The notes beneath the pieces were generated by a model. That model saw only the letters and a program-made list of their open reading frames with translations. It had not been told where the DNA came from and searched no databases. A stretch of DNA of 64,000 nt from Phyllobacterium sophorae. GTDB taxonomy: Bacteria > Pseudomonadota > Alphaproteobacteria > Rhizobiales > Rhizobiaceae. Below, in pieces: positions 1-64,000 of this stretch. The position numbers and the translations under genes were made by a program. The stretch spans positions 124,001 to 188,000 of the forward strand of contig NZ_PGGM01000009.1 in NCBI RefSeq assembly GCF_003010965.1, in the 5' to 3' direction. The stretch's first letter is position 1; each line of letters starts with the position of its first letter.

Positions 1-1747
1 GGTTGGGCTGGTTCTGCGGAATGAAATCCTGCGGAGCACCGGGGACACTGTAATCATAGGCCCAGCGATAGACCACCGGAAGTTCCTTGCCCCAGTTGCC
101 ATGGGGTGGTGGGGTTGTGGGGGTCTGCCATTCAAGGGTCGTCGCTCGCCATGGATTGCCGCCCGCTTCCTTGCCGTGCCGCAGGCTCCAGACCAGATTA
201 AACAGGAACAGCATTTGCGCTGCACCCACCGTGAGCGCCATTAGCGTGATGAATACATTCAGATCATGAGCCGATGGGGGGTTAACTGCCGACTCGCCCA
301 GTTCATAATAACGCCGGGGTGCTCCGAGCAGACCCAGATAATGCATGGGGAAGAAGATGAGATAAGCACCAAGGAACGTGACCCAGAAATGGATCCGTCC
401 CATGATCTCGTCCAGCATGCGTCCCGTGATCTTGGGATACCAGTGATAGATCGCACCGAATATGACCATAATTGGTGCGACGCCCATCACCATGTGAAAA
501 TGCGCGACAACAAACATCGTATCGGAAAGCGGGACGTCGACGACCACGTTGCCGAGAAACAGCCCCGTCAGGCCGCCATTGACGAAGGTAACGATGAAAC
601 CAAGGGCAAACAGCATTGGGATGGTGAGATGGATATCGCCGCGCCACAGTGTGAGCACCCAATTATAAACCTTGATAGCGGTTGGAACCGCGATGATCAG
701 TGTCGTGGTTGCGAAGAAGAATCCGAAGTTCGGGTTCATGCCGCTGACATACATGTGATGCGCCCAGACGATGAAACTCAGCGCACCAATGATGACGATC
801 GCCCATACCATCATGCGATAGCCAAAAATATTTTTTCGTGCGTGAGTGCTGATCAGATCGGAGACAATGCCGAAGGCCGGCAGAGCGACGATGTAGACTT
901 CAGGATGGCCGAAGAACCAGAACAGGTGCTGGAAGAGAATTGGGCTGCCACCGCCATGCTGTAGTTGTGTGCCCATTTCAACAATCGCCGGCATGAAAAA
1001 GCTGGTACCGAGAACAAGGTCGAAGAGCATCATGACCGAGGCAACAAACAGGGCAGGGAAGGCCAATAGCGCCATGACCGTTGCGGTAAAGATGCCCCAA
1101 ATCGTCAAGGGCATGCGCATCAGCGTCATCCCGCGCGCACGGCCTTGCAAGACTGTGACCACGTAGTTCAACCCGCCCATGGTAAAGCCGATAATGAACA
1201 GAATGAGTGAAACCAGCATCAGGATGATGCCCCCACTCTGACCGCCGGGCGTGCCGGAAAGTATTGCTTGAGGTGGATAGAGCGTCCAGCCGGCGCCTGT
1301 CGGGCCGCCTGGCACAAAAAAGCCCGCAGCCAGAACGAGCACTGCAAGGAGATAAAGCCAGTAACTCAGCATGTTTGCATAAGGGAACACCATGTCCCGC
1401 GCACCCAGCATCAGCGGGATCAGATAATTGCCGAAACCACCCAGAAACAGTGCAGTCAGCAGGTAAATCACCATGATCATGCCGTGCATGGTAATGAACT
1501 GGTAATAGCGGTCAGCGTCGATGAAGGTGAAATAACCAGGGAAACCCAACTGCAATCGCATCAACCATGACAACACAAGCGCCACAAGTCCGATCGATAT
1601 TGCGGTTAGCGAATACTGGATGGCTATGACCTTTGCGTCCTGACTGAAGACATAGGTCGTCCACCAGCTGTGCGGGTGGTAAAGCTCGACATCTTCGACT
1701 TCCGCTGCCGGGACGGTGTCGTCAATGCTGGATGGAATGTTGACCAT
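1..1747 (-). CDS. ctaD: Cytochrome c oxidase subunit I (partial, C-terminus outside window)
   Basis: Catalytic subunit of an aa3-type terminal oxidase in the inner membrane, reducing O2 with electrons from cytochrome c and pumping protons. The minus-strand reading starts at ATG 1747 (MVNIPSSIDD) and stays open to the window edge, giving about 582 residues. Visible family motifs are the low-spin haem His in TMHGMIMVIY, the CuB/Tyr segment FFGHPEVYIV, the CuB pair in WAHHMYVSG and the haem ligands in AHFHMVMG. About a dozen hydrophobic helices follow one another. It lies 52 bp downstream of subunit II on the same strand, so the two are probably co-transcribed. The C-terminal end is missing only because the window stops. 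Confidence 0.93.
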   Translation of the reverse strand, partial: MVNIPSSIDDTVPAAEVEDVELYHPHSWWTTYVFSQDAKVIAIQYSLTAISIGLVALVLSWLMRLQLGFPGYFTFIDADRYYQFITMHGMIMVIYLLTALFLGGFGNYLIPLMLGARDMVFPYANMLSYWLYLLAVLVLAAGFFVPGGPTGAGWTLYPPQAILSGTPGGQSGGIILMLVSLILFIIGFTMGGLNYVVTVLQGRARGMTLMRMPLTIWGIFTATVMALLAFPALFVASVMMLFDLVLGTSFFMPAIVEMGTQLQHGGGSPILFQHLFWFFGHPEVYIVALPAFGIVSDLISTHARKNIFGYRMMVWAIVIIGALSFIVWAHHMYVSGMNPNFGFFFATTTLIIAVPTAIKVYNWVLTLWRGDIHLTIPMLFALGFIVTFVNGGLTGLFLGNVVVDVPLSDTMFVVAHFHMVMGVAPIMVIFGAIYHWYPKITGRMLDEIMGRIHFWVTFLGAYLIFFPMHYLGLLGAPRRYYELGESAVNPPSAHDLNVFITLMALTVGAAQMLFLFNLVWSLRHGKEAGGNPWRATTLEWQTPTTPPPHGNWGKELPVVYRWAYDYSVPGAPQDFIPQNQPN

Positions 1748-1799
1748 CAATAGCCTCCCTGTTGTCTCGATCGCTCCTCCTCCCGAGGAACGATGCCAC

Positions 1800-2612
1800 T
1801 CAATTCGTCGTCTGCACTTCCCCCGCCATCATTTGCGTGAATGTCTGCTGTTGCTGCAGCCAATTCTGATAGTCGGCTTCCGTGTCGACGACGACGGTTC
1901 CGCGCATCTGGGGGTGGCCAACGCCGCATAGTTCTGCGCAAAGAACCTCGAAGGTCCCTGTTCGGGTCGGTGTAAACCAGAAATAGGTGACCATGCCTGG
2001 AACCATGTCCATCTTGGCTCGGAATTCAGGTACATAGAAGTCGTGCAACACATCGATGGAGCGCAGCAGCATCTTAACCGGCTTCCCGACCGGTACGTGC
2101 AGTTCGCCGCCCGATATGATGATATCATCAAGACCGGCAGCGTCATTCTTGTTCAGTCCCAAAGGATTCTCAGTGCTGACATCGCGGGTCTCTGACGTTC
2201 CCAGCTTTCCATTGGCTCCGGGAAGGCGATAGCTCCACAGCCATTGCTGCCCGACCACTTCAACCTCGGTTGCATCGCTGGGAACCGTAACAAACTGGTT
2301 CCAAACGAACAGGCCAGGCGCCAGCATGGCGACGACGCCAATGGTGGTTACCGTGGCAAGCCAGAACTCCAGTTTTCTGTTTTCCGGTTCATAATGAGCA
2401 CGGTTTCCTGGCTTGTGCCGAAAGCGGAAAACACAATAGGCAACAAACAACACCACTGCGGTGAACACAAATCCGGTGATCCAGAATGTAATGATGATTG
2501 TGTTATCGATGTAATGCCAGTTTGACGCGATAGGCGTCCACCACCACGGACTCAGCAAATGAAACAGAACTGACGCAAACGCTACTAGAACCAGAATAAG
2601 TACGACAGCCAT
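1800..2612 (-). CDS. coxB: Cytochrome c oxidase subunit II
   Basis: Carries the CuA centre that takes electrons from cytochrome c and passes them to subunit I. The 270 residues contain three hydrophobic segments (about 1-25, 35-65 and 85-110) and then a periplasmic cupredoxin domain. The CuA ligands are seen as the His of VLHDFYVPEF and the motif CAELCGVGHPQM, which supplies two Cys, Glu, His and Met. The ATG at 2612 follows a GGAGGGG ribosome-binding site. It is first in a two-gene unit with subunit I. No subunit III or haem-A assembly gene is visible on this side of the window. The C-terminus after the CuA motif is short. Confidence 0.93.
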   Translation of the reverse strand: MAVVLILVLVAFASVLFHLLSPWWWTPIASNWHYIDNTIIITFWITGFVFTAVVLFVAYCVFRFRHKPGNRAHYEPENRKLEFWLATVTTIGVVAMLAPGLFVWNQFVTVPSDATEVEVVGQQWLWSYRLPGANGKLGTSETRDVSTENPLGLNKNDAAGLDDIIISGGELHVPVGKPVKMLLRSIDVLHDFYVPEFRAKMDMVPGMVTYFWFTPTRTGTFEVLCAELCGVGHPQMRGTVVVDTEADYQNWLQQQQTFTQMMAGEVQTTN

Positions 2613-2749
2613 TCCTTGTCCCCTCCCTGCCGCAATCGGCTGTGGACATGAACTTGCAATCTGTAGAAACTCAAGCCTAACATTGCACGAAGAAGAAAAA
2701 CAGGCAATCGGGCTGGAAGACGCATAGGATCACCTGTTATCCTCTGCAA

Positions 2750-3697
2750 TCATCCGTTTGCAGCGCGTAAGACATCCTCTGACTGGACTTCATGCAAGGC
2801 AGTATTTGTTGCTGCTTTCAGGACATCGACAAACGCCCGCAGATTGGCAGGGACCTGCCGGCGGCTGGGATGAAACAGATAGAAGCCGGGAAAAGGAGGT
2901 GACCATTCCTGGAGCAGCGGGACAAGCCGCCCGCTCGCAATATCATCCTGCATCCATTCTTCCATCCACAGTGTGATCCCCATGCCGTCGCGCGCGGCAC
3001 GAAGAGCCACGCCGCAGTCATTGACAGTGAGTGAACCTTTAACCGCAACTTCGAACCATTTTCCGTCTTTCGCGAATTCCCAGTTGTAAAGCGTCTCACG
3101 GCCTGGTTGCTTCCAGGTGATGCAAGAATGATGCTGCAAATCGCCGGGTGTCTGCGGCGCGCCATTTCTGCGAAGATAATCTGGAGTCGCGACGGCAACT
3201 TGGCGCAAATCGGGGCCGATCCGGATCGCGATCATATCTTTCTCGATATACTCGCCAAGCCTAATACCGGCATCAAACCCACGCGCAAATATGTCATCAA
3301 TAGCTTCGTCGCTTATGAGCTCAAGGTTGATATCCGGGTGGAGTTCCTGGAAACGAGGCAGGATCGGTTGAATGAGGTAGTTGATGGCCATATGCTGTGC
3401 ACAGATGCGGAGGGTGCCGAACGGCTTGTCACGCAGGTTACCGATCTCCTCGAGTGCAGCATCAAATTCGTCGAACAACGGCAGGATTCTGTCGAGCAAA
3501 TGACTGCCGGCTTCAGTCAGTGTCACGCTGCGGGTGGTCCTGTTGAACAGCCGGACCCCGAGCCGCTTCTCGAGATCGCGAATGATCTGACTCAATGCCG
3601 ATGGCGAGACACCTATATCCCTTGCCGTACCGGAAAAGCTTCGGTGTTTGGCAATCGCCGCAAATGCCTTGAGACTGGAAAACTCGCTGCCGCGCAT
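2750..3697 (-). CDS. LysR-family transcriptional regulator
   Basis: A 315-residue LysR-type regulator: winged HTH at about residues 3-62 (SGTARDIGVSPSALSQIIRD is the recognition region) and a periplasmic-binding-like effector domain from about 90 to 300. I chose ATG 3697 rather than the in-frame GTG at 3721 because AAGAAGG lies about 6 bases before the ATG and the protein then begins MRGSEFSSLKAF, as family members do. Its target is unknown. It is divergent from the dual-protease gene across 336 bp and lies upstream of the cox pair on the same strand, so either could be its target. The AT-rich upstream region has two TATAAT-like hexamers around 3730-3755. Confidence 0.88.
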   Translation of the reverse strand: MRGSEFSSLKAFAAIAKHRSFSGTARDIGVSPSALSQIIRDLEKRLGVRLFNRTTRSVTLTEAGSHLLDRILPLFDEFDAALEEIGNLRDKPFGTLRICAQHMAINYLIQPILPRFQELHPDINLELISDEAIDDIFARGFDAGIRLGEYIEKDMIAIRIGPDLRQVAVATPDYLRRNGAPQTPGDLQHHSCITWKQPGRETLYNWEFAKDGKWFEVAVKGSLTVNDCGVALRAARDGMGITLWMEEWMQDDIASGRLVPLLQEWSPPFPGFYLFHPSRRQVPANLRAFVDVLKAATNTALHEVQSEDVLRAANG

Positions 3698-4033
3698 TCT
3701 GCACCTTCTTCTTAAAGACACTTCTGAATTATAATCAATTAATTAAACTATAATCCAACTCAATACTGATAGGAAGAGAACAACGCGGCGCGGCGCGAGC
3801 TGGTGAAAAATTTACGTGGGACTATGCTTATCTTTAACGCTAAAAGTCTGTTTCATTTGCCTGGATGTAAACTCTGTGATTAATTTGTATTGGAATACTA
3901 TAGTTTGTTTGAAATGCAGTGCCGAAATCCAAAGCCGTAAGAATTCGGATTGTGATTCTGGTGTCTGATTGGCGTGTGAGCGTTACTTGAAGCCGCGCGA
4001 TACAAATATCGCGCCGTTTGTTGGGGGCGGGAC
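3698..4033. other. Divergent intergenic region between LysR gene and protease gene
   Basis: This gene-free stretch holds the promoters for the LysR gene (minus) and the dual-protease gene (plus). The part nearest the LysR gene is AT-rich with repeated TAATTAATTA and TATAAT-like words. The part nearest the protease gene carries a perfect hairpin, listed separately. No credible ORF was found. Confidence 0.6.
3995..4014 (+). promoter_or_regulatory. Perfect inverted repeat in the leader of the dual-protease gene
   Basis: Arms GCGCGATA and TATCGCGC are exact reverse complements around a CAAA loop, ending 19 bases before the ATG at 4034. It could be an operator or an mRNA hairpin that limits translation. 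There is no T-tract after it, so it is not an obvious terminator. Confidence 0.5.
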
Positions 4034-7000
4034 ATGGCTGAAGCAACAAGCGCACGGCGTGTGCTGGTCAAGACTACGGCAGTGATTGCTGGCCAACGCT
4101 TGGCTCCCGGTACCGCAAAAACGGCTTTCACGGCCGAACCACTTTTTAAAAGCATAGGCCATGAGGCTGCTTTGGGTCTCTCGGCCGGTGCGACATGGCA
4201 CGTCCTTTCAGCACCGGACGATGATGGTACGAATCCTTGGGATATCTGCCATTCCCTGCTTTCCAGCGGACTGGGCGTGACGGGCGGTTCAGTAGAATTC
4301 GCTGAGCCGGATCTGCAGCAGCGCTGGTTGATGGGGGATGAGAAAGCCCTGGGCATCGGATTGACGGCGGGATGCGATCGGGCCAGTCCGCAAAGCTCGA
4401 ACTATCCACGCGACGCAGATAATTTCTGGCTGAAGAAGCGCAGCCATTCCCAGTTTGATGATGCACTTGCAGAGGTGGGGCAGCCTGGCGATCGAAACCG
4501 GGTGCGCATCGCCCATTTGGATACCGGATACGATCCGCGGCATCGCAGTCTGCCTGCTCATATGAATTTGCGCCTCCAACGGAATTTTGTCGAGGCAGAC
4601 CGGCCAAACGATGCGACAGACACCACATCGGAAACGGCCTTATCAAATCCCGGTCATGGAACGGGGACGTTGAGCATCCTTGCAGGCAAGGCTTTTGGCT
4701 CGACGTCAACTATCGGATGTGCACCGAACGCAGAGGTGGTGCCTGTGCGCGTGGCCAATAGCGTTGTCCTGTTCTCCAATAGCTCGATCGCCAAGGCAAT
4801 GGATTACATTCACGGCTTATGTGCCAATCCAGCGACCCGCGTTCACGTCATTACGATGAGCATGGGAGGGCTGGCTTCGCGGGCATGGGCGGACGCCGTC
4901 AACGCTCTTTATGAACGCGGCGTGTTCATTGTTGCGGCTGCAGGCAACAACTTTGCAAACTTGCCGACGCGCAACATTGTCTATCCAGCGAGGTTCAATA
5001 GGGTCGTTGCAGCCTGTGGTGTGATGGCAAATCATGCGCCTTACGCCGATTTGCCGGCGGCTATCATGGCCGGCAATTACGGACCCGCCTCAAAGATGAA
5101 GACCGCCATCGCGGCTTGCACACCGAACACACCCTGGGCTCGAAAAGGCTGTCCCGCCATCGTCGACTTTGATGGAAATGGCACCTCATCGGCCACACCG
5201 CAGGTGGCTGCGTCTGCAGCGCTCTGGATTCAGAACAATATGACCAGACTTGCCGCGTATCGTGAGGACTGGATGCGCGCGGAAGCGGTCCGTCAGGCCT
5301 TGTTCCTATCGGCCCGGACAGGCGGAGATTTGCGCCGTCTCGGACGCGGTGAACTCCAGGCGCTCGCCGCCTTGGACATTTTGCCAGCGAGAGCATCGGA
5401 TCTCGTGAAGGCGCCTGTCGATAGTGCCAGTTTCTCCATTTTGAATGTGCTGACCGGAGTGGATTTTGGGGCAACATCCGAGCCGGGCCGTCAAATGCTC
5501 GAGCTTGAGGCGCTTCAGCTGTCCCAATCAGCGGGTGTCGAGGCGGTGCTTCCTGATCCCTCCATCGATCCGCAATCGCTTAGCACAAAGGACAAGCTGA
5601 ATATTGCAGAAGCACTGCTGGCGCAGCCGGGCATCTCGCAAACATTGCGCGAGACACTGGCAGGCGCGATGCGTACCTCGGCACCCGTGACGTCGCTTCC
5701 GGTCGCCGAAGATGCAGTAACCCGGTTTCACCTTAAAGCTGCCATGGATCCGGACGTGCCGGCCCCGATGCGCCGCCGCCTGCGAGTCTTTGCCTTCGAT
5801 CCGTCGCTTGCAACGGACCCGGACACCGTCGCAATAAATCAGGCGACTTTGGACGTTAAGTGGGAGCCGGGCCTGAATCCTGGACCTGTGGGCGAGTATA
5901 TCGAAGTTATCGATATAGACCCGGCCAGTCGCTGCGCCTACGCCCCCGTGGATCTGAACCACAAGCATCTCTTGCCGCAGGACGGGCTGGCTCCATCGGA
6001 AGGAAACCCGCAGTTTCATCAGCAGATGACCTACGCAGTCGCGATGAGGACGATCGAATATTTTGAACGCGCGCTTGGACGATCAGCCCTTTGGTCGCCG
6101 CGTTTAACAATAATGGCTGGCAGATTGCATCAGCAATATGTCCAGCGTCTGCGGATCTATCCGCATGCGACCCGCGCTCGGAATGCGTACTACAGCCCGG
6201 ATCGAAAGGCCCTCCTTCTCGGCTATTTTACCGCCGCAGAGAAAACGGCGGGCCTGGGACTTCCTCACGGGGTTGTTTTCACAGCTCTGTCCCATGACGT
6301 TATTGCCCACGAGACGACGCACGCCCTGTTGGATGGTCTACATACCCGTTTTCGCGAACCAACCAATCCGGATGTGTTGGCTTTTCACGAAGCATTCGCG
6401 GATATTGTAGCTCTATTCCAGCACTTCACCTTGCCGGAGGCACTGCGTCATCAGATCAGCCGTACCCGAGGTGACCTCAGCCAAGAGAATCTGCTTGCCG
6501 AACTTGCCATTGAATTTGGCCAGGCTGTGAGTGGTGGCTACGGGGCGCTCCGGGACGCCATAGGAACACGTGACAAGGACGATAACTGGGTAGCCAGGAA
6601 ACCCCAGCCCACGGATTATGATGCCAGCAAGGAACCGCACGCCCTTGGGGCGGTGTTGGTGTCTGCGGTCTTCGCTGCTTTCCTCTCGATCTACAAGGCA
6701 AGGATGACGGATCTGGTAAGGTTGGCAACACAGGGTGCCGGCGTTTTGCCGCCAGGCGATATCCCAATCGATCTTGCCAACCGCATGGCGGACGAAGCGA
6801 GTAAGGTGGCGGGGCAGGTTCTGAAAATGTGCATACGGGCACTGGATTATTGTCCGCCTGTGGACATCACCTTCGGGGATTACCTGCGGGCACTCATAAC
6901 GGCCGATCGCGACCTCGTGCCAGATGATCCCCGGGGTTATCGCGTTGCCTTTGTGGCGGCCTTCCGGGACCGGGGCATCTATCCGTCCGGCGTCCGGCAC

Positions 7001-7594
7001 CTGTCTCCAGGCAATCTTGTCTGGGAGTCGCCACCGCTTCCTCTGAGAAATCTTTCAGAGATCGTTACGCGAATGAAGCTGACTTGGAATCTGGACAGCG
7101 ATCGGCGATCCGCCTACGAGGTGTCACAGAAGAATGCTGCAACTTTTCACGCTTGGCTTATTTCTTCCAAGCAGGTTTCAGATGATGAACTTGCAGTGCT
7201 CGGACTAGTGCGGCGAAGCCAGCCCATGACGATCGGAAATATCAAAGGCACCATACGGGGCATAGAGGTTCATTCCGTGCGCCCTGCACGGCGCATTGGC
7301 CCCGATGGCCAGAGCCGAACGGATCTCGTTGTAGAGATCACCCAGACTTTCAAGCCGGATGCAGACCAAGGCGGACTCTATCGTGGTGGTTGCACGCTTA
7401 TCATAGATCTTGAGACGAATACTGTCCGCTATTGCATCAGGAAGCGCGTTACGAGTGCCCAGCGATTGAGCCAGCAAGCGGCATTTCGCTTGCAACAAGA
7501 CTTCGGCCTGAGGCTGCAATACTTCAGTGAGTCTCCAGCGGGCAATGAACCTTTTGCATTGCTGCACGGTGCATTGGGAGGCAAGGGTGGCTAA
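4034..7594 (+). CDS. Cytosolic dual protease: S8 subtilisin-like plus gluzincin (HExxH) metallopeptidase domains
   Basis: A single 1186-residue polypeptide with two protease signatures. The subtilisin triad is Asp163 (HLDTGYDP), His208 (NPGHGTGT) and Ser385 (GNGTSSATPQ), with the oxyanion-type Asn in AAAGNN. From about residue 600 a thermolysin-like region carries HETTH (His759, Glu760, His763) and, 23 residues on, HEAFAD, whose Glu786 fits the third zinc ligand. No signal peptide or membrane segment is seen, so it is probably cytosolic. The C-terminal 200 residues are not recognised. The next gene, an MBL-fold hydrolase, overlaps it by 8 bases, which implies translational coupling. Protease-MBL pairs are known from some bacterial conflict systems; a role here is inference only. 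Confidence 0.85.
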   Translation: MAEATSARRVLVKTTAVIAGQRLAPGTAKTAFTAEPLFKSIGHEAALGLSAGATWHVLSAPDDDGTNPWDICHSLLSSGLGVTGGSVEFAEPDLQQRWLMGDEKALGIGLTAGCDRASPQSSNYPRDADNFWLKKRSHSQFDDALAEVGQPGDRNRVRIAHLDTGYDPRHRSLPAHMNLRLQRNFVEADRPNDATDTTSETALSNPGHGTGTLSILAGKAFGSTSTIGCAPNAEVVPVRVANSVVLFSNSSIAKAMDYIHGLCANPATRVHVITMSMGGLASRAWADAVNALYERGVFIVAAAGNNFANLPTRNIVYPARFNRVVAACGVMANHAPYADLPAAIMAGNYGPASKMKTAIAACTPNTPWARKGCPAIVDFDGNGTSSATPQVAASAALWIQNNMTRLAAYREDWMRAEAVRQALFLSARTGGDLRRLGRGELQALAALDILPARASDLVKAPVDSASFSILNVLTGVDFGATSEPGRQMLELEALQLSQSAGVEAVLPDPSIDPQSLSTKDKLNIAEALLAQPGISQTLRETLAGAMRTSAPVTSLPVAEDAVTRFHLKAAMDPDVPAPMRRRLRVFAFDPSLATDPDTVAINQATLDVKWEPGLNPGPVGEYIEVIDIDPASRCAYAPVDLNHKHLLPQDGLAPSEGNPQFHQQMTYAVAMRTIEYFERALGRSALWSPRLTIMAGRLHQQYVQRLRIYPHATRARNAYYSPDRKALLLGYFTAAEKTAGLGLPHGVVFTALSHDVIAHETTHALLDGLHTRFREPTNPDVLAFHEAFADIVALFQHFTLPEALRHQISRTRGDLSQENLLAELAIEFGQAVSGGYGALRDAIGTRDKDDNWVARKPQPTDYDASKEPHALGAVLVSAVFAAFLSIYKARMTDLVRLATQGAGVLPPGDIPIDLANRMADEASKVAGQVLKMCIRALDYCPPVDITFGDYLRALITADRDLVPDDPRGYRVAFVAAFRDRGIYPSGVRHLSPGNLVWESPPLPLRNLSEIVTRMKLTWNLDSDRRSAYEVSQKNAATFHAWLISSKQVSDDELAVLGLVRRSQPMTIGNIKGTIRGIEVHSVRPARRIGPDGQSRTDLVVEITQTFKPDADQGGLYRGGCTLIIDLETNTVRYCIRKRVTSAQRLSQQAAFRLQQDFGLRLQYFSESPAGNEPFALLHGALGGKGG

Positions 7595-8927
7595 GAGGAA
7601 GAGAATTGCCAAATCCCAAGCGTCCGGCGCGGGTAAGGATCATCGAGCTACGGTCCGCATGTACAGGCAGGGCATGGGTGACTGTTTCCTGATCACAATC
7701 CCGCGCAAGAATAAAAAGCCATTCCGAATCCTTATCGATTGCGGTGTCATTCTCGGCACCAGCGATGCGGCCGGGAAAATGATCCAGGTCGCCAAGGATG
7801 TCGCCGAGGAAGCCGAAGGGCACATTGATATTCTCCTGGCAACGCACCAGCATTGGGATCACCTCTCCGGGTTTGTCCAAGCTTTTGAAATGTTCGCGAC
7901 GTTGACGGTAGATGAGGTCTGGGTTGCATGGACCGAGGATCCGGATGACGTTCTCGCCGGCGAACTGCGGCGGGAACGTGTCCAGGCAATTGCGGCTCTC
8001 AAATTGAGTGCCGCAGCAATGACGATGGCTGGCGATGAGGCTGGTGCGGGTGAGATTGGCGATCTGCTCGGATTTTTCGGTGCGGCAGGGGGTGCATCCA
8101 CTCAAGATGCATTGAATGCAGTCATGAAAATGGGAAAAGTGCGCTACTGCCGTGCGACGGACGATCCCGTCCATCTTTCAGATACTGACATCAGGCTTTA
8201 TATCCTGGGGCCACCCCATGATCCCAAGCAGATACGGAAAACTCTCCCATCGGCGCGCGATCCAGAGACATATGGTGTTGCCGCGCATCAACTTGGCGCA
8301 AGCGTGTCGGCGGCGCTCAACCCTGATGACAACAGCACACCGTTCAGTGATATCCGATCAATCCCTCTTTCAATCACAAAGGGAATGGATTTCTTTCGAA
8401 AGTGGTATTGGGGACCGGGTGACAGCGCGCTCGACTGGCGCAAGATCGACACGGCATGGCTTGATGGGGCTTCGGAGCTTGCCCTGGCTCTTGACAGTGC
8501 AACGAACAACACAAGTCTTGTGCTTGCGATCGAACTTTCGGACGGCGATGTCCTGTTGTTCGTAGCGGACGCGCAAGTTGGGAACTGGCTGTCATGGCGG
8601 GAACTCAGTTGGGAGGTGCAAGGCAGGAAAGTCACCGGGCCGGATCTGCTCGCGCGAACCGTTTTCTACAAGGTCGGACACCATGGAAGCCATAATGCGA
8701 CGCTGCGCGCGGATGGCCTTGAGCTAATGAAGAATTTGTCGATCGCAGCCATTCCGGTCGACCATGCTATGGCTATTAAGAAGCGATGGGGCAAGATACC
8801 GCTTCCGGAATTGGTGGCAGCACTTGAACGTGCGGCCAAGGGCGGTGTTATCCGTATCGACGAAACCCCCGATCCGCCACTTCGAAATGTTACGGCGACG
8901 GATTTGTACTTCGACATTTCGTTTTGA
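7587..8927 (+). CDS. ComEC-like metallo-beta-lactamase-fold hydrolase
   Basis: An MBL-fold protein of 446 residues. The metal-binding motif THQHWDH gives His87, His89, Asp91 and His92, and the ComEC/Rec2-type motif GHHGSHN lies at about 364-370. I chose GTG 7587 over the longer ATG 7527 because GGGAGG precedes it and the extension is a shadow of the protease gene. The overlap with that gene is 8 bases. A large insert between the motifs (about 110-330) is not recognised. There is no signal peptide. Such ComEC-like domains are often nucleases or phosphodiesterases, but the substrate cannot be read from the sequence. It converges on the cyclase gene with a 19-bp gap. Confidence 0.85.
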   Translation: MAKRKRIAKSQASGAGKDHRATVRMYRQGMGDCFLITIPRKNKKPFRILIDCGVILGTSDAAGKMIQVAKDVAEEAEGHIDILLATHQHWDHLSGFVQAFEMFATLTVDEVWVAWTEDPDDVLAGELRRERVQAIAALKLSAAAMTMAGDEAGAGEIGDLLGFFGAAGGASTQDALNAVMKMGKVRYCRATDDPVHLSDTDIRLYILGPPHDPKQIRKTLPSARDPETYGVAAHQLGASVSAALNPDDNSTPFSDIRSIPLSITKGMDFFRKWYWGPGDSALDWRKIDTAWLDGASELALALDSATNNTSLVLAIELSDGDVLLFVADAQVGNWLSWRELSWEVQGRKVTGPDLLARTVFYKVGHHGSHNATLRADGLELMKNLSIAAIPVDHAMAIKKRWGKIPLPELVAALERAAKGGVIRIDETPDPPLRNVTATDLYFDISF

Positions 8928-8946
8928 TTGCCCGCCGGAACCTGTA

Positions 8947-10812
8947 TCATTGGCGTGAAACGCCTTGCCACAGCCAGATCGCAAGTGAACCAGCGCGCCC
9001 GCGGATGTTCGTTTCCAAGGGGCCGCTGAGCGTACCCGATTGGAATGGCGAGGAGCGGTGTCCGACCGCTTGAAGCATTTCTTCACTCAAAGCGAGTTCG
9101 GCCCCGTGACCCGCGGCGACTTCCATCAAGCGGCTCGCGACGTTCACTGTGTCACCAGTGGCTGTAATCTGCTGGCGGCTGCCGCCACCCAGCCTTGACG
9201 CTACGACAGTTCCAAAATGCGCGCCTACCTTGAAGCCGATTCGCGGCGAGATCGATGTGGGCAGCGACGCAAGCCAATCCCTGGTACTGTGGCAAAGACC
9301 CACGCAACAGCGCGCAGCATTGAAGGCGTCGTCGATGCCCGGCTCCGGTAGGCCGAAGAGGATCATTGCGCCATCGCCCATGAAGCTGGTGATGATCCCT
9401 CCGCACGCCGCAACCTCTTCGTCCACGACTTTATAGAAGCCGTTCAATAGCTCGCGTGTCGGGTTCGGCCCCAATGTCTCGCTCAACCCGGTAAATCCGG
9501 AGAGATCAATAAATACAACGGCTGCATCCTGTCGGACGGGTTGTGCCAGAAATCCGGGGTTTCGAGCGAGCCATTTGCCAAGGCCGGGCGCTTGAATCTG
9601 CTGCAAGAGCGCGCTTTGTCTGGCAAAATGCTGCGCTCGGCGTTTTCCAAGCCACAGCTGAACGGCTCCGAAGATGACCGCTGGCGGGATCGCGGCGGTC
9701 ATTGGCACTGCTGCACTGAGCCAGATGCCGTTTACAAAGGCGGCCATGTTGATGGCAAGCCAGGCCAGAATGGTACATGCGATCATCACCAGACCGATGA
9801 CGTTGCGTCGCCAGGCCAACAGTGCGACGAGGACCAGCGGCAGCCCCACAGCCACGCCGGCGTCCACAAGACGAACGCTCCGGTCGCGGACAATCCCGTC
9901 GCCATTCATTAAATGCGATATCGCGGTGGAAATGACCTCGACGCCGGGGAGTACCGGATCAAAGGGCGTTGGAAACACATCGCCCCCGGCAGTTACCGTT
10001 GTTCCCAGGACAACAATTTGACCCTCGATACTATCGCGGCTCAGTTTCCCGTTCAGGACATCCGCGGCGCTGAACGTCCGAATCGTGCTTCTGGTACCGT
10101 AGAAGATCAAAGGCAAGGCCTGACCGGTGTCGGTCCGGATTGTCTGTTCCCCAAGCAAGATGCGGCCCGGCTCGATGGTGGGCTCGACTCCCTTCGCCAA
10201 AGAGACAACCCGCAGCGGAAACGACGCTTCTATGTGGTCTCCGCTTTTGAACAGCATCGGAACGAGTCGAGGGGTGCCGTTGCGATCGGTCGAAACATTT
10301 ACCACGCCAACCGCCGCTGCATCGACGAACGGTTTCGTTGGAAGCAGGAATCGTTGGGCACTTGGGATGCTGCTGAGAGGATCGTCCGGGTTTGTTTCAA
10401 TCCGCTGTTGGCCCTCGGGAAAGACGGCGGCAGCTGCGAGCACACTGGTGCTTCGGCCGAGTGATAATGCCAACGCGTGGTCGCCGTCCTCCGGTCCTGG
10501 ATCCACGAGTAGCAAATCGATCCCGATAACCTTCGGATTGAGTTCTGTGATCTTGTCGATCAGCCGGGCGAGTGTGGCCCGCGCGAGCGGATAGCTGCCC
10601 TCTTGGCGCACCACCTCGTCGTCTATTGCTACAATGGTCACGGTTCCGGGTGCCGGCTTCTGCCCGCGAATTGCGGTACGAAGATCGGTCATTGTGGCTT
10701 CGACCCGGTCGACCAACCACACGTCGCCTTGCATATGCGCAAGGCCGAGACCAGCCCCCCAAAGGCCTGCGAGTATCAATGCGATCAGCGTCTGGAACGC
10801 CCGTCGGCTCAT
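8947..10812 (-). CDS. CHASE2-domain adenylate/guanylate cyclase
   Basis: A membrane class III nucleotide cyclase of 621 residues. A first transmembrane helix near residues 5-27 is followed by an extracytoplasmic CHASE2 sensor domain (about 30-315, including AIDDEVVRQEGSYPLARAT), then three hydrophobic helices (about 320-395) and the cyclase domain (about 425-590). The metal-binding segments VVFIDLSGFT and FMGDGAMILFG are both intact. I chose ATG 10812 (MSRRAFQTLI); the ORF can be extended upstream but would then overlap the FecR gene. It lies 5 bases after the FecR-domain gene, so the two form a unit. It probably makes cAMP in response to an extracellular or envelope cue, which is inference. 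Confidence 0.9.
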   Translation of the reverse strand: MSRRAFQTLIALILAGLWGAGLGLAHMQGDVWLVDRVEATMTDLRTAIRGQKPAPGTVTIVAIDDEVVRQEGSYPLARATLARLIDKITELNPKVIGIDLLLVDPGPEDGDHALALSLGRSTSVLAAAAVFPEGQQRIETNPDDPLSSIPSAQRFLLPTKPFVDAAAVGVVNVSTDRNGTPRLVPMLFKSGDHIEASFPLRVVSLAKGVEPTIEPGRILLGEQTIRTDTGQALPLIFYGTRSTIRTFSAADVLNGKLSRDSIEGQIVVLGTTVTAGGDVFPTPFDPVLPGVEVISTAISHLMNGDGIVRDRSVRLVDAGVAVGLPLVLVALLAWRRNVIGLVMIACTILAWLAINMAAFVNGIWLSAAVPMTAAIPPAVIFGAVQLWLGKRRAQHFARQSALLQQIQAPGLGKWLARNPGFLAQPVRQDAAVVFIDLSGFTGLSETLGPNPTRELLNGFYKVVDEEVAACGGIITSFMGDGAMILFGLPEPGIDDAFNAARCCVGLCHSTRDWLASLPTSISPRIGFKVGAHFGTVVASRLGGGSRQQITATGDTVNVASRLMEVAAGHGAELALSEEMLQAVGHRSSPFQSGTLSGPLETNIRGRAGSLAIWLWQGVSRQ

Positions 10813-10817
10813 TTGCT

Positions 10818-11354
10818 CTACTGACCGAAGCGCGCCATCAGTGCTGAAACGCGGGCACGCGGCCACCGCTTGACTGTCAGAGCCCCTGTTCCCCCTTCGA
10901 CGTCAACGCCTTCACCGGGATTGAGCACCACCCCGGTACTCCCCGTGGTCCTCCGGACGGCAACGGCACCCCTGACAACAAACACAGATGTCTTGCCTGC
11001 CGCGACGTCCACTGCCCACTTGGTGCCTCGGACAGCGGCAATGGCTTGTGGTGTGCTTACCTGGAAACCGGCGCCAGACGATCCTGCGGAAAAATCCAGC
11101 AACAAAGCCTTGCTCTGCAGCCGGGCTGCATCCGCTTTGCCGTCCCTGTTGCGATCTACGAGAGTATAGCGGGCTCGGCTTTCGGCGACGATTGTCAGTC
11201 CGCCCTGACAGCGCAGGAGTTGACGGGAGGTGCCGCCTACGGGCTGCAACGCACAGCCGGATCTGGGAGACTGGGCGAAGGCAACGCCCATGCAGAATGC
11301 AAATGCCAGTAACGCAAGCGCCACGCCGCGGAAAATTGTGCCCATCAATGCCAT
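10818..11354 (-). CDS. Periplasmic FecR-domain protein
   Basis: A 178-residue exported protein. Residues 1-27 form a signal peptide ending AFAQ. The FecR fold is recognised by STPQAIAAVRGTKWAVDV and by LNPGEGVDV near the C-terminus (about 95-155). It has no anti-sigma N-terminal domain and no adjacent sigma factor, so it is not a classical FecR regulator. It is translated just ahead of the CHASE2 cyclase, and FecR-CHASE2 cyclase pairs recur in proteobacteria, so it probably modulates the sensor domain in the periplasm. ATG 11354 has AAGGAG 8 bases upstream. Confidence 0.82.
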   Translation of the reverse strand: MALMGTIFRGVALALLAFAFCMGVAFAQSPRSGCALQPVGGTSRQLLRCQGGLTIVAESRARYTLVDRNRDGKADAARLQSKALLLDFSAGSSGAGFQVSTPQAIAAVRGTKWAVDVAAGKTSVFVVRGAVAVRRTTGSTGVVLNPGEGVDVEGGTGALTVKRWPRARVSALMARFGQ

Positions 11355-11586
11355 GGAGTTGCTCCTTGATCATGCAACGCTTACCGCGAGCCGGTTCAAT
11401 ATAGCCAGATTGCGGCATCGCGTCCGTTATTTTACGGCCGAGGCGGAAGTTCAACGCATTGGGGTGCAAGCTTCAAGTTCCCTATTTGAACTAGGTCAGG
11501 ACATTCGTGTTGCCTCTGAGCCTTTGCAGGTGACTGGTCCAACGTGCGCAAGGTCGGAAGGCATTTCCACATGGCGCAACTGACCC

Positions 11587-12534
11587 CTATCGACGTGTGG
11601 CGGTAGAATCGGGATAGAGCTTTTCGAAGAATGGCAGGCACTGCGCGCCCTTGCGATTAAGAAAATCCTGGAAAGCGCGCATCGCCGGCGAGAGGACCCG
11701 GTCGGTGCGCACGACCGAAAACCACTGCCTGCGGATTGGCATGCCGATCACATCAAGCATCACCAGCTTGCCGACCTCGAGCTCCAGGGCAATTGTGTGG
11801 GCCGAGATAAATGCAATGCCAAGCCCCGCCATGACGGCCTGCTTGATGGTTTCATTGGACGACATTTCCGTTCCGAGATCATCGAGGCGCCCCGGCAATT
11901 CACTCAGGAAAATCTCCAATGATATGCGTGTTCCGGAACCGGGCTCGCGAACGAGAAAATGCTCCTGGGCGATACGCTCCTTGCTGATGTCCCGGCATTT
12001 GGCAAGTGGATGGTCGGGTGCCGCAATCATGACGAGTGGATGATCACCAAAGACGGAAGAGCGAAGCGGAATATCCTTCGGAGGGCGGCCCATCAATGCG
12101 ATATCAACCTCATGGCTCTTCAAGCTGGCAATCGTCTCGGCCCTGTTGCCGATCGCGAGCTTGATGGCTATGTCCGGATGTTCCTTCCTGAATGTCGCCA
12201 TCAGTTGCGGGGCAAAATATTTGGCTGTCGAGACAACGCCCAAAGTCAGACTGCCGACGCGCAGCCCTTTGATTGCGTCGATCTCATCATCGAGCAATCG
12301 CAGCCGTTCCTCGATCATCTGCGCCGCGTCGAGAAAAGCCAGGCCGGCGACGGTCGGTCGTAGACCCTCGTTCGTTCGATCGAACAGGATGATGTTTGCG
12401 TCGTCTTCGATGAGCTTGAGCTGGATCGTTACCGCCGGTGGCGTCAGGCCCAAAGAATTGGCGGCAGCGGCAATCGTACCGTGCTTCATAATGGCCTGGA
12501 CTGCCCGGAGCTGTTTCAAATTGAGATTGCGCAT
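11587..12534 (-). CDS. cbbR: LysR-type regulator of the cbb operon
   Basis: A 315-residue LysR-family activator divergent from cbbF, the standard place for CbbR. The N-terminal HTH (about 1-60, with IAAAANSLGLTPPAVTIQLK) is followed by an effector domain (about 90-295), which in studied CbbR proteins senses phosphorylated Calvin-cycle intermediates or NADPH. It begins MRNLNLKQLRAVQ at ATG 12534. The 121-bp gap to cbbF is AT-rich with LysR-like sites. The assignment rests on position plus family; the HTH variant beginning with the QLRAVQAI helix matches CbbR better than generic LysR proteins. Confidence 0.92.
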   Translation of the reverse strand: MRNLNLKQLRAVQAIMKHGTIAAAANSLGLTPPAVTIQLKLIEDDANIILFDRTNEGLRPTVAGLAFLDAAQMIEERLRLLDDEIDAIKGLRVGSLTLGVVSTAKYFAPQLMATFRKEHPDIAIKLAIGNRAETIASLKSHEVDIALMGRPPKDIPLRSSVFGDHPLVMIAAPDHPLAKCRDISKERIAQEHFLVREPGSGTRISLEIFLSELPGRLDDLGTEMSSNETIKQAVMAGLGIAFISAHTIALELEVGKLVMLDVIGMPIRRQWFSVVRTDRVLSPAMRAFQDFLNRKGAQCLPFFEKLYPDSTATRR

Positions 12535-12536
12535 GG

Positions 12537-12587
12537 CTTAAGTTAAAATAATTTAGCCTCTCCGTAAATATAATAAATTTTACTTAG
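12537..12587. promoter_or_regulatory. Candidate CbbR operator between cbbR and cbbF
   Basis: An imperfect inverted repeat, CTTAAGTTAAAAT at 12537 and AATTTTACTTAG at 12576, sits in the divergent gap in an AT-rich context of the kind LysR proteins bind (T and A spaced by about 11). It covers the expected cbbR promoter and lies about 70 bp before cbbF. The site is a prediction. Confidence 0.4.
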
Positions 12588-12655
12588 CGATCTGCAACTG
12601 CTTCCATGCCCTCGAAGTCTGACGCCAAGAGACGAGCAGGCACGGGAGGAATACC

Positions 12656-13705
12656 ATGACAACGGCGACACTAGACGCCTTTCTCGGATCCTATGCAGAA
12701 AGCGGTGACGCGCTTCGCACCGCAGTGGCGTCCGTTGTGCGCCACCTCTCGCTAACATCCGTGAAGATCCGCAATACGATCAACCAGGGCGCGCTGGGGA
12801 AGGCTTTTTCCAGTGCCCACGGCAGCAGGAATGCCGACGGCGATTCGCAGCGAGATCTCGATGTCTTCGCCGACGATATGTTTCTTGAAGCCATGCGCCA
12901 CGCGCCGGTTGCGCTTTACGGTTCCGAGGAGCTCGAACATCCAGCCCTGCTCGACCCAAACGCGGCGCTTGCTCTGGCGATTGATCCGCTGGACGGTTCC
13001 TCAAATATTGATACCAACGTCTCGATAGGGACGATCTTCTCCATCCTCCCGGTGGTTGGCCACCCGGACAGCGAGCCGAACGCTTCGTTCTTCCAAAAAG
13101 GGGAGCGTCAGCTCGCTGCCGGGTTTTTTATCTATGGACCACAACTGGCATTGGTTCTGACTGTCGGCAGTGGCACGCATGTGTTCGTTTTCTCATCGCG
13201 CCTTGGCACCTTCGTGCAAGCCTATGAGAGCATCGTCATCGCCGACCGCGCGCATGAATTTGCCATCAATGCGGCAAACTACCGGCATTGGGACGAGGCC
13301 GTGCGTCTTTATGTGGACGATTGCCTGAAAGGCACGGAAGGTCCGCGCGAACGGGACTTCAACATGCGCTGGGTCGCCTCTCTGGTGGCCGAAGCCTACC
13401 GTGTTCTCGTGCGTAGCGGTGTGTTTCTCTATCCTGGCGACAAGCGAAAAGGTTATGGCGACGGCCGGATTCGACTGGTCTACGAGGCCAATCCCATTGC
13501 CTTCATTATCGAGCAGGCGGGCGGAGCGGCAACCGACACGATGAGCCGGATTCTCGAGCTGACGCCCAGGTGCATGCATCAGCGTGTACCGCTGATATTT
13601 GGATCATCGAGAGAAGTCGCTCGTATCGGAAGATACCACACAGAACCCAGCAATATTGGTGAGCGCGCGCCGCTCTTCAGCAATCGCGGCCTGTTCAGGG
13701 CGTGA
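12656..13705 (+). CDS. cbbF: Fructose-1,6-bisphosphatase class I, Calvin-cycle
   Basis: Hydrolyses fructose-1,6-bisphosphate (and often sedoheptulose bisphosphate) in RuBP regeneration. The class I metal-binding signature IDPLDGSSNIDTN lies at about residues 104-116, and the sugar-phosphate part YEANPIAFIIEQAGG near 280. The length of 349 is usual. It starts at ATG 12656 after CACGGGAGG and leads the cbb operon, 15 bases before cbbP. The C-terminus extends past the last conserved strand by about 20 residues, which is typical of cbb-linked forms. Confidence 0.96.
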   Translation: MTTATLDAFLGSYAESGDALRTAVASVVRHLSLTSVKIRNTINQGALGKAFSSAHGSRNADGDSQRDLDVFADDMFLEAMRHAPVALYGSEELEHPALLDPNAALALAIDPLDGSSNIDTNVSIGTIFSILPVVGHPDSEPNASFFQKGERQLAAGFFIYGPQLALVLTVGSGTHVFVFSSRLGTFVQAYESIVIADRAHEFAINAANYRHWDEAVRLYVDDCLKGTEGPRERDFNMRWVASLVAEAYRVLVRSGVFLYPGDKRKGYGDGRIRLVYEANPIAFIIEQAGGAATDTMSRILELTPRCMHQRVPLIFGSSREVARIGRYHTEPSNIGERAPLFSNRGLFRA

Positions 13706-13720
13706 TGGGAGGAGGATATC

Positions 13721-14593
13721 ATGTCGGCAAAGCACCCCATTATTTCGATTACCGGCTCGTCCGGTGCCGGAACCACCTCGGTCAAGCGCATCTTCGAGCT
13801 GATTTTCCGCCGCGAGGAAATCGAAGCCGCCTATATCGAAGGTGATGCATTTCACAAATACGATCGCAATGCCATGAAGGCCAAGGTCGCAGAGGAAGAA
13901 AGCAAGGGTAATCCCAACTTTACGCATTTCCATGTCGATGCAAACGAACTCGAGAAGCTGGAAGCGGTCTTTGAGGAATATGGACGCAGGGGAACGGGGC
14001 AGACGCGAACCTACATTCACGATGACGCGGAAGCCGAGCTTTACGGCACGCCGGCGGGCACGTTTACCGAATGGCGCGATTTTCCGCCGAGCAGCTTGCT
14101 GTTCTATGAAGGGCTGCACGGCTGCGCGGTAGCCGAGGGGGTCAATCTCGCCCGCCACGCCGACTTGAAGATCGGTGTCGTGCCCGTCATCAATCTCGAA
14201 TGGATCCAGAAGATCCATCGTGACCGCTCGACGCGCGGTTACTCCACCGAGGCGGTGATGGACGTCATCCTGCGCCGTATGCCGGATTATGTCCGCTACA
14301 TCACGCCACAATTCACGCTGACAGATATCAATTTCCAGCGTGTACCGATTGTCGATACGTCCAATCCTTTCATAGCAAGGTGGATACCGACACCAGACGA
14401 ATCGATGTTGGTCATTCGTTTTGCCCGGCCGCGCGGGATCGATTTTCCTTACCTGCTTTCGATGATCCACGACTCCTTCATGTCGCGGGCCAATTCGATT
14501 GTCGTGCCAGGCAACAAGCTCGACCTTGCCATGCAACTCATCCTGACGCCGCTGATCATGCAGTTGATCGAACGCAAAAACCGAGCCTCGTGA
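13721..14593 (+). CDS. cbbP: Phosphoribulokinase
   Basis: Phosphorylates ribulose-5-phosphate to RuBP, the committed regenerating step of the Calvin cycle. The proteobacterial type is shown by the P-loop [17 protein letters not shown] at about residues 5-19, the segment [10 protein letters not shown] and the downstream FYEGLHG. The length of 290 matches the family. A GGAGGAGG ribosome-binding site lies before ATG 13721. It lies 10 bases before cbbT. It is marker evidence for a working Calvin cycle together with cbbL. Confidence 0.97.
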
Positions 14594-14603
14594 GGAGAAG
14601 ACG

Positions 14604-16616
14604 ATGAATACACAAGCTTTCCTTCAAGGGAATCCAGGCATCGAAACCGTGTCGGAACGCGATATGGCCAACGCAATTCGAGCGCTCGCGATGGACAGCG
14701 TTCAAAAGGCGAACTCCGGCCATCCCGGGATGCCGATGGGCATGGCTGATGTTGCAACAGTCCTCTTCAACCGGTTCGTCAAGCTCGACCCGCTGCACCC
14801 GCAATGGCCGGATCGCGATCGTTTTGTGCTCTCGGCCGGTCATGGTTCGATGCTGCAATATGCCCTGCATTATCTGATTGGCTATCCCGATATGCCGGTC
14901 GAGGAACTGCAGCGTTTTCGCCAACTCGGCGCGAAGACAGCAGGTCACCCTGAATATGGCCATGCGCAAGGGATTGAGACGACGACCGGACCGCTCGGCC
15001 AAGGGATCGCTACGGCCGTGGGCATGGCAATGGCTGAACGGTTGCTGAGGGAGCGTTTCGGCGACCAGATCGTTGATCACCATACTTATGTGATTGCCGG
15101 CGATGGCTGTCTGCAGGAGGGCATCAGCCATGAAGCGATCGATCTTGCGGGTCATCTGGGCTTGTCGAAACTTATCGTCTTTTGGGACAACAACGCCATC
15201 TCGATTGACGGGCCGACATCGTTATCGACGTCTATGGACCAACTGGCGCGATTCAAGGCGGCAGGTTTCGACGTGCAGGAGATCGACGGCCATGACTTCG
15301 AAGCAATCGCCGATAGCATCAGCCGGGCAAGATCGTCGAACCTGCCGTCGCTGATCTCCTGCCGGACGATCATCGGTAAGGGTGCACCAAACCTGCAGGG
15401 GTCCGAAAAGACCCACGGGGCGCCACTCGGCGACAGCGAAATCGCGGCAGCGCGGCAGGCCATCGGCTGGCCGCACCGGCCATTCGATGTTCCGGAAGCC
15501 ATCGTGGAAACATGGCGTAACGTCGCGCGCCGGGGTGCCGACGAACGGCGCGAATGGTGTGTCCGGGTGGGGGCTTCGTCACGCTGCGACGATTTCAAGC
15601 AAGCGGTTCACAAGCAATTGCCAGAAGCGCTGTTCGACGAACTCAATGCGTTTCGCCGCGACCACGTTGAGAAGGCGACCAAGGTCGCAACCCGCAAGGC
15701 ATCGGAAATGGTGCTCGGTGTCGTCAATAGTGCCACCGAGTTGACGATTGGCGGCTCGGCCGACCTAACCCATTCCAACCTGACAATCACGCCCGGAATG
15801 AGAGACGTTGCGCCTGGGGATTTTTCTGGTCGCTATATACACTACGGCATTCGTGAACACGCGATGGCCGCTGCCATGAATGGCATCGCGCTGCATGGCG
15901 GCTTCGTACCCTATGGCGGAACGTTCCTGGCTTTTGCTGATTATGCCCGGGGAGCCATGCGGCTGTCGGCCTTGATGGGTCAGCAGGTGATCTACGTCAT
16001 GACCCACGACTCGATCGGGCTTGGCGAAGATGGGCCGACACATCAGCCTATCGAGCACCTGGCGATGCTGCGGGCAACTCCCGGCATAAACGTGTTCCGG
16101 CCGGCAGATATTATCGAGACTGCCGAATGCTGGGAACTGGCACTCAAATGTCGCGACCGGCCGAGCGTCCTCGTTCTGTCGCGCCAGAATTTGCCCATGT
16201 TGCGCCACGCGCACAGTGATGACAACCGATCGAGCCGCGGTGCCTATGTGTTGCGGGAAACTTCGGAGCCGCGGGCGATAACGCTTCTGGCAACCGGCTC
16301 CGAAGTCGAGATCGCATGTACCGCTGCAGACATCCTTCGCGGTCAATACAAAATCGCCGCTGCGGTTGTCTCCATGCCGTCATGGGAGCTGTTCGAAGCG
16401 CAGACGCCGGCCTATCGCCGCTCGGTTCTGGCCGCGGCCCCGCGCATTGGTATCGAGGCGGCGGCCCGCCTGGGCTGGGACCGTTGGATCGGCGAGAAAG
16501 GTGCTTTCATCGGCATGCAGGGCTTTGGTGCCAGCGCACCGGCTCCGGATCTTTACCGCCATTTCGGCATCACGCCCGAAAACATCGTTGCTACCGCGCG
16601 CAAGCTTATCAACTGA
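14604..16616 (+). CDS. cbbT: Transketolase
   Basis: Thiamine-diphosphate enzyme that shuttles two-carbon units among Calvin-cycle sugars. The 670 residues show the TPP motif [13 protein letters not shown] followed by DNN at about 160-195, the substrate loop [11 protein letters not shown] near 37-48, and the pyrimidine-domain segment [13 protein letters not shown] near 415. The start at ATG 14604 is backed by GAGGAG. The operon context makes it the cbb copy; another housekeeping transketolase probably exists elsewhere. Confidence 0.96.
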
Positions 16617-16635
16617 ACTGAAAGGAGTATTGATC

Positions 16636-17715
16636 ATGGCCCGGATTACCCTGCGACAATTGCTCGATCATGCTGCCGAACACGGCTATGGCGTTCCCGC
16701 TTTCAACATCAACAATATGGAACAGGGCCTCGCCGTGATGGAAGCGGCTGCGGCCTGCGATGCGCCAGTCATTCTCCAGGCATCGCGCGGCGCCCGGTCC
16801 TATGCCAAAGACCTGATGCTAGCGCGGATGATCGACGCGTTGGTCGATATTTATCCTTCCATCCCGGTCTGCATGCACCAGGATCATGGCAATGACGAAG
16901 CCACCTGCATGACGGCAGTACGGCATGGCTTTACTTCGGTTATGATGGACGGGTCGCTTGAAGCCGATGCGGCAACGCCAGCTTCCTATGAATACAACGT
17001 CGAGATCACCAGGCGAGTTACCACGATCGCCCATTGGGTTGGGGTCTCTGTCGAAGGGGAACTTGGTGTCCTCGGCTCTCTCGAAAGCGGCGAAGCGGAA
17101 GCGGAAGATGGCCATGGAGCAAGCGGCGTATTGAGCCATGACCAACTGCTGACCGATCCCGATCAGGCCGTCGACTTCGTCATGCGTACCAAGGTCGATG
17201 CCTTGGCCATTGCCTGCGGCACCTCCCACGGAGCCTACAAGTTCACGCGTGCGCCGGACGGCGACATTCTGGCGATGGGGGTCATCGAGGACATCCATCG
17301 CAAGCTGCCGAATACGCATCTGGTGATGCACGGTTCGTCATCCGTTCCGCAAGCCCTGCAGGATGTCATAAACCGGTTTGGCGGCGAGATGCCGCAAACC
17401 TATGGGGTTCCGGTCGAAGAGATTGAACGGGGCATTCGCCACGGCGTGCGCAAGGTCAATATCGATACGGACTGCCGCATGGCCATGAGCGGGCAGTTCC
17501 GCCGGATAGCCACGGAAAACCCGGCGGAGTTTGATCCGCGCAAATTTCTCAAACCGGCCATGGATGCCATGCGCGACCTTTGCCGCGATCGCTTTGAGCG
17601 GTTCGGAACGGCAGGGAACGCCTCAAAGATCAAGGTGATAGGCCTGGATGACATGGCAAGACGCTATGCCGCCGGGAAGCTGGATCCGCAAATCGCCGCA
17701 GCCAAGGCTGCCTGA
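16636..17715 (+). CDS. cbbA: Fructose-bisphosphate aldolase class II
   Basis: Zinc-dependent aldolase forming fructose-1,6-bisphosphate (and sedoheptulose bisphosphate) in the Calvin cycle. It has 359 residues. Zinc and substrate motifs are seen in [23 protein letters not shown] and VMHGSSSVP. The start at ATG 16636 ([19 protein letters not shown]) has AAAGGAG 8 bases upstream; longer upstream readings overlap cbbT and are not credible. It lies 19 bases after cbbT and 33 before cbbL. Confidence 0.96.
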
Positions 17716-19209
<1,494 letters not shown>

Positions 19210-19219
19210 GAGAAGAGAT

Positions 19220-19639
19220 ATGCGTATTACCCAGGGAGCATTCTCGTTCCTGCCTGATCTGACCGACGAGCAAATCGCCAGGCAGGCACAATATTGCATC
19301 GACAAGGGTTGGGCGGTGAGCCTTGAATTCACCGATGATCCGCACCCCCGTAACACCTATTGGGATATGTGGGGCCATCCCATGTTCGACAATCCGGATG
19401 CGGCGGCACTGATCATGGAATTGAAGGAATGCCGCAAGGTTTATGGCGATAGCTATATCCGTTTCGTCGCCTTCGACAACAGCCATGGCTGGGAGTCGGT
19501 GAAACTCTCATTCCTCGTCAACCGGCCGCCGGAGGAACCGGGATTCCACCTTGCTCGCCAGGAAGGCGAAGGTCGTGTCGTGCGCTATACGACCAGAGCC
19601 TACTCCACTGACAAGCCAGCGGGGCAGCGCTATGGCTGA
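19220..19639 (+). CDS. cbbS: RuBisCO small subunit
   Basis: Small subunit of 139 residues, beginning [16 protein letters not shown] at ATG 19220 with AGGAGAAG ahead of it. Red-type small subunits carry a C-terminal extension forming a beta-barrel at the holoenzyme pore, and the part after about residue 105 ([20 protein letters not shown]) fits it. A longer reading that begins inside cbbL is an artefact. Its last 8 bases overlap the start of cbbX. Confidence 0.97.
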
Positions 19640-20570
19640 CGCCAGCATCACGCAGCTTGTGGATGGCAGCGCGGAGATTCCCGCTGCCATCGACCTGCGC
19701 GCCGAATACGTTGAGTCCGGGGTCAAGGATGTTCTCGACGAGCTGGACCGCGACCTGATCGGCCTGAAACCGGTCAAGCAGCGCATCAAGGAAACGGCTG
19801 CCCTGCTTCTCGTTGAACGGGCACGCAGGCGGATGGGTTTGGCGCACGAAACGCCGACGCTGCACATGAGTTTCAGCGGCAACCCCGGTACCGGCAAGAC
19901 CACGGTTGCCTTGCGCATGGCGGACCTCTTGCATCGCCTCGGCTATATTCGCAAAGGTCATCTCGTCTCGGTTACGCGCGATGATCTTGTCGGCCAATAT
20001 ATCGGCCATACGGCGCCAAAGACCAAGGAGATCCTCAAGAAGGCCATGGGAGGTGTCCTGTTCATCGACGAAGCCTACTATCTGCACCGGCAGGAGAACG
20101 AGCGGGACTACGGGCAGGAGGCGATCGAAATCCTGCTTCAGGTGATGGAGAACCAGCGCGACGATCTGGTCGTTATCCTGGCCGGTTATGCCGATCGCAT
20201 GGATAAGTTCTTTGAAAGCAACCCCGGCTTCCGCTCACGCATTGCCCATCACATCGATTTTCCGGACTATAGTTCAGACGAGCTGCTGAGCATTTCCGAA
20301 ACGATGCTCGCGAAGCAGAATTATAGTTTCGATGCGGAAGGCCGCGCTATTATGGCCGATTATATCGAACGGCGCCGCCAGCAGCCGCACTTTGCCAATG
20401 CCCGCTCGATCCGCAATGCGCTGGACAGGGCGAGACTGCGCCACGCGAACCGGCTGTTCGAGGCATCCAATGGCCCGACAGATGCGGCCGAGCTATCCAC
20501 CATCACCGCGGACGATATCAGGGCCAGCCGGGTATTTGCCGCATCGCCAAGGGAGGAACAAACGCCATGA
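19632..20570 (+). CDS. cbbX: RuBisCO activase CbbX (AAA+)
   Basis: Hexameric AAA+ remodeller that frees inhibited red-type RuBisCO by pulling on the CbbL C-terminus. It is 312 residues long with Walker [13 protein letters not shown] at about 82-92, Walker [12 protein letters not shown] near 143, and sensor and arginine-finger region [17 protein letters not shown] 19632 overlaps the cbbS stop by 8 bases, and the stop overlaps the next start (ATGA). It confirms the red-type enzyme. Confidence 0.96.
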
Positions 20571-21256
20571 ACAAGAGGACACTCATTGCACCATCCGTTC
20601 TTTCGGCCGATTTTTCGCGCCTCGGCCAGGAAGTCGAAGATGTCATGACGGCTGGCGCTGATTGGGTGCATCTCGACGTCATGGACGGGCACTTCGTGCC
20701 GAACATCACCTTTGGCCCGCAAGTCATTAAATCCATCCGCAATCGCACCGCTGCGATATTCGATTGCCATTTGATGATCGCACCGACGGATGCCTACCTT
20801 GGTGCTTTTGCCGATGCGGGCTGCGATTTCATCACGGTGCATGCGGAAGCCGGCCCGCATCTCGACCGGTCGCTGCAGGCCATTCGCAATTTCGGCAAGA
20901 AGGCGGGTGTGTCACTCAACCCTTCGACTCCGGAAAATGTCATCGAATATGTGCTGGACCGGCTCGATCTGGTGCTGTTGATGACCGTCAATCCCGGCTT
21001 TGGCGGGCAGGCATTCATACCGTCGGTTGTCGAGAAAGTTCGGCGTGTGAAAGCGATGATCGGCAACCGGCCGATTCATATTGAAATTGATGGCGGCATT
21101 ACCCCGGACACGGCACCGCTCGTCGCTGCTGCGGGTGCCGATGTGCTTGTGGCGGGTTCCGCCATCTTCAAGGGTAATGGCAAGACAGCCTATGCTGACA
21201 ATATCGGCGCAATCCGTCATGCTGCCGACCATGCGAGGCATCAGAAAGCGGCGTGA
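20567..21256 (+). CDS. cbbE: Ribulose-phosphate 3-epimerase
   Basis: Interconverts xylulose-5-phosphate and ribulose-5-phosphate. The TIM-barrel protein is 229 residues, with [17 protein letters not shown] at about 36-52 containing the metal-binding Asp, FDCHLMI near 64 and the C-terminal phosphate site VAGSAIF. Its ATG overlaps the cbbX stop in ATGA, so it is coupled to the operon. It is the cbb copy of rpe. Confidence 0.95.
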
Positions 21257-21277
21257 CCCAAACCGGAGGGAAGAGAA

Positions 21278-21835
21278 ATGGCGGCGACACCACCAGTATG
21301 CGATTTCGGCTGGAAGGCCGTGGACGCCAGTCTGATCGGAACCGATGGTCAGGTTCATTCCATCCTGGCTCAGGCCGGACGCCGGGGCCTGGTGGTTGCC
21401 TTCATTTGCAACCACTGTCCCTATGTCAAGGCCGTCATCAAGCGCATTGTGCGCGATGCTCGTGACCTCAGGGAATTTGGCGTCGGTTTTGTCGCTATCA
21501 ATTCTAACGACGATACTGCCTATCCCGCCGACTCTTACGAAAACATGCAGCGCTTCGCTCGTGAAAACGCGTTTCCCTTTCACTATCTGCACGATGCCGA
21601 TCAGAGTGTAGCGCGGACCTATGGTGCGGCTTGTACGCCTGATTTCTTCGGCATCAATGGCGGCGGCGAACTGCAATATCGCGGCCGCCTCGATGCATCG
21701 CGCAAGGAAGAGGGGTCGCCCGATATGCGCCGTGACCTGTTTGAGGCAATGAAACAGGTCGCCAATGCGGGGCAAGGTCCACGCGAGCAGATCGCTTCAA
21801 TCGGCTGTTCGATCAAGTGGCGTGAGAGTGCCTAA
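21278..21835 (+). CDS. Thioredoxin-family (redoxin-like) protein
   Basis: A 185-residue cytosolic protein with a thioredoxin fold. The CxxC-type motif is seen in VAFICNHCPYVKAV at about residues 43-56, and a cis-Pro-like AACTPDFF lies near 115. It belongs to the AhpC/TSA-redoxin group rather than classical thioredoxin. It is the last gene of the cbb unit, 21 bases after cbbE, with GGAGGGAAG before ATG 21278. A role in redox control of Calvin enzymes is possible but unproven. A strong terminator hairpin follows. Confidence 0.82.
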   Translation: MAATPPVCDFGWKAVDASLIGTDGQVHSILAQAGRRGLVVAFICNHCPYVKAVIKRIVRDARDLREFGVGFVAINSNDDTAYPADSYENMQRFARENAFPFHYLHDADQSVARTYGAACTPDFFGINGGGELQYRGRLDASRKEEGSPDMRRDLFEAMKQVANAGQGPREQIASIGCSIKWRESA

Positions 21836-21842
21836 GGCGAGG

Positions 21843-21869
21843 TGCCGCCGGCACAATCAGCCGGCGGCA
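21843..21869. terminator. Hairpin between the cbb operon and the convergent cytochrome c gene
   Basis: Perfect 10-bp arms TGCCGCCGGC and GCCGGCGGCA around a 7-base loop ACAATCA, with a short AATTTC tail. It sits between two convergent genes and could terminate both. Confidence 0.7.
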
Positions 21870-21876
21870 ATTTCAG

Positions 21877-22263
21877 CTATTTGAACTGGTTCAGATAAGC
21901 TTCAAGATTGGTGATATCCGTGTCGTCTTTCAGACCGGCGAAGGCCATTTTTGTACCCTTCACCTTTGCCTTTGGATCGTGCAGATAATCGCGCAAACTC
22001 GCCGTATCCCAGACAAGACCAGCAGCGCCTGCCGCCTTCATTGCGGGTGAATAGGCAAAGCCTGGATGCGTGCCCGCAGTTCTGCCCATTACTTTAAACA
22101 AGGACGGTCCAACTTTGTTTTTGTCGGTATCAGCCACGTGACAAACGGCGCATTTCTTGAATACGGCTTCTCCGGCCTTGGCATCACCGGCCTCTTGGGC
22201 GCGGGCTCCAGCAACAGACAGAACCGCCGCCAACATACTTATCAGAACAGTAGAATAACGCAT
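21877..22263 (-). CDS. Periplasmic class I cytochrome c (c550/c2 type)
   Basis: A small soluble electron carrier of 128 residues with signal peptide 1-22 (AGARAQ). The haem motif CAVCH gives Cys38, Cys41 and His42; the distal ligand is probably Met106 in KGTKMAFAG. It faces away from the cbb operon and is next to the xox region. In methylotrophs a small cytochrome c takes electrons from XoxG and feeds the oxidase, so that role is plausible here. A perfect inverted repeat lies 43 bp upstream of its start. Confidence 0.88.
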   Translation of the reverse strand: MRYSTVLISMLAAVLSVAGARAQEAGDAKAGEAVFKKCAVCHVADTDKNKVGPSLFKVMGRTAGTHPGFAYSPAMKAAGAAGLVWDTASLRDYLHDPKAKVKGTKMAFAGLKDDTDITNLEAYLNQFK

Positions 22264-22591
22264 GGCATCTCCTCATTTTCGCCAAGGGTGCCCTGGACGA
22301 AGACCGGCGCCAATTTTCCATGCATTGGCGCCACCATCTTTTAGAACGCTTCCAGAAGGTACCGTCGGCTCCTGATAAGTCAATCGTTTGGCCGGTGAAA
22401 TAACGCCGCAGGATCACGATTGCGTTTTCCTGTTCGTCACGATTGACGTGTTGAGGCGGGATCCGTACCTTAGTGATATATTTCTCATTCGGGCACCTTG
22501 AGAAAACCAATAGGACGATTGCTCCTGGAAATACCGCTCTCATTGCTGACGGTATCACAGGCGATCTGGTCGGTAGATTGGAGGTGGCCAT
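22264..22591. other. Intergenic region upstream of cytochrome c and ABC operon
   Basis: The divergent gap holds promoters for the cytochrome c gene (minus) and for the small-protein/ABC operon (plus). It contains the inverted repeat listed separately. Two overlapping readings in this stretch run into neighbouring genes and show no family likeness. Confidence 0.55.
22306..22332. promoter_or_regulatory. Perfect inverted repeat upstream of the cytochrome c gene
   Basis: Arms GGCGCCAAT and ATTGGCGCC are exact reverse complements separated by 9 bases. The element ends 43 bp from the cytochrome c start codon, a position suited to a dimeric regulator. It has no T-tract. The regulator is unknown. 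Confidence 0.5.
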
Positions 22592-22801
22592 TTGGATGTT
22601 ATTGATCTCGTCCTTACGATCTGTCTTGTGTCGAACCCGTCAAACTGCCGGGAAGAACGACTGCACTTCGAGAACAAGGGCGGTATGCTCAATTGCATGT
22701 ACCTTGCACCAACTGAAATCGCCAAATGGTCCGAAGAACATCCAAAGGTTCGGGTAGTCCGCTGGAAGTGCGCCTATCCGGCGACGGAGCTGACACTGTA
22801 G
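22592..22801 (+). CDS. Small Cys-containing protein of unknown function
   Basis: A 69-residue protein read from TTG 22592, with GGAGG 7 bases upstream, so the unusual start is well supported. It has four Cys (CLVSN, NCREE, NCMYL, KCAYP) and a compact pattern, HFENKGGMLNCMYLAP then VRVVRWKCAYP, that looks like a short conserved rhizobial domain, but I cannot name a family. There is no clear signal peptide beyond a short hydrophobic start. It lies 38 bases before the ABC binding-protein gene and is probably in the same transcript. Confidence 0.6.
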   Translation: MDVIDLVLTICLVSNPSNCREERLHFENKGGMLNCMYLAPTEIAKWSEEHPKVRVVRWKCAYPATELTL

Positions 22802-22839
22802 ATCTGAGGTATGCGCAACGATCTGTCTGGGAGGGCATC

Positions 22840-23826
22840 GTGACAGGAATATATCAACGCCTCTTTCGCTTCTTGTTCTTGTTCATGCTGGCTTTTGGCG
22901 GCCTTGGCATCTGCGCGAGCTTTGCTGCTGAAACAATTCGGGTTGGCGTTCTCAAGTTTGGCACTGTGAACTGGGAACTCGACACGATCAAACATCATAA
23001 GCTGGATGAGAAACATGGTGTGAACATCGATATCCGTTTCTTCGCCAGTGAGGATGCGACCAACGTCGCGATGATGGCTGGTGACGTCGATATCATTGTG
23101 AGCGACTGGCTGTGGGTGTCCCGTCAGCGCGCTTCGGGCGAAGATCTGACGTTCGTCCCGTATTCCAGCTCTGTCGGTGCGTTGATGGTTCGCGACGGGT
23201 CTCCGTTGAAAGGGCTTGCCGATCTGAAGGGCAAAAAGATCGGTATTGCCGGCGGACCTCTCGATAAAAGCTGGCTGCTTTTGCAGGGGCTCGCCAAGAA
23301 ACAGCTTTCAGTTGATCTGGCCACGCAAAACGAGATCGTCTATGGCGCACCGCCGCTGCTTGCCGAAAAGGCGCAGCAGGATGAACTTGATGCGGTTCTG
23401 AATTTCTGGAATTTTTGCGCAAGATTGGAGGCCAACGGCTTCCACCGATTGATCGGGACAAACGATGCTGCCAAGGCGCTAGGCGCATCGGGTACCGCAT
23501 CCGCCATTGGCTATATTTTCCATGAGAAATGGGCAAAAGCGCACCCGCAAGCTATCTCCGGCTTCATCGGCGCCAGCCGGGAGGCGAAGGCGCTGCTCGC
23601 ACGATCCGATGAGGACTGGCAGCGTCTGTCACCCGTCATCAAAGCTGAGGGTCGCGAACTGGACGTGTTGCGCGACCGCTACCGGGAGGGAATCCCCAAA
23701 GGTACTGCCGAGGAAGAAGAGGCTGATGCGGCGAAACTCTATGCGATTCTCGCTGAACTTGGAGGCCAACGGCTTGTCGGCCCCGCCACGACACTTGCTC
23801 CCGGCACGTTCTGGAAGGAAGAATAA
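22840..23826 (+). CDS. ABC transporter substrate-binding protein (NMT1/TauA type)
   Basis: Periplasmic binding protein of 328 residues with an N-terminal signal (about 1-27, FLFLFMLAFGGLGICASFAA). The bilobal NMT1/THI5-like fold is shown by IRVGVLKFGTVNWELDTIK at the start of the mature chain, VDIIVSDWLWVSRQRA and DLKGKKIGIAGGP. GTG 22840 has GGGAGGG upstream; longer readings overlap the preceding small gene. It forms an operon with a permease and an ATPase. Its ligand is unknown. The following genes are quinoprotein-linked, which suggests a link with PQQ or methanol oxidation. Confidence 0.86.
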   Translation: MTGIYQRLFRFLFLFMLAFGGLGICASFAAETIRVGVLKFGTVNWELDTIKHHKLDEKHGVNIDIRFFASEDATNVAMMAGDVDIIVSDWLWVSRQRASGEDLTFVPYSSSVGALMVRDGSPLKGLADLKGKKIGIAGGPLDKSWLLLQGLAKKQLSVDLATQNEIVYGAPPLLAEKAQQDELDAVLNFWNFCARLEANGFHRLIGTNDAAKALGASGTASAIGYIFHEKWAKAHPQAISGFIGASREAKALLARSDEDWQRLSPVIKAEGRELDVLRDRYREGIPKGTAEEEEADAAKLYAILAELGGQRLVGPATTLAPGTFWKEE

Positions 23827-24645
23827 ATGGGGCCAGTGGCCACTGAGACCGGACAGACTCTGAACAACAGCGAGCCCGCAGACGGGGTGCGCCGATGGAA
23901 TTCATCGCTGATGATCGTGCTGTCTTTTGCAGTGCTCCTCGTCGCCTGGCATGTAGCGGCGACGCTATGGCCAAGCCGGTCTTTTCCGGCACCATTGCTT
24001 GTGTTGCAGACTTTCCTCAGCGAAACTGCGAGCGGCGATCTGCCCTATCATCTGGCCATTACCCTGTGGCGTGTTGCAGCCGCCTTTTTCCTGGCAATGA
24101 TTATTGGTTCGGTGATCGGTGTGCTGCTCGGCAGCCATCGGCGCGCCGATCAGTTCTTCAACCCCTGGCTTATCCTGTTTCTGAATATACCGGCGCTGGT
24201 GATTATCGTGCTCGCCTATATTTGGTTCGGCCTGAACGAGGCTGCAGCCATTGGTGCGGTTGCGGTCAACAAGATTCCCAATGTCGTCGTTACGATGCGA
24301 GAAGGAACACGAGCGCTTGATGCCCGCTATGCGGAAATGGCAAAAGTCTATCGCTTTGGTGCATTAGACCAATTGCGGCATGTTCTCCTGCCGCAATTGC
24401 AGCCATTCATCGCGGCCGCTTCCCGCTCAGGCGTTTCGCTTATCTGGAAGATCGTGCTGGTGGTGGAACTCCTCGGCCGCTCGAATGGCATAGGCTTCCA
24501 GATAAATCTGTTTTTCCAGCTTTTCGATGTCGCGGCGATCCTGGCCTATACACTGGCCTTCGTCGCCGTGATGCTTTTCATAGAACTTGTCGTGGTGCAG
24601 CCTCTTGAACACACATCCACTCGCTGGCGCCGCCGCGCGGCTTAA
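23827..24645 (+). CDS. ABC transporter permease (TauC/SsuC-like)
   Basis: An inner-membrane permease of 272 residues with about six hydrophobic helices. The EAA-type loop that meets the ATPase is at about 160-200 (EGTRALDARYAEMAKVYRFG). ATG 23827 begins directly after the binding-protein stop. It belongs to the nitrate/sulfonate/taurine permease class, which fits the NMT1-type binding protein. The substrate is not known. The next gene starts before this one ends. Confidence 0.87.
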   Translation: MGPVATETGQTLNNSEPADGVRRWNSSLMIVLSFAVLLVAWHVAATLWPSRSFPAPLLVLQTFLSETASGDLPYHLAITLWRVAAAFFLAMIIGSVIGVLLGSHRRADQFFNPWLILFLNIPALVIIVLAYIWFGLNEAAAIGAVAVNKIPNVVVTMREGTRALDARYAEMAKVYRFGALDQLRHVLLPQLQPFIAAASRSGVSLIWKIVLVVELLGRSNGIGFQINLFFQLFDVAAILAYTLAFVAVMLFIELVVVQPLEHTSTRWRRRAA

Positions 24646-25363
24646 GGTCAATATCGAGGAAAAATCGTTTCGCTCGTCCAATGGCGCAACGATCCAGGTA
24701 TTGCGTCAACTGCGTTTCGAGGTCGAGGAGAATGAATTCGCCTGCATCCTCGGTCCTTCCGGATGCGGCAAGACGACGACGCTGCGCATACTGCTTGGCC
24801 TTGATCAGGACTACCGCGGCTCTGTTCAACTGCCGGGCAAGTCGCAGGCGCGTATGGGGACCGTGTTCCAGGAACCGATGCTTCTGCCTTGGCGAACGGT
24901 CGAGCAGAATGTGCGGCTGGCGCTGCCCAAGGAATTGCGAGGCGCAAATCTTGATGCGCTCTTCGCGCAGTTGGGCTTGTCCAATATGCGCAGCTTCTAC
25001 CCGGCGGAGCTCTCGCTTGGCCTTGCACGCCGGGCGGCGATCGCACGGGCGCTGGCAATTGAACCGGATATCCTTTTGCTTGATGAACCTTTTGTTTCGC
25101 TTGACGAGCCAACAGCGCAGCAGCTGAGGCATTTGCTCCTGTTTGTATGGTCCGAACGCCCGACCACGGCCTTGATGGTGACGCACAATCTGCAGGAAGC
25201 GATCATGCTGTCGGATCGCATCATTGTATTGTCGGATCGCCCGGCCCATGTTCTCGGCACCTTTGACATCCGCCTGCCGCGCCAATATCGCAACGAACAG
25301 GTCAAGGCTGATCTCCTTCGCTCGTTCAACGAGAAATTCGCAGGTATCAGGAACTTGTCATGA
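24587..25363 (+). CDS. ABC transporter ATP-binding protein
   Basis: The ATPase of the same importer, up to 258 residues. Walker A is GPSGCGKTTTL, the Q-loop FQEPMLLPW, Walker B ILLLDEPFVSLDE and the H-loop MVTHNLQEA. The ABC signature reads ELSLGLARRA instead of LSGGQ, which is degenerate. The start is uncertain: TTG 24587 and TTG 24605 are both possible and neither has a strong ribosome-binding site, so it is probably translated by coupling to the permease, with which it overlaps by 40-60 bases. The stop overlaps the next ATG. Confidence 0.85.
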   Translation: MSWCSLLNTHPLAGAAARLKVNIEEKSFRSSNGATIQVLRQLRFEVEENEFACILGPSGCGKTTTLRILLGLDQDYRGSVQLPGKSQARMGTVFQEPMLLPWRTVEQNVRLALPKELRGANLDALFAQLGLSNMRSFYPAELSLGLARRAAIARALAIEPDILLLDEPFVSLDEPTAQQLRHLLLFVWSERPTTALMVTHNLQEAIMLSDRIIVLSDRPAHVLGTFDIRLPRQYRNEQVKADLLRSFNEKFAGIRNLS

Positions 25364-26319
25364 ACAGACCGACACGGCGCAGTGTCCTTAAAACCGGAGC
25401 TTTCTTTGCGTGTTGCGGGATGTCGCATATACGGTTTGCGCAATCCCAATCCGCGCATAGCGCGGTTTTGCCCGTTACGGAGATTGCAGGTGGGGTCTTT
25501 GCCTTTGCGGGCCTGCCCGAAATGATGAATGCCGAGAATGAAGGCGAGATCTGCAACGTTGGTTTTGTGGTTGGCACTGACGCCGTTGCCGTAATCGACA
25601 GCGGGGGAAGTGTGGCCGAAGGCCGGGCGCTGATTGCAGCCATCCGTGCCGTTACAGACAGACCCGTCCGTTATCTCATCAACACACACATGCATCCCGA
25701 TCATATATTCGGTAACGCTGCTTTCAGCGATGCTGAGACGGTTGTCGTCGGGCATCGCAACTTGCCGCGTGCCCTTGCGAGCCGCGGCGATTACTACCTG
25801 CAGAGCTATCGCGACAGCATGGGCGGCGCATTGATGGCCGACATTCGGATCGTGCCTCCCACCAAACTGATCACAGACGAAGAACAGCTTGATCTCGGCG
25901 GCCGCCATTTGGCCTTGAAGGCCTGGAAAACCGCCCATACGGACAACGACCTGACCGTTTTCGATCAACAGTCCGGAACGTTCTTTACCGGGGATCTTTG
26001 TTTCGTTGATCATCTCCCCACGATGGACGGGTCGCTTCGGGGTTGGATTGATCAACTCGGAGACCTGAAAGCGTTCAAGGCGAATCTCGCTGTTCCGGGA
26101 CATGGGCCGGTGCCGTCAAAATGGCCGGAAGCACTCGATCGGGAAGAGCGCTACTTTGAGGTCCTGGCGCGCGACATCCGCAAGGCAATTGCCGACGGCG
26201 TGCCTATGGCAGAAGCCGTCAAAACGGCGGCACAAAGCGAGCGGGGAAGCTGGCGCCTCTTCGATGAATACAATGAGCGCAATGCCACTGCGGCTTTCGC
26301 CGAGCTTGAATGGGAATGA
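25360..26319 (+). CDS. Quinoprotein relay system zinc metallohydrolase (MBL fold)
   Basis: An exported metallo-beta-lactamase-fold protein of 319 residues, related to SoxH. The N-terminus carries an RR-containing signal region (MNRPTRRSVLKTGAFFACCG), which may be Tat-type. The zinc motif THMHPDHIFGN gives the HxHxDH ligands at about 107-112; later ligands are in GHRNLP and PGHGP. It overlaps the ABC ATPase stop by 4 bases. Its family is found with PQQ-dependent dehydrogenases and SoxYZ-like carriers, one of which is the next gene. The chemical role is not established. Confidence 0.86.
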   Translation: MNRPTRRSVLKTGAFFACCGMSHIRFAQSQSAHSAVLPVTEIAGGVFAFAGLPEMMNAENEGEICNVGFVVGTDAVAVIDSGGSVAEGRALIAAIRAVTDRPVRYLINTHMHPDHIFGNAAFSDAETVVVGHRNLPRALASRGDYYLQSYRDSMGGALMADIRIVPPTKLITDEEQLDLGGRHLALKAWKTAHTDNDLTVFDQQSGTFFTGDLCFVDHLPTMDGSLRGWIDQLGDLKAFKANLAVPGHGPVPSKWPEALDREERYFEVLARDIRKAIADGVPMAEAVKTAAQSERGSWRLFDEYNERNATAAFAELEWE

Positions 26320-26403
26320 TCGCGCAGTTTGCCAGATCAATGCGCGAAGTGATATACTTTCCGAAGGCCGGGCACCGCCAATTATCTGGTGGAGGCAACG
26401 TAT

Positions 26404-27255
26404 ATGATCGTTTCAGTAAACCGACGCAACCGGGTCATGGCGGTTGTCTTTTCAACACTGATCGCAACTGCGGTTCCCTTGGCCGCGGATGCTCAGGGCA
26501 CGAGTGTTGCGGAAAGCACCGTCTGGAATAGTTTGAAGGGTGACGTTTTCGGTCAGAAGGTCATTGGGCCGGCCAATGGACTTGTCACTATTGCTGCTCC
26601 CAAGCGCGCGGAAGACGCGGCGCTCGTGCCCGTCGATTTGCGCTTCAAGACGGACGCTGCCACTGGGCGGATCAAGGCCGTAACCCTCATCGTTGATGAA
26701 AACCCATCCCCCGTCGCCGCTGTATTCAAATTTGGGAAGGATGCGGGTGTCACCCATCTCGCTACACGGCTGCGGGTCAATGCCTATTCCTATGTCAGAG
26801 CGATAGCGGAGACTGAAGACGGCAAGCTTCATATGACCGAGACTTTCGTCAAGGCATCGGGAGGATGTTCGGCACCAGCGCTGAAAAATCAGGATGAGGC
26901 GATGGCTTCGCTTGGAAAAATGAAGCTGCGCGTGTTTGCATCCAATGCGCCTGGAACTGAGCCGATGACGCGCGCAACCGAAATGCAATTGATGATACGT
27001 CATCCCAACAATTCGGGACTGCAGATGGACCAGCTTACCCGCTACTACATCCCCGCGCACTTCATTCAAGGGCTTACGGTATCGCAAGGCGATCGCCTGA
27101 TCATGTCAATGGAGGGTGGAATATCGATCTCCGAAGATCCAAACTTCCGCTTCGAGTTCGACGCAAAACCCGGTGAGGACGTCAAGGTCGAGGCAGCGGA
27201 TACAGAAGGCAAGAAATTTCAGGACGAATGGCCGCTGCAATCATCGAGCCTGTAA
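26404..27255 (+). CDS. Quinoprotein dehydrogenase-associated SoxYZ-like carrier protein
   Basis: An exported 283-residue fusion with a SoxY-like N-terminal part (mature chain from about 32; VWNSLKGDVFG) and a SoxZ-like C-terminal part from about residue 180 (RHPNNSGLQMDQ, RFEFDAKPGED). A single Cys is seen in ASGGCSAP at the junction where SoxY proteins carry their swinging Cys. GGAGG lies 9 bases before ATG 26404, which is better than the in-frame GTG at 26389. The family accompanies PQQ dehydrogenases and the metallohydrolase upstream. It converges on the next gene with a 9-bp gap. Confidence 0.85.
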   Translation: MIVSVNRRNRVMAVVFSTLIATAVPLAADAQGTSVAESTVWNSLKGDVFGQKVIGPANGLVTIAAPKRAEDAALVPVDLRFKTDAATGRIKAVTLIVDENPSPVAAVFKFGKDAGVTHLATRLRVNAYSYVRAIAETEDGKLHMTETFVKASGGCSAPALKNQDEAMASLGKMKLRVFASNAPGTEPMTRATEMQLMIRHPNNSGLQMDQLTRYYIPAHFIQGLTVSQGDRLIMSMEGGISISEDPNFRFEFDAKPGEDVKVEAADTEGKKFQDEWPLQSSSL

Positions 27256-27264
27256 AGTCTCATC

Positions 27265-27615
27265 CTAGAAGCACCGGATATCCGCTTCGGCTTGGGCACG
27301 CTTCAGCTCTGTCGTGGCCGCCTTCGCCGGAGCGCTCTCCCGGAAGAGCGTACCGTTTTCTCCGGGCACCTGCCCCATTTGCTTGAACGTCTCTGCCTCC
27401 ACATAATGTTCATAGGTCACGACGGATGCAATGACGTCGATCGAACACGAGCATCTTTGCAGTATGTCACGGGTTTCGCCATTGGCTTTCATGCATCCGT
27501 AGACGTATTCCGCGAGCGTCGAAGTGGGGTAATCTGACGCAGCTTTTGCAGGAGATGAGGCCGCAATTGCTGCAAATGCTAACAAGGCAGCTGTCACGAT
27601 TTTTAGCGCGGTCAT
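27265..27615 (-). CDS. Exported Cys-rich small protein of unknown function
   Basis: A 116-residue protein with signal peptide 1-25 (SSPAKAAS). The mature part has Cys in YGCMKANGE, QRCSCSID and a C-terminal IRCF, suggesting two disulfides. It lies alone on the minus strand between the SoxYZ-like gene and xoxF and is divergent from xoxF across 452 bp. I do not recognise a family. Its place within the quinoprotein cluster suggests a periplasmic role in methanol oxidation, which is inference. Confidence 0.7.
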   Translation of the reverse strand: MTALKIVTAALLAFAAIAASSPAKAASDYPTSTLAEYVYGCMKANGETRDILQRCSCSIDVIASVVTYEHYVEAETFKQMGQVPGENGTLFRESAPAKAATTELKRAQAEADIRCF

Positions 27616-28067
27616 GAGATATCTCGCTTTGGCTCAGTTAAAATATACATTTTTTAAGTAGATAGCAAAAAATAATATTCAACGGAAAACATTAACGCAG
27701 ATTCAAGTATCAAATTTTATGACAGGCGTGTTTGACAGAATATGCCAATTAAACCGATTGCTTACTGCGCTGCGATATCAGTCTATTGCAGTGCAGCAAA
27801 TATAAATTCATAATCGTGCTTGCGTAATGCAAATGTTTCTCCTATCGTCCACTTGTTTCCGGCTTCAAGGACGTTACCGTCAAGGGAGTGGTGACAGTCT
27901 TCGTAGGCCAAGCGGGGTGGGCAGTAACGGTGCCCTCTGCGCGCCTGGCTTAGGTCGTGACACGCTGCCGGAAATACTTCCCATTTGCGTGAGCTAATGG
28001 AGCGGAGCCGTCTTTTAAAACGGCGCCGTCCGATGGTTCATTAAAGTGAACTTAGGGAGGACTCATA
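27616..28067. other. Long xoxF leader and divergent promoter region
   Basis: The 452-bp gap contains the xoxF promoter. The proximal half toward 27616 is AT-rich; the distal 190 bases before xoxF are GC-rich and hairpin-forming. Two stems are seen: GGGCA and TGCCC at 27919-27935, and GCCGT and ACGGC at 28007-28024 flanking TTTTAAA. No ORF is credible. XoxF is typically under metal-switch control in methylotrophs, but no known regulator site or riboswitch is recognised. Confidence 0.55.
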
Positions 28068-29897
28068 ATGCGTGTACACAAGAAATTAATTGGAATTGCA
28101 TTGGCTACGACGGCCATGTCGTTCTCATTGGCGGGAGGAGCTTTTGCCAATGACGACCTGCAGGGCTTGATTTCTGATTCCAAGAACTGGGCTATTCAAA
28201 CTGGCGATTATGCCAACACCCGGTACTCGAAACTCAACAAGATCACCAAGGATAACGTCAAGAACCTCCAGGTCGCCTGGACGTTTTCGACAGGCGTGCT
28301 GCGCGGCCATGAAGGAGGCCCGCTCATCATAGGCGATGTAATGTATGTCCATACGCCGTATCCTAATATGGTCTATGCGCTTGATCTGAACAATGACGGC
28401 AAGATCCTCTGGAAGTATGAGCCCAAGCAGGATGCGAACGTCATTCCCATCATGTGCTGCGACACTGTCAATCGCGGCGTCGCGTATGGTGACGGGAAGA
28501 TCTTCCTCTACCAGGCCGATGCCACACTTGTCGCCCTCGACGCAAAGACAGGCAAAGTTGAATGGTCTGCCAAAAACGCCGAAGCAGCTGACGGGAGCAA
28601 GGGTGAATCTGGAACCTCTGCGCCGATGGTCGTGAAAGACAAGGTCATTGTCGGCATTTCCGGCGGTGAGTTTGGCGTTCGTGGCGCGTTGACCGCTTAT
28701 AACATCAAGGACGGCAAGCAGGCGTGGCGTGCATGGTCGATGGGTTCCGACAAGGAAACATTGATCGATCCGGAAAAGACCACTCACCTCGGCAAGCCGG
28801 TTGGAGCGGATTCCGGTACGAACACCTGGGAAGGTGATCAGTGGAAAACCGGTGGTGGAACAACCTGGGGTTGGTATTCGTACGATCCCAAGCTGAACCT
28901 GATCTACTACGGCACCGGCAATCCATCGACCTGGAACCCAAGTCAGCGTCCAGGAGATAACAAGTGGTCCATGACCATCATGGCCCGTGATGCCGACACA
29001 GGCATGGCGAAATGGCTCTACCAGATGACCCCGCATGACGAGTGGGACTATGACGGTATCAATGAGATGATTCTCGTGGATGGCGTTGAGGTCGATGGCA
29101 AGGCCCATGATGCCCTCGTGCACTTCGACCGTAACGGCTTTGCTTATACGATGGATCGTGCAACCGGTGAACTTCTGGTCGCGAAGAAATACGATCCGGC
29201 AGTCAACTGGGCGACGGAAGTCGACATGAACAAGGACAGCAAGACCTACGGACGTCCGAAGGTCGTGGATAAATACTCGACTCAGGTACAAGGCGAAGAC
29301 GTGAACACGACGGGCATCTGCCCGGCGGCTCTTGGTACCAAGGACCAGCAGCCGGCTACCTATTCGCCAAAGACCAAGCTCTTCTATGTTCCAACAAACC
29401 ATGTCTGCATGGACTATGAGCCCTACAAGGTAAGCTATACGGCCGGACAGCCTTATGTCGGCGCAACGCTTTCCATGTATCCGGCTCCCAACAGCCATGG
29501 CGGCATGGGTAACTTCATCGCCTGGGATGCCGCGAAGGGCGAAATTGTCTGGTCCAAACCGGAACAGTTCTCGGTCTGGTCAGGCGCTCTCGCAACTGAC
29601 GGCGACGTGATCTTCTACGGAACGCTCGAAGGCTACCTGAAAGCGGTCGATAAGGATGGCAAGGAACTTTACAAGTTCAAGACACCGTCCGGCATCATCG
29701 GTAACGTCACGACATACGAGCATAAGGGCAAACAGTATGTTGCCGTTCTGTCAGGTGTTGGCGGATGGGCTGGTATTGGTCTTGCCGCTGGTTTGACGAA
29801 GCCGAATGAAGGCCTTGGCGCGGTCGGTGGTTATGCCGCTCTTTCCGATTACACGGCCTTGGGCGGTCAACTGACCGTATTTACCGTTCCTGATTGA
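28068..29897 (+). CDS. xoxF: Lanthanide-dependent PQQ methanol dehydrogenase XoxF
   Basis: Periplasmic quinoprotein of 609 residues oxidising methanol, with signal peptide 1-27 (GGAFAN). The eight-bladed PQQ propeller is shown by W-type repeats. The adjacent-Cys disulfide is in CCDTVNRG. The catalytic Asp327 and, two residues on, Asp329 are in [11 protein letters not shown]; calcium enzymes (MxaF) have Ala at the second position, so Asp329 marks lanthanide use. GGGAGG lies 7 bases before ATG 28068. It leads xoxG and xoxJ. No mxaF or mxaI copy is present in the window. Confidence 0.98.
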
Positions 29898-29915
29898 TAG
29901 GAACGAAGCGGACAC

Positions 29916-29962
29916 AAGCTTGCGGATTCAAGCTTTGAAGGGAGGGCGCCCGGTTAAACCGG
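29916..29962 (+). terminator. Paired hairpins between xoxF and xoxG
   Basis: The first hairpin has arms AAGCTTG and CAAGCTT (29916-29935); the second is the palindrome CCGGTTAAACCGG (29950-29962) within a GC-rich block. Neither has a T-tract. They may attenuate transcription or protect the xoxF message and so set xoxF above xoxG. Confidence 0.4.
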
Positions 29963-30060
29963 CCGGGCCCCTCGTGCCGCCAAAATCAGACGATTAATCA
30001 CGACCGCCGAACGCGTGCTGAAAGGTGCCGGGTTGGTGAGTTGGAATATGAGGTTCCCGT

Positions 30061-30585
30061 ATGCCTATTCGAATGACATTGCTTGCCGTTACTGCCGGTC
30101 TTGCGCTTGTTGCAAGCCTGGGAAGCGCTTACGCCGATGATAAGGCCGCTGCCGCGGTTGCTTCCGACGAGAACGGCAAATATGCCGACAAGGATGGAAA
30201 TCCCACCTTCAAGATACAAGAGGACGGTACAGTCGATTGGTATACCTATAGCGGCTTTCGCCGGTTCAATTCAGATTGTTTTGTCTGTCATGGCGCCGAT
30301 GGTGCGGGTTCATCCTTTGCACCGGCCCTTGCCAACTCGCTAAAGACGATGACCTACGCTGACTTTCTTTCAATCGTTGCGGAAGGCCGCAAGAACTTGA
30401 GCGCTGGCAAGGAAAACGTCATGCCGGCATTTGGCAACAACAAGAACGTCTACTGCTATATGGATGATCTTTACGTCTATCTTCGCGCGCGCGCCGTGGG
30501 CGATCTGCCGCGTGGGCGACCAGCGAAACACGAGGACAAGCCACCTGCGGCCAAAGAGGCAGAAGCTTCCTGTATGGGCGGATAA
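30061..30585 (+). CDS. xoxG: XoxF electron acceptor cytochrome cL (XoxG)
   Basis: Periplasmic cytochrome c of 174 residues that takes electrons from XoxF. The signal peptide is about 1-25 (GSAYAD). The haem motif is CFVCH (Cys73, Cys76, His77) and the likely distal ligand is Met121 in NVMPAFG. A Pro- and Lys-rich tail ends with an extra Cys (EASCMGG). ATG 30061 has GAGG 7 bases upstream. It is 163 bases after xoxF and 3 bases before xoxJ. Confidence 0.95.
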   Translation: MPIRMTLLAVTAGLALVASLGSAYADDKAAAAVASDENGKYADKDGNPTFKIQEDGTVDWYTYSGFRRFNSDCFVCHGADGAGSSFAPALANSLKTMTYADFLSIVAEGRKNLSAGKENVMPAFGNNKNVYCYMDDLYVYLRARAVGDLPRGRPAKHEDKPPAAKEAEASCMGG

Positions 30586-30588
30586 ACG

Positions 30589-31449
30589 ATGCGATATGCG
30601 CGACCATTGATGAAATGGACTGCCGGCGGCCTCATGGCGGCGGCGATCGGCGGATCGTCCGGTGCCTTTGCTCAAGGTGCAGGTCTGGGAGCTGCGGGTG
30701 AACTGGTCGATCCGGACGTCCTGCGGGTATGCGCGGACCCCTCCAATATGCCATTCTCGGACGAGAGCCGCAAAGGCTTCGAAAACAAGCTGGCCGACCT
30801 GGTGGCGGCAAAGACCGGACGCAAATCGGTAGCCTATACATGGTATCCGATGTCGACGGGATTTGTGCGCAATACGCTGCGGGCGAACCGCTGTGATGTC
30901 ATCATGGGGTACGCGCAAGGCGACGAACTCGTCCAGAACACCAATGCCTATTACCGCTCGACCTACGTAATGATCTACAAGAAAAACAGTGGCCTTGATG
31001 GTGTGGACACGATCGAGGATAGCAAGTTGGCAGACAAGAAAATCGGGGTCGTCGCCGGAACGCCGCCGTCAGCCAATCTGGCCAAAGCCGGCTACATGCG
31101 CAATGTCCATCCCTATCCGCTCATGGTCGACACGCGTCTTGCGCCGTCCGTTGGGGAAGCCATGATCAAGGAACTCAAGAAGGGGGACATTGCTGTTGCC
31201 ATACTTTGGGGGCCGATGGCCGGATATTACGCCAAGGAGATCGATCCGGATCTGACCGTGGTTCCTTTGGTCAAGGAAAAGACCGGGCATATGGCGTACC
31301 GCATTACCATGGGCGTGCGGCCCTCTGATCAGGAATGGAAACGCACACTGAACAAGGTCATCAGGGAGAACCAGGTGGAGATCAATAGGATATTGCTCGA
31401 TTACCAGGTTCCGCTGATCGACGAGAATAACAAGCCGATTACGCAATAG
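30589..31449 (+). CDS. xoxJ: XoxJ periplasmic binding-protein-like methanol oxidation protein
   Basis: A 286-residue exported protein with the fold of a solute-binding protein, related to MxaJ. The signal peptide ends near residue 29 (GAFAQ). Typical segments are LRVCADPSNMPFSDE and GFENKLADLVAAKTGR, followed by NRCDVIMGYAQGDE. XoxJ is needed for, or helps, maturation of XoxF. It follows xoxG by 3 bases, so they are translated together. Confidence 0.94.
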   Translation: MRYARPLMKWTAGGLMAAAIGGSSGAFAQGAGLGAAGELVDPDVLRVCADPSNMPFSDESRKGFENKLADLVAAKTGRKSVAYTWYPMSTGFVRNTLRANRCDVIMGYAQGDELVQNTNAYYRSTYVMIYKKNSGLDGVDTIEDSKLADKKIGVVAGTPPSANLAKAGYMRNVHPYPLMVDTRLAPSVGEAMIKELKKGDIAVAILWGPMAGYYAKEIDPDLTVVPLVKEKTGHMAYRITMGVRPSDQEWKRTLNKVIRENQVEINRILLDYQVPLIDENNKPITQ

Positions 31450-31481
31450 CTGGGCATTTAGGACCGTGGACAGGGAGTAAC

Positions 31482-32036
31482 GTGAGAAAACGGGTTTGGA
31501 ATTGTTTTAGCACAATGGCTGTTTTGCTCGTCATGATGACGACTGCAGCGTTAGCGACTGAGACTGTGCCGGAGCCCGAAGGATACAGGACCGAGAACTA
31601 CCGTGCCCCGGTTCCTGCGACGTTGAAAGGAGCGACGGTTGTCACCACAAGTGAGACTATTGCCCTTTGGAAAGACAGGTCGGCGGTGTTTGTCGATGTC
31701 CTTCCCCACGATCCTAAGCCGGCAAATCTTCCGGCCGGAACGATCTGGAAGGAAAAAATACGGGAGAATATTCCCGAAAGTATCTGGCTCCCCAATGTCG
31801 GATACGGAGTCATAAACAAGGAGACGGAAGCCTACTTCCGTAAGGGCCTGAAGTCTCGATTGGGAGACGACATGAATCGAAAGGTGCTTTTTTACTGTAT
31901 GGCGAGTTGCTGGATGTCCTGGAATGCTGCCAAACGGGCCGTAGAGTGGGGATACCGGTCAGTCTTCTGGTACCCTTTGGGCACCGATGGATGGGTGGCG
32001 GCGAAGCAGCCTACACAAAGAAGTGCACCGTACTAA
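31482..32036 (+). CDS. PQQ-dependent catabolism-associated CxxxCW (rhodanese-like) protein
   Basis: Exported protein of 184 residues with a rhodanese-like domain. The signal part is about 1-25 (TTAALAT). The defining motif FYCMASCWMSWNAAKR gives Cys139, Cys143 and Trp144, and WYPLGTDGW follows. GTG 31482 has CAGGGAG upstream. The family travels with PQQ-dependent alcohol dehydrogenases together with the ABC genes found further downstream here. Its chemistry is unknown; a sulfur or thiol role is a guess from the fold. Confidence 0.85.
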   Translation: MRKRVWNCFSTMAVLLVMMTTAALATETVPEPEGYRTENYRAPVPATLKGATVVTTSETIALWKDRSAVFVDVLPHDPKPANLPAGTIWKEKIRENIPESIWLPNVGYGVINKETEAYFRKGLKSRLGDDMNRKVLFYCMASCWMSWNAAKRAVEWGYRSVFWYPLGTDGWVAAKQPTQRSAPY

Positions 32037-32075
32037 TTCGAATCCTGCGCCAAGGTGGCGTATGATGCCGGAGAG

Positions 32076-32096
32076 AAAGATCAGTCGCTGATCTTT
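32076..32096 (+). promoter_or_regulatory. Perfect hairpin in the pqqA leader
   Basis: Arms AAAGATCAG and CTGATCTTT, 9 bp each, close on a TCG loop and end 19 bases before the pqqA ATG. There is only a short TTTGATT tail. It could be a weak terminator for the upstream gene or an element protecting the pqqA message. Confidence 0.5.
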
Positions 32097-32115
32097 GATT
32101 GAGAAGGAGGAAAGC

Positions 32116-32211
32116 ATGAAGAAAACATGGACAAAGCCTACCATGTGCCAGGTTGCTGCAGGGATGGAACTTTCCCGTTACCTGCCAGCCGAATTGAAAG
32201 CAAAGAAGTAA
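32116..32211 (+). CDS. pqqA: PQQ precursor peptide PqqA
   Basis: The ribosomal peptide from which PQQ is built, 31 residues. The cross-linked pair is visible as Glu18 and Tyr22 in GMELSRYLPAE, with the expected three-residue spacing. A strong GGAGG lies 6 bases before ATG 32116. It is followed by a 97-base gap to pqqB, longer than between the other pqq genes. An overlapping 60-residue reading in another frame is a shadow. Confidence 0.95.
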   Translation: MKKTWTKPTMCQVAAGMELSRYLPAELKAKK

Positions 32212-32308
32212 CTCCAACCATCGCCCTGCGCGATCTGATTGCGTGGGGCGACTTGGATTTGATCATGACGCTGGATAATGGCTTCCGGCTTAAGGAAATT
32301 TGCCCGTA

Positions 32309-33247
32309 ATGCGATTGAAAATCATCGGCTCCGCGGCAGGGGGTGGATTTCCACAGTGGAATTGCAATTATCGATTGAGCCGTGGCGCGAGGAGTGGCGA
32401 AGCACATGTTCGGCCCCGGACCCAATCCAGCCTTGCCGCCTGCGCAAACGGGAGTGACTGGGTGTTGTTCAATGCCTCGCCGGATATCCGCCAGCAGATC
32501 GCGGCAACGCCGGAGCTTCAACCACTGGTTGCCGGTCCGCTGCGTGGTACCCCGATCCGGGCGGTTATTTTGACCAATGCCGATGTTGATCATATCGCGG
32601 GGTTACTCAGCTTGCGCGAGCGCGAGCCGTTCGCGATCTATGCGACGCGCCGTGTGCTGCAGGTTCTCGACGCCAATTCCATATTCAACGTGCTCGACCG
32701 TTCAATCGTCCAGCGGCGTGAGCTCGTGCTCGGCGCAACGACCGATATTTTGAATGTGAATGGCGAGCCGACTGGCATCGCGGTTGAGACGTTTGCCGTT
32801 CCGGGCAAGGTTGCGCTGTTTCTTGAAGACCAGACAAAAGCCGCCGACGGTTATGGCACGCAGGAGGGTGATACGATTGGCCTGCGCATTTCCTCGCGCA
32901 TCGACGAACGCGCGGCCTTCTATATTCCCGGTTGCGCCCTTATTGACCACTCCCTGAAGGAACGCCTGTCCGGTGCCGATTGCCTTCTATTCGACGGAAC
33001 AGTCTTCACCGATGACGAAATGATTGCGGCGGGAGTGGGGGCGAAGACCGGAGCGCGAATGGGGCATTTGCATATTTCCGGCGAGGACGGTTCGATGGTT
33101 TCCCTCGCGGATATTGGCATCAAGCGGCGGATCTATGTGCATATCAACAATACCAACCCGATCCTCGATGAAATCTCGCCTGAACATGCGGCAGTAAATG
33201 AGGCGGGATGGGAAGTTGCCTATGATGGTATGGAGGTGCGGCTTTGA
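32309..33247 (+). CDS. pqqB: PQQ biosynthesis protein PqqB
   Basis: MBL-fold protein of 312 residues, reported to be an iron hydroxylase acting on the PqqA-derived dipeptide. It begins MRLKIIGSAAGGGFPQWNCN, the family's conserved start, so ATG 32309 was chosen over TTG 32300. The segment LTNADVDHIAGLLSLRE carries the degenerate metal-binding motif, and NNTNPILDE is conserved near the end. The last 4 bases overlap pqqC. Confidence 0.96.
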   Translation: MRLKIIGSAAGGGFPQWNCNYRLSRGARSGEAHVRPRTQSSLAACANGSDWVLFNASPDIRQQIAATPELQPLVAGPLRGTPIRAVILTNADVDHIAGLLSLREREPFAIYATRRVLQVLDANSIFNVLDRSIVQRRELVLGATTDILNVNGEPTGIAVETFAVPGKVALFLEDQTKAADGYGTQEGDTIGLRISSRIDERAAFYIPGCALIDHSLKERLSGADCLLFDGTVFTDDEMIAAGVGAKTGARMGHLHISGEDGSMVSLADIGIKRRIYVHINNTNPILDEISPEHAAVNEAGWEVAYDGMEVRL

Positions 33248-33999
33248 ACGAATTTAGCGATGCGGCACGAGACGGGTTGTCTCCGGCGGGACTTGAGGCG
33301 GTCCTGCGTGAAGTGGGTGCTGCCCGTTACCATAACCGGCATCCATTCCATCACCAGATGATGAGTGGTGCTTTGACGAAAGCGCAGATGCAGGCCTGGG
33401 CACTCAACCGCTATTGCTACCAGTCGGTCATTCCGCGCAAGGATGCGATGATCATCGCGCGATCCGAGAACCCGGAATTTCGCGCAGAATGGCGCAAGCG
33501 GGTAGAAGATCATGATGGCAGTGATGGCTGGAGCGGCGGAATCGCCCGATGGCTGAAGCTGGCGACGGGCCTTGGCCTCGATGCCGATCTGGTCAAGAGT
33601 GAAAAGCTCGCGCTGCCCGCCACGCGTTTTGCGGTCGGTGCCTATCTATCCTTCTGTACCAATCGAACCCTGCTCGAGGCCGTCGCATCGTCACTGACGG
33701 AATTGTTCTCACCGGTTATCATCGGCGAGCGAGTTCCAGCCATGCTGGCGAAATATGATTATGTCACCAAAGATATTCTCGCCTATTTTGACAAGCGCCC
33801 CGCGCAGGCATCGCGCGATTCCGACTTTGCGCTGGCCTATGTGATGAAACATGCAGGCACGCCTGAAAAACAGCAGGCGGTGATCGATGCGTTGGTTTTC
33901 AAGTGCGACGTGCTGTGGGCCATGCTGGACGCCCTTGCGCATGCGTATGGTGAGAAGGGCAATATTCCGCCCGGTGCCTTTGACCCGGAGGCGGCATGA
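33244..33999 (+). CDS. pqqC: Pyrroloquinoline-quinone synthase PqqC
   Basis: Cofactor-free oxidase carrying out the last ring closure and eight-electron oxidation to PQQ. The 251 residues are all helical, with YHNRHPFHHQMMSGAL and WALNRYCYQSVIPRKDA near the start holding active-site His, Tyr and Arg residues. It overlaps pqqB by ATGA-type 4 bases (TTGAACG start TTG/ATG region) and overlaps pqqD at its end. The recorded start at 33244 is ATG-like in context of GAGGTGCGGCTTTGA upstream coding; an alternative downstream start would remove the non-conserved first residues only. Confidence 0.95.
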   Translation: MNEFSDAARDGLSPAGLEAVLREVGAARYHNRHPFHHQMMSGALTKAQMQAWALNRYCYQSVIPRKDAMIIARSENPEFRAEWRKRVEDHDGSDGWSGGIARWLKLATGLGLDADLVKSEKLALPATRFAVGAYLSFCTNRTLLEAVASSLTELFSPVIIGERVPAMLAKYDYVTKDILAYFDKRPAQASRDSDFALAYVMKHAGTPEKQQAVIDALVFKCDVLWAMLDALAHAYGEKGNIPPGAFDPEAA

Positions 34000-34295
34000 T
34001 CGAGACAACCCGCGTTCGCACAGTTCTGTCGATGCACTCGAAGCCGGTTTTGAAGCGGCATGTGCGGCTCCAATATGATAAGGTGCGCACAGCGTGGGCG
34101 CTCTTGTCGCCAGAGCGGGTGTTCTGGCCCAATGAAGTCAGTCTCGACATTCTGCGGCTCTGCGACGGCCGGCACAGCGTGGCGCAGATGATTGTCCTGC
34201 TTGGTGACCAATATGGAGCGGACGAAGCGGAGATTGCGCCGGATGTGACCGGCTTTCTCCAGGAATGGTCCGACAAGTTTCTGGTGACGCTATGA
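33996..34295 (+). CDS. pqqD: PQQ peptide chaperone PqqD
   Basis: A small peptide-binding chaperone of 99 residues that presents PqqA to PqqE. The RiPP recognition element is seen from about residue 20 (HVRLQYDKVRTAWALLSPERVFWPN) with the helix region ILRLCDGRHSVAQMI. The ATG at 33996 overlaps the pqqC stop, and the stop overlaps the pqqE ATG, so the three are coupled. Confidence 0.95.
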   Translation: MIETTRVRTVLSMHSKPVLKRHVRLQYDKVRTAWALLSPERVFWPNEVSLDILRLCDGRHSVAQMIVLLGDQYGADEAEIAPDVTGFLQEWSDKFLVTL

Positions 34296-35416
34296 CGGAA
34301 CCTGTCCTGCCTCCGATCGGCATGCTGGCTGAGTTGACACATCGCTGCCCGCTGCAATGCGCTTATTGCTCCAATCCCGTCGAACTCCTGAAAGCCAACC
34401 GGGAAATGGATACGCAAGGCTGGATTTCCCTGTTCGAGCAGGCAGCAGATCTGGGTGTCCTGCAGGTTCACCTTTCCGGCGGCGAACCAACCTTGCGAAC
34501 CGATCTTGCCGAGCTGATTGCCAGTCTTGCCCGGCGCGGTGTCTATACCAATCTCATAACAGCGGGCGTTGGAATTGCCGAGGGCCGAATCGAAGCCTTC
34601 GCCGAGGCCGGGCTTGATCATGTTCAACTCAGTTTTCAGGGTGCCTTTGCCGCGACAACGGAAAAGATCGGCAATTCTCGCGGCGCGCATGAGAAAAAGC
34701 TCGATACTGCCAGGCGCATCCGGAAAGCCGGATTACCGCTGACGATCAATGCACCCATCCATCGCCACAATATGGAGGAAGTGCCGGACTTCATCGAGCT
34801 GGCGCTCTCCCTGGACGCCGAGCGGCTGGAAATCGCCAATGTGCAGTACGCGGGTTGGGCGCTCCTCAATCGCAAGGCACTGATGCCGGAGCGGGAAGCA
34901 GTCGAGCGGCAGGTTGAGATCGTCGAGGAGGCGCAGGAGCGCTTGCGCGGCATCATGACCATCGATTTCGTCACGCCCGACTATTTTGCCGTCTATCCCA
35001 AACCCTGCATGGGTGGCTGGGCACGCGATGCATTCATGGTTGCGCCGGATGGCACTGTCCTTCCGTGCCATGCGGCCGGCACGATCAAATCGCTAAGTTT
35101 TGAGCGCTTCGGCGAGTGGGATCTCAGCCGGATCTGGCATGAATCGTCAGCATTCAATGCCTTCCGTGGAACAGACTGGATGCAGGAGCCGTGCCGAAGC
35201 TGCGAACGTCAGGAGATCGATTGGGGTGGCTGCCGCTGTCAGGCCATGGCGATCGCTGGCGATGCAGCCGCCACCGATCCGGCCTGTATCAAATCTCCAT
35301 TGCATGCCCGGATGGGGGCCCTGATCAAGGAAGCAATCAATACAATGGCGTCAGATGAGGCGTCAGACGCCTTCACTTACCGGCGCATCGGGCGGGTTGC
35401 CGAGCCTATTGCTTGA
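34292..35416 (+). CDS. pqqE: PqqA peptide cyclase PqqE (radical SAM/SPASM)
   Basis: Radical SAM enzyme linking Glu and Tyr of PqqA. The 374 residues start MTEPVLPPIG at ATG 34292. The [4Fe-4S] motif is Cys19, Cys23 and Cys26 in RCPLQCAYC, and a C-terminal SPASM region has Cys in KPCMGG, VLPCHA, EPCRSCE and GGCRC. The longer reading from 34265 overlaps pqqD needlessly. It is convergent with the next gene and overlaps its end by 11 bases. Confidence 0.96.
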   Translation: MTEPVLPPIGMLAELTHRCPLQCAYCSNPVELLKANREMDTQGWISLFEQAADLGVLQVHLSGGEPTLRTDLAELIASLARRGVYTNLITAGVGIAEGRIEAFAEAGLDHVQLSFQGAFAATTEKIGNSRGAHEKKLDTARRIRKAGLPLTINAPIHRHNMEEVPDFIELALSLDAERLEIANVQYAGWALLNRKALMPEREAVERQVEIVEEAQERLRGIMTIDFVTPDYFAVYPKPCMGGWARDAFMVAPDGTVLPCHAAGTIKSLSFERFGEWDLSRIWHESSAFNAFRGTDWMQEPCRSCERQEIDWGGCRCQAMAIAGDAAATDPACIKSPLHARMGALIKEAINTMASDEASDAFTYRRIGRVAEPIA

Positions 35417-36035
35417 TCATTGACTGGCCGATCGTCTTTGATAGCCCGTAGAGGCGCTGCTCGATGATCGTTGGAACTTCGCAAACATAGGTCAACGATT
35501 GTACCCGCTCTTCGAAGATGCGCGTTTCCCATTTCAGCTGCTCGTCGCGCCTGTCCAGTTCTTCCGGATCGGTATCGGGTTTCGCCCGCATGGCATCGAC
35601 GGCGGAAGCTTCCTTGCGCAGGTCCGCGGCAAGGTCTCGCTGCTTGGCCGCATAGCGCGAAATCCCCGCAACAACCTGTTCGCGCTCACGGTTCAGCGTT
35701 TCGAACAGTCCCTGAAACAATTGAAAAAGCTTGTCATTCAACTGCTCCTTCGGCAGGCTTGTGGCATATTCAACGATCTGCTTCTGAGCGACGTCCAACG
35801 GGGTGCGCCGTGGCGCCAATTCTGCGACAAGCTCGTTGATTTTCGTATCGGCATTCCAGTTTTTTGCGGCCTCCGGAATGTCGGGACCGCTCCACACCTG
35901 GCCGACCGAAAGTTCAGGTACCTTGCGCTGGATGCATGGCCAGCTCGGGTCGTTGCTTGCTGCTGCAAACGTTGCGTTGGATGAAGCCAGGATAAGGGCG
36001 GCCGCAGTGCCAATGATGATGCGCAATCGTTTCAA
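35406..36035 (-). CDS. Exported helical protein of the PQQ-linked ABC operon
   Basis: A 209-residue protein starting at TTG 36035 (the TTGA overlaps the permease stop by 4 bases, with GGAGG 10 bases upstream), so coupling supports the rare start. The signal peptide is about 1-24 (ASSNATFAAAS). After a short Cys-containing stretch (PSWPCIQRKVPELS) the chain is mainly charged helix, EQVVAGISRYAAKQRDLAAD and onward, and ends with a Cys in YVCEVPT. I do not recognise the family. Position suggests it belongs to the alcohol-oxidation ABC system. A longer upstream reading is a shadow. Confidence 0.72.
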   Translation of the reverse strand: MKRLRIIIGTAAALILASSNATFAAASNDPSWPCIQRKVPELSVGQVWSGPDIPEAAKNWNADTKINELVAELAPRRTPLDVAQKQIVEYATSLPKEQLNDKLFQLFQGLFETLNREREQVVAGISRYAAKQRDLAADLRKEASAVDAMRAKPDTDPEELDRRDEQLKWETRIFEERVQSLTYVCEVPTIIEQRLYGLSKTIGQSMIKQ

Positions 36036-36898
36036 TTGTTTCCGCCCTCCTGCTTCTTGATGATGAGGCCCCTTGATGGGTCGTAGGCAATAATTGCGCC
36101 TGCGATAAAGACGAAAGTGAAGGCGCAGACCACTGCAAGCGAGGTCCATTCGATCTGTCCGTAAAAGGCAAATCGCACCAGTTCGACAGCATAGGTGAAT
36201 GGATTGAGCAGGCAGATTTTGTGAAGAAGCGGGCTTGCCTCCTGCACACGCCAGAGCGGGTATAGTGCGGAAGAGGCGAAATACATCGGGAAAATAACGA
36301 AATTCATGATGCCGGCGAAGTTTTCCAGCTGCTTGATCATGGAGGACAGTAGCATACCGAGCGCACCCAGCATCATCCCTGACAGGAAGAGCGCAGGCAG
36401 TGTCAGGAAATAGCCGGACACCGGGGCCTTCACGCCCCAGAACCAGGCGATGAACAGGAATGCATAGACCTGGATAATCGAAACGGCGACCCCGGCCAGA
36501 AGCTTCGATATCAGCAGGAACCAGCGCGGGAACGGACTAACGAGCAGTGTGCGCATATTTCCCATCTCCCGGTCATAAACCATGGACAACGAAGATTGCA
36601 TGCCGCTGAATAGCAGGATCATCCCGCAAAGACCGGGCGTGATATAGACCTCGTAGAGCACATAGGTTTGATAGGGCGGAATGATTGAAACGCCGAGAAC
36701 CTGGCGGAATCCTGCTGCAAAGATGAAGAGCCACAGCAGTGGCCGGACCAGCGACGAGATGAAGCGCTCGCGCTGATTGAGGTAGCGCAGACCTTCGCGA
36801 ACGAGAATGCCCTTGAGGCAGATGAGATATTGCATCGGGCCAAAGCGCTTGCGGGCAATTGATGGAACAATGCGGCCGGTATTGGTGATATCTGTCAT
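36032..36898 (-). CDS. ABC transporter permease, PQQ-dependent alcohol oxidation system
   Basis: An ABC-2 type permease of 288 residues with about six hydrophobic helices (starting LVRPLLWLFIFAAGF). It resembles the PedC-type permease found beside PQQ alcohol dehydrogenases. Its ATG (36898) overlaps the ATPase stop in ATGA. ABC-2 permeases usually export, which contrasts with the import-type binding protein further upstream. The substrate is unknown. Confidence 0.88.
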   Translation of the reverse strand: MTDITNTGRIVPSIARKRFGPMQYLICLKGILVREGLRYLNQRERFISSLVRPLLWLFIFAAGFRQVLGVSIIPPYQTYVLYEVYITPGLCGMILLFSGMQSSLSMVYDREMGNMRTLLVSPFPRWFLLISKLLAGVAVSIIQVYAFLFIAWFWGVKAPVSGYFLTLPALFLSGMMLGALGMLLSSMIKQLENFAGIMNFVIFPMYFASSALYPLWRVQEASPLLHKICLLNPFTYAVELVRFAFYGQIEWTSLAVVCAFTFVFIAGAIIAYDPSRGLIIKKQEGGNN

Positions 36899-37701
36899 GG
36901 CCTGTGTCCCGGGTTCAACGCAACAATACCGGTAAGCCGCGAAAAGGCTTCGTTGATGGTCGTGCCGCCTGCAGCCTTGACCACATCGTTCACCGAGCCG
37001 TTGGCTACCAATCTACCCCGGTCCAGCACAATGACCTGATCGGCATGATTGACCTCATCGATCAGATGGGTCGCCCAGAGAACGCTGATCCCATTGTCGT
37101 GGACCAGCTTGCGAATGTCAGCGAGGATTGTAGCGCGTGACTTGATATCGAGCCCGACGGTCGCTTCGTCGAGCAGCAGCAGCGATGGCTGATGCAACAG
37201 GGCGCGGATGATCTCGACGCGCCTGATTTGCCCGCCCGAAAGACTGCGTGCCTTCTCATGCAATCGATCGCTCATGTCGATCGATTGCAGCAGTTCGTCA
37301 ATGCGCTGGTTCGCTTCCCGTGTCCCGATCCCGTGCAGCGACGCGTGATAGGACAGGTTCTGGTGCACCGACAGATCGAGGTCAAGTGTTCGTGCCTGAA
37401 ATACGATGCCGAGGCGCCGCAGCGCGTCACCTGGCCTGCGGTTTATTTCATGGCCGAAAACATGGATTCGGCCCTTTCGGGTTGCAAAGAGATGGCTGAT
37501 CAGTGAGAAAAGTGTCGTCTTCCCGGCGCCGTTCAATCCGAGGAGCACAGCGAACCGGCCCGGCGGGATGGAAAACGAAATGTCATCCAGCGCCTGCCGT
37601 TTGCCATAAGCATAGCTCACGGATGCAAGTTCAAGCGCCGGAATGCTGGCCTCCGGCAATGACTTGCCTTGAACGTCTTTCAATCCGGCATTTGGACTCA
37701 T
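36895..37701 (-). CDS. ABC transporter ATP-binding protein, PQQ-dependent alcohol oxidation system
   Basis: ATPase of 268 residues. Walker A is LGLNGAGKTTLF at about 54-65, the signature LSGGQIRRVEI, Walker B LLLLDEATVGLD and the H-loop WATHLIDEV. All motifs are intact, unlike the ATPase at 24.6 kb. It starts at ATG 37701 and is coupled to the permease. The family is the one associated with PQQ-dependent alcohol dehydrogenases. Confidence 0.9.
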   Translation of the reverse strand: MSPNAGLKDVQGKSLPEASIPALELASVSYAYGKRQALDDISFSIPPGRFAVLLGLNGAGKTTLFSLISHLFATRKGRIHVFGHEINRRPGDALRRLGIVFQARTLDLDLSVHQNLSYHASLHGIGTREANQRIDELLQSIDMSDRLHEKARSLSGGQIRRVEIIRALLHQPSLLLLDEATVGLDIKSRATILADIRKLVHDNGISVLWATHLIDEVNHADQVIVLDRGRLVANGSVNDVVKAAGGTTINEAFSRLTGIVALNPGHRP

Positions 37702-37747
37702 CGTGCTCCACCCTTGATACCTTGTACGGCCGTTGAATACCTGCGCC

Positions 37748-38245
37748 CTATTTGATCGTTATCTTACCCTTCATCCCCTTGTCGGCAAGGTCTGGAACCG
37801 ACCAGGTATATTCGCCTGGCCTTACTGCTGTGAATTGGACATTGATCGTGCCTGGCGCGTCGAATTCGAGCCAGGCCGGGGCACCGTTCATGTGCACCTC
37901 AAGATCATTTATGACGATCTGGTTCATCCAGACATTGCGAAAGAGATCGGTGACGAACTTGTATTCCAGCCCTGCCGCGGACGTAATCTTCCAGCGGTAG
38001 CCCTGTCCGGCAACCAGCTCGAAATCCTTCTGGTTCACAGCAAAATCATCTGTCTTCGCACCGAGAATGAGTTCGGGCACATTCTTGCTGGCGCGGGTGA
38101 CCGCCGGCGCTTTCGTCTGCGCTTCTGCTTTGGGCTTTGCCGTCGCCTGATCGTCATCGTCGTCGTCCGCCTGTGCAAAAGCCAATGACTGAGCGACCAC
38201 GATGCTGAGAAATGCGGCCAGTGCGAATGATTTGCAGTTCGTCAT
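37748..38245 (-). CDS. Exported degenerate cupredoxin-like protein
   Basis: A 165-residue protein with signal peptide about 1-25 (QSLAFAQ), an acidic run of six Asp and an Ala/Lys-rich linker, then a beta-rich domain from about residue 55. The end resembles a cupredoxin copper loop (GEYTWSVPDLADKGMKGKI), keeping the Met and the KGMKG shape, but the usual Cys and His are Ser/Val and Leu. It therefore probably cannot hold a type 1 copper in the normal way. It sits in the PQQ-linked operon between the ATPase and the beta-propeller genes. Function is unknown. Confidence 0.75.
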   Translation of the reverse strand: MTNCKSFALAAFLSIVVAQSLAFAQADDDDDDQATAKPKAEAQTKAPAVTRASKNVPELILGAKTDDFAVNQKDFELVAGQGYRWKITSAAGLEYKFVTDLFRNVWMNQIVINDLEVHMNGAPAWLEFDAPGTINVQFTAVRPGEYTWSVPDLADKGMKGKITIK

Positions 38246-38273
38246 ATTTTTCCTCCCTTGCGGTATTTTCAGT

Positions 38274-39248
38274 TTAGTTGGGCGACACTGTCACACCCCA
38301 CGGCAACTGCCCGACTGTGACTGACTTGACCGGTTCGTCCGTTGCTGTGTCGATGAAGGTGATGTCGTTCGACAGGCCGTTCGTGCTGATGATACTCTTG
38401 CCGTCCGGGGTGAACGCCAGCTGCCAGACGCGCTGTCCCACCAGTATGTATTTCTCCACTTCGTACGTCTCGGCGTTGACGACTGCGACACGGTTGGCGG
38501 GACCCAGGGCGACGTATGCCTTTTTGCCGTCGGCCGTGATGCGGACCCCGACCGGTTGGATCTGCTCGGCACGCAATCCCTGAATCTCGAAAGTGATCTT
38601 GTGCGTCACCTCGCGCTTCTGGTTGTCGATCACTGATACAGTTCCACCAATTTCCGCCGAGACCCAGACCTCCGACCCGTCCGGCTTGAACTGGGCAAAG
38701 CGTGGCCGGGAATCGACCAGCACATTGTTGGTGATTTCGTGGGTGGATGTATCGATGAAATGCGCCATGTTGGTTGTTTCAGAGGTGTTGACCATGGTTT
38801 TTCCATCGGGGCTGATGCCCATCCCTTCTGGTTCCACGCCCACCGGTATTTCCGCAATCACGCCTTTCGTCTCGACGTCGATCACCGTGACAAGATTGTC
38901 GTCTTCGTTGGCGATATAGAGCGTCTTCCCATCTGGCGACAGGACAAATAGCTCCGGATCGGGACCGGATGGAAGCGAGCCGACGATTTCATTCGTACTG
39001 GTGTCGATGATCTCTACGGTGTCGTCGTCACTGGCACATACATATAGCAGTTTTCCATCGTGGGAGATGGTGATCCCGCGTGGACGCTGGCCGACGCCGA
39101 TTGTCTTGACCACCTCCATCGTCGTGGAATCGACGACGGTGACGGTATTGTCTTTCTCGTTGGAGACGTAGACCATATTTGCCCATGCGGGCTGTGCAAA
39201 CAACGGCACCGCCACGGTCGCAGCGAGCAAGCACGAATGTCGTCGCAT
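38274..39248 (-). CDS. Exported YVTN beta-propeller protein, PQQ-dependent catabolism-associated
   Basis: A 324-residue exported protein of seven repeated blades, with signal peptide about 1-23 (QPAWAN). The repeats are seen as VYVSNEKDNTVTVVDSTT, LYVCASDDDTVEIIDT and LYIANEDDNLVTVIDV and later copies. It belongs to the PQQ-linked beta-propeller group that occurs with the same ABC genes. It may bind a protein partner in the periplasm. ATG 39248 has GGGAGG upstream on the minus strand. Confidence 0.88.
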   Translation of the reverse strand: MRRHSCLLAATVAVPLFAQPAWANMVYVSNEKDNTVTVVDSTTMEVVKTIGVGQRPRGITISHDGKLLYVCASDDDTVEIIDTSTNEIVGSLPSGPDPELFVLSPDGKTLYIANEDDNLVTVIDVETKGVIAEIPVGVEPEGMGISPDGKTMVNTSETTNMAHFIDTSTHEITNNVLVDSRPRFAQFKPDGSEVWVSAEIGGTVSVIDNQKREVTHKITFEIQGLRAEQIQPVGVRITADGKKAYVALGPANRVAVVNAETYEVEKYILVGQRVWQLAFTPDGKSIISTNGLSNDITFIDTATDEPVKSVTVGQLPWGVTVSPN

Positions 39249-39273
39249 TTTGTTCCTCCCGATACACTGTTCA

Positions 39274-40539
39274 TTAGTTGAGCTTGCATTTGGTCTCCGG
39301 CCGGTCGACCCCCATCGTGTCGAGCTCCGAAAATTGGTGCAGGAAGCCTTCCTGCGGCGAGGTGGATACGACGCTATGCCCGTCGCCCAGCAGGATCGGT
39401 TGTCTCAACTGCCAGTTCCAGTTTCGAAATGTCACTTTCTGGCCCTTGAAGGCTGCGATCGAAAAGTCGTCCGCCTTAATGAAGGCCTCCACCTGGACCG
39501 GGTCGTTTCCCTTGGTACGCGTAACAGCCTCGCCCAGTATCCGAACTGCCGTCCAGGCCTGCATGTCTTTCGACAGCATCCTGCGCCCGTTCGCCTTGTC
39601 AAAACGATTCTGAATCTGGGAGCCACCCCATTGTTCACTGGCGGGGTGCCAGCTTGAGGGAACAAGCCCGGCGGTTCCTGCAACGGGCCGTGGGGTCCAA
39701 GTACGGTAGGGCACATAACTGCCGAATACTTCGCTCTCGTCGGCGACGACGACCACATCATGCTCGGGCAGGTTTTGCGTAAAGACCGGCATCTGCTTCT
39801 GCACCTGGATCACGCCGGTATCGGTCCGGCGGGCGGTGCCCTTGTCCTCGTACACACGCTCCTCGACGATCGTTGCCCCGAACCGTGCCGCGGCGCGGCG
39901 AATGGCATCGGCGTAGAGCTGGTCACGTTCGTGCGAGCCATAGAGCAGCACCCATTTGCGCCATTGTTTCCAGACAAGGTATTGGGCCAGACCGTCGGCA
40001 AGCATGGTTCGTGTCGGCGCCGTATGGAACACATTCGATCGGCACTGTTCTTCTCGCAGGATGTCGTCCGTCGCGCCAACATTGAAAAGCAGGGCACCGC
40101 TATCCTTTGCGAGGTCCGCAATCGACAGCAATTGCTTGGCAGAAATATCGGTCAAAATGAAGCGATCGCCGCGAGCGAGCATTTCCTTGAAAACGGGGAC
40201 GACGTCCGCATCAAATTTCGTCTCGATAACATCGAGCGCAAAACTCTGACTAAGGAACTTGCCGGTGGTATTGTTGTCGTTGATGGCGACGTTGGCACCG
40301 GCTACACCCTCATCGCGGGGAGGGATGTCGAGCACAGAAAGGGCAAGCTGCGGTTCATAGGCGCGAAGATAACCGATCCGGGTTTCGGTGACCGGTTTTG
40401 TCGTTTTATCTGTCGATGCCTGTTGCGCATGCAACTCAGACACGTTGACGAAGAGCAAAAAAAAGCCGAATAAAAACACAAGAGTGTCTGGCACCATACT
40501 CTTCATGACCATACCATTCGGATTTGCCGCCATTCGCAT
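39274..40539 (-). CDS. ABC transporter substrate-binding protein, PQQ-dependent alcohol system
   Basis: A 421-residue exported protein of the branched-chain amino-acid-binding (periplasmic-binding type I) fold, with a signal segment LVFLFGFFLLFVNVSELHA. The lobes are seen in RIGYLRAYEP and VLLYGSHERDQLYADAIRRA. The start is uncertain: ATG 40539 or 40512. It leads the minus-strand unit that continues through the propeller, cupredoxin and ABC genes. The family is restricted to PQQ dehydrogenase neighbourhoods. The ligand is unknown. Only the transporter of this set is of a hybrid type: an importer-like binding protein with an ABC-2 permease. Confidence 0.86.
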   Translation of the reverse strand: MRMAANPNGMVMKSMVPDTLVFLFGFFLLFVNVSELHAQQASTDKTTKPVTETRIGYLRAYEPQLALSVLDIPPRDEGVAGANVAINDNNTTGKFLSQSFALDVIETKFDADVVPVFKEMLARGDRFILTDISAKQLLSIADLAKDSGALLFNVGATDDILREEQCRSNVFHTAPTRTMLADGLAQYLVWKQWRKWVLLYGSHERDQLYADAIRRAAARFGATIVEERVYEDKGTARRTDTGVIQVQKQMPVFTQNLPEHDVVVVADESEVFGSYVPYRTWTPRPVAGTAGLVPSSWHPASEQWGGSQIQNRFDKANGRRMLSKDMQAWTAVRILGEAVTRTKGNDPVQVEAFIKADDFSIAAFKGQKVTFRNWNWQLRQPILLGDGHSVVSTSPQEGFLHQFSELDTMGVDRPETKCKLN

Positions 40540-40667
40540 GATGGCGGTCGCTTAAGAACAGAGGTGCCCATAGTGTTTTTAAACAACCCCGCCATTATCT
40601 CAACCCTCAAAGTCATCTTTTCGTGGGCTTCGGGCAAAATTCTTTACCGCTGCGAAGGGGCGCGCTG

Positions 40668-41864
40668 ATGACCAAGATGCTTGCGAGTGTGCAAAACCGG
40701 CAGGAAGCGGAAATCGTCTTCCAGAATGGTGCGGATATTATCGATCTGAAGGATCCTGCAAACGGGGCCCTGGGAGCGGTCGGACCAGACAAGCTATTGG
40801 AAGTTATCAATTTTATTTCAGGCAGGCGGCCTGTTAGTGCTGCATGTGGTGATCTTCCGATGGAGCCGGAAACCATCCGCCGCAAGGTGGAGGAAATCGC
40901 CGCGACAGGTGTGGATTATATCAAGATCGGCTTCTTCCCCTTTGGTCAATTGGCCGCCTGCATGGAGATGTTGAAGCCACTCGCCGCGCACAAAAAATTG
41001 ATTGCCGTGGTCTTTGCCGACCACCGGAATGAATATGAAGAAGGCCTGGCCGAACAGTTTGCTGCTGCCGGTTTTCACGGGGTGATGATCGATACTGCCA
41101 AGAAATCGGCGGGCCGCCTGCTCGATCACATGACGCCCGACCAGATTGGCCATTTCGTCAAGGATTGCCAGTCGCACGGATTGATGTCCGGGGTCGCGGG
41201 ATCGCTTGAGGCGCCGGATGTGCCGCGGTTGTTGGCCTTCAAGCCGGATTTTCTTGGATTTCGCGGCGCCTTGTGTGCCGGGTTGAGCCGCAACTCGCCG
41301 GTCGATGCGCTAGCGACGGCAAAAATACGGGCTCTGATCCCAGAAGCACTGGGGCCAGGCGCACCAACTGGGGTCGACTATAAACTCCTCGCGGCGCGCG
41401 GCTATTTCCCCGATCCGGCCGAGGCCGGGCTCGGCACCGACAAGATTTTTGTCCGTGATTTTGTTCTGCCGGTCCAGATCGGCGCCTACAGTTTCGAACA
41501 TGGCAAGTCACAGAAGGTGCGGTTCGACGTCACGGTCGACGTTTTGCGGGTGACGCGCAATCCCGAGGACATGCGCCACGTCGTCTCCTACGATCTTATC
41601 ATGGATGGCATTCGGGCTATTGTTGCGCAGGGACATGTCGAACTTGCCGAGACGCTGGCGGAACAGGTTGCTGCATTCGTTCTGGAAAATCCCCGTGTTA
41701 CCCGGGTCGTGGTGCGGGCAGAAAAACTTGAACTTGGACCGGGCGGCGTTGGTGTCGAGATCGAACGCAAAAGTGATGCCAAGAATTTTGCGAAGTCCAG
41801 ACATACTGCAGGCAAGCCAGAAGCTGTGCACGCACATGGAGGCAGGAAGGGCGCATCTTCATGA
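40668..41864 (+). CDS. Fusion of MfnB (4-HFC-P synthase) and FolB-like aldolase domains
   Basis: A 398-residue two-domain protein. Residues 1-235 match MfnB, (5-formylfuran-3-yl)methyl phosphate synthase of methanofuran synthesis, with the Schiff-base-type Lys28 in IIDLKDPANG. After a linker (LGPGAPTGVDYKL), residues about 268-375 match dihydroneopterin aldolase (FolB), with KIFVRDFVLPVQIGAYSFEH and VVVRAEKLELG. The two steps lie in separate pathways, methanofuran and pterin. ATG 40668 has GAAGGGG 8 bases upstream; the longer GTG 40623 reading is less likely. It starts a five-gene overlapping operon with the next genes. Confidence 0.88.
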   Translation: MTKMLASVQNRQEAEIVFQNGADIIDLKDPANGALGAVGPDKLLEVINFISGRRPVSAACGDLPMEPETIRRKVEEIAATGVDYIKIGFFPFGQLAACMEMLKPLAAHKKLIAVVFADHRNEYEEGLAEQFAAAGFHGVMIDTAKKSAGRLLDHMTPDQIGHFVKDCQSHGLMSGVAGSLEAPDVPRLLAFKPDFLGFRGALCAGLSRNSPVDALATAKIRALIPEALGPGAPTGVDYKLLAARGYFPDPAEAGLGTDKIFVRDFVLPVQIGAYSFEHGKSQKVRFDVTVDVLRVTRNPEDMRHVVSYDLIMDGIRAIVAQGHVELAETLAEQVAAFVLENPRVTRVVVRAEKLELGPGGVGVEIERKSDAKNFAKSRHTAGKPEAVHAHGGRKGASS

Positions 41865-42499
41865 AGCCACTCGTGGTGAAACTGGGAGGAAGCACGGCGG
41901 GTCATGAGGAAATGCAGCGCTGGCTCGCCGTTCTGATGACGGCGACTTTTCCGCTCGTTATCGTACCGGGTGGTGGCCCGTTTGCCGATCGGGTCAGGGT
42001 TTCGCAGAAAAGTCTGGCCTATTCGGATAAAGCGGCGCATGCGATGGCCATCCTTGCCATGGACCAGTTCGGCATTGTCATCGCAGAGCGCAACGTGCGC
42101 CTGCAACCAGCACGATCGTTAACGGAAATTCGCGAAGTTCTGGTGGCTGGTGACATACCGGTATGGCTTCCATCATCCATGACGATCGGCGCGCCGGACA
42201 TTCCCTGTTCCTGGGATGTAACATCGGATTCACTCAGCGCTTGGCTGTGCAGGCAATTGGACACGAATGCGCTGCTGCTGATCAAGCAAACCGATGAGTA
42301 CGTGGCTTATTCCCGTGTGTCAGACCTCGCCGGCGCCGGCATTGTCGACGGCATGCTGCCCGCGATGCTGGGACAATATACACGCCTCCACATCGCAGGT
42401 CCGCAAGCGTTGCGTACGCTCGATTTGCCCTTGGCGACGATCCCCGGACGCAAGATCATGCAGCACAAAATGACCGCCGAAGGAATGGTTGCGCAATGA
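41861..42499 (+). CDS. Amino acid kinase family protein, MfnE-like
   Basis: A 212-residue protein of the amino acid kinase (aspartokinase/uridylate kinase) fold: VVKLGGSTAGHEEM near the N-terminus, LVIVPGGGPFADRVR at about 32-46 and LLLIKQTDEYVAY in the second half. MfnE phosphorylates the aminomethylfuran phosphate in methanofuran synthesis, and its position directly after the MfnB domain supports that role. It overlaps both neighbours by 4 bases. Confidence 0.85.
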   Translation: MKPLVVKLGGSTAGHEEMQRWLAVLMTATFPLVIVPGGGPFADRVRVSQKSLAYSDKAAHAMAILAMDQFGIVIAERNVRLQPARSLTEIREVLVAGDIPVWLPSSMTIGAPDIPCSWDVTSDSLSAWLCRQLDTNALLLIKQTDEYVAYSRVSDLAGAGIVDGMLPAMLGQYTRLHIAGPQALRTLDLPLATIPGRKIMQHKMTAEGMVAQ

Positions 42500-43047
42500 T
42501 ACAGCTTCATACGCCGCGATGGGCCTGGGCCCTGACCGGTTCCGGCCATTTCTTCGTAGAGAGCTTCGATTTGATCCGCACACTCGAACATTGCGATGTC
42601 TTCGTTTCGAAGGCCGCAAATGAAGTGCTGCGCATGTACGGGCTGAAACTCGACTTTCCCGAAACCATGCGGGTGCTGCATGACAAGACGGCAAGTTCCA
42701 TCCCCATAGGCGGTTTCTATCATGGCGTCTATCATACGGCGGTTATTGCACCCGCCACATCGAACACCGTAGCGAAATGCGTCGTCGGGATTTCCGATTC
42801 GCTGCCGACGAATGTCTATGCGCAGGCGGGAAAGTGTCTGGTGCCGTCGATTGTCTTCGCTTGTGACACGGCACCTGAACTTGAAACCATGGCTCCGGGA
42901 GGGATGGTCAAGGTTTATCCCCGGCCCATCGATCTCGAAAATACTGCCCGGCTCAAGACTTATGAGCGTACACACGTGGTTGAATCTCTTGCCGAGTTGC
43001 AAGCGGCAATTGCCGAGCGCCAGAAAGTGATCGCCGACAATGGCTGA
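42496..43047 (+). CDS. Flavoprotein, dihydromethanopterin reductase (acceptor)-like
   Basis: A 183-residue flavoprotein-fold protein (FMN family of the AfpA/DmrB type). The segment WALTGSGHFFVESFDLIRTL carries the first loop and IAPATSNTVAKCVVGISDSL the typical phosphopantothenoylcysteine-decarboxylase-like motif. DmrB reduces dihydromethanopterin to H4MPT in archaea; the neighbours are pterin genes, so the same role is likely. Both ends overlap neighbours (4 and 8 bases). Confidence 0.82.
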   Translation: MIQLHTPRWAWALTGSGHFFVESFDLIRTLEHCDVFVSKAANEVLRMYGLKLDFPETMRVLHDKTASSIPIGGFYHGVYHTAVIAPATSNTVAKCVVGISDSLPTNVYAQAGKCLVPSIVFACDTAPELETMAPGGMVKVYPRPIDLENTARLKTYERTHVVESLAELQAAIAERQKVIADNG

Positions 43048-44440
43048 GCATCTGCTGTTTCTGACTGGCCATCTTGCCCGTTCGCGGGTGGAACGGGTGC
43101 TGGCCGACCTTGGGCAGACGGCGTTTTCCTATGAGATCGTGGATATCGGAGTGAAAGTCGCCGCTCTGATGACGGAAGAGATCATCTCGCGTCGGCTGAA
43201 GCAGCCTTTGACTGCCGACCGGGTTATCCTCCCCGGGCGTTACCGCGGCGATCTTGGCCGGCTAAGCGAGCGGTTCGGTGTTTCCTTCATCCGCGGTCCG
43301 GACGAAGTCTCAGATTTGCCGGTTTTTCTCGGACGTGTCGGCAAACCGATCGATCTTTCAAGACATGACATGCGTATTTTCGCAGAAATCGTCGACGCCT
43401 CGGCACTGTCGCTTGACACACTGACGCAACGTGCCTTGACGCTGGCGGCTGCCGGAGCGGATGTGATCGACCTTGGCTGTCTTCCGGAAACGCCGTTTCC
43501 GCATCTCGCCGAATCGGTTCGCAGCCTCAAGCAACAGGGTCTTTGCGTCAGCGTGGATTCAGCGAACCTTGAAGAACTCGAGACCGGTGCTGCTGCCGGT
43601 GCGGATTATCTCTTGAGCCTCACCGAAGAGACGATCGGCCTGGCAATCAAATATGGCGTTACACCAATTCTGATCCCCGCCATTCCGGGTGATCTGGACT
43701 CGCTTGGCCGTGCCATCGATGCTGCGAAGGCTGCGAACATTCCCTTCATTGCAGATCCCGTGCTCGATCCCATCCACTTCGGTTTCGCCGCCTCGCTCGG
43801 GCGGTTCATTGAGGCGCGCCGCCGCTGGCCCGATACCCCGATGATGATGGGTACTGGCAATCTGACTGAACTGACCGATGCCGATTCTTCCGGGGTGACG
43901 GCTCTCCTTGCCGGTCTTTGCTCGGAGCTTTCCATCGGCAACGTGCTGGTGGTCAATGTGAGCCCGCATACCGTACGCACCGTCGAGGAGCACGATCGCG
44001 CTCGCCGTATCATGTTTGCCGCCAAACAGGACCATGCTTTGCCGCGCGGCTATGATGCGGGCCTGTTGCAGATCCACGACCGCAAGCCGTATCCCAACAG
44101 TATTGAAGACATTGACGTTCTCGCCGCTGACGTGCGTGACGCCAATTTCCGCATCCTGACCGCCCCGGACGGTGTCCATATATTCAACGGCAAGGGCCAT
44201 CACGTATCCAGCGATGCTTTTGAACTTTTCCCGCGTCTCAACGTTGAAGGCGACGGAGCGCATGCTTTCTATCTGGGTGCGGAGCTGACCAAGGCCGAAA
44301 TCGCCTGGAAACTCGGCAAGCGTTATGCGCAGGACGAGCCGCTCGCCTGGGGCGCGGCAGCCCCGGAGAAGCAACAGGACCGTACGCGACTGGCCGAAGC
44401 CGGGCACACGCTGCGAACCAAGAAGGATGTGGCGCCATGA
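43040..44440 (+). CDS. Dihydropteroate synthase-like protein of the H4MPT cluster
   Basis: A 466-residue protein with a TIM-barrel related to dihydropteroate synthase in the middle (about 120-300: AAAGADVIDLGCLPETPFPH and MGTGNLTELTDADS). The N-terminal 110 residues (LTGHLARSRVERVLADLG) and the C-terminal part are specific to this group, known as DUF6513. It is always found with methanopterin genes. The most probable task is a pterin-condensing or carrier role in H4MPT synthesis, but the exact step is not assigned. It overlaps the genes on both sides. Confidence 0.8.
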   Translation: MAEHLLFLTGHLARSRVERVLADLGQTAFSYEIVDIGVKVAALMTEEIISRRLKQPLTADRVILPGRYRGDLGRLSERFGVSFIRGPDEVSDLPVFLGRVGKPIDLSRHDMRIFAEIVDASALSLDTLTQRALTLAAAGADVIDLGCLPETPFPHLAESVRSLKQQGLCVSVDSANLEELETGAAAGADYLLSLTEETIGLAIKYGVTPILIPAIPGDLDSLGRAIDAAKAANIPFIADPVLDPIHFGFAASLGRFIEARRRWPDTPMMMGTGNLTELTDADSSGVTALLAGLCSELSIGNVLVVNVSPHTVRTVEEHDRARRIMFAAKQDHALPRGYDAGLLQIHDRKPYPNSIEDIDVLAADVRDANFRILTAPDGVHIFNGKGHHVSSDAFELFPRLNVEGDGAHAFYLGAELTKAEIAWKLGKRYAQDEPLAWGAAAPEKQQDRTRLAEAGHTLRTKKDVAP

Positions 44441-45048
44441 CCTACATCAGGGAGACCATCATTACCACGGTCGATGCCGATGGCGCCGTCCATATCGCCC
44501 CGCTTGGAATTATCCAGGAGGCGGACGGCTGGATCATTGCGCCGTTCCGGCCCTCAAAGACGCTGGAGAACCTGGCTGCTGTTCCCTATGCCATCGCCAA
44601 TTATACTGACGACATGCTGGTCTTTGCCGGATGTCTGACTGGCCATAAAGACTGGCCAACGGTTCCCGTCGAGAACTGTCCGGTACCGCGACTTCAGGCT
44701 GCGCTCAGCCATTCCGTCCTGCACGTCGAATCAATCAAGGATGATGGCTTGCGGCCGCTTCATTTCTGCAAGGTGGTCTCGGAAGCGACCCATGCGCCCT
44801 TTACCGGACTCAATCGCGCCAAGGCTGCCGTGCTGGAACTCGCGATTCTGGTGAGCCGTCTGCACATGCTTCCCCCGGAGAAGATCGATGCCGAGATCGC
44901 TTATCTGATGATCGCCATTGAAAAGACGGCTGGACCCGATGAACATCAGGCTTGGTCTTGGCTCATGCAGCGGGTCAAGGATCATCGCGATGCCGCCGAT
45001 GAAAAAGGCAAGGATGCGGTCGTGCATCACCACGGGGGGCATATCTAG
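44437..45048 (+). CDS. DUF447 family protein
   Basis: A 203-residue protein of DUF447, a flavin-reductase-like split-barrel family present in H4MPT-using organisms. It begins TYIRETIITTVDADGAVHIA, followed by APFRPSKTLENL, then a helical part and a His-rich end (HHHGGHI). It is the last member of the overlapping operon that begins with the MfnB-FolB fusion. Its function in pterin or furan synthesis is not known. It converges on the next gene with a 6-base gap. Confidence 0.8.
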   Translation: MTYIRETIITTVDADGAVHIAPLGIIQEADGWIIAPFRPSKTLENLAAVPYAIANYTDDMLVFAGCLTGHKDWPTVPVENCPVPRLQAALSHSVLHVESIKDDGLRPLHFCKVVSEATHAPFTGLNRAKAAVLELAILVSRLHMLPPEKIDAEIAYLMIAIEKTAGPDEHQAWSWLMQRVKDHRDAADEKGKDAVVHHHGGHI

Positions 45049-45054
45049 ATGGGA

Positions 45055-46128
45055 CTACGCGCCCTGCAGATGCATTGAACCTAGCAAAGCGACCGCTGCA
45101 GCAGGCGCTGCCTTGCTGGCGTCGTCGCGGGCCTCCTCCCTGGCAGGGATCAGCGAACCGAAATCCAGATAAGGCCGTTCGAGGCGCTTCGCGAGTTCTT
45201 TGATCTGGGGGCGCCCGATGCCTGCGCCGACCACTGGCGCCATGCGGTCCGATGAAAGATTACAAGCGACGCGGAACGCTCCATCATGGATCATGCGCAG
45301 CTGATGTTCGCTGAACCAGCGCGCGATATCGATCCATTCGTTCTCATTGAGATCGGCGCCGTCGCGTCCGACCATGCGCGCCAGCCGTGCTATCGATCCC
45401 GCCGCCGATTTCGCTTGACGGTCAGCCGACGGATATTTGTCGTCCGCTTCGTCAAGCGTGCCAAGGATTCGGCCGAGATCGGCGGTATTGGCGAAATATT
45501 CGTTCATCAGCGGTGTCATCCGCCCGCGAACGGGGACGAGACCCGCGATACCGATAAGGGCCGAGCGGGCGAAACCGGTATAGACGAGTTCGCCGGTTAA
45601 TAGCCGCTCGGCATCCGAATAGCCAAGATTGGTCAGTTCGGCGTCTTTGAATGCAAGGATGTCGGTTGTCGTCGAACCCATATCGACGAACAGACCTGTG
45701 TTTGCCAGCTTTGCGCTCAGCAGGGCAGTGGCGTGCCAGTTGGCCGATGCGATATCGCTTCCAAGGCTGCGTGCGGAACCCACATCGCAGAAACCGGCGC
45801 GCCCGGCATAGATAAGTGTATTTTCTGTGCCGAATTCCTGTTGAATGAGGTCGAGCAAGCCGGCAACTCCCGCATCACGCGAAGCGAATGTGTCGGAAAG
45901 TTCGCCAGTCATGGTGAAGACATTGAAATTATTTTCGGCGCTTAGCGGGCCAAGTTCCCGCAAGGCTTCACGCAACTGATCGACGCCGAGCCAAAGCGGT
46001 GTTTTCAGGATTTTCGCCGAGACAATCTTGCCGTTGTGGCTTTGGGCCATCTTCAGGTGGGCACCGCCCAGATCCCAACCCGTTACCAGGGGCTTTCCTT
46101 CGTTGGCAAATCGGTATTTCATGGGCAC
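45055..46128 (-). CDS. Hydantoinase/oxoprolinase-family protein, H4MPT-linked C1 transfer (MfnF-like)
   Basis: A 357-residue ASKHA-fold protein that begins VTGWDLGGAHLKMAQ, the phosphate-1-type loop of this group, and has GLFVDMGSTTTDILAF at about 140-155. The family is found with methanopterin/methanofuran genes, and the archaeal member MfnF joins the furan to tyramine-glutamate. Two starts are close: GTG 46128 (spacing of 5 from AAGGA) and ATG 46122; I give the first. Its start lies 21 bases from the start of the divergent HisA-like gene. Confidence 0.83.
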   Translation of the reverse strand: MPMKYRFANEGKPLVTGWDLGGAHLKMAQSHNGKIVSAKILKTPLWLGVDQLREALRELGPLSAENNFNVFTMTGELSDTFASRDAGVAGLLDLIQQEFGTENTLIYAGRAGFCDVGSARSLGSDIASANWHATALLSAKLANTGLFVDMGSTTTDILAFKDAELTNLGYSDAERLLTGELVYTGFARSALIGIAGLVPVRGRMTPLMNEYFANTADLGRILGTLDEADDKYPSADRQAKSAAGSIARLARMVGRDGADLNENEWIDIARWFSEHQLRMIHDGAFRVACNLSSDRMAPVVGAGIGRPQIKELAKRLERPYLDFGSLIPAREEARDDASKAAPAAAVALLGSMHLQGA

Positions 46129-46149
46129 ATCGTTCCTTGGATTTCACTC

Positions 46150-46866
46150 GTGCATATCATTCCGGTACTCGACATAAAAGATGGTCTCGTGGTTCGCGCA
46201 CGCATGGGCCATCGCGACAGCTATAAGCCCATTGAAACACCGCTCAGTCCGACCGCCAGCGTTCGAGATGTGGCGGATGGCCTGCGAACCGTCTATCCTT
46301 TTCCGGCATTTTATGTTGCCGATCTTGACCGTATAGAACGCCGCTGCGAGCATTCCGCCTTGAAGCAGTTGCGGCCATTGTTGCCGACCGAAAACATCTG
46401 GCTCGACGCCGGGTTCAGCGAACCGGAACAACTTGATACCGCGCTTGCAATGGACCGGATATTCCCGGTTCTTGGGTCCGAGTCACAATCCGATATTTCC
46501 GTGCTGCAAGTGTTTTGCACCAACCCGCGGTTGATCCTGTCGCTCGATTTTCGTGGCGATGAGTTTCTGGGACCGCCGTCGGTCCTTGAGAATGCGCAAA
46601 GCTGGCCGCCGCTTGTCATCGTCATGACGCTCGGCCGCATCGGCGCCAATGCAGGACCGGACTTCGACCGCCTGTCAGCGATTAAGCGCCGTGCGGGCAA
46701 TCGTGCTGTCATCGCTGCTGGAGGCATCCGCGGTCTGCGGGATATTGAGCAGTTGGAGAAGCTTGGCATCTCGGCTGCGCTCGTGGCGACGGCGCTTCAC
46801 AACGGTTCGCTGACACCGGAGGCGATTTCGTCTCTGATGCAAAATGACAACATCCTGAGCGGCTGA
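46150..46866 (+). CDS. HisA/HisF-like TIM-barrel protein of the H4MPT cluster
   Basis: A 238-residue TIM barrel starting VHIIPVLDIKDGLVVRARMG at GTG 46150. The HisA-type phosphate sites are visible in VLDIKDG and IAAGGIRGLRDIEQL. A longer reading from 46036 is antisense to the divergent gene and is not supported. It is one of the conserved HisA-like proteins that travel with methanopterin genes and not the histidine enzyme, since no his gene is near. The step is not assigned. Confidence 0.8.
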   Translation: MHIIPVLDIKDGLVVRARMGHRDSYKPIETPLSPTASVRDVADGLRTVYPFPAFYVADLDRIERRCEHSALKQLRPLLPTENIWLDAGFSEPEQLDTALAMDRIFPVLGSESQSDISVLQVFCTNPRLILSLDFRGDEFLGPPSVLENAQSWPPLVIVMTLGRIGANAGPDFDRLSAIKRRAGNRAVIAAGGIRGLRDIEQLEKLGISAALVATALHNGSLTPEAISSLMQNDNILSG

Positions 46867-46869
46867 GAA

Positions 46870-46895
46870 GGGGAGGAAGATCGCTCCTTCTCCCC
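46870..46895. terminator. Hairpin between HisA-like gene and fae
   Basis: A GC-rich stem of about 9 bp with a one-base bulge (GGGGAG and AAG against CTTCTCCCC) lies just after the HisA-like stop and beyond the fae end. The genes converge, so it could serve either. The T-tract is weak. Confidence 0.45.
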
Positions 46896-46989
46896 ATTCT
46901 CATTACTGGAAGCCCAGAAGTTTTGCCAACCGGCGCAACAGGCCATCCGGTTCGTCAGAGGGCGTGCTCTGTGCGGGGTTGTCTCTTGT

Positions 46990-47499
46990 CTAGGCAGCGC
47001 CGAACGGATGCTTGACGGAGTCGCGCTGAGCAGTTGCTTCTGCCGCTGTCGGCCAGCCTGTCACCGCACGCTTGATGGCTTCCTTCGTCGCGCGGTAGTT
47101 AAAGTCCTGGATCTTGGCGTCGCTTTCGGCTTCCCAATGGATGAAGACGCCAACGCAGATGAATACATCGTCAGCTTCTTCCGCGGGAATTGTGCCATCG
47201 GCAACACTATCCTGGACTGCTTTTGCAACGGCGTGCTGTGCAGGTCCGAACATCTGGACTGCCTGTTTGGCGCCTTTGATCGTGACTTTGTTGAACAGGA
47301 TCGTGTTCGGCTTGCATGCAAGATTAGGGGCGATAACAGCAAGAAGGGAGGTAAATCCGTCCTTGTTGTTCGTCAATGCATTGCAAAATGCGGTCTCTAC
47401 AGCGCTGCCACGCGGCCCGATCAGAAGATCGATATGCGCAACTTCATTTCCGTCGCCAACGAGCGACTCGCCAACCATAACTTTATTGATTTTCGCCAC
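46990..47499 (-). CDS. fae: Formaldehyde-activating enzyme
   Basis: Joins formaldehyde and H4MPT to methylene-H4MPT, the entry to the C1 oxidation path. It is 169 residues, the usual length, and starts [20 protein letters not shown] with the catalytic His in [12 protein letters not shown]. The end is KHPFGAA. Past the TAG stop (46990-46992) the same frame stays open for 28 more codons and looks coding; see the finding. It is a monocistronic gene between two regulators of other units. AGGAGG-like TAGGGAGGAATTAGG lies upstream of the ATG. Confidence 0.97.
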
Positions 47500-47655
47500 G
47501 GCCTAATTCCTCCCTATAGCGGTCCCAAATGGTTTGTCCAAAGACGCCGTACCTCTCGAGACACGACGCTCGATGGACAGCTATCCTTGTTCGCAGCACC
47601 CTTGAGTTGGGGGTCGGTTGGCCAGATAGCAGCGGATGAAATCCGCTGGTGAAAT

Positions 47656-48519
47656 TCAAGCATTTACCTCAACATTATGCAAGGCCAAGTTGAGTTTTAA
47701 TGCAAAAAGGGTGGCGACTGTCAGGTCGGCGGAAGTCCCCGGATTGATGCCGTCGGCCTTGAGCTTGGCATCAAAAGCAAGAAGCACTTTTTCGCGTTCC
47801 TTACCCTCACTCAGGCCTTCAATTCGCTTGAGAATTTGCACGGCTTCCTTTCGCGTATTCCCGGCTACGATATTGCCATGCTTGCGGGCAACGTGGCTGT
47901 CGGGAAAGGCCGACAGAAAGTAAAGATAGACAAAAACAGTCGCCCACATTCCCTGCTCATTGCGGTCGATCGCAGCTTTGTGCGTCGAGAGACCGCCGGC
48001 GAAAATGTCGCCAAACCCGGTCACATATTGCCGGGCGATCATGTCCCGGTCGGCCGCCTCCCGCATCGCTTCGAGAAGGGGGACCTCTGGCGCCGTCGAG
48101 ACATCGTGCTTGGGCGCTGAGCCCAGCCCGCCGGGCTGTGCCAGCACGATTGCCGAAAACACGTCGCGAGCATCGTCGAGTTCCAGGTTCTCAAGCGTTT
48201 CGGCAAGACTCGATTGCAAATCGGATTTGACGTTTTCGGCAGCCTTTGCGAGTGGAACGCACAAGAGCAGAATGCCGAGATTGGTGTTGGTCCCGATCCT
48301 GTTTCGCGTTGCCGTGACCCCCTCAAGAATGCGCCGGCCCATAGAAAGCACTGGATCACATACCGCATGCGACGACACTTGCGCGCTTTCAAAAAACTGC
48401 CGGGCGTTCATACGATGACCATCGGCGAATCGGTGCACATTGCCGGGCTTCAACGCTTCGATTTCCTGATAACAGGCATCGATATAGGCCCGCCTGATCT
48501 GTTCGCGCGCCGGTGTCAC
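47656..48519 (-). CDS. Triphosphoribosyl-dephospho-CoA synthase (CitG/MdcB)-like protein of the H4MPT cluster
   Basis: A 287-residue helical protein. The CitG-type signature is seen as EALKPGNVHRFADGH near the start, NTNLGILLLCVPLAKA and PGTSADLTVATLF at the end. GTG 48519 overlaps the upstream stop by 4 bases (GTGA), which fixes the start; the extension to 48579 is a shadow. The family usually makes the CitG cofactor of citrate lyase, but members next to mch and mptG are a methanopterin-linked branch. Its exact reaction is unknown. Confidence 0.82.
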   Translation of the reverse strand: MTPAREQIRRAYIDACYQEIEALKPGNVHRFADGHRMNARQFFESAQVSSHAVCDPVLSMGRRILEGVTATRNRIGTNTNLGILLLCVPLAKAAENVKSDLQSSLAETLENLELDDARDVFSAIVLAQPGGLGSAPKHDVSTAPEVPLLEAMREAADRDMIARQYVTGFGDIFAGGLSTHKAAIDRNEQGMWATVFVYLYFLSAFPDSHVARKHGNIVAGNTRKEAVQILKRIEGLSEGKEREKVLLAFDAKLKADGINPGTSADLTVATLFALKLNLALHNVEVNA

Positions 48520-49430
48520 GCCGCGGGCCTCTCGTCCAGTCGCGGTACGATCCGCGCGGCCAGCGCATTGGCAATGCAATCGGCGATCTTGACTGGAACG
48601 ACCGATTGCAGTCCGGTCCAGGCGGGCATGCTGTTGACCTCGAGCACCAGAAGCCTGCCATCGGCCGCCGGGACAATATCGATCCCAGCGAAATCCGTGC
48701 CGATTGCCGCGGACGCGGCGAGGGCAAGGCTTTCCAGTTTGAAGCGCAACGGCCCGACGACAGGCTCCGCCTTCGCGCCCTTGGCTATATTCGTGATCCA
48801 GCCCTCGGCACGACGCGTTATCATGCCCAGAACTTCACCAGCACAGGTGAAGACCCGGTAATCGCAGAAGGGCGGTCCGGAATGCGCCACATAACGCTGG
48901 AGGTAGTAGACATCATCGATTTCTTCCGATGCGGGCAGGTCGTCAATATGCCGGATCAGGCGAATACCCTTGCCTTGTGAGCCGAAGAGAGGTTTCAATA
49001 CCAGAGGACCGTGCGTGAGTTCACGTTCTGCGACAGACTTGGCATTTGCGAGGCTCTCGACGGCGAAAGTCTCCGGTGTGGGCAAACCGGCCTGCGCCAG
49101 AAAGAACGTCGTGGTCGATTTGTCGACGCAACGCTCGATAGCCTTGGCTGAATTCCAAACGGGAACGTCAAGATGTGCAAAGGCATGCAATATGCCGAGA
49201 CGGCGCGTGATCGCTTCGAATGTTCCCGATGAGATCGATCGCACAATCACAGCGGCGGGCAGGGCGCCGTTCATCGCCGGAATTGCAATTCCTGATGGAT
49301 AACGGCTGTCGAAACCGATATCCGCCAAAGCCAGCGCCAGGACGTCAAATCCGAGCGACTTGAACGAGGATTGAAGCTGCCTTACCTGACGATCAGGCCG
49401 GTCAGATAGGATCAGTATCGTTTCTGGCAT
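48516..49430 (-). CDS. ATP-grasp (RimK-like) ligase of the H4MPT cluster
   Basis: A 304-residue ATP-grasp enzyme with the signature MPETILILSDRPDRQVRQ at the N-terminus and GPLVLKPLFGSQGKGIRLI, IDIVPAADGRLLVLEVNSMP for ATP and metal binding. It resembles MptN, the H4MPT:alpha-L-glutamate ligase. It is coupled to the next gene (4 bases) and lies 12 bases from mch. Addition of a glutamate-type tail to H4MPT or methanofuran is a plausible role. Confidence 0.83.
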   Translation of the reverse strand: MPETILILSDRPDRQVRQLQSSFKSLGFDVLALALADIGFDSRYPSGIAIPAMNGALPAAVIVRSISSGTFEAITRRLGILHAFAHLDVPVWNSAKAIERCVDKSTTTFFLAQAGLPTPETFAVESLANAKSVAERELTHGPLVLKPLFGSQGKGIRLIRHIDDLPASEEIDDVYYLQRYVAHSGPPFCDYRVFTCAGEVLGMITRRAEGWITNIAKGAKAEPVVGPLRFKLESLALAASAAIGTDFAGIDIVPAADGRLLVLEVNSMPAWTGLQSVVPVKIADCIANALAARIVPRLDERPAA

Positions 49431-49442
49431 TTTTGTTTCAGC

Positions 49443-50396
49443 TCACCCCAAAGATTGTTCCAGCATTGCATTGTCAGCACGACCGCTGCGGAATGTATCA
49501 CCGGTTTCGATCGCGGTGACGATCACCTCGGCAGGGCTGAACAGATGCGGGTCGATGGCGTAGAAATCGCCTTTGAACTTCTTGAAGATATCGGCGAACG
49601 GCTGCCCGTAATCCCGTGACGTCCGGCTTGGAAGTTGTTCCGCCAGGTCGCGTGCGTTCTGGGCGCTCCCGCGGACGTAAAGCTGAACAATCCCGCCATA
49701 GATGATCGCGTCATTGGTCCGGCCCATGGCCTGCAGAAAATCCGGATGTGGCGCAGGAATCGGCGCGCGGCCTGCACCATCGACAATCGCATCGAGCGGA
49801 AAGTTCAGGTCGTGTGCCTTGTGCAGTGCTACCTCCAGCACCCGGCCGACGATCTGCATGGAACCCGTCAGGCTCTGTGTCGGAGCATAGATGAATGTCA
49901 GCTTTTCCGGATCGAGGCCAGTCGTATTCGACACTTTCTCGACAATCGCTGCCGGCGGCGGCGTTGCGGTTTCAAGCACGATGACTGACGATTCTGCGTC
50001 CGGTTCGCGATAGGCGATCTTGTCAAAAAGCGGTTCGACACGCGCAAGGGCCCGCACCGGACCGGATCCCATGGCAAAATACTTCTCGTGCGAAAGATTC
50101 CATCCGGCATATTGGCTGCCAAGGCACGCAAGCACCGGTTGTGACGAGCGAACATCAACGCAATAGGGCCATTTGCCTGTGGCCAGAGCGGCGGACACGG
50201 TGCCCAGGCCACCCATGCAGATCTCGACGATGCGAAGGCCCGCTTCGATGCCGCCCGGACTGTTCGCGCCAGCATCGATCAGCCGTTCACCGAGACTGCC
50301 GCGGCTGTGTTCGATGCCGAGGCGGTCGGCATCCTCGATCATCGAATCGGCAATGCGTTGCGCATTTCTATTCAGATAGGCATGACCGTCCCTCAT
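49443..50396 (-). CDS. mch: Methenyl-H4MPT cyclohydrolase
   Basis: Hydrolyses methenyl-H4MPT to formyl-H4MPT. It has 317 residues. Typical segments are SPGGIEAGLRIVEICMGGLG and PLFDKIAYREP, then TQSLTGSMQIVGRVLE. ATG 50396 overlaps the upstream stop (ATGA). GGAGGGAG lies before it. The longer reading from 50495 is a shadow. It is in the same minus-strand unit as mtdB and the two ATP-grasp genes. Confidence 0.96.
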   Translation of the reverse strand: MRDGHAYLNRNAQRIADSMIEDADRLGIEHSRGSLGERLIDAGANSPGGIEAGLRIVEICMGGLGTVSAALATGKWPYCVDVRSSQPVLACLGSQYAGWNLSHEKYFAMGSGPVRALARVEPLFDKIAYREPDAESSVIVLETATPPPAAIVEKVSNTTGLDPEKLTFIYAPTQSLTGSMQIVGRVLEVALHKAHDLNFPLDAIVDGAGRAPIPAPHPDFLQAMGRTNDAIIYGGIVQLYVRGSAQNARDLAEQLPSRTSRDYGQPFADIFKKFKGDFYAIDPHLFSPAEVIVTAIETGDTFRSGRADNAMLEQSLG

Positions 50397-51508
50397 CGGA
50401 ACTCCTCCCTCCAATGAACTGCTAGTTCCTTGACGCGGCTCTTGACGGCCCTCATTGCGGCGATGGCCGAATCTGCAGTGGCAAATGCAGTGCAAACGGG
50501 ATCACCAGCCGCAAGAGCAGTGCCCGGCATCTGGTGATCTGCCGTCATTGCCGGCCACGCCACGTGCGGAAAGGCGCTGATGGCTCGCGCAGTATAGGCG
50601 ATCGCCGATGCGGCGGAACCTCTGTAAGCTGGCACCGATATCCTGTGGCCCATGACGGCGCGCAAATGTTCGCGCAGCAGCGGCGTCTCCTTGCTGTCGA
50701 AGATATCCAGCGTCGCGCCGGGGCGTGGATTGATTTCGATGAGATGGAAGCCGCAACCGTCGTCGATGAAATCGGCGCTGCACAGGCCCGCAAGGCCAGT
50801 GCGCCGGGTCAACGCGGTGAGCCAATCGCCAATCAGCACTGATTTTGTCCTGCTGTAACGCCGCAACCGCACCGCCCCGCCATAGCGAAACGGCGCGTGT
50901 CTGGAGGGGGAAGACCATTGCCGGCTAAAGCCGACAATGTGGGCTTGGTGCCTGTCGGCGAGAAACAGCGCGGATAGGTTCTTGCCGGGAATGAAGCGCT
51001 GAAAATAGCGTTCGTGGCCGGAAGCACCGCCATTGGCTGGCTTCACATGCGACCCTCCCGCACCACCGGCGAGTTTCGTCAGCCATTCCTGTTGGTTGTC
51101 GGGCACGTCGAAACGAATGTCGGGATGCGGAATTTTCAGATCGGAACAGAGGCGGGAAAGACTGGAGGGATCCTTTACCAGCCGAATCGTCTTGGCATTG
51201 TTGCCGGCAACCGGAAATATTTTCGATATCGCGTCGATCATTTCCGGCTTTCGTTCAAATCCGGAACCAAACACGACCGCAGTGGGTGCATAGCCGCGAG
51301 CCAGATCCGTCAGCGTCTCGACGATCTGATCCTCATCGATTCCCGCCTCCAGGCTGCCCGACAGCTTCACTGCGCGGTCTGCCAGCGCGAGCGTGTCCGC
51401 ATCGTTGAAAAGGTCCGCGACCAGCGGCCGGAAACCGGCCTGCTTCGCTGCTGCTGCAAGCGAGCGGCCAGAGATCGCAACGATCAGGATCTCGGGTCTA
51501 TTTGGCAA
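50393..51508 (-). CDS. ATP-grasp protein of the H4MPT cluster
   Basis: A protein of about 371 residues with an ATP-grasp fold (HVKPANGGASGHERYFQRF and CGFHLIEINPRPGATLDIFD carry the nucleotide and metal residues). The start is uncertain because no ATG is available; TTG 51508, 11 bases inside the mtdB end, gives LPNRPEILIVAISGRSLA, while TTG 51544 is an alternative. It belongs to the conserved ATP-grasp proteins of H4MPT-using methylotrophs. Its substrate, most likely a pterin or furan intermediate, is not known. Confidence 0.8.
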   Translation of the reverse strand: MPNRPEILIVAISGRSLAAAAKQAGFRPLVADLFNDADTLALADRAVKLSGSLEAGIDEDQIVETLTDLARGYAPTAVVFGSGFERKPEMIDAISKIFPVAGNNAKTIRLVKDPSSLSRLCSDLKIPHPDIRFDVPDNQQEWLTKLAGGAGGSHVKPANGGASGHERYFQRFIPGKNLSALFLADRHQAHIVGFSRQWSSPSRHAPFRYGGAVRLRRYSRTKSVLIGDWLTALTRRTGLAGLCSADFIDDGCGFHLIEINPRPGATLDIFDSKETPLLREHLRAVMGHRISVPAYRGSAASAIAYTARAISAFPHVAWPAMTADHQMPGTALAAGDPVCTAFATADSAIAAMRAVKSRVKELAVHWREEFR

Positions 51509-52394
51509 GGTCGCGAGCAAGGGTGAATGCGTCCCGGAAATCAAAGATGACCGGCTTTTCGGCCTTGATCATCTGTTCGAACAAACCAGCCTGCGTCTTG
51601 TATTTGACGTTGCCAATCGAGAGCGGACCAATGCCGACAGCCTGTGTCGCATCGAGCGTCTCACCGTTTGCATTTACTTTCAGTCCTTCGATACCAGCCG
51701 GAGGCACCGCATTCACATCGGCAGCAACCAGAAGTCCGCCCGCCGAACCGAGCTGCGCTTTCGAGATCACCTGCACGCCTGCCTTTGCCGCCGCGAGGAC
51801 GACCTCCGTGCCTTCCACAATGGTGCTTTTTTTGGCCTCGGTCGATCCATCAGCCGGTTCGACCGTCAATCCAAACCGCTGCATGATCGATGCCGCGACC
51901 TCCTGAACGCGCTCAATGCCGTCGTGGCCGACGATTGTTACACGCGCGCCCTCGCCGGCCGCGATTACTGCCGTGCAGTAGCCGACCACGCCCGTCGCAC
52001 CAAAGACCGCCACCGAGGTCCCGTTCAATTCGCGGTCGTGGTGCTTGACCAGTGCTTTCTCGACCTTGGCGACCATCGCCGCCGCGGTCGTGAACGATCC
52101 CGCCGGATCGGCAAATACCGAGATTTCGAAGGGCGGTACCATGGATTTCTTTGCCGCGTCGAGCATGTCGAGCGCCAGCGGCGCGTCTTTGCCGGCAAGG
52201 AAAATGCCGGTCGCGACGCCTGCATCCGGCGGGCGCGAAAAGATGGCATCCTGAACAAGGTTGCTGACATCGGAAAGCTCGACATCCGTATAGGGAATAA
52301 CCGCATCATAGCCCGCATCGAGCGCCATGTTGACGTCGAACGGACTCATGTGCCGGAGGGGTGTCAGCATATGAAGGATCATTTTGCGGCTCAT
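51498..52394 (-). CDS. mtdB: NAD(P)-dependent methylene-H4MPT dehydrogenase
   Basis: Oxidises methylene-H4MPT to methenyl-H4MPT. The 298 residues begin MSRKMILHMLTPLRHMSPFD at ATG 52394 with GAGGAG 8 bases upstream. The Rossmann loop is SVAVFGATGVVGYCTAVIA at about 135-150, and the start segment MSPFDVNMALDAGYD is typical. Longer readings to 52592 are antisense to mptG. The coenzyme choice (NAD or NADP) cannot be told. It overlaps the ATP-grasp gene by 11 bases. Confidence 0.95.
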   Translation of the reverse strand: MSRKMILHMLTPLRHMSPFDVNMALDAGYDAVIPYTDVELSDVSNLVQDAIFSRPPDAGVATGIFLAGKDAPLALDMLDAAKKSMVPPFEISVFADPAGSFTTAAAMVAKVEKALVKHHDRELNGTSVAVFGATGVVGYCTAVIAAGEGARVTIVGHDGIERVQEVAASIMQRFGLTVEPADGSTEAKKSTIVEGTEVVLAAAKAGVQVISKAQLGSAGGLLVAADVNAVPPAGIEGLKVNANGETLDATQAVGIGPLSIGNVKYKTQAGLFEQMIKAEKPVIFDFRDAFTLARDLAK

Positions 52395-52429
52395 GTTTTC
52401 CGCTCCTCTTTGACCATAGTGCCCATGGT

Positions 52430-53395
52430 TCAAGCTCTGGCGAGGTTCAATGCGGTATGCGTGATCTCCGCGCCCGCGTTTCTGCCCGCGACAATCTGGA
52501 TGGCGGTACCGGGAGAACGTCCACCGATCTCGCCCACAATGCGTTCCGCATCGGCCTGTGAGGCGGCAAAAGCAAAGCCCGTCGGCCCCCATGAACTCTG
52601 GCCGATCCCGACAGCACCAGCCTTCACGAGGCGGTGCAATGTGGCCTCGACCAGCCTGCTGGTGAAAACGCCGCCCTGTGCCGGTGAAAAATAAGTGCCG
52701 ATTTCGGTCTGAATGGCCTCCACCGCCCTGCCGAACGAGGCTAGGTCCTGCTCGACGAGAGCGGGCATGATGCTCATCAGCACATGGCGGCAGATCAGAG
52801 CCGAAGTTGCTGCCGGGAACGGCGGCAAAGTGCGGAAGGCTTCGATCTCGGCTTCGCCATGCATGCCCTGCGTTGCGGTGTCGAGGACAAGGATGATGCG
52901 CCAGGCTTCCGGAAACGGAATGCGCGAAATGACAGTCGGCGCCTGTTGCCCGAAACCTTTGCCAGCGTCGACGATCACGCCGCCTTCTTCGAATGCGGCA
53001 ATGCCGATCCCCGATCGCGAGCCGCGTCCGAGCAGTACGGCATCTTGGGCAGTATCAAGCGGCAGCGCATGCAGTGTGCGCAGCCCAGCCGCCACGGCTA
53101 TGGCGATCTGCGTTCCGGAACCGAGGCCAATATGGCGCGGGATGGCCCGTTGCACGCTGACCCGGTGCGGTGTCTTGATGCCAAGATGAGCGCAAAGCGT
53201 AGCGATATGCTGTGCGATGCGGGCCTGTTCCTCACCATGAATGTGTATGTCTGTTGCACGGGAAATCGTCAGGACTGTCTCAATATCCTGAATGGGCAAG
53301 CCGACGCTTCCAAACCGGTCCTGACCTGAGCGCGGTATATCGAGAAAGCCGAGATGCAGGCGAGCGGGCACTTTGATCGTGACGGATTCCGACAT
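52430..53395 (-). CDS. mptG: Beta-ribofuranosylaminobenzene 5'-phosphate synthase (GHMP family)
   Basis: Condenses phosphoribosyl pyrophosphate and p-aminobenzoate to start the H4MPT side chain. The 321 residues begin ESVTIKVPARLHLGFLDIPR, a GHMP-type N-terminus, and carry the glycine-rich motif RHIGLGSGTQIAIAVAAGL at about 85-103. A GSRSGIGIAAFEEGG segment follows. The gene starts at ATG 53395 and is divergent from the pterin dehydratase gene. It is a marker for true H4MPT synthesis. Confidence 0.95.
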   Translation of the reverse strand: MSESVTIKVPARLHLGFLDIPRSGQDRFGSVGLPIQDIETVLTISRATDIHIHGEEQARIAQHIATLCAHLGIKTPHRVSVQRAIPRHIGLGSGTQIAIAVAAGLRTLHALPLDTAQDAVLLGRGSRSGIGIAAFEEGGVIVDAGKGFGQQAPTVISRIPFPEAWRIILVLDTATQGMHGEAEIEAFRTLPPFPAATSALICRHVLMSIMPALVEQDLASFGRAVEAIQTEIGTYFSPAQGGVFTSRLVEATLHRLVKAGAVGIGQSSWGPTGFAFAASQADAERIVGEIGGRSPGTAIQIVAGRNAGAEITHTALNLARA

Positions 53396-53497
53396 TTGTT
53401 TAATCTTTACACAATCTCAAAAATCGGGCCCTGCACTATGATATCGTCTTTCAAACGAGGTGCAAGCGTGATGCGCAAAGAATAGGGAGTAATGCGA

Positions 53498-53896
53498 ATG
53501 TCGGATGAAACAAAGAAGGCCGAACCCAAGGAAAAAGTCTATTCGGAAAGCGAAATTGTCGCAAAACTGCAGAGCGATTTACCGCATTGGCGCTATGAGA
53601 ACGGCTGGATTCGTCGCAAATACAAGACGCATGGGTGGAAATCGACCTTGATGGTCATCAATACGATCGGGCATCTGGCAGAAGCTGCCTGGCACCATCC
53701 AGATCTCAAGGCGTCTTACGCCTGGGTGGAGGTCCTGTTGCAGAATCATGCCGCGAAGGGCATCACCGACAAGGATTTCGAACTCGCCAGGAAGATCGAG
53801 AGCATCGTCCAGTGGCAGCCGGGCAAGGAGTCGGGATCACTGGAAGGAACGCCGCAAACCGACCAGCGCTTCGCCTACGTTAAGTACGACGATTGA
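53498..53896 (+). CDS. Pterin-4a-carbinolamine dehydratase family protein
   Basis: A 132-residue protein of the PCD/DCoH fold, with LPHWRYENGWIRRKYKTHG, the central GHLAEAAWHHPDLKASY motif containing the two His, and NHAAKGITDKDFELARKIE. ATG 53498 has GGGAG 8 bases upstream, which suits it better than ATG 53492. PCD members are a regular part of H4MPT gene clusters and may remove a water from a pterin intermediate. It is divergent from mptG. Confidence 0.87.
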   Translation: MSDETKKAEPKEKVYSESEIVAKLQSDLPHWRYENGWIRRKYKTHGWKSTLMVINTIGHLAEAAWHHPDLKASYAWVEVLLQNHAAKGITDKDFELARKIESIVQWQPGKESGSLEGTPQTDQRFAYVKYDD

Positions 53897-53979
53897 TCGC
53901 ATGCTTTTTTGCTGGGCCGCAGGGTTCACATTCGAAAAAATTTGGTTAAGCTCAGGTTGGCACCAGAAAGTTGCGGAAT

Positions 53980-55080
53980 ATGTCGGTTGCATGGGTTGGC
54001 AGCCAGCCGGTCTCTTTGATGGATGCAATTCAGAATGCTGCGAAGCTTCTGGCATCAAGCCGCTGTCCAGTTTTTACCCTCGATACGGATGTGCATGGCA
54101 CACGCAGTGCCATTGCGCTGGCTGAGAGGTTAGGCGGTGCTTATGATCATGGGCTGGGCGAGACTCTTGCCAATGAGGTTTCCCTGTTTACCAACCATGG
54201 CGGCATGTTCACAACGCCGGGCGAAGCGCGCCGGCGCTCCAGCCTGATCGTCCTCGTCGGCGAAATTCCCGCGTCGCATCATGAAATGTTGGAATCATGG
54301 GCGGCCTCGCGGCCTGATCTCGGCGATCGTAACAAACGCTTGTGGTTCCACGCCAGCGGCTCCGGGACAGTTTCGGCTGATACCAGCAAACTTGTCAGGA
54401 AATTGAAGGCTGTTTCGCTCGGCGGCGATGGCCTTTCGCTTGAAGGCGCCCTGGCCGTGCTTCGCGCTGAACTGCACGGGCGCCACGTAGCATCGCCACT
54501 GGTCAATGTTGCGCAGTTCAGACAGGCCCTGAACAAAAGCCAGTTCCCCGTCTTCGTCTTTTCCGGCACCTCCGGCGAAGCGGCAGGCCTTGTGATGCTG
54601 CAGGGGTTGATTGCGGATCTCAATAAAAATGGCCGGGCCAGCAGCGTGTTTCTGCCTGCCGACGATGATGCCTGGGGTACCGCGCTCACGTCCCTGTGGA
54701 TGACCGGGTTTCCACCCCGGACAGGTTTCTCCAATAGCCTCCCAAGCTATGATCCCGTGCGGTGGGACGTCCAGCGCATGATCCGTGAAAAGGAAGCGGA
54801 TCTTCATGTCTGGATGTCGACGAGGGGCGATGAAACTCCCCCCGCGCGGGGAAGGATCGCATTGATTTCGCTGAGCAAAAATGAAACGCCGACCGCTGGA
54901 GCGGCGGTCACGATTTCTGTCGGGAAAGCCGGGGTTGATCATGACGGCGTCACCTATTCCAGCAGGGTAGGTACATTCAGGGCCGTCGCCGCGTCTGCGC
55001 CGTCGCAATTGCCAAGCATCTCGAGCATCGTGCAGCAATTGGCGGAAGCCTTGCCTGGCAGGAGGGCTTTGCCATGCTGA
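53980..55080 (+). CDS. fhcB: Formyltransferase/hydrolase complex subunit B
   Basis: Subunit of the FhcABCD complex that turns formyl-H4MPT into formate. The 366 residues match the C-terminal type of formylmethanofuran dehydrogenase subunit B (GETLANEVSLFTNHGG, RSSLIVLVGEIPASHH and SLWMTGFPPRTGFSN) but lack the Cys cluster motifs of the molybdenum enzymes. ATG 53980 was chosen over TTG 53971. Its end overlaps fhcA by 7 bases. Confidence 0.93.
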   Translation: MSVAWVGSQPVSLMDAIQNAAKLLASSRCPVFTLDTDVHGTRSAIALAERLGGAYDHGLGETLANEVSLFTNHGGMFTTPGEARRRSSLIVLVGEIPASHHEMLESWAASRPDLGDRNKRLWFHASGSGTVSADTSKLVRKLKAVSLGGDGLSLEGALAVLRAELHGRHVASPLVNVAQFRQALNKSQFPVFVFSGTSGEAAGLVMLQGLIADLNKNGRASSVFLPADDDAWGTALTSLWMTGFPPRTGFSNSLPSYDPVRWDVQRMIREKEADLHVWMSTRGDETPPARGRIALISLSKNETPTAGAAVTISVGKAGVDHDGVTYSSRVGTFRAVAASAPSQLPSISSIVQQLAEALPGRRALPC

Positions 55081-56708
55081 TCAGGCTCGTCGGCGGCGAG
55101 GTTATCGACCCGGTCAATAATGGACCCCGGCAGCGCGACGTCTGGATCAAGGATGGCGTGCTGATCGATCCGCCCATGGGTGAGACTGCCGATCAGACTC
55201 ATGACGTTTCTGGTTGTATCGTCATGGCCGGCGCCATCGATATCCATTCGCATATCGGCGGCGGCAATGTGAATACTGCCCGGCTGCTGCTGCCAGAACA
55301 CCATGCGGCTCACCAGCCGCGACCAGCCCACACTCCGCTTTCCAATGCCGGCTGGTCTACCTTCCAGACCGGCACTCTCTACGCGCAAATGGGCTTCACC
55401 ACGGTGGTCGAACCCGCCATGGCACCGTACACGGCACTGCATACGCACCTTGAACTCGCCGATATTCCGATCATCGACAAGGCGACGCTGGCCATTCTTG
55501 GCAATGACGATTTCACCCTGTCGCTGCTTCGCAACGGTAAGTCCTCGGCCATGCTTGATGACTACATCGCCTGGGTCGTCGGTTCGACCCGCGCTCTTGG
55601 CGTCAAGGTCATCAATGCCGGTGCGGCCGCGGCTTTCAAGGAGAATGTCCGCTCCTTCTCGTTCGACGACGTCGTGCCCGAATATGGCGTCAGTTCGCGC
55701 AAGATCGTCAAGTCGCTGCAGGCTTCGGTGACCCGGCTTGGAATACCGCACCCGCTCCATGTACACGCCAACAATCTCGGCATCGCCGGCAGCGCCGATA
55801 CGGCCGCCGACACCATTGCCGCCACCGAGGGGGTGCCGCTGCATCTCGCCCATCTGCAGTTCTATGGCTATGGCACCGAAGGCAAACGCAAGTTCTCCTC
55901 CGAGGCGGCGCGGCTGGCGGAGCTTATCAACGCTAACCCCGATGTCACCATCGATATCGGCCAGGTGATGTTCGGCCAGACCGTGACGATCTCTTCGGAC
56001 GTGATGCGGCAGTTCACGGCCATCGGCAATGCCAGCCCGAAGAAGTCTGTCATCCTGGACGGAGATGGCAATGGCGGGGGAGGTATCGTGCCCTATCGCT
56101 ACAAGCAAGATTATTACGGCTCGCTGCAGTGGGCGGTGGGGCTTGAGCTTTTCCTGCTCATTACCGATCCGTGGCGGGTGTTCTTCACGACCGATCATCC
56201 GAACGGTGCACCATTTACTGCCTATCCGGAATTGTTCGAGCTGCTGATGAGCAGCGGTGCCCGTGACGCGAAATCCACCGAATTGAACGCGACAGCACTG
56301 GAATTGACGACGCTCGCCTCGGTGCGCCGCGAATATACGCTTGAAGAGATAGCGATCATGACGCGCGCAGCGCCGGCACGATTGCTCGGTCTCAAGGATC
56401 GCGGCCATTTGGGGCCGGGAGCCATTGCCGATGTCGCGGTCTATCGCAAGGGCAAGGACATTGCCAGGATGTTCCGGGAGGCGGCGCTGGTGTTCAAGAA
56501 TGGCGACCTCGTGGTCAAGAATGGCAAGGTTACGCACTACCGTTGGGGCAAGACGTTGCGGCTTAATCCGCCGCCGGACAAGGCGATGATCAAGCGCATG
56601 AGGGATTATCACGAAGAGCGATACGGCTTGTCGCTTGATTGGTTCACCTTCCCTGATTCCGCAATCCAAAGGGATGCGCCGTTTGCGGAGGTCTCATGCA
56701 ACAGCTGA
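55074..56708 (+). CDS. fhcA: Formyltransferase/hydrolase complex subunit A (amidohydrolase)
   Basis: Amidohydrolase-fold subunit of 544 residues, which hydrolyses the formyl group carried by the complex. Metal residues are seen as DIHSHIGGGN near 59-66, with further ligands in LHVHANNLG (about 225) and the conserved FFTTDHPNGAPFTAYP near 370. The ATG at 55074 overlaps the fhcB stop, and the end overlaps the fhcD start by 13 bases. A very long antisense reading across it is a shadow. Confidence 0.95.
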   Translation: MLIRLVGGEVIDPVNNGPRQRDVWIKDGVLIDPPMGETADQTHDVSGCIVMAGAIDIHSHIGGGNVNTARLLLPEHHAAHQPRPAHTPLSNAGWSTFQTGTLYAQMGFTTVVEPAMAPYTALHTHLELADIPIIDKATLAILGNDDFTLSLLRNGKSSAMLDDYIAWVVGSTRALGVKVINAGAAAAFKENVRSFSFDDVVPEYGVSSRKIVKSLQASVTRLGIPHPLHVHANNLGIAGSADTAADTIAATEGVPLHLAHLQFYGYGTEGKRKFSSEAARLAELINANPDVTIDIGQVMFGQTVTISSDVMRQFTAIGNASPKKSVILDGDGNGGGGIVPYRYKQDYYGSLQWAVGLELFLLITDPWRVFFTTDHPNGAPFTAYPELFELLMSSGARDAKSTELNATALELTTLASVRREYTLEEIAIMTRAAPARLLGLKDRGHLGPGAIADVAVYRKGKDIARMFREAALVFKNGDLVVKNGKVTHYRWGKTLRLNPPPDKAMIKRMRDYHEERYGLSLDWFTFPDSAIQRDAPFAEVSCNS

Positions 56709-57604
56709 CCCGCAATGGCGTCCTCATCGATGATACGTTCGCGGAAGCCTTCGGCATGCGGGCAACGGCGATCATCATCACCGCCCCGACGCTGAAATGG
56801 GCCCGGCAGGCAGCCACCACCATGACCGGTTATGCAACCTCGGTCATCGGCTGCGGCTGCGAGGCGGCGATCGATATGGACGTGCCGGAAACGAAGACGC
56901 CGGATGGCCGCCCGGGCTGCCGTGTCATGATTTTTGCGATGGGCACCGACGAGTTGCAGAAGCAGTTGAAAAGCCGGCTCGGACAATGCGTCCTGACATC
57001 GCCCGGCAGCGCCTGCTTCGCGGGGCTGGAAGGTTCGGCGCCGCTCGATCTCGGCAATTCGCTGCGTTATTTCGGCGATGGCTGGCAGATATCGAAGAAG
57101 TTCGGCGGCAGGCATTACTGGCGCGAGCCGGTCATGGATGGGGAGTTCCTGTGCGAAGCGACGACGGGGCTGACCAAGAATGCCGTGGGGGGCGGCAATC
57201 TGCTGTTTCTCGCGGCCGACAATTCCAAAGCACTGCACGCCGCAGAGCGGGCAGTGGCGGCGATCGGGAAAGTGCCGGGGGCGATCATGCCATTTCCCGG
57301 TGGCATCGTCCGCTCCGGTTCGAAAGTCGGCGGTAAATACAAAGGAATGATGGCATCCACCAATGATGCCTTTGCACCGACGCTGCGGGGTGTCGTCAAC
57401 AGTGCCTTGACGCCTGATGTCAATGCGGTTCTGGAAATCGTCATCGATGGCGAGACCAGTGATGCCGTTGCGGCAGCGATGCGGGCAGGGTTGAAGGCGG
57501 TCATCGATCTTGGCCCGAAGAAGGGTGCGCTACGCGTCAGCGCCGGCAATTACGGCGGCAAGCTTGGCAAGTTTCACTATCATCTGAAGGACTTGCTGCC
57601 ATGA
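56696..57604 (+). CDS. fhcD: Formylmethanofuran:H4MPT N-formyltransferase
   Basis: Moves the formyl group from formyl-H4MPT to the methanofuran-type cofactor. The 302-residue protein has GVLIDDTFAEAFGMRATAII at the start and two related lobes, with TGYATSVIGCGCEAAIDM and ATTGLTKNAVGGGNLL as typical segments. It overlaps fhcA by 13 bases and fhcC by 4. It requires methanofuran, consistent with the MfnB and MfnE homologues of the window. Confidence 0.96.
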   Translation: MQQLTRNGVLIDDTFAEAFGMRATAIIITAPTLKWARQAATTMTGYATSVIGCGCEAAIDMDVPETKTPDGRPGCRVMIFAMGTDELQKQLKSRLGQCVLTSPGSACFAGLEGSAPLDLGNSLRYFGDGWQISKKFGGRHYWREPVMDGEFLCEATTGLTKNAVGGGNLLFLAADNSKALHAAERAVAAIGKVPGAIMPFPGGIVRSGSKVGGKYKGMMASTNDAFAPTLRGVVNSALTPDVNAVLEIVIDGETSDAVAAAMRAGLKAVIDLGPKKGALRVSAGNYGGKLGKFHYHLKDLLP

Positions 57605-58425
57605 AAGCGCTGACCTTCTCGCTCCTCGCAGAACCGGAAGAGCGTCTCGACCTTTCCGGCCTGACGCCGGCGTCGCTGGCCCGGCTCACCGAAGCTCAGA
57701 TCGCCAGGCTGCGCGTGGGCACAAGCCGCAACCCTGCGTTGGTCGGTGATATCTTCAAGCTCACCGGCAAGGATGCGGAAAGCCTCGTGTTCGATGGAAG
57801 CAGTTCGCGCCTCGACAGGATCGGCGCGGGACTGAATGGCGGCGCAATACGCGTCACCGGCGATGTTGGCAGCCAGGCGGGCAGGAAAATGTCCGGTGGA
57901 TCGTTGTTTGTCGAAGGCAATGTTGGGCACCATGCCGGGTCGGGCATGGCTGGCGGCAGGCTGGAGATCAAAGGTAACTCCGGCGACAATCTCGGCGGGC
58001 CACTCTCGGGCGAAATCACCGGTATGGAAGGCGGAATCCTGATCGTTCGCGGCAAGGCCGGGGACTATGCCGGAGACAGGCTGCGGCGGGGCACGGTCGC
58101 CATCCTTAAAGGGTGCGGCGACTATGCCGGCTACCGTATGATCGCCGGGACGATCATGGTTACGGGACGGGTCGGTGCAATGCCCGGGTATCTGATGAAA
58201 CGGGGATCCCTCTTGTTTGATCGCCCCCCCGAAAAGCTCTCGCCGACTTTCGTTGCTTGCGGTGAACCGGACATCGCTTTTCCCGGTCTTTTCGACCGGT
58301 TTCTCATCAACGAGAAGATTCTGGACAAGCCACTGCTCGGCCAGAAACCGGGCAGATATGGCGGCGACAATGCCGTATCGGGCAAGGGCGAGATTCTGTT
58401 CCGGCGCGGTCGCCAAATGAGTTGA
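57601..58425 (+). CDS. fhcC: Formyltransferase/hydrolase complex subunit C
   Basis: A 274-residue beta-helix subunit of the FhcABCD complex. It shows the GxxGxxxG-like repeats of glutamate-synthase and FwdC proteins (DVGSQAGRKMSGG, GNVGHHAGSGMAGG, GNSGDNLGG, GKAGDYAGDRLRRG). ATG 57601 overlaps the fhcD stop. It ends 5 bases before the convergent unrecognised gene. Confidence 0.95.
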   Translation: MKALTFSLLAEPEERLDLSGLTPASLARLTEAQIARLRVGTSRNPALVGDIFKLTGKDAESLVFDGSSSRLDRIGAGLNGGAIRVTGDVGSQAGRKMSGGSLFVEGNVGHHAGSGMAGGRLEIKGNSGDNLGGPLSGEITGMEGGILIVRGKAGDYAGDRLRRGTVAILKGCGDYAGYRMIAGTIMVTGRVGAMPGYLMKRGSLLFDRPPEKLSPTFVACGEPDIAFPGLFDRFLINEKILDKPLLGQKPGRYGGDNAVSGKGEILFRRGRQMS

Positions 58426-58430
58426 TTCAA

Positions 58431-59168
58431 CTACCGGAAGCGTCGAATCGCCGCCAGCGCCATTTCAGGATCGGCCTCTGGCAGATGCGATTTCGCTACC
58501 CGCTTTTCCCGCCGCGTAATGACGATCCGGGCATCTGTCTCGATTCGGTAGATCAGGCCCTGGGTCGAGATCAGTTTGAAGTGCTGCGGATCGAACGACT
58601 TGCTCACTTCCACCGTGACGGGCTTCAATTCGCTTAGCCGCTTGACGTCGGCCCGCGTAAACCGAACCTCGGCGGATCCCTTGGCACTACCCAGCTTGTT
58701 CTCGATCTTGTAGTGGGCTGGCTCGATCAGTGTCAGCGCGAAGATATCGCCCTTTTTCAGGTGCGTGCTGTCAAATATCACCCGCCTGCCTAGCCTGAGC
58801 TGCACAGACCATCCGGTCCCGGACGTTGCATGGAAGACCACGTAGCCTTTGGTCGAGACCGTTTGCCGGCTGGCGCCATGCGGGTCACCGGGACTGGCCT
58901 GGACTTTGGCAAGATCGATGGCGAGCTGGACCGCGGCCGCGTCATCGCTCACGACGATCGCCACATCCCCCGTATGCTTTCCATCCCTGCTAACCGACGC
59001 CCAATAGATTGCGGCGGTCGTGACGTGATGGACAACGCTTGTGCTGAGACCGAGTGCGCCGCTGTCAAAAACGGTTGCCTCGTACAATTGCCGATTGAGT
59101 GCTGCTGCCATCGTCTCATCCCGCATCCGGATGCGAATCTCGCTGCGCCGTGGAGCGGAAACCCGCAT
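58431..59168 (-). CDS. Unrecognised protein convergent to fhcC
   Basis: A 245-residue protein that starts MRVSAPRRSEIRIRMRDETM. I do not recognise a family. There is no signal peptide or transmembrane segment. The central part has alternating beta-type segments (GKHTGDVAIVVSDDAAAVQLA, WSVQLRLGRRVIFDSTHLKK) and the end is basic (VITRREKRVAKSHL). It lies at the edge of the H4MPT cluster. A few gene families of unknown function in such clusters are thought to work in H4MPT or methanofuran synthesis, but that is only context. The start at 59168 is ATG; an internal ATG at residue 15 is possible. Confidence 0.6.
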   Translation of the reverse strand: MRVSAPRRSEIRIRMRDETMAAALNRQLYEATVFDSGALGLSTSVVHHVTTAAIYWASVSRDGKHTGDVAIVVSDDAAAVQLAIDLAKVQASPGDPHGASRQTVSTKGYVVFHATSGTGWSVQLRLGRRVIFDSTHLKKGDIFALTLIEPAHYKIENKLGSAKGSAEVRFTRADVKRLSELKPVTVEVSKSFDPQHFKLISTQGLIYRIETDARIVITRREKRVAKSHLPEADPEMALAAIRRFR

Positions 59169-59215
59169 CGCGCCGGTAAAGTCATCTAAAGTTAAGGAGT
59201 ATCGGTTTGAAATGA

Positions 59216-59260
59216 ATGCAGCGCAATAATATAAAAGAATTTAATATTACTACGCTGCAT
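59216..59260. promoter_or_regulatory. Inverted repeat spanning an AT-rich core
   Basis: Perfect 8-bp arms ATGCAGCG and CGCTGCAT flank 29 AT-rich bases, about 50 bp upstream of the unrecognised gene start. It may be an operator for that gene. Confidence 0.4.
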
Positions 59261-59331
59261 AAAATAAAGGGTAGGCCTTTGTAACTATTGGATAATAAGG
59301 TAGCATATACTGAGAGTCGAACCGTATTATG

Positions 59332-59346
59332 GATTATCCGATAATC
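59332..59346. promoter_or_regulatory. Palindrome GATTAT-CCG-ATAATC
   Basis: Six-base arms separated by CCG, with a related GGATAAT half-site at 59290-59296. The cluster of similar half-sites lies about 200 bp before the LuxR gene. Confidence 0.4.
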
Positions 59347-59549
59347 AGTTGGGGTTATATATTTAACTAACCTGCACACTCCTCCCCGCCTGCCCACCTG
59401 GGTGCGCCAGAACCGGGTCTAAACAGGGCAACCTGCGAAAAGTCCCTACATAGGTGGATGTTCGTTCCTATTGTTTAGACTTGCTGTGGTAAAATTCTTT
59501 TGCGGCGCTATACTTGCGCGCTGATAAGGTAATTCAGCGGCGGCGCGGG

Positions 59550-60650
59550 ATGAAGCACGACTTGAAGCTTATCGACGATGAATTTATCGATCTGGTTTAT
59601 GCTTCCCTGCTGGGTGAGACCAGCTGGCAGCATTTCCTTGACCGGCTGGCTGAGACGCTCCCCGATGGGAAATCGACCCTGTTCTATCACGATCAATACA
59701 AAGCCAGCGGGGCCCTGTCGCTGACATCCGGCCTGACCGAAAAGCAGATCAATCAATACGATACCTACTTCTGCCGCATCAATCCGTGGATGCCCAAGGC
59801 CTCGGTGCGGACGATTGGCCTTGGTGTTACAGCCGAGCAAATGTTGCCGTACGACCAGCTCGTAAAGACGGAATTTTATACCGACTTTCTCGTACCGGCG
59901 GGACTGAGTTCGGCAGTCGGCGTGACAATCGTTCGCAATGAAGGCCGTTCTTTCCTGCTCAGCATCCTCACGAGCGACCGGGAGAGCGAGAGAACCCATA
60001 GCGCGGCTGAGCTGCTCACGCGTCTTGCGCCCCACCTTCACCGGGTTTTCAAATACTACCAAAATCGCTCCTTCAACAGGTTCAGCAAGGAAGCGCGTGG
60101 CCTGGCCTTCGATGCAATAGATGTTGGCCTCATCATTGTGGGCGACAATTCGCGGATCAAGTCGGTGTCGGAGACGGCGCAAAAAATCATTGAGCATGGG
60201 ACCTGTGTCAGAACCTCTGCGTCAGGCAAACTGCATATAGCATCCCATGAAGCCGACACGATGCTGCAGCGAATGTTGGACCGGACATCGGTTGAGCCAA
60301 AATTCGCGTCCTACATAGTCGGCGACGCGAAGGTGACGCTGATCCATGTCCAGAAGGACCGGTTTTCTTTTTTCTTCGAGGGGCCAACGGTTGTTGTGAT
60401 CCTGGAGCCGCATCGCGCACAGCAGCGCATTTTTGACATCGAAGAATTCGTCAGTATGCATTCGCTCACCGCCGCTGAAGCGAGGGCGCTGAACGGACTT
60501 ATTGGCGGAAGATCCGCCGATGAAATCGCGGCGGAGGCGGGTCTGTCCCGCGAAACCATCCGTTCACAAATCAAGAGTCTCTACGCCAAGACGAACGCAG
60601 GCAGCCAGATCGAACTAATTCGCATGATCGCGGGATTTGAGTCGCCTTGA
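59550..60650 (+). CDS. LuxR-family transcriptional regulator
   Basis: A 366-residue regulator with a C-terminal LuxR HTH at about 300-360 (HSLTAAEARALNGLIGGRSA and AGLSRETIRSQIKSLYAKTN). The N-terminal 250 residues form a sensor-like region, DEFIDLVYASLLGETSWQH and onward, with no receiver domain; it may be PAS or GAF related but I cannot name it. ATG 59550 was chosen over GTG-type starts further up. A second LuxR-type gene follows. They lie next to the H4MPT cluster, so control of C1 genes is possible. Confidence 0.8.
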   Translation: MKHDLKLIDDEFIDLVYASLLGETSWQHFLDRLAETLPDGKSTLFYHDQYKASGALSLTSGLTEKQINQYDTYFCRINPWMPKASVRTIGLGVTAEQMLPYDQLVKTEFYTDFLVPAGLSSAVGVTIVRNEGRSFLLSILTSDRESERTHSAAELLTRLAPHLHRVFKYYQNRSFNRFSKEARGLAFDAIDVGLIIVGDNSRIKSVSETAQKIIEHGTCVRTSASGKLHIASHEADTMLQRMLDRTSVEPKFASYIVGDAKVTLIHVQKDRFSFFFEGPTVVVILEPHRAQQRIFDIEEFVSMHSLTAAEARALNGLIGGRSADEIAAEAGLSRETIRSQIKSLYAKTNAGSQIELIRMIAGFESP

Positions 60651-60683
60651 TCACCCGTTTCAACCAAAATGAACGTTTTTTCG

Positions 60684-60705
60684 GCTTCACCCTGCAGGGT
60701 GAAGC
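60684..60705. promoter_or_regulatory. Perfect 22-nt palindrome between the two LuxR genes
   Basis: GCTTCACCCTGCAGGGTGAAGC is a full palindrome, 33 bp after the first LuxR stop. No T-tract follows it, so it is more likely a binding site or RNA stem than a terminator. Confidence 0.45.
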
Positions 60706-60878
60706 GCTTTGCGGGAAAATCGTCAACTATGGCGGTGCGTTGAGTAATTCTTTCCTGATTGTGGCAGGCAGGTAACCAACGAATAATAAACGAAGCTTGC
60801 AGGCGGCCGGATAACTTCCGCACTGAAAGTGATCCAGTTGCCACGGCCAGTAATGTCATACAACTCGAAGTTACCAGT

Positions 60879-60896
60879 ACTGACACTTGTGTCAGT
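60879..60896. promoter_or_regulatory. Palindromic operator candidate before the response regulator
   Basis: ACTGACAC-TT-GTGTCAGT has perfect 8-bp arms and ends 22 bases before ATG 60919, a good place for autoregulation. Confidence 0.5.
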
Positions 60897-60918
60897 GAGT
60901 ATGATTTGGGGGTAAAAA

Positions 60919-61674
60919 ATGTCAGGAATCATGTATGAAAGAATACCGGACGCCGATCATGCCGTTTACAACCGGCATGCGGCTGCCCGCCGTGCCGAGT
61001 TCCACATTGCATCGACCGAACTCCGACCACAACGAACCCTTGCCATTATTGACGGACGTGCCCTTGCGCGGCAGCACCTTTCGTGGGGGCTTCTGGCGAA
61101 TGGACTTGGCTTGCGTATGGTCACATATGGCTCCGTTGAAGATATCGAGGAATTCGAGGCAGCGGAGTTTTCAGTCATCCTCGTCTGCATCGACGATTCC
61201 AGGTTCATGGATGACTCCATTGTGCTTGAGATCGAGGGCCTTGTGCGGAGATATCCGAATATCCCCGTCATCGTTCAGGCGGAACTATGCGGATTTCAGC
61301 AGATATTAAGTGTTCTAGAACAGGGGGCGCGCGGGTACCTCCCGGGCAATGCCGGAATATCGGTTTGCATGGAAGCAATCTCCATGGCTTTGGCGGGAGG
61401 CGTTTTCGTTGCGGCGGAAAGTCTGAACGATATTCAGCGTATGCTCGGAACCCGGCGGTATCAATCCAAGCGCGGGGGGATGTTCACGCCCCGCGAGGAG
61501 GATGTCATCAGAGTTCTGCGGCTCGGAAAGGCGAACAAGACAATTGCCTACGCTCTTAAACTTGCGCCGAATACAGTGAAGGTCCATGTCCGGAATATCC
61601 TCAAGAAGCTTCGGGCGACAAACCGGGCGGAGGCAATTTACAAGATCAACGCCATGTTTGACGAAATGGCTTAG
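60919..61674 (+). CDS. Atypical NarL/LuxR-type response regulator
   Basis: A 251-residue protein with a receiver-like domain (about 35-155) and a C-terminal LuxR HTH (about 185-245, FTPREEDVIRVLRLGKANKTI). The beta-3 segment FSVILVCIDDS has Cys90 where the phospho-acceptor Asp is expected, and the first-strand acidic pair is reduced to one Asp (IIDGR). It is therefore probably not controlled by normal phosphorylation. No histidine kinase is adjacent. ATG 60919 follows a GGGGG run. A strong terminator follows. Confidence 0.83.
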   Translation: MSGIMYERIPDADHAVYNRHAAARRAEFHIASTELRPQRTLAIIDGRALARQHLSWGLLANGLGLRMVTYGSVEDIEEFEAAEFSVILVCIDDSRFMDDSIVLEIEGLVRRYPNIPVIVQAELCGFQQILSVLEQGARGYLPGNAGISVCMEAISMALAGGVFVAAESLNDIQRMLGTRRYQSKRGGMFTPREEDVIRVLRLGKANKTIAYALKLAPNTVKVHVRNILKKLRATNRAEAIYKINAMFDEMA

Positions 61675-61728
61675 AGCGTCATTGACAAAGGACGCAGGTT
61701 TTGGGGCGACGGGGGCCGCTCCTTCTTT

Positions 61729-61755
61729 CCCTCCCCTTGCGGGAGGGATTTTTTT
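61729..61755 (+). terminator. Rho-independent terminator after the response regulator
   Basis: Arms CCCTCCC and GGGAGGG with a five-base loop, followed by ATTTTTTT. It is 54 bases after the stop codon and is the clearest terminator in the window. Confidence 0.85.
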
Positions 61756-61959
61756 CGACCTTGCACACCACAGTGAATCTCACCCTGCGGCTTCGACAAT
61801 CGGAAATGACTGCACGTATCACCGCAGGACGGGCGAGCACCGTCGCTTGTCCGGATACGCCGGACCGCAGGTCCAGGGTGGCGCGGAACCGTTGTCCTTC
61901 CGTGCAAGAAAATAATCCTGCCAACTTATCCAACACCTCCAAACCTCGTTTATTCTAAC

Positions 61960-62260
61960 CCGGTCCTTTCCACGGGGAACTGCTTCCGGAGCCGTTCGAA
62001 GCGGGGAACGGACCCGCTGTCCGGGGACGTTCTGTCCAAGGGTTCCCCTGCCGGTACTAGGACCGGCGCGTGCTGGACGAGCACTCTAAGGGGCACGCAG
62101 GTGACGCATGGAATGCCGCAAATGGCCTTCCCCGGTGCCGAAGCCTCCCAAGGGGAACGGACGGGATGAAAAGTCGCCGGACGGGCGGTCTTCGGATCGC
62201 ATTACTCCTTCTACCAAGACGCGCTTCGGCGACCGCCCGTCTTCCCCAACCACTCAATGG
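61960..62260 (+). ncRNA. Candidate structured RNA or long leader
   Basis: A GC-rich stretch with several perfect stems: GCCGGT/ACCGGC and GTGCT/AGCAC in the first half, and a long-range 11-bp pairing of GACGGGCGGTC (62180-62190) with GACCGCCCGTC (62231-62241). It has no convincing ORF on either strand. The pattern resembles an alphaproteobacterial leader RNA, perhaps of the speF type, but I cannot confirm the name. The next gene (MFS) starts about 210 bases on. The ends are approximate. Confidence 0.4.
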
Positions 62261-62474
62261 CCAGACTCAGAGAATGAGGGCGTGGCGGGGGAAGGAGATA
62301 TGCAGAAATGAACGCCATAATTGAACCACGCCCATCCGATCTCCCACACTTCCTTAAGGTTGAAAACGTAAGTTGAATGAAGAGGTTCGCTATAGTGACT
62401 GGCATTCGGGACCGGCTCGACTATAACGGGATTCTACTAACCCCCAACCTTGCCAAAACAGGAAAGTTGATGAG

Positions 62475-64000
62475 GTGACAGACCGAAAATCACCACTCGC
62501 TCCGTTCAAGCACGAGACCTTCCGGACCATCTGGATCGCCAGCCTTTCCTCCAATTTCGGTTCTCTGATCCAGGCGGTCGGCGCGGCGTGGATGATGACG
62601 ACCATCTCGAATTCCGTTGATATGGTTGCCCTGGTGCAGGCTTCGACCGCTTTGCCGATCATGCTTTTTTCCCTGATCTCCGGCGCATTGGCGGACAATT
62701 TCAACCGGCGCAGGGTGATGCTTGTGGCACAGTCCTTCATGCTGGGCGTCTCGGTACTGCTGACGATCTTTGCCTATTTCAGCCTCATAACGCCGTGGCT
62801 TCTTCTCACCTTCACCTTCCTCCTCGGTTGCGGAACGGCACTCAACAACCCGTCATGGCAGGCCTCGGTCGGGGATATGGTCCCGCGCGAAAATCTGCCG
62901 GAAGCCGTTGCACTCAACAGCATGGGTTTCAACCTCACCCGCAGCGTTGGTCCGGCGATCGGCGGTTTGATTGTCGCCGTGGCGGGTGCCGCCGCCGCTT
63001 TCGCAGTCAACGCGGTCAGTTACCTGCCTCTTATCTTCGCGCTGCTCCGCTGGCAGCCCCAGTACCCACCGAACCCGTTGCCACGCGAAGCGCTCGGACG
63101 AGCGGTCTCTGCAGGTTTGCGGTATGTGGCAATGTCGCCAAACATCGGCAAAGTCGTTTTTCGCGGCTTTGTGTTCGGTTTCTCGGCCAGTGCCGTGCTC
63201 GCGCTCCTGCCGCTGGTTGCGCGTGATCTTGTCGGTGGCGGACCGCTGGTCTATGGCACCATGCTCGGTTCATTCGGGATCGGTGCCATTGGTGGCGCGC
63301 TCCTTAGCGCGCGGCTGCGCGAATTCCTGACGAGCGAAGCCATCGTGCGCATTGCCTTTGCCGGATTCGCTGTCAGCGCCACGATTGCGGCACTGAGCCC
63401 AAGCGCCTGGACAACCAATGCCGGGCTCCTGTCGGCCGGTGCCTGCTGGGTGCTGGCTTTGTCATTATTCAATGTAACGGTACAGCTGTCGACGCCGCGT
63501 TGGGTGGTTGGCCGTGCCTTGTCACTATACCAGACAACGACATTCGGGGGCATTGCGGGCGGCAGCTGGTTATGGGGTGTCGCGGCAGCGGAATACGGGG
63601 CCGACAAGGCACTGCTTGCCTCAAGCGTGGTCATGCTTCTTGGTGCCGTTATAGGCCTTCGTTATGCATTGCCGGAATTCAAGACGTTGAACCTCGATCC
63701 GCTCAATCGCTTCAGCGAGCCGCTGCTGGCGTTGGATCTCAAACCGCGCAGCGGGCCGATCGTGATCATGATCGACTATGTCATTGCCGAAGAAGACGTT
63801 CCGGAGTTTCTCGCGGTTATGGCTGACCGGCGGCGCGTGCGGATTCGCGACGGGGCAGGGCACTGGGCGTTGATGCGCGATCTGGAGAATCCCGAGATCT
63901 GGACCGAGAGCTATCACACGCCGACCTGGGTCGAATATGTCCGTCACAATCAGCGCAGAACTCAGGCTGACGCGGCAATCGGCGACCGGATACGGGCGCT
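62475..64000 (+). CDS. MFS transporter (partial, MFS_3/DHA3 type)
   Basis: A membrane transporter read from GTG 62475 to the window edge, about 508 residues. It begins VTDRKSPLAPFKHETFRTIW and shows many hydrophobic helices; the group is the MFS_3 or EntS-like exporters, recognised by NRRRVMLVAQSFMLG and the cytoplasmic C-terminal domain with DYVIAEEDVPEFLAVM. AGGAAAG precedes the start at about 10 bases. Its substrate is unknown. The C-terminus lies outside the window, although the family ends about here. Confidence 0.85.
   Translation, partial: MTDRKSPLAPFKHETFRTIWIASLSSNFGSLIQAVGAAWMMTTISNSVDMVALVQASTALPIMLFSLISGALADNFNRRRVMLVAQSFMLGVSVLLTIFAYFSLITPWLLLTFTFLLGCGTALNNPSWQASVGDMVPRENLPEAVALNSMGFNLTRSVGPAIGGLIVAVAGAAAAFAVNAVSYLPLIFALLRWQPQYPPNPLPREALGRAVSAGLRYVAMSPNIGKVVFRGFVFGFSASAVLALLPLVARDLVGGGPLVYGTMLGSFGIGAIGGALLSARLREFLTSEAIVRIAFAGFAVSATIAALSPSAWTTNAGLLSAGACWVLALSLFNVTVQLSTPRWVVGRALSLYQTTTFGGIAGGSWLWGVAAAEYGADKALLASSVVMLLGAVIGLRYALPEFKTLNLDPLNRFSEPLLALDLKPRSGPIVIMIDYVIAEEDVPEFLAVMADRRRVRIRDGAGHWALMRDLENPEIWTESYHTPTWVEYVRHNQRRTQADAAIGDRIRA

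Follow-up and report, generated by a model that had tools for sequence, protein, structure and literature searches.

A recurrent gluzincin–MBL gene pair, fused to a zymogen-like subtilisin in Phyllobacterium sophorae, as a candidate protease-triggered effector module

Why does a single polypeptide carry protease sites of two catalytic classes, and why does its gene adjoin one for an MBL-fold hydrolase? The question is raised by a 64,000 nt stretch of DNA from Phyllobacterium sophorae, analyzed here by computation and called the window, in which genes A and B (Table 1) form a cassette with one match in its own genome. The original prediction had placed a subtilisin triad (Asp163, His208, Ser385) and a second protease site (His759, Glu760, His763, Glu786) in a 1186-residue protein lacking a signal peptide; every residue named for the triad was correct, the second site is complete with all its residues, and the product of gene A indeed has no signal peptide.

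The Asp/His/Ser triad and the oxyanion Asn are found together in a subtilisin fold, which identifies the N-terminal half as an S8 peptidase. Alignments of the pro-subtilisins 2e1p, 3vhq, 3whi and 3t41 with the gene A model extend from residues 5–7 to 448–452, and in the fold comparison pro-Tk-subtilisin and others aligned over 340–350 residues, again from residue 5–7; with mature subtilisins, the alignment begins at 127–129. Because of this subtilisin-type propeptide, the S8 part looks in the model like a zymogen. The 50 fold matches listed for the whole-protein model all lie on the S8 part, so they do not address the gluzincin fold. The HExxH and E+D motifs of the C-terminal domain align with the thermolysin motif, and HExxH plus the downstream Glu ligand are kept in all 97 sequences scored; a later invariant histidine we take, from thermolysin anatomy, to be the acid/base His. 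In these motifs the domain resembles the thermolysin (M4) family, but it differs in its length of about 600 aa, in having no Pfam match, M4 included, at E ≤ 0.1, and in belonging to a protein without a signal peptide. Weak Pfam M4 matches occurred in 2 of 18 gluzincin members (best 0.002), and a PDB sequence search returned nothing at E ≤ 0.01 and, with the limit at E 10, a neutral protease and thermolysins at E 0.063–1.2 (best 0.063).

Gene B adjoins gene A, as had been predicted, with an overlap of 8 nt. Judging from the sequence, its start is most likely the GTG at 7587, which is preceded by GGGAGG and has GTGGCTAA in common with the end of gene A; the annotated MBL gene of Phyllobacterium sp. 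A18/5-2 has the same start. The product has an MBL fold and site (H87/H89/D328/H365), and its nearest fold is that of the ComEC DNase domain, from which it differs by some 180 additional residues. It has two variable regions (aa 118–187 and 211–284), one of them partly disordered (pLDDT 54–59 for the model block aa 231–250), and F253 is present in 73 of 73 MBL sequences.

Table 1. Positions in the window of the cassette, its parts and the segment that contains it.
Feature	Position	Strand	Description
Segment unmatched in two colinear relatives	2710..8961		LysR gene plus genes A and B
LysR gene	2750-3721	-	
Gene A	4034..7594	+	1186 aa; propeptide, subtilisin (S8), linker, gluzincin (M4/thermolysin-like)
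Putative subtilisin-type propeptide	4034..4408	+	N-terminal, about aa 1-125; pro-subtilisin structure alignment, strand-helix-strand pattern in model
S8 subtilisin domain	4418..5389	+	aa 129-452; triad D163/H208/S385
Gluzincin domain	5744..7591	+	aa 571-1186; H759 E760 xx H763, E786/D790, H869; constant partner of MBL
Junction of genes A and B	7576..7594	+	GGGAGG, overlapping GTG start and TAA stop
Gene B	7587..8927	+	ComEC-like MBL-fold hydrolase; 446 aa from GTG 7587 (466 aa from GTG 7527); HQHWDH, D328, HHGS
Second variable MBL region	8217..8438	+	aa 211-284; candidate gating loop

Comparisons with homologs revealed that the conserved unit is the gluzincin–MBL pair and not the S8–gluzincin fusion. 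Matches to gene A on plasmids (142 records, 148 places) fall into three sorts, S8-only, gluzincin-only and full-length; of 22 fetched, 20 have a gluzincin and two (L039, L051) only the S8 part. To these 20 were added the best 80 of at least 514 relatives among genome representatives (tblastn, E ≤ 1e-3). The resulting 100 loci were selected for matching gene A or the gluzincin profile, not for the presence of an MBL gene, and all 100 have one directly downstream on the same strand, overlapping the gluzincin gene or at most 20 nt from it in 96. Another eight loci (five found in the phylum sample and two in the class sample, plus one phage-labelled scaffold) agree without exception. In the reverse direction, with the best two and best five candidates per genome scored in the class-genome gluzincin and MBL searches, the MBL profile matched 3 of 289 class genomes at E ≤ 1e-20, own genome included, and the strong gluzincin matches were in the same three. 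The trees of both proteins also agree (r 0.68 against a permutation maximum of 0.153; 47 of 90 splits common), in part due to shared descent; this comparison used 93 rows, leaving out four long-branch or distant ones from a set of 97 (the window and 96 of the 100 loci, without the short or split L032, L056, L066 and L081), and the gluzincin tree was made with a quick method under LG+G4, with long branches flagged. Frames are split, and were not mended, in the MBL gene of L032, L081 and L136 and in the gluzincin gene of L114, L119 and L140, perhaps through decay or sequencing errors. The joint system originally proposed is supported in part: the homologs of the gluzincin and the MBL protein are consistently paired, and the S8 fusion is lacking in 62 of the 97 tree rows.

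We consider that the pair is a mobile, protease-triggered effector module against infection in which the MBL protein is a gated pro-nuclease, and assign this reading a probability of about one half (0.52). The constant core would be a cytoplasmic thermolysin-like protease, the gluzincin, with a ComEC-like MBL protein, from overlapping or adjoining genes. The latter would probably be a pro-nuclease, held off by its extra loops until the partner protease cuts them; once opened, it would degrade DNA and so stop the infected cell. Since the gluzincin is the one constant companion of the MBL protein, it is the likely activator, and the front module would set when it acts. In the window member, a subtilisin zymogen fused to the protease would be the trigger and, since this front module is zymogen-like, we infer a two-step cascade in which sensing would lead to release of the subtilisin, which would free the gluzincin, which in turn would open the MBL protein.

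This mechanism has a close precedent. The accessible parts of a 2025 paper (PMC12799240) describe MBL pro-nucleases kept shut by loops until a partner trypsin or caspase (canu) opens them, in pairs that move as units between Hachiman, AVAST, Lamassu and DRT. As there, a protease is coupled here to a co-inherited, ComEC-like MBL protein with extra loops, encoded downstream of the protease gene as in canu; the protease is fused to exchangeable modules, and the pair has moved between settings. The gluzincin–MBL pairs show the same adjacency and co-inheritance of protease and MBL genes. They differ from the pairs described in those parts in that the window protease is a thermolysin-like gluzincin plus a zymogen-like S8 domain instead of a trypsin or caspase, and in that no known sensor was found beside the window copy. 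By analogy, the most likely mechanism is the same, a protease-gated MBL nuclease that would shut down infected cells. The accessible Results of PMC12799240 also state, pointing to its fig. S2, that related nucleases co-occur with other protease families, and the gluzincin–MBL family may already be within that set.

The front module of the pair is exchangeable. Among the 97 tree rows there are 35 S8 fusions, two TPR-S fusions, two with a second gluzincin having its own HExxH, and 58 without any, the latter including L074, L075 and L076, whose fused module may be missing because these loci begin at a contig end, and L087, with a weak LCAT-like match (22.2 bits against a cut-off of 21); S8 fusions are over-represented in the genome sample, since the best 80 were taken and these fusions are close to the query. 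The S8 label changes six times on the gluzincin tree, against a shuffled mean of 28.7. One locus (L096) lies inside the S8 clade yet is unfused, with a patatin gene directly upstream instead, and in a Desulfobulbaceae locus (L112:1354-9629) the S8 gene stands by itself, flanked by two gluzincin–MBL pairs, so that the architecture of the window recurs there without fusion. Since Pfam names TPR-S domains sensors, some members may respond to another trigger. The long fusions at the N termini of L063, L073 and L115 look like chance frame extensions and were not counted as modules; those of L073 and L115 had no Pfam match.

Details of the fused members include a TPR-S domain (PF20308) ahead of the gluzincin in L092:5469-9392 and L095:7227-9995, and, in the Variovorax loci L105:6057-14753 and L130:6249-11250, a single protein ahead of the MBL with two gluzincin domains in tandem, both of which have HExxH; in L105 another gluzincin–MBL pair follows directly.

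Lipase genes are the other exchangeable companion. Of the 100 loci, 18 have a patatin-cluster gene nearby, in 15 cases directly upstream and on the same strand; six have a Tle1-like lipase nearby, and L033 and L046 have PLD genes upstream; with the LCAT-like fusion included, the fetched flanks of 27 loci contain a lipase-type partner, at varying distances and sometimes on the opposite strand. These partners would fit a membrane-attack module in which the MBL protein, activated by the proteases, is a phosphodiesterase that attacks the head groups of lipids or teichoic-acid-like molecules and works along with the patatin, Tle1-like, PLD or LCAT-like lipases near some members, an explanation we regard as unlikely. 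They would also fit, with lower probability still, a system of secreted inter-bacterial toxins composed of the pair and lipases or cell-wall hydrolases: in addition to the Tle1-like lipases, one member has a cell wall hydrolase nearby (L034) and another an amidase (L032), but the window protein has no signal peptide, and neither VgrG nor PAAR is among the neighbor Pfam families listed (25 of 27 and 25 of 40), which come from scans of 28 of 47 upstream and 34 of 44 downstream ORFs plus single ORFs. Finally, the resemblance of the S8 domain to mycosin, QhpE and PatA proteases could hint at maturation of a modified peptide. This is very improbable: the NCBIfam scores (83.9 of 278.75, 37.5 of 165 and 34.7 of 421.05 bits, respectively) are all far below cut-off, and the pair is kept in the 62 rows without the S8 fusion.

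An extension of the effector-module reading, which we advance as a tentative possibility, is an intracellular, plug-in proteolytic cascade of several steps, from S8 zymogen to fused thermolysin-like protease to gated MBL nuclease. The core would here be a portable execution unit, present in many bacterial phyla and some archaea, that accepts several front modules (S8 zymogen, TPR-S sensor, second gluzincin, perhaps an alpha/beta-hydrolase, and separate patatin, PLD or Tle1-like lipases), as a counterpart of the zymogen cascades of animal immunity.

The pair is rare and scattered, occurring in 6 of 398 phylum-sample genomes, own genome counted; its tree mixes phyla, and its carriers include two archaeal draft genomes as well as plasmids. 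The window copy is flanked by cytochrome oxidase genes and Calvin-cycle genes, and a LysR regulator lies next to it. On two Phyllobacterium zundukense plasmids, the genes follow the same overall order (cox, cyclase, FecR, CbbR, Calvin genes) and the cassette is absent: homology ends at window position 2709/2710 and picks up again at 8962 or 9115, and a DUF1428 gene occupies the interval. A search for repeats and tRNAs as marks of an insertion site gave only short imperfect repeats and no tRNA. The LysR gene may not belong to the core, because L052 contains no DNA match to it and has a 294-aa minus-strand ORF in that place. This metabolic setting, and four acidobacterial loci that keep the pair among shared neighbors, would agree with a proteolysis pair for stress or protein quality, with a metabolic MBL hydrolase and no link to phage. 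We think this improbable in view of the sporadic spread, the mixed phyla, the empty site and the defense genes near at least 10 of the 100 loci.

Those genes are from Hachiman, CBASS, 6A-MBL or similar systems. Hachiman-type genes are near L037 and L041, CBASS near L036 and L041, SIR2 near L031 and a caspase near L048; 6A-MBL genes are near five pairs (L044:1-4104, L086:12416-15937, L096:12891-16348, L126:12478-15947 and L128:12496-15811), above the NCBIfam cut-off at L044 (MBL), L086 and L126, by Pfam E2-E1-JAB domains at L096 and by clustering only at L128. At L044, an annotated S8 peptidase gene adjoins the 6A-MBL genes. Among the five neighbors of the window copy scanned there is no STAND gene, nor any such defense gene. 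At E ≤ 1e-15, PADLOC matched 107 families among 81 neighbor ORFs, taken from 19 of the 20 plasmid loci (L030 was omitted as a near-duplicate of the window). In 79 control ORFs, located on the same plasmids at a distance of about half a record, it matched 15, a comparison that is supportive only, because the models are redundant (of the 107 neighbor families, the 25 listed are mostly HamA/HamB models, with two members each), families and not ORFs are counted, and the control regions also matched mad3, RtcR, RecD, LmuB and others. Its wide recurrence with exchangeable front modules, sometimes beside virus-defense genes, makes the pair a good candidate for a protease-triggered defense not yet described.

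Membership in AVAST type 1, 6A-MBL, Lamassu and IetAS was considered as well and rejected, the matches being below cut-off or partial or the partners lacking. The window MBL scores 34.4 against 420 bits with Avs1a of AVAST type 1, with no STAND gene among the neighbors scanned, and 33.7 against 220 bits with NF058524 of 6A-MBL (NF058523/NF058524), with no E1/E2 gene there; the latter system shares a weakly matching MBL, but its partner is an E2-E1-JAB protein and not a protease. For Lamassu, the best LmuA stretch covers only residues 42–133 (E = 3.9e-15), and no SMC gene is among the five neighbors. IetAS is an anti-phage system with an S8 peptidase, IetS, that pairs with an ATPase; it shares with the cassette a subtilisin-type protease in a defense context, and the gene A protein has no match to NF042956 (IetS) at E ≤ 1. 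System 3 of Burroughs and Aravind (2020; PMC7159879, accessible parts) combines a NucA endonuclease with a trypsin, to which an S8 peptidase is sometimes added. It is similar in coupling more than one peptidase to a nuclease in a proposed proteolytic cascade, in having peptidoglycan effectors in some members and in being mostly alphaproteobacterial, but differs in its HNH/NucA fold instead of MBL, its trypsin core and EAD1 adaptors, and its lack of a gluzincin. The accessible text of PMC8195603 has no mention of MBL.

A literature search with narrow terms, most subscription papers and preprints being outside its reach, found no gluzincin–MBL or S8–gluzincin–MBL system. Within that scope, the claim of an undescribed system stands for this family and not for the kind of mechanism, since protease-gated MBL proteins are already published (PMC12799240, accessible parts): the pair is real and widespread and, as far as the searches reach, undescribed, as a variant of those pairs. 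If our reading is true, protease-gated MBL effectors extend past trypsin and caspase partners to a large family, of at least 514 relatives, with another protease class, and gluzincin–MBL becomes an added core pair for surveys of defense systems. The swappable front modules would offer a route toward infection sensors as yet unfound, and the double-protease form, in which one polypeptide has two catalytic protease classes, one of them resembling a zymogen, and is linked to the likely activator of a toxic enzyme, would make a compact cascade that is directly testable.

On viral contigs, 46 stretches had the pattern and none was confirmed. The pair is present on a 9.5-kb faecal "bacteriophage" scaffold, MT836994 (L162:3515-6674), which may be mislabelled bacterial DNA, and one more phage record matches a quarter of the gluzincin. 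A family of proteins of about 300 aa, whose scanned member (L034) had no Pfam or NCBIfam match, is encoded near six pairs (L034:12031-12930, L032:4558-5415, L045:10822-11727, L057:5245-6213, L062:1592-2326 and L082:3314-4213). Next to the cassette, at window positions 8947-11354, CHASE2-cyclase and FecR-like genes lie beside a LysR (CbbR-like) regulator and the Calvin-cycle operon, and this DNA is kept in three Phyllobacterium plasmid records.
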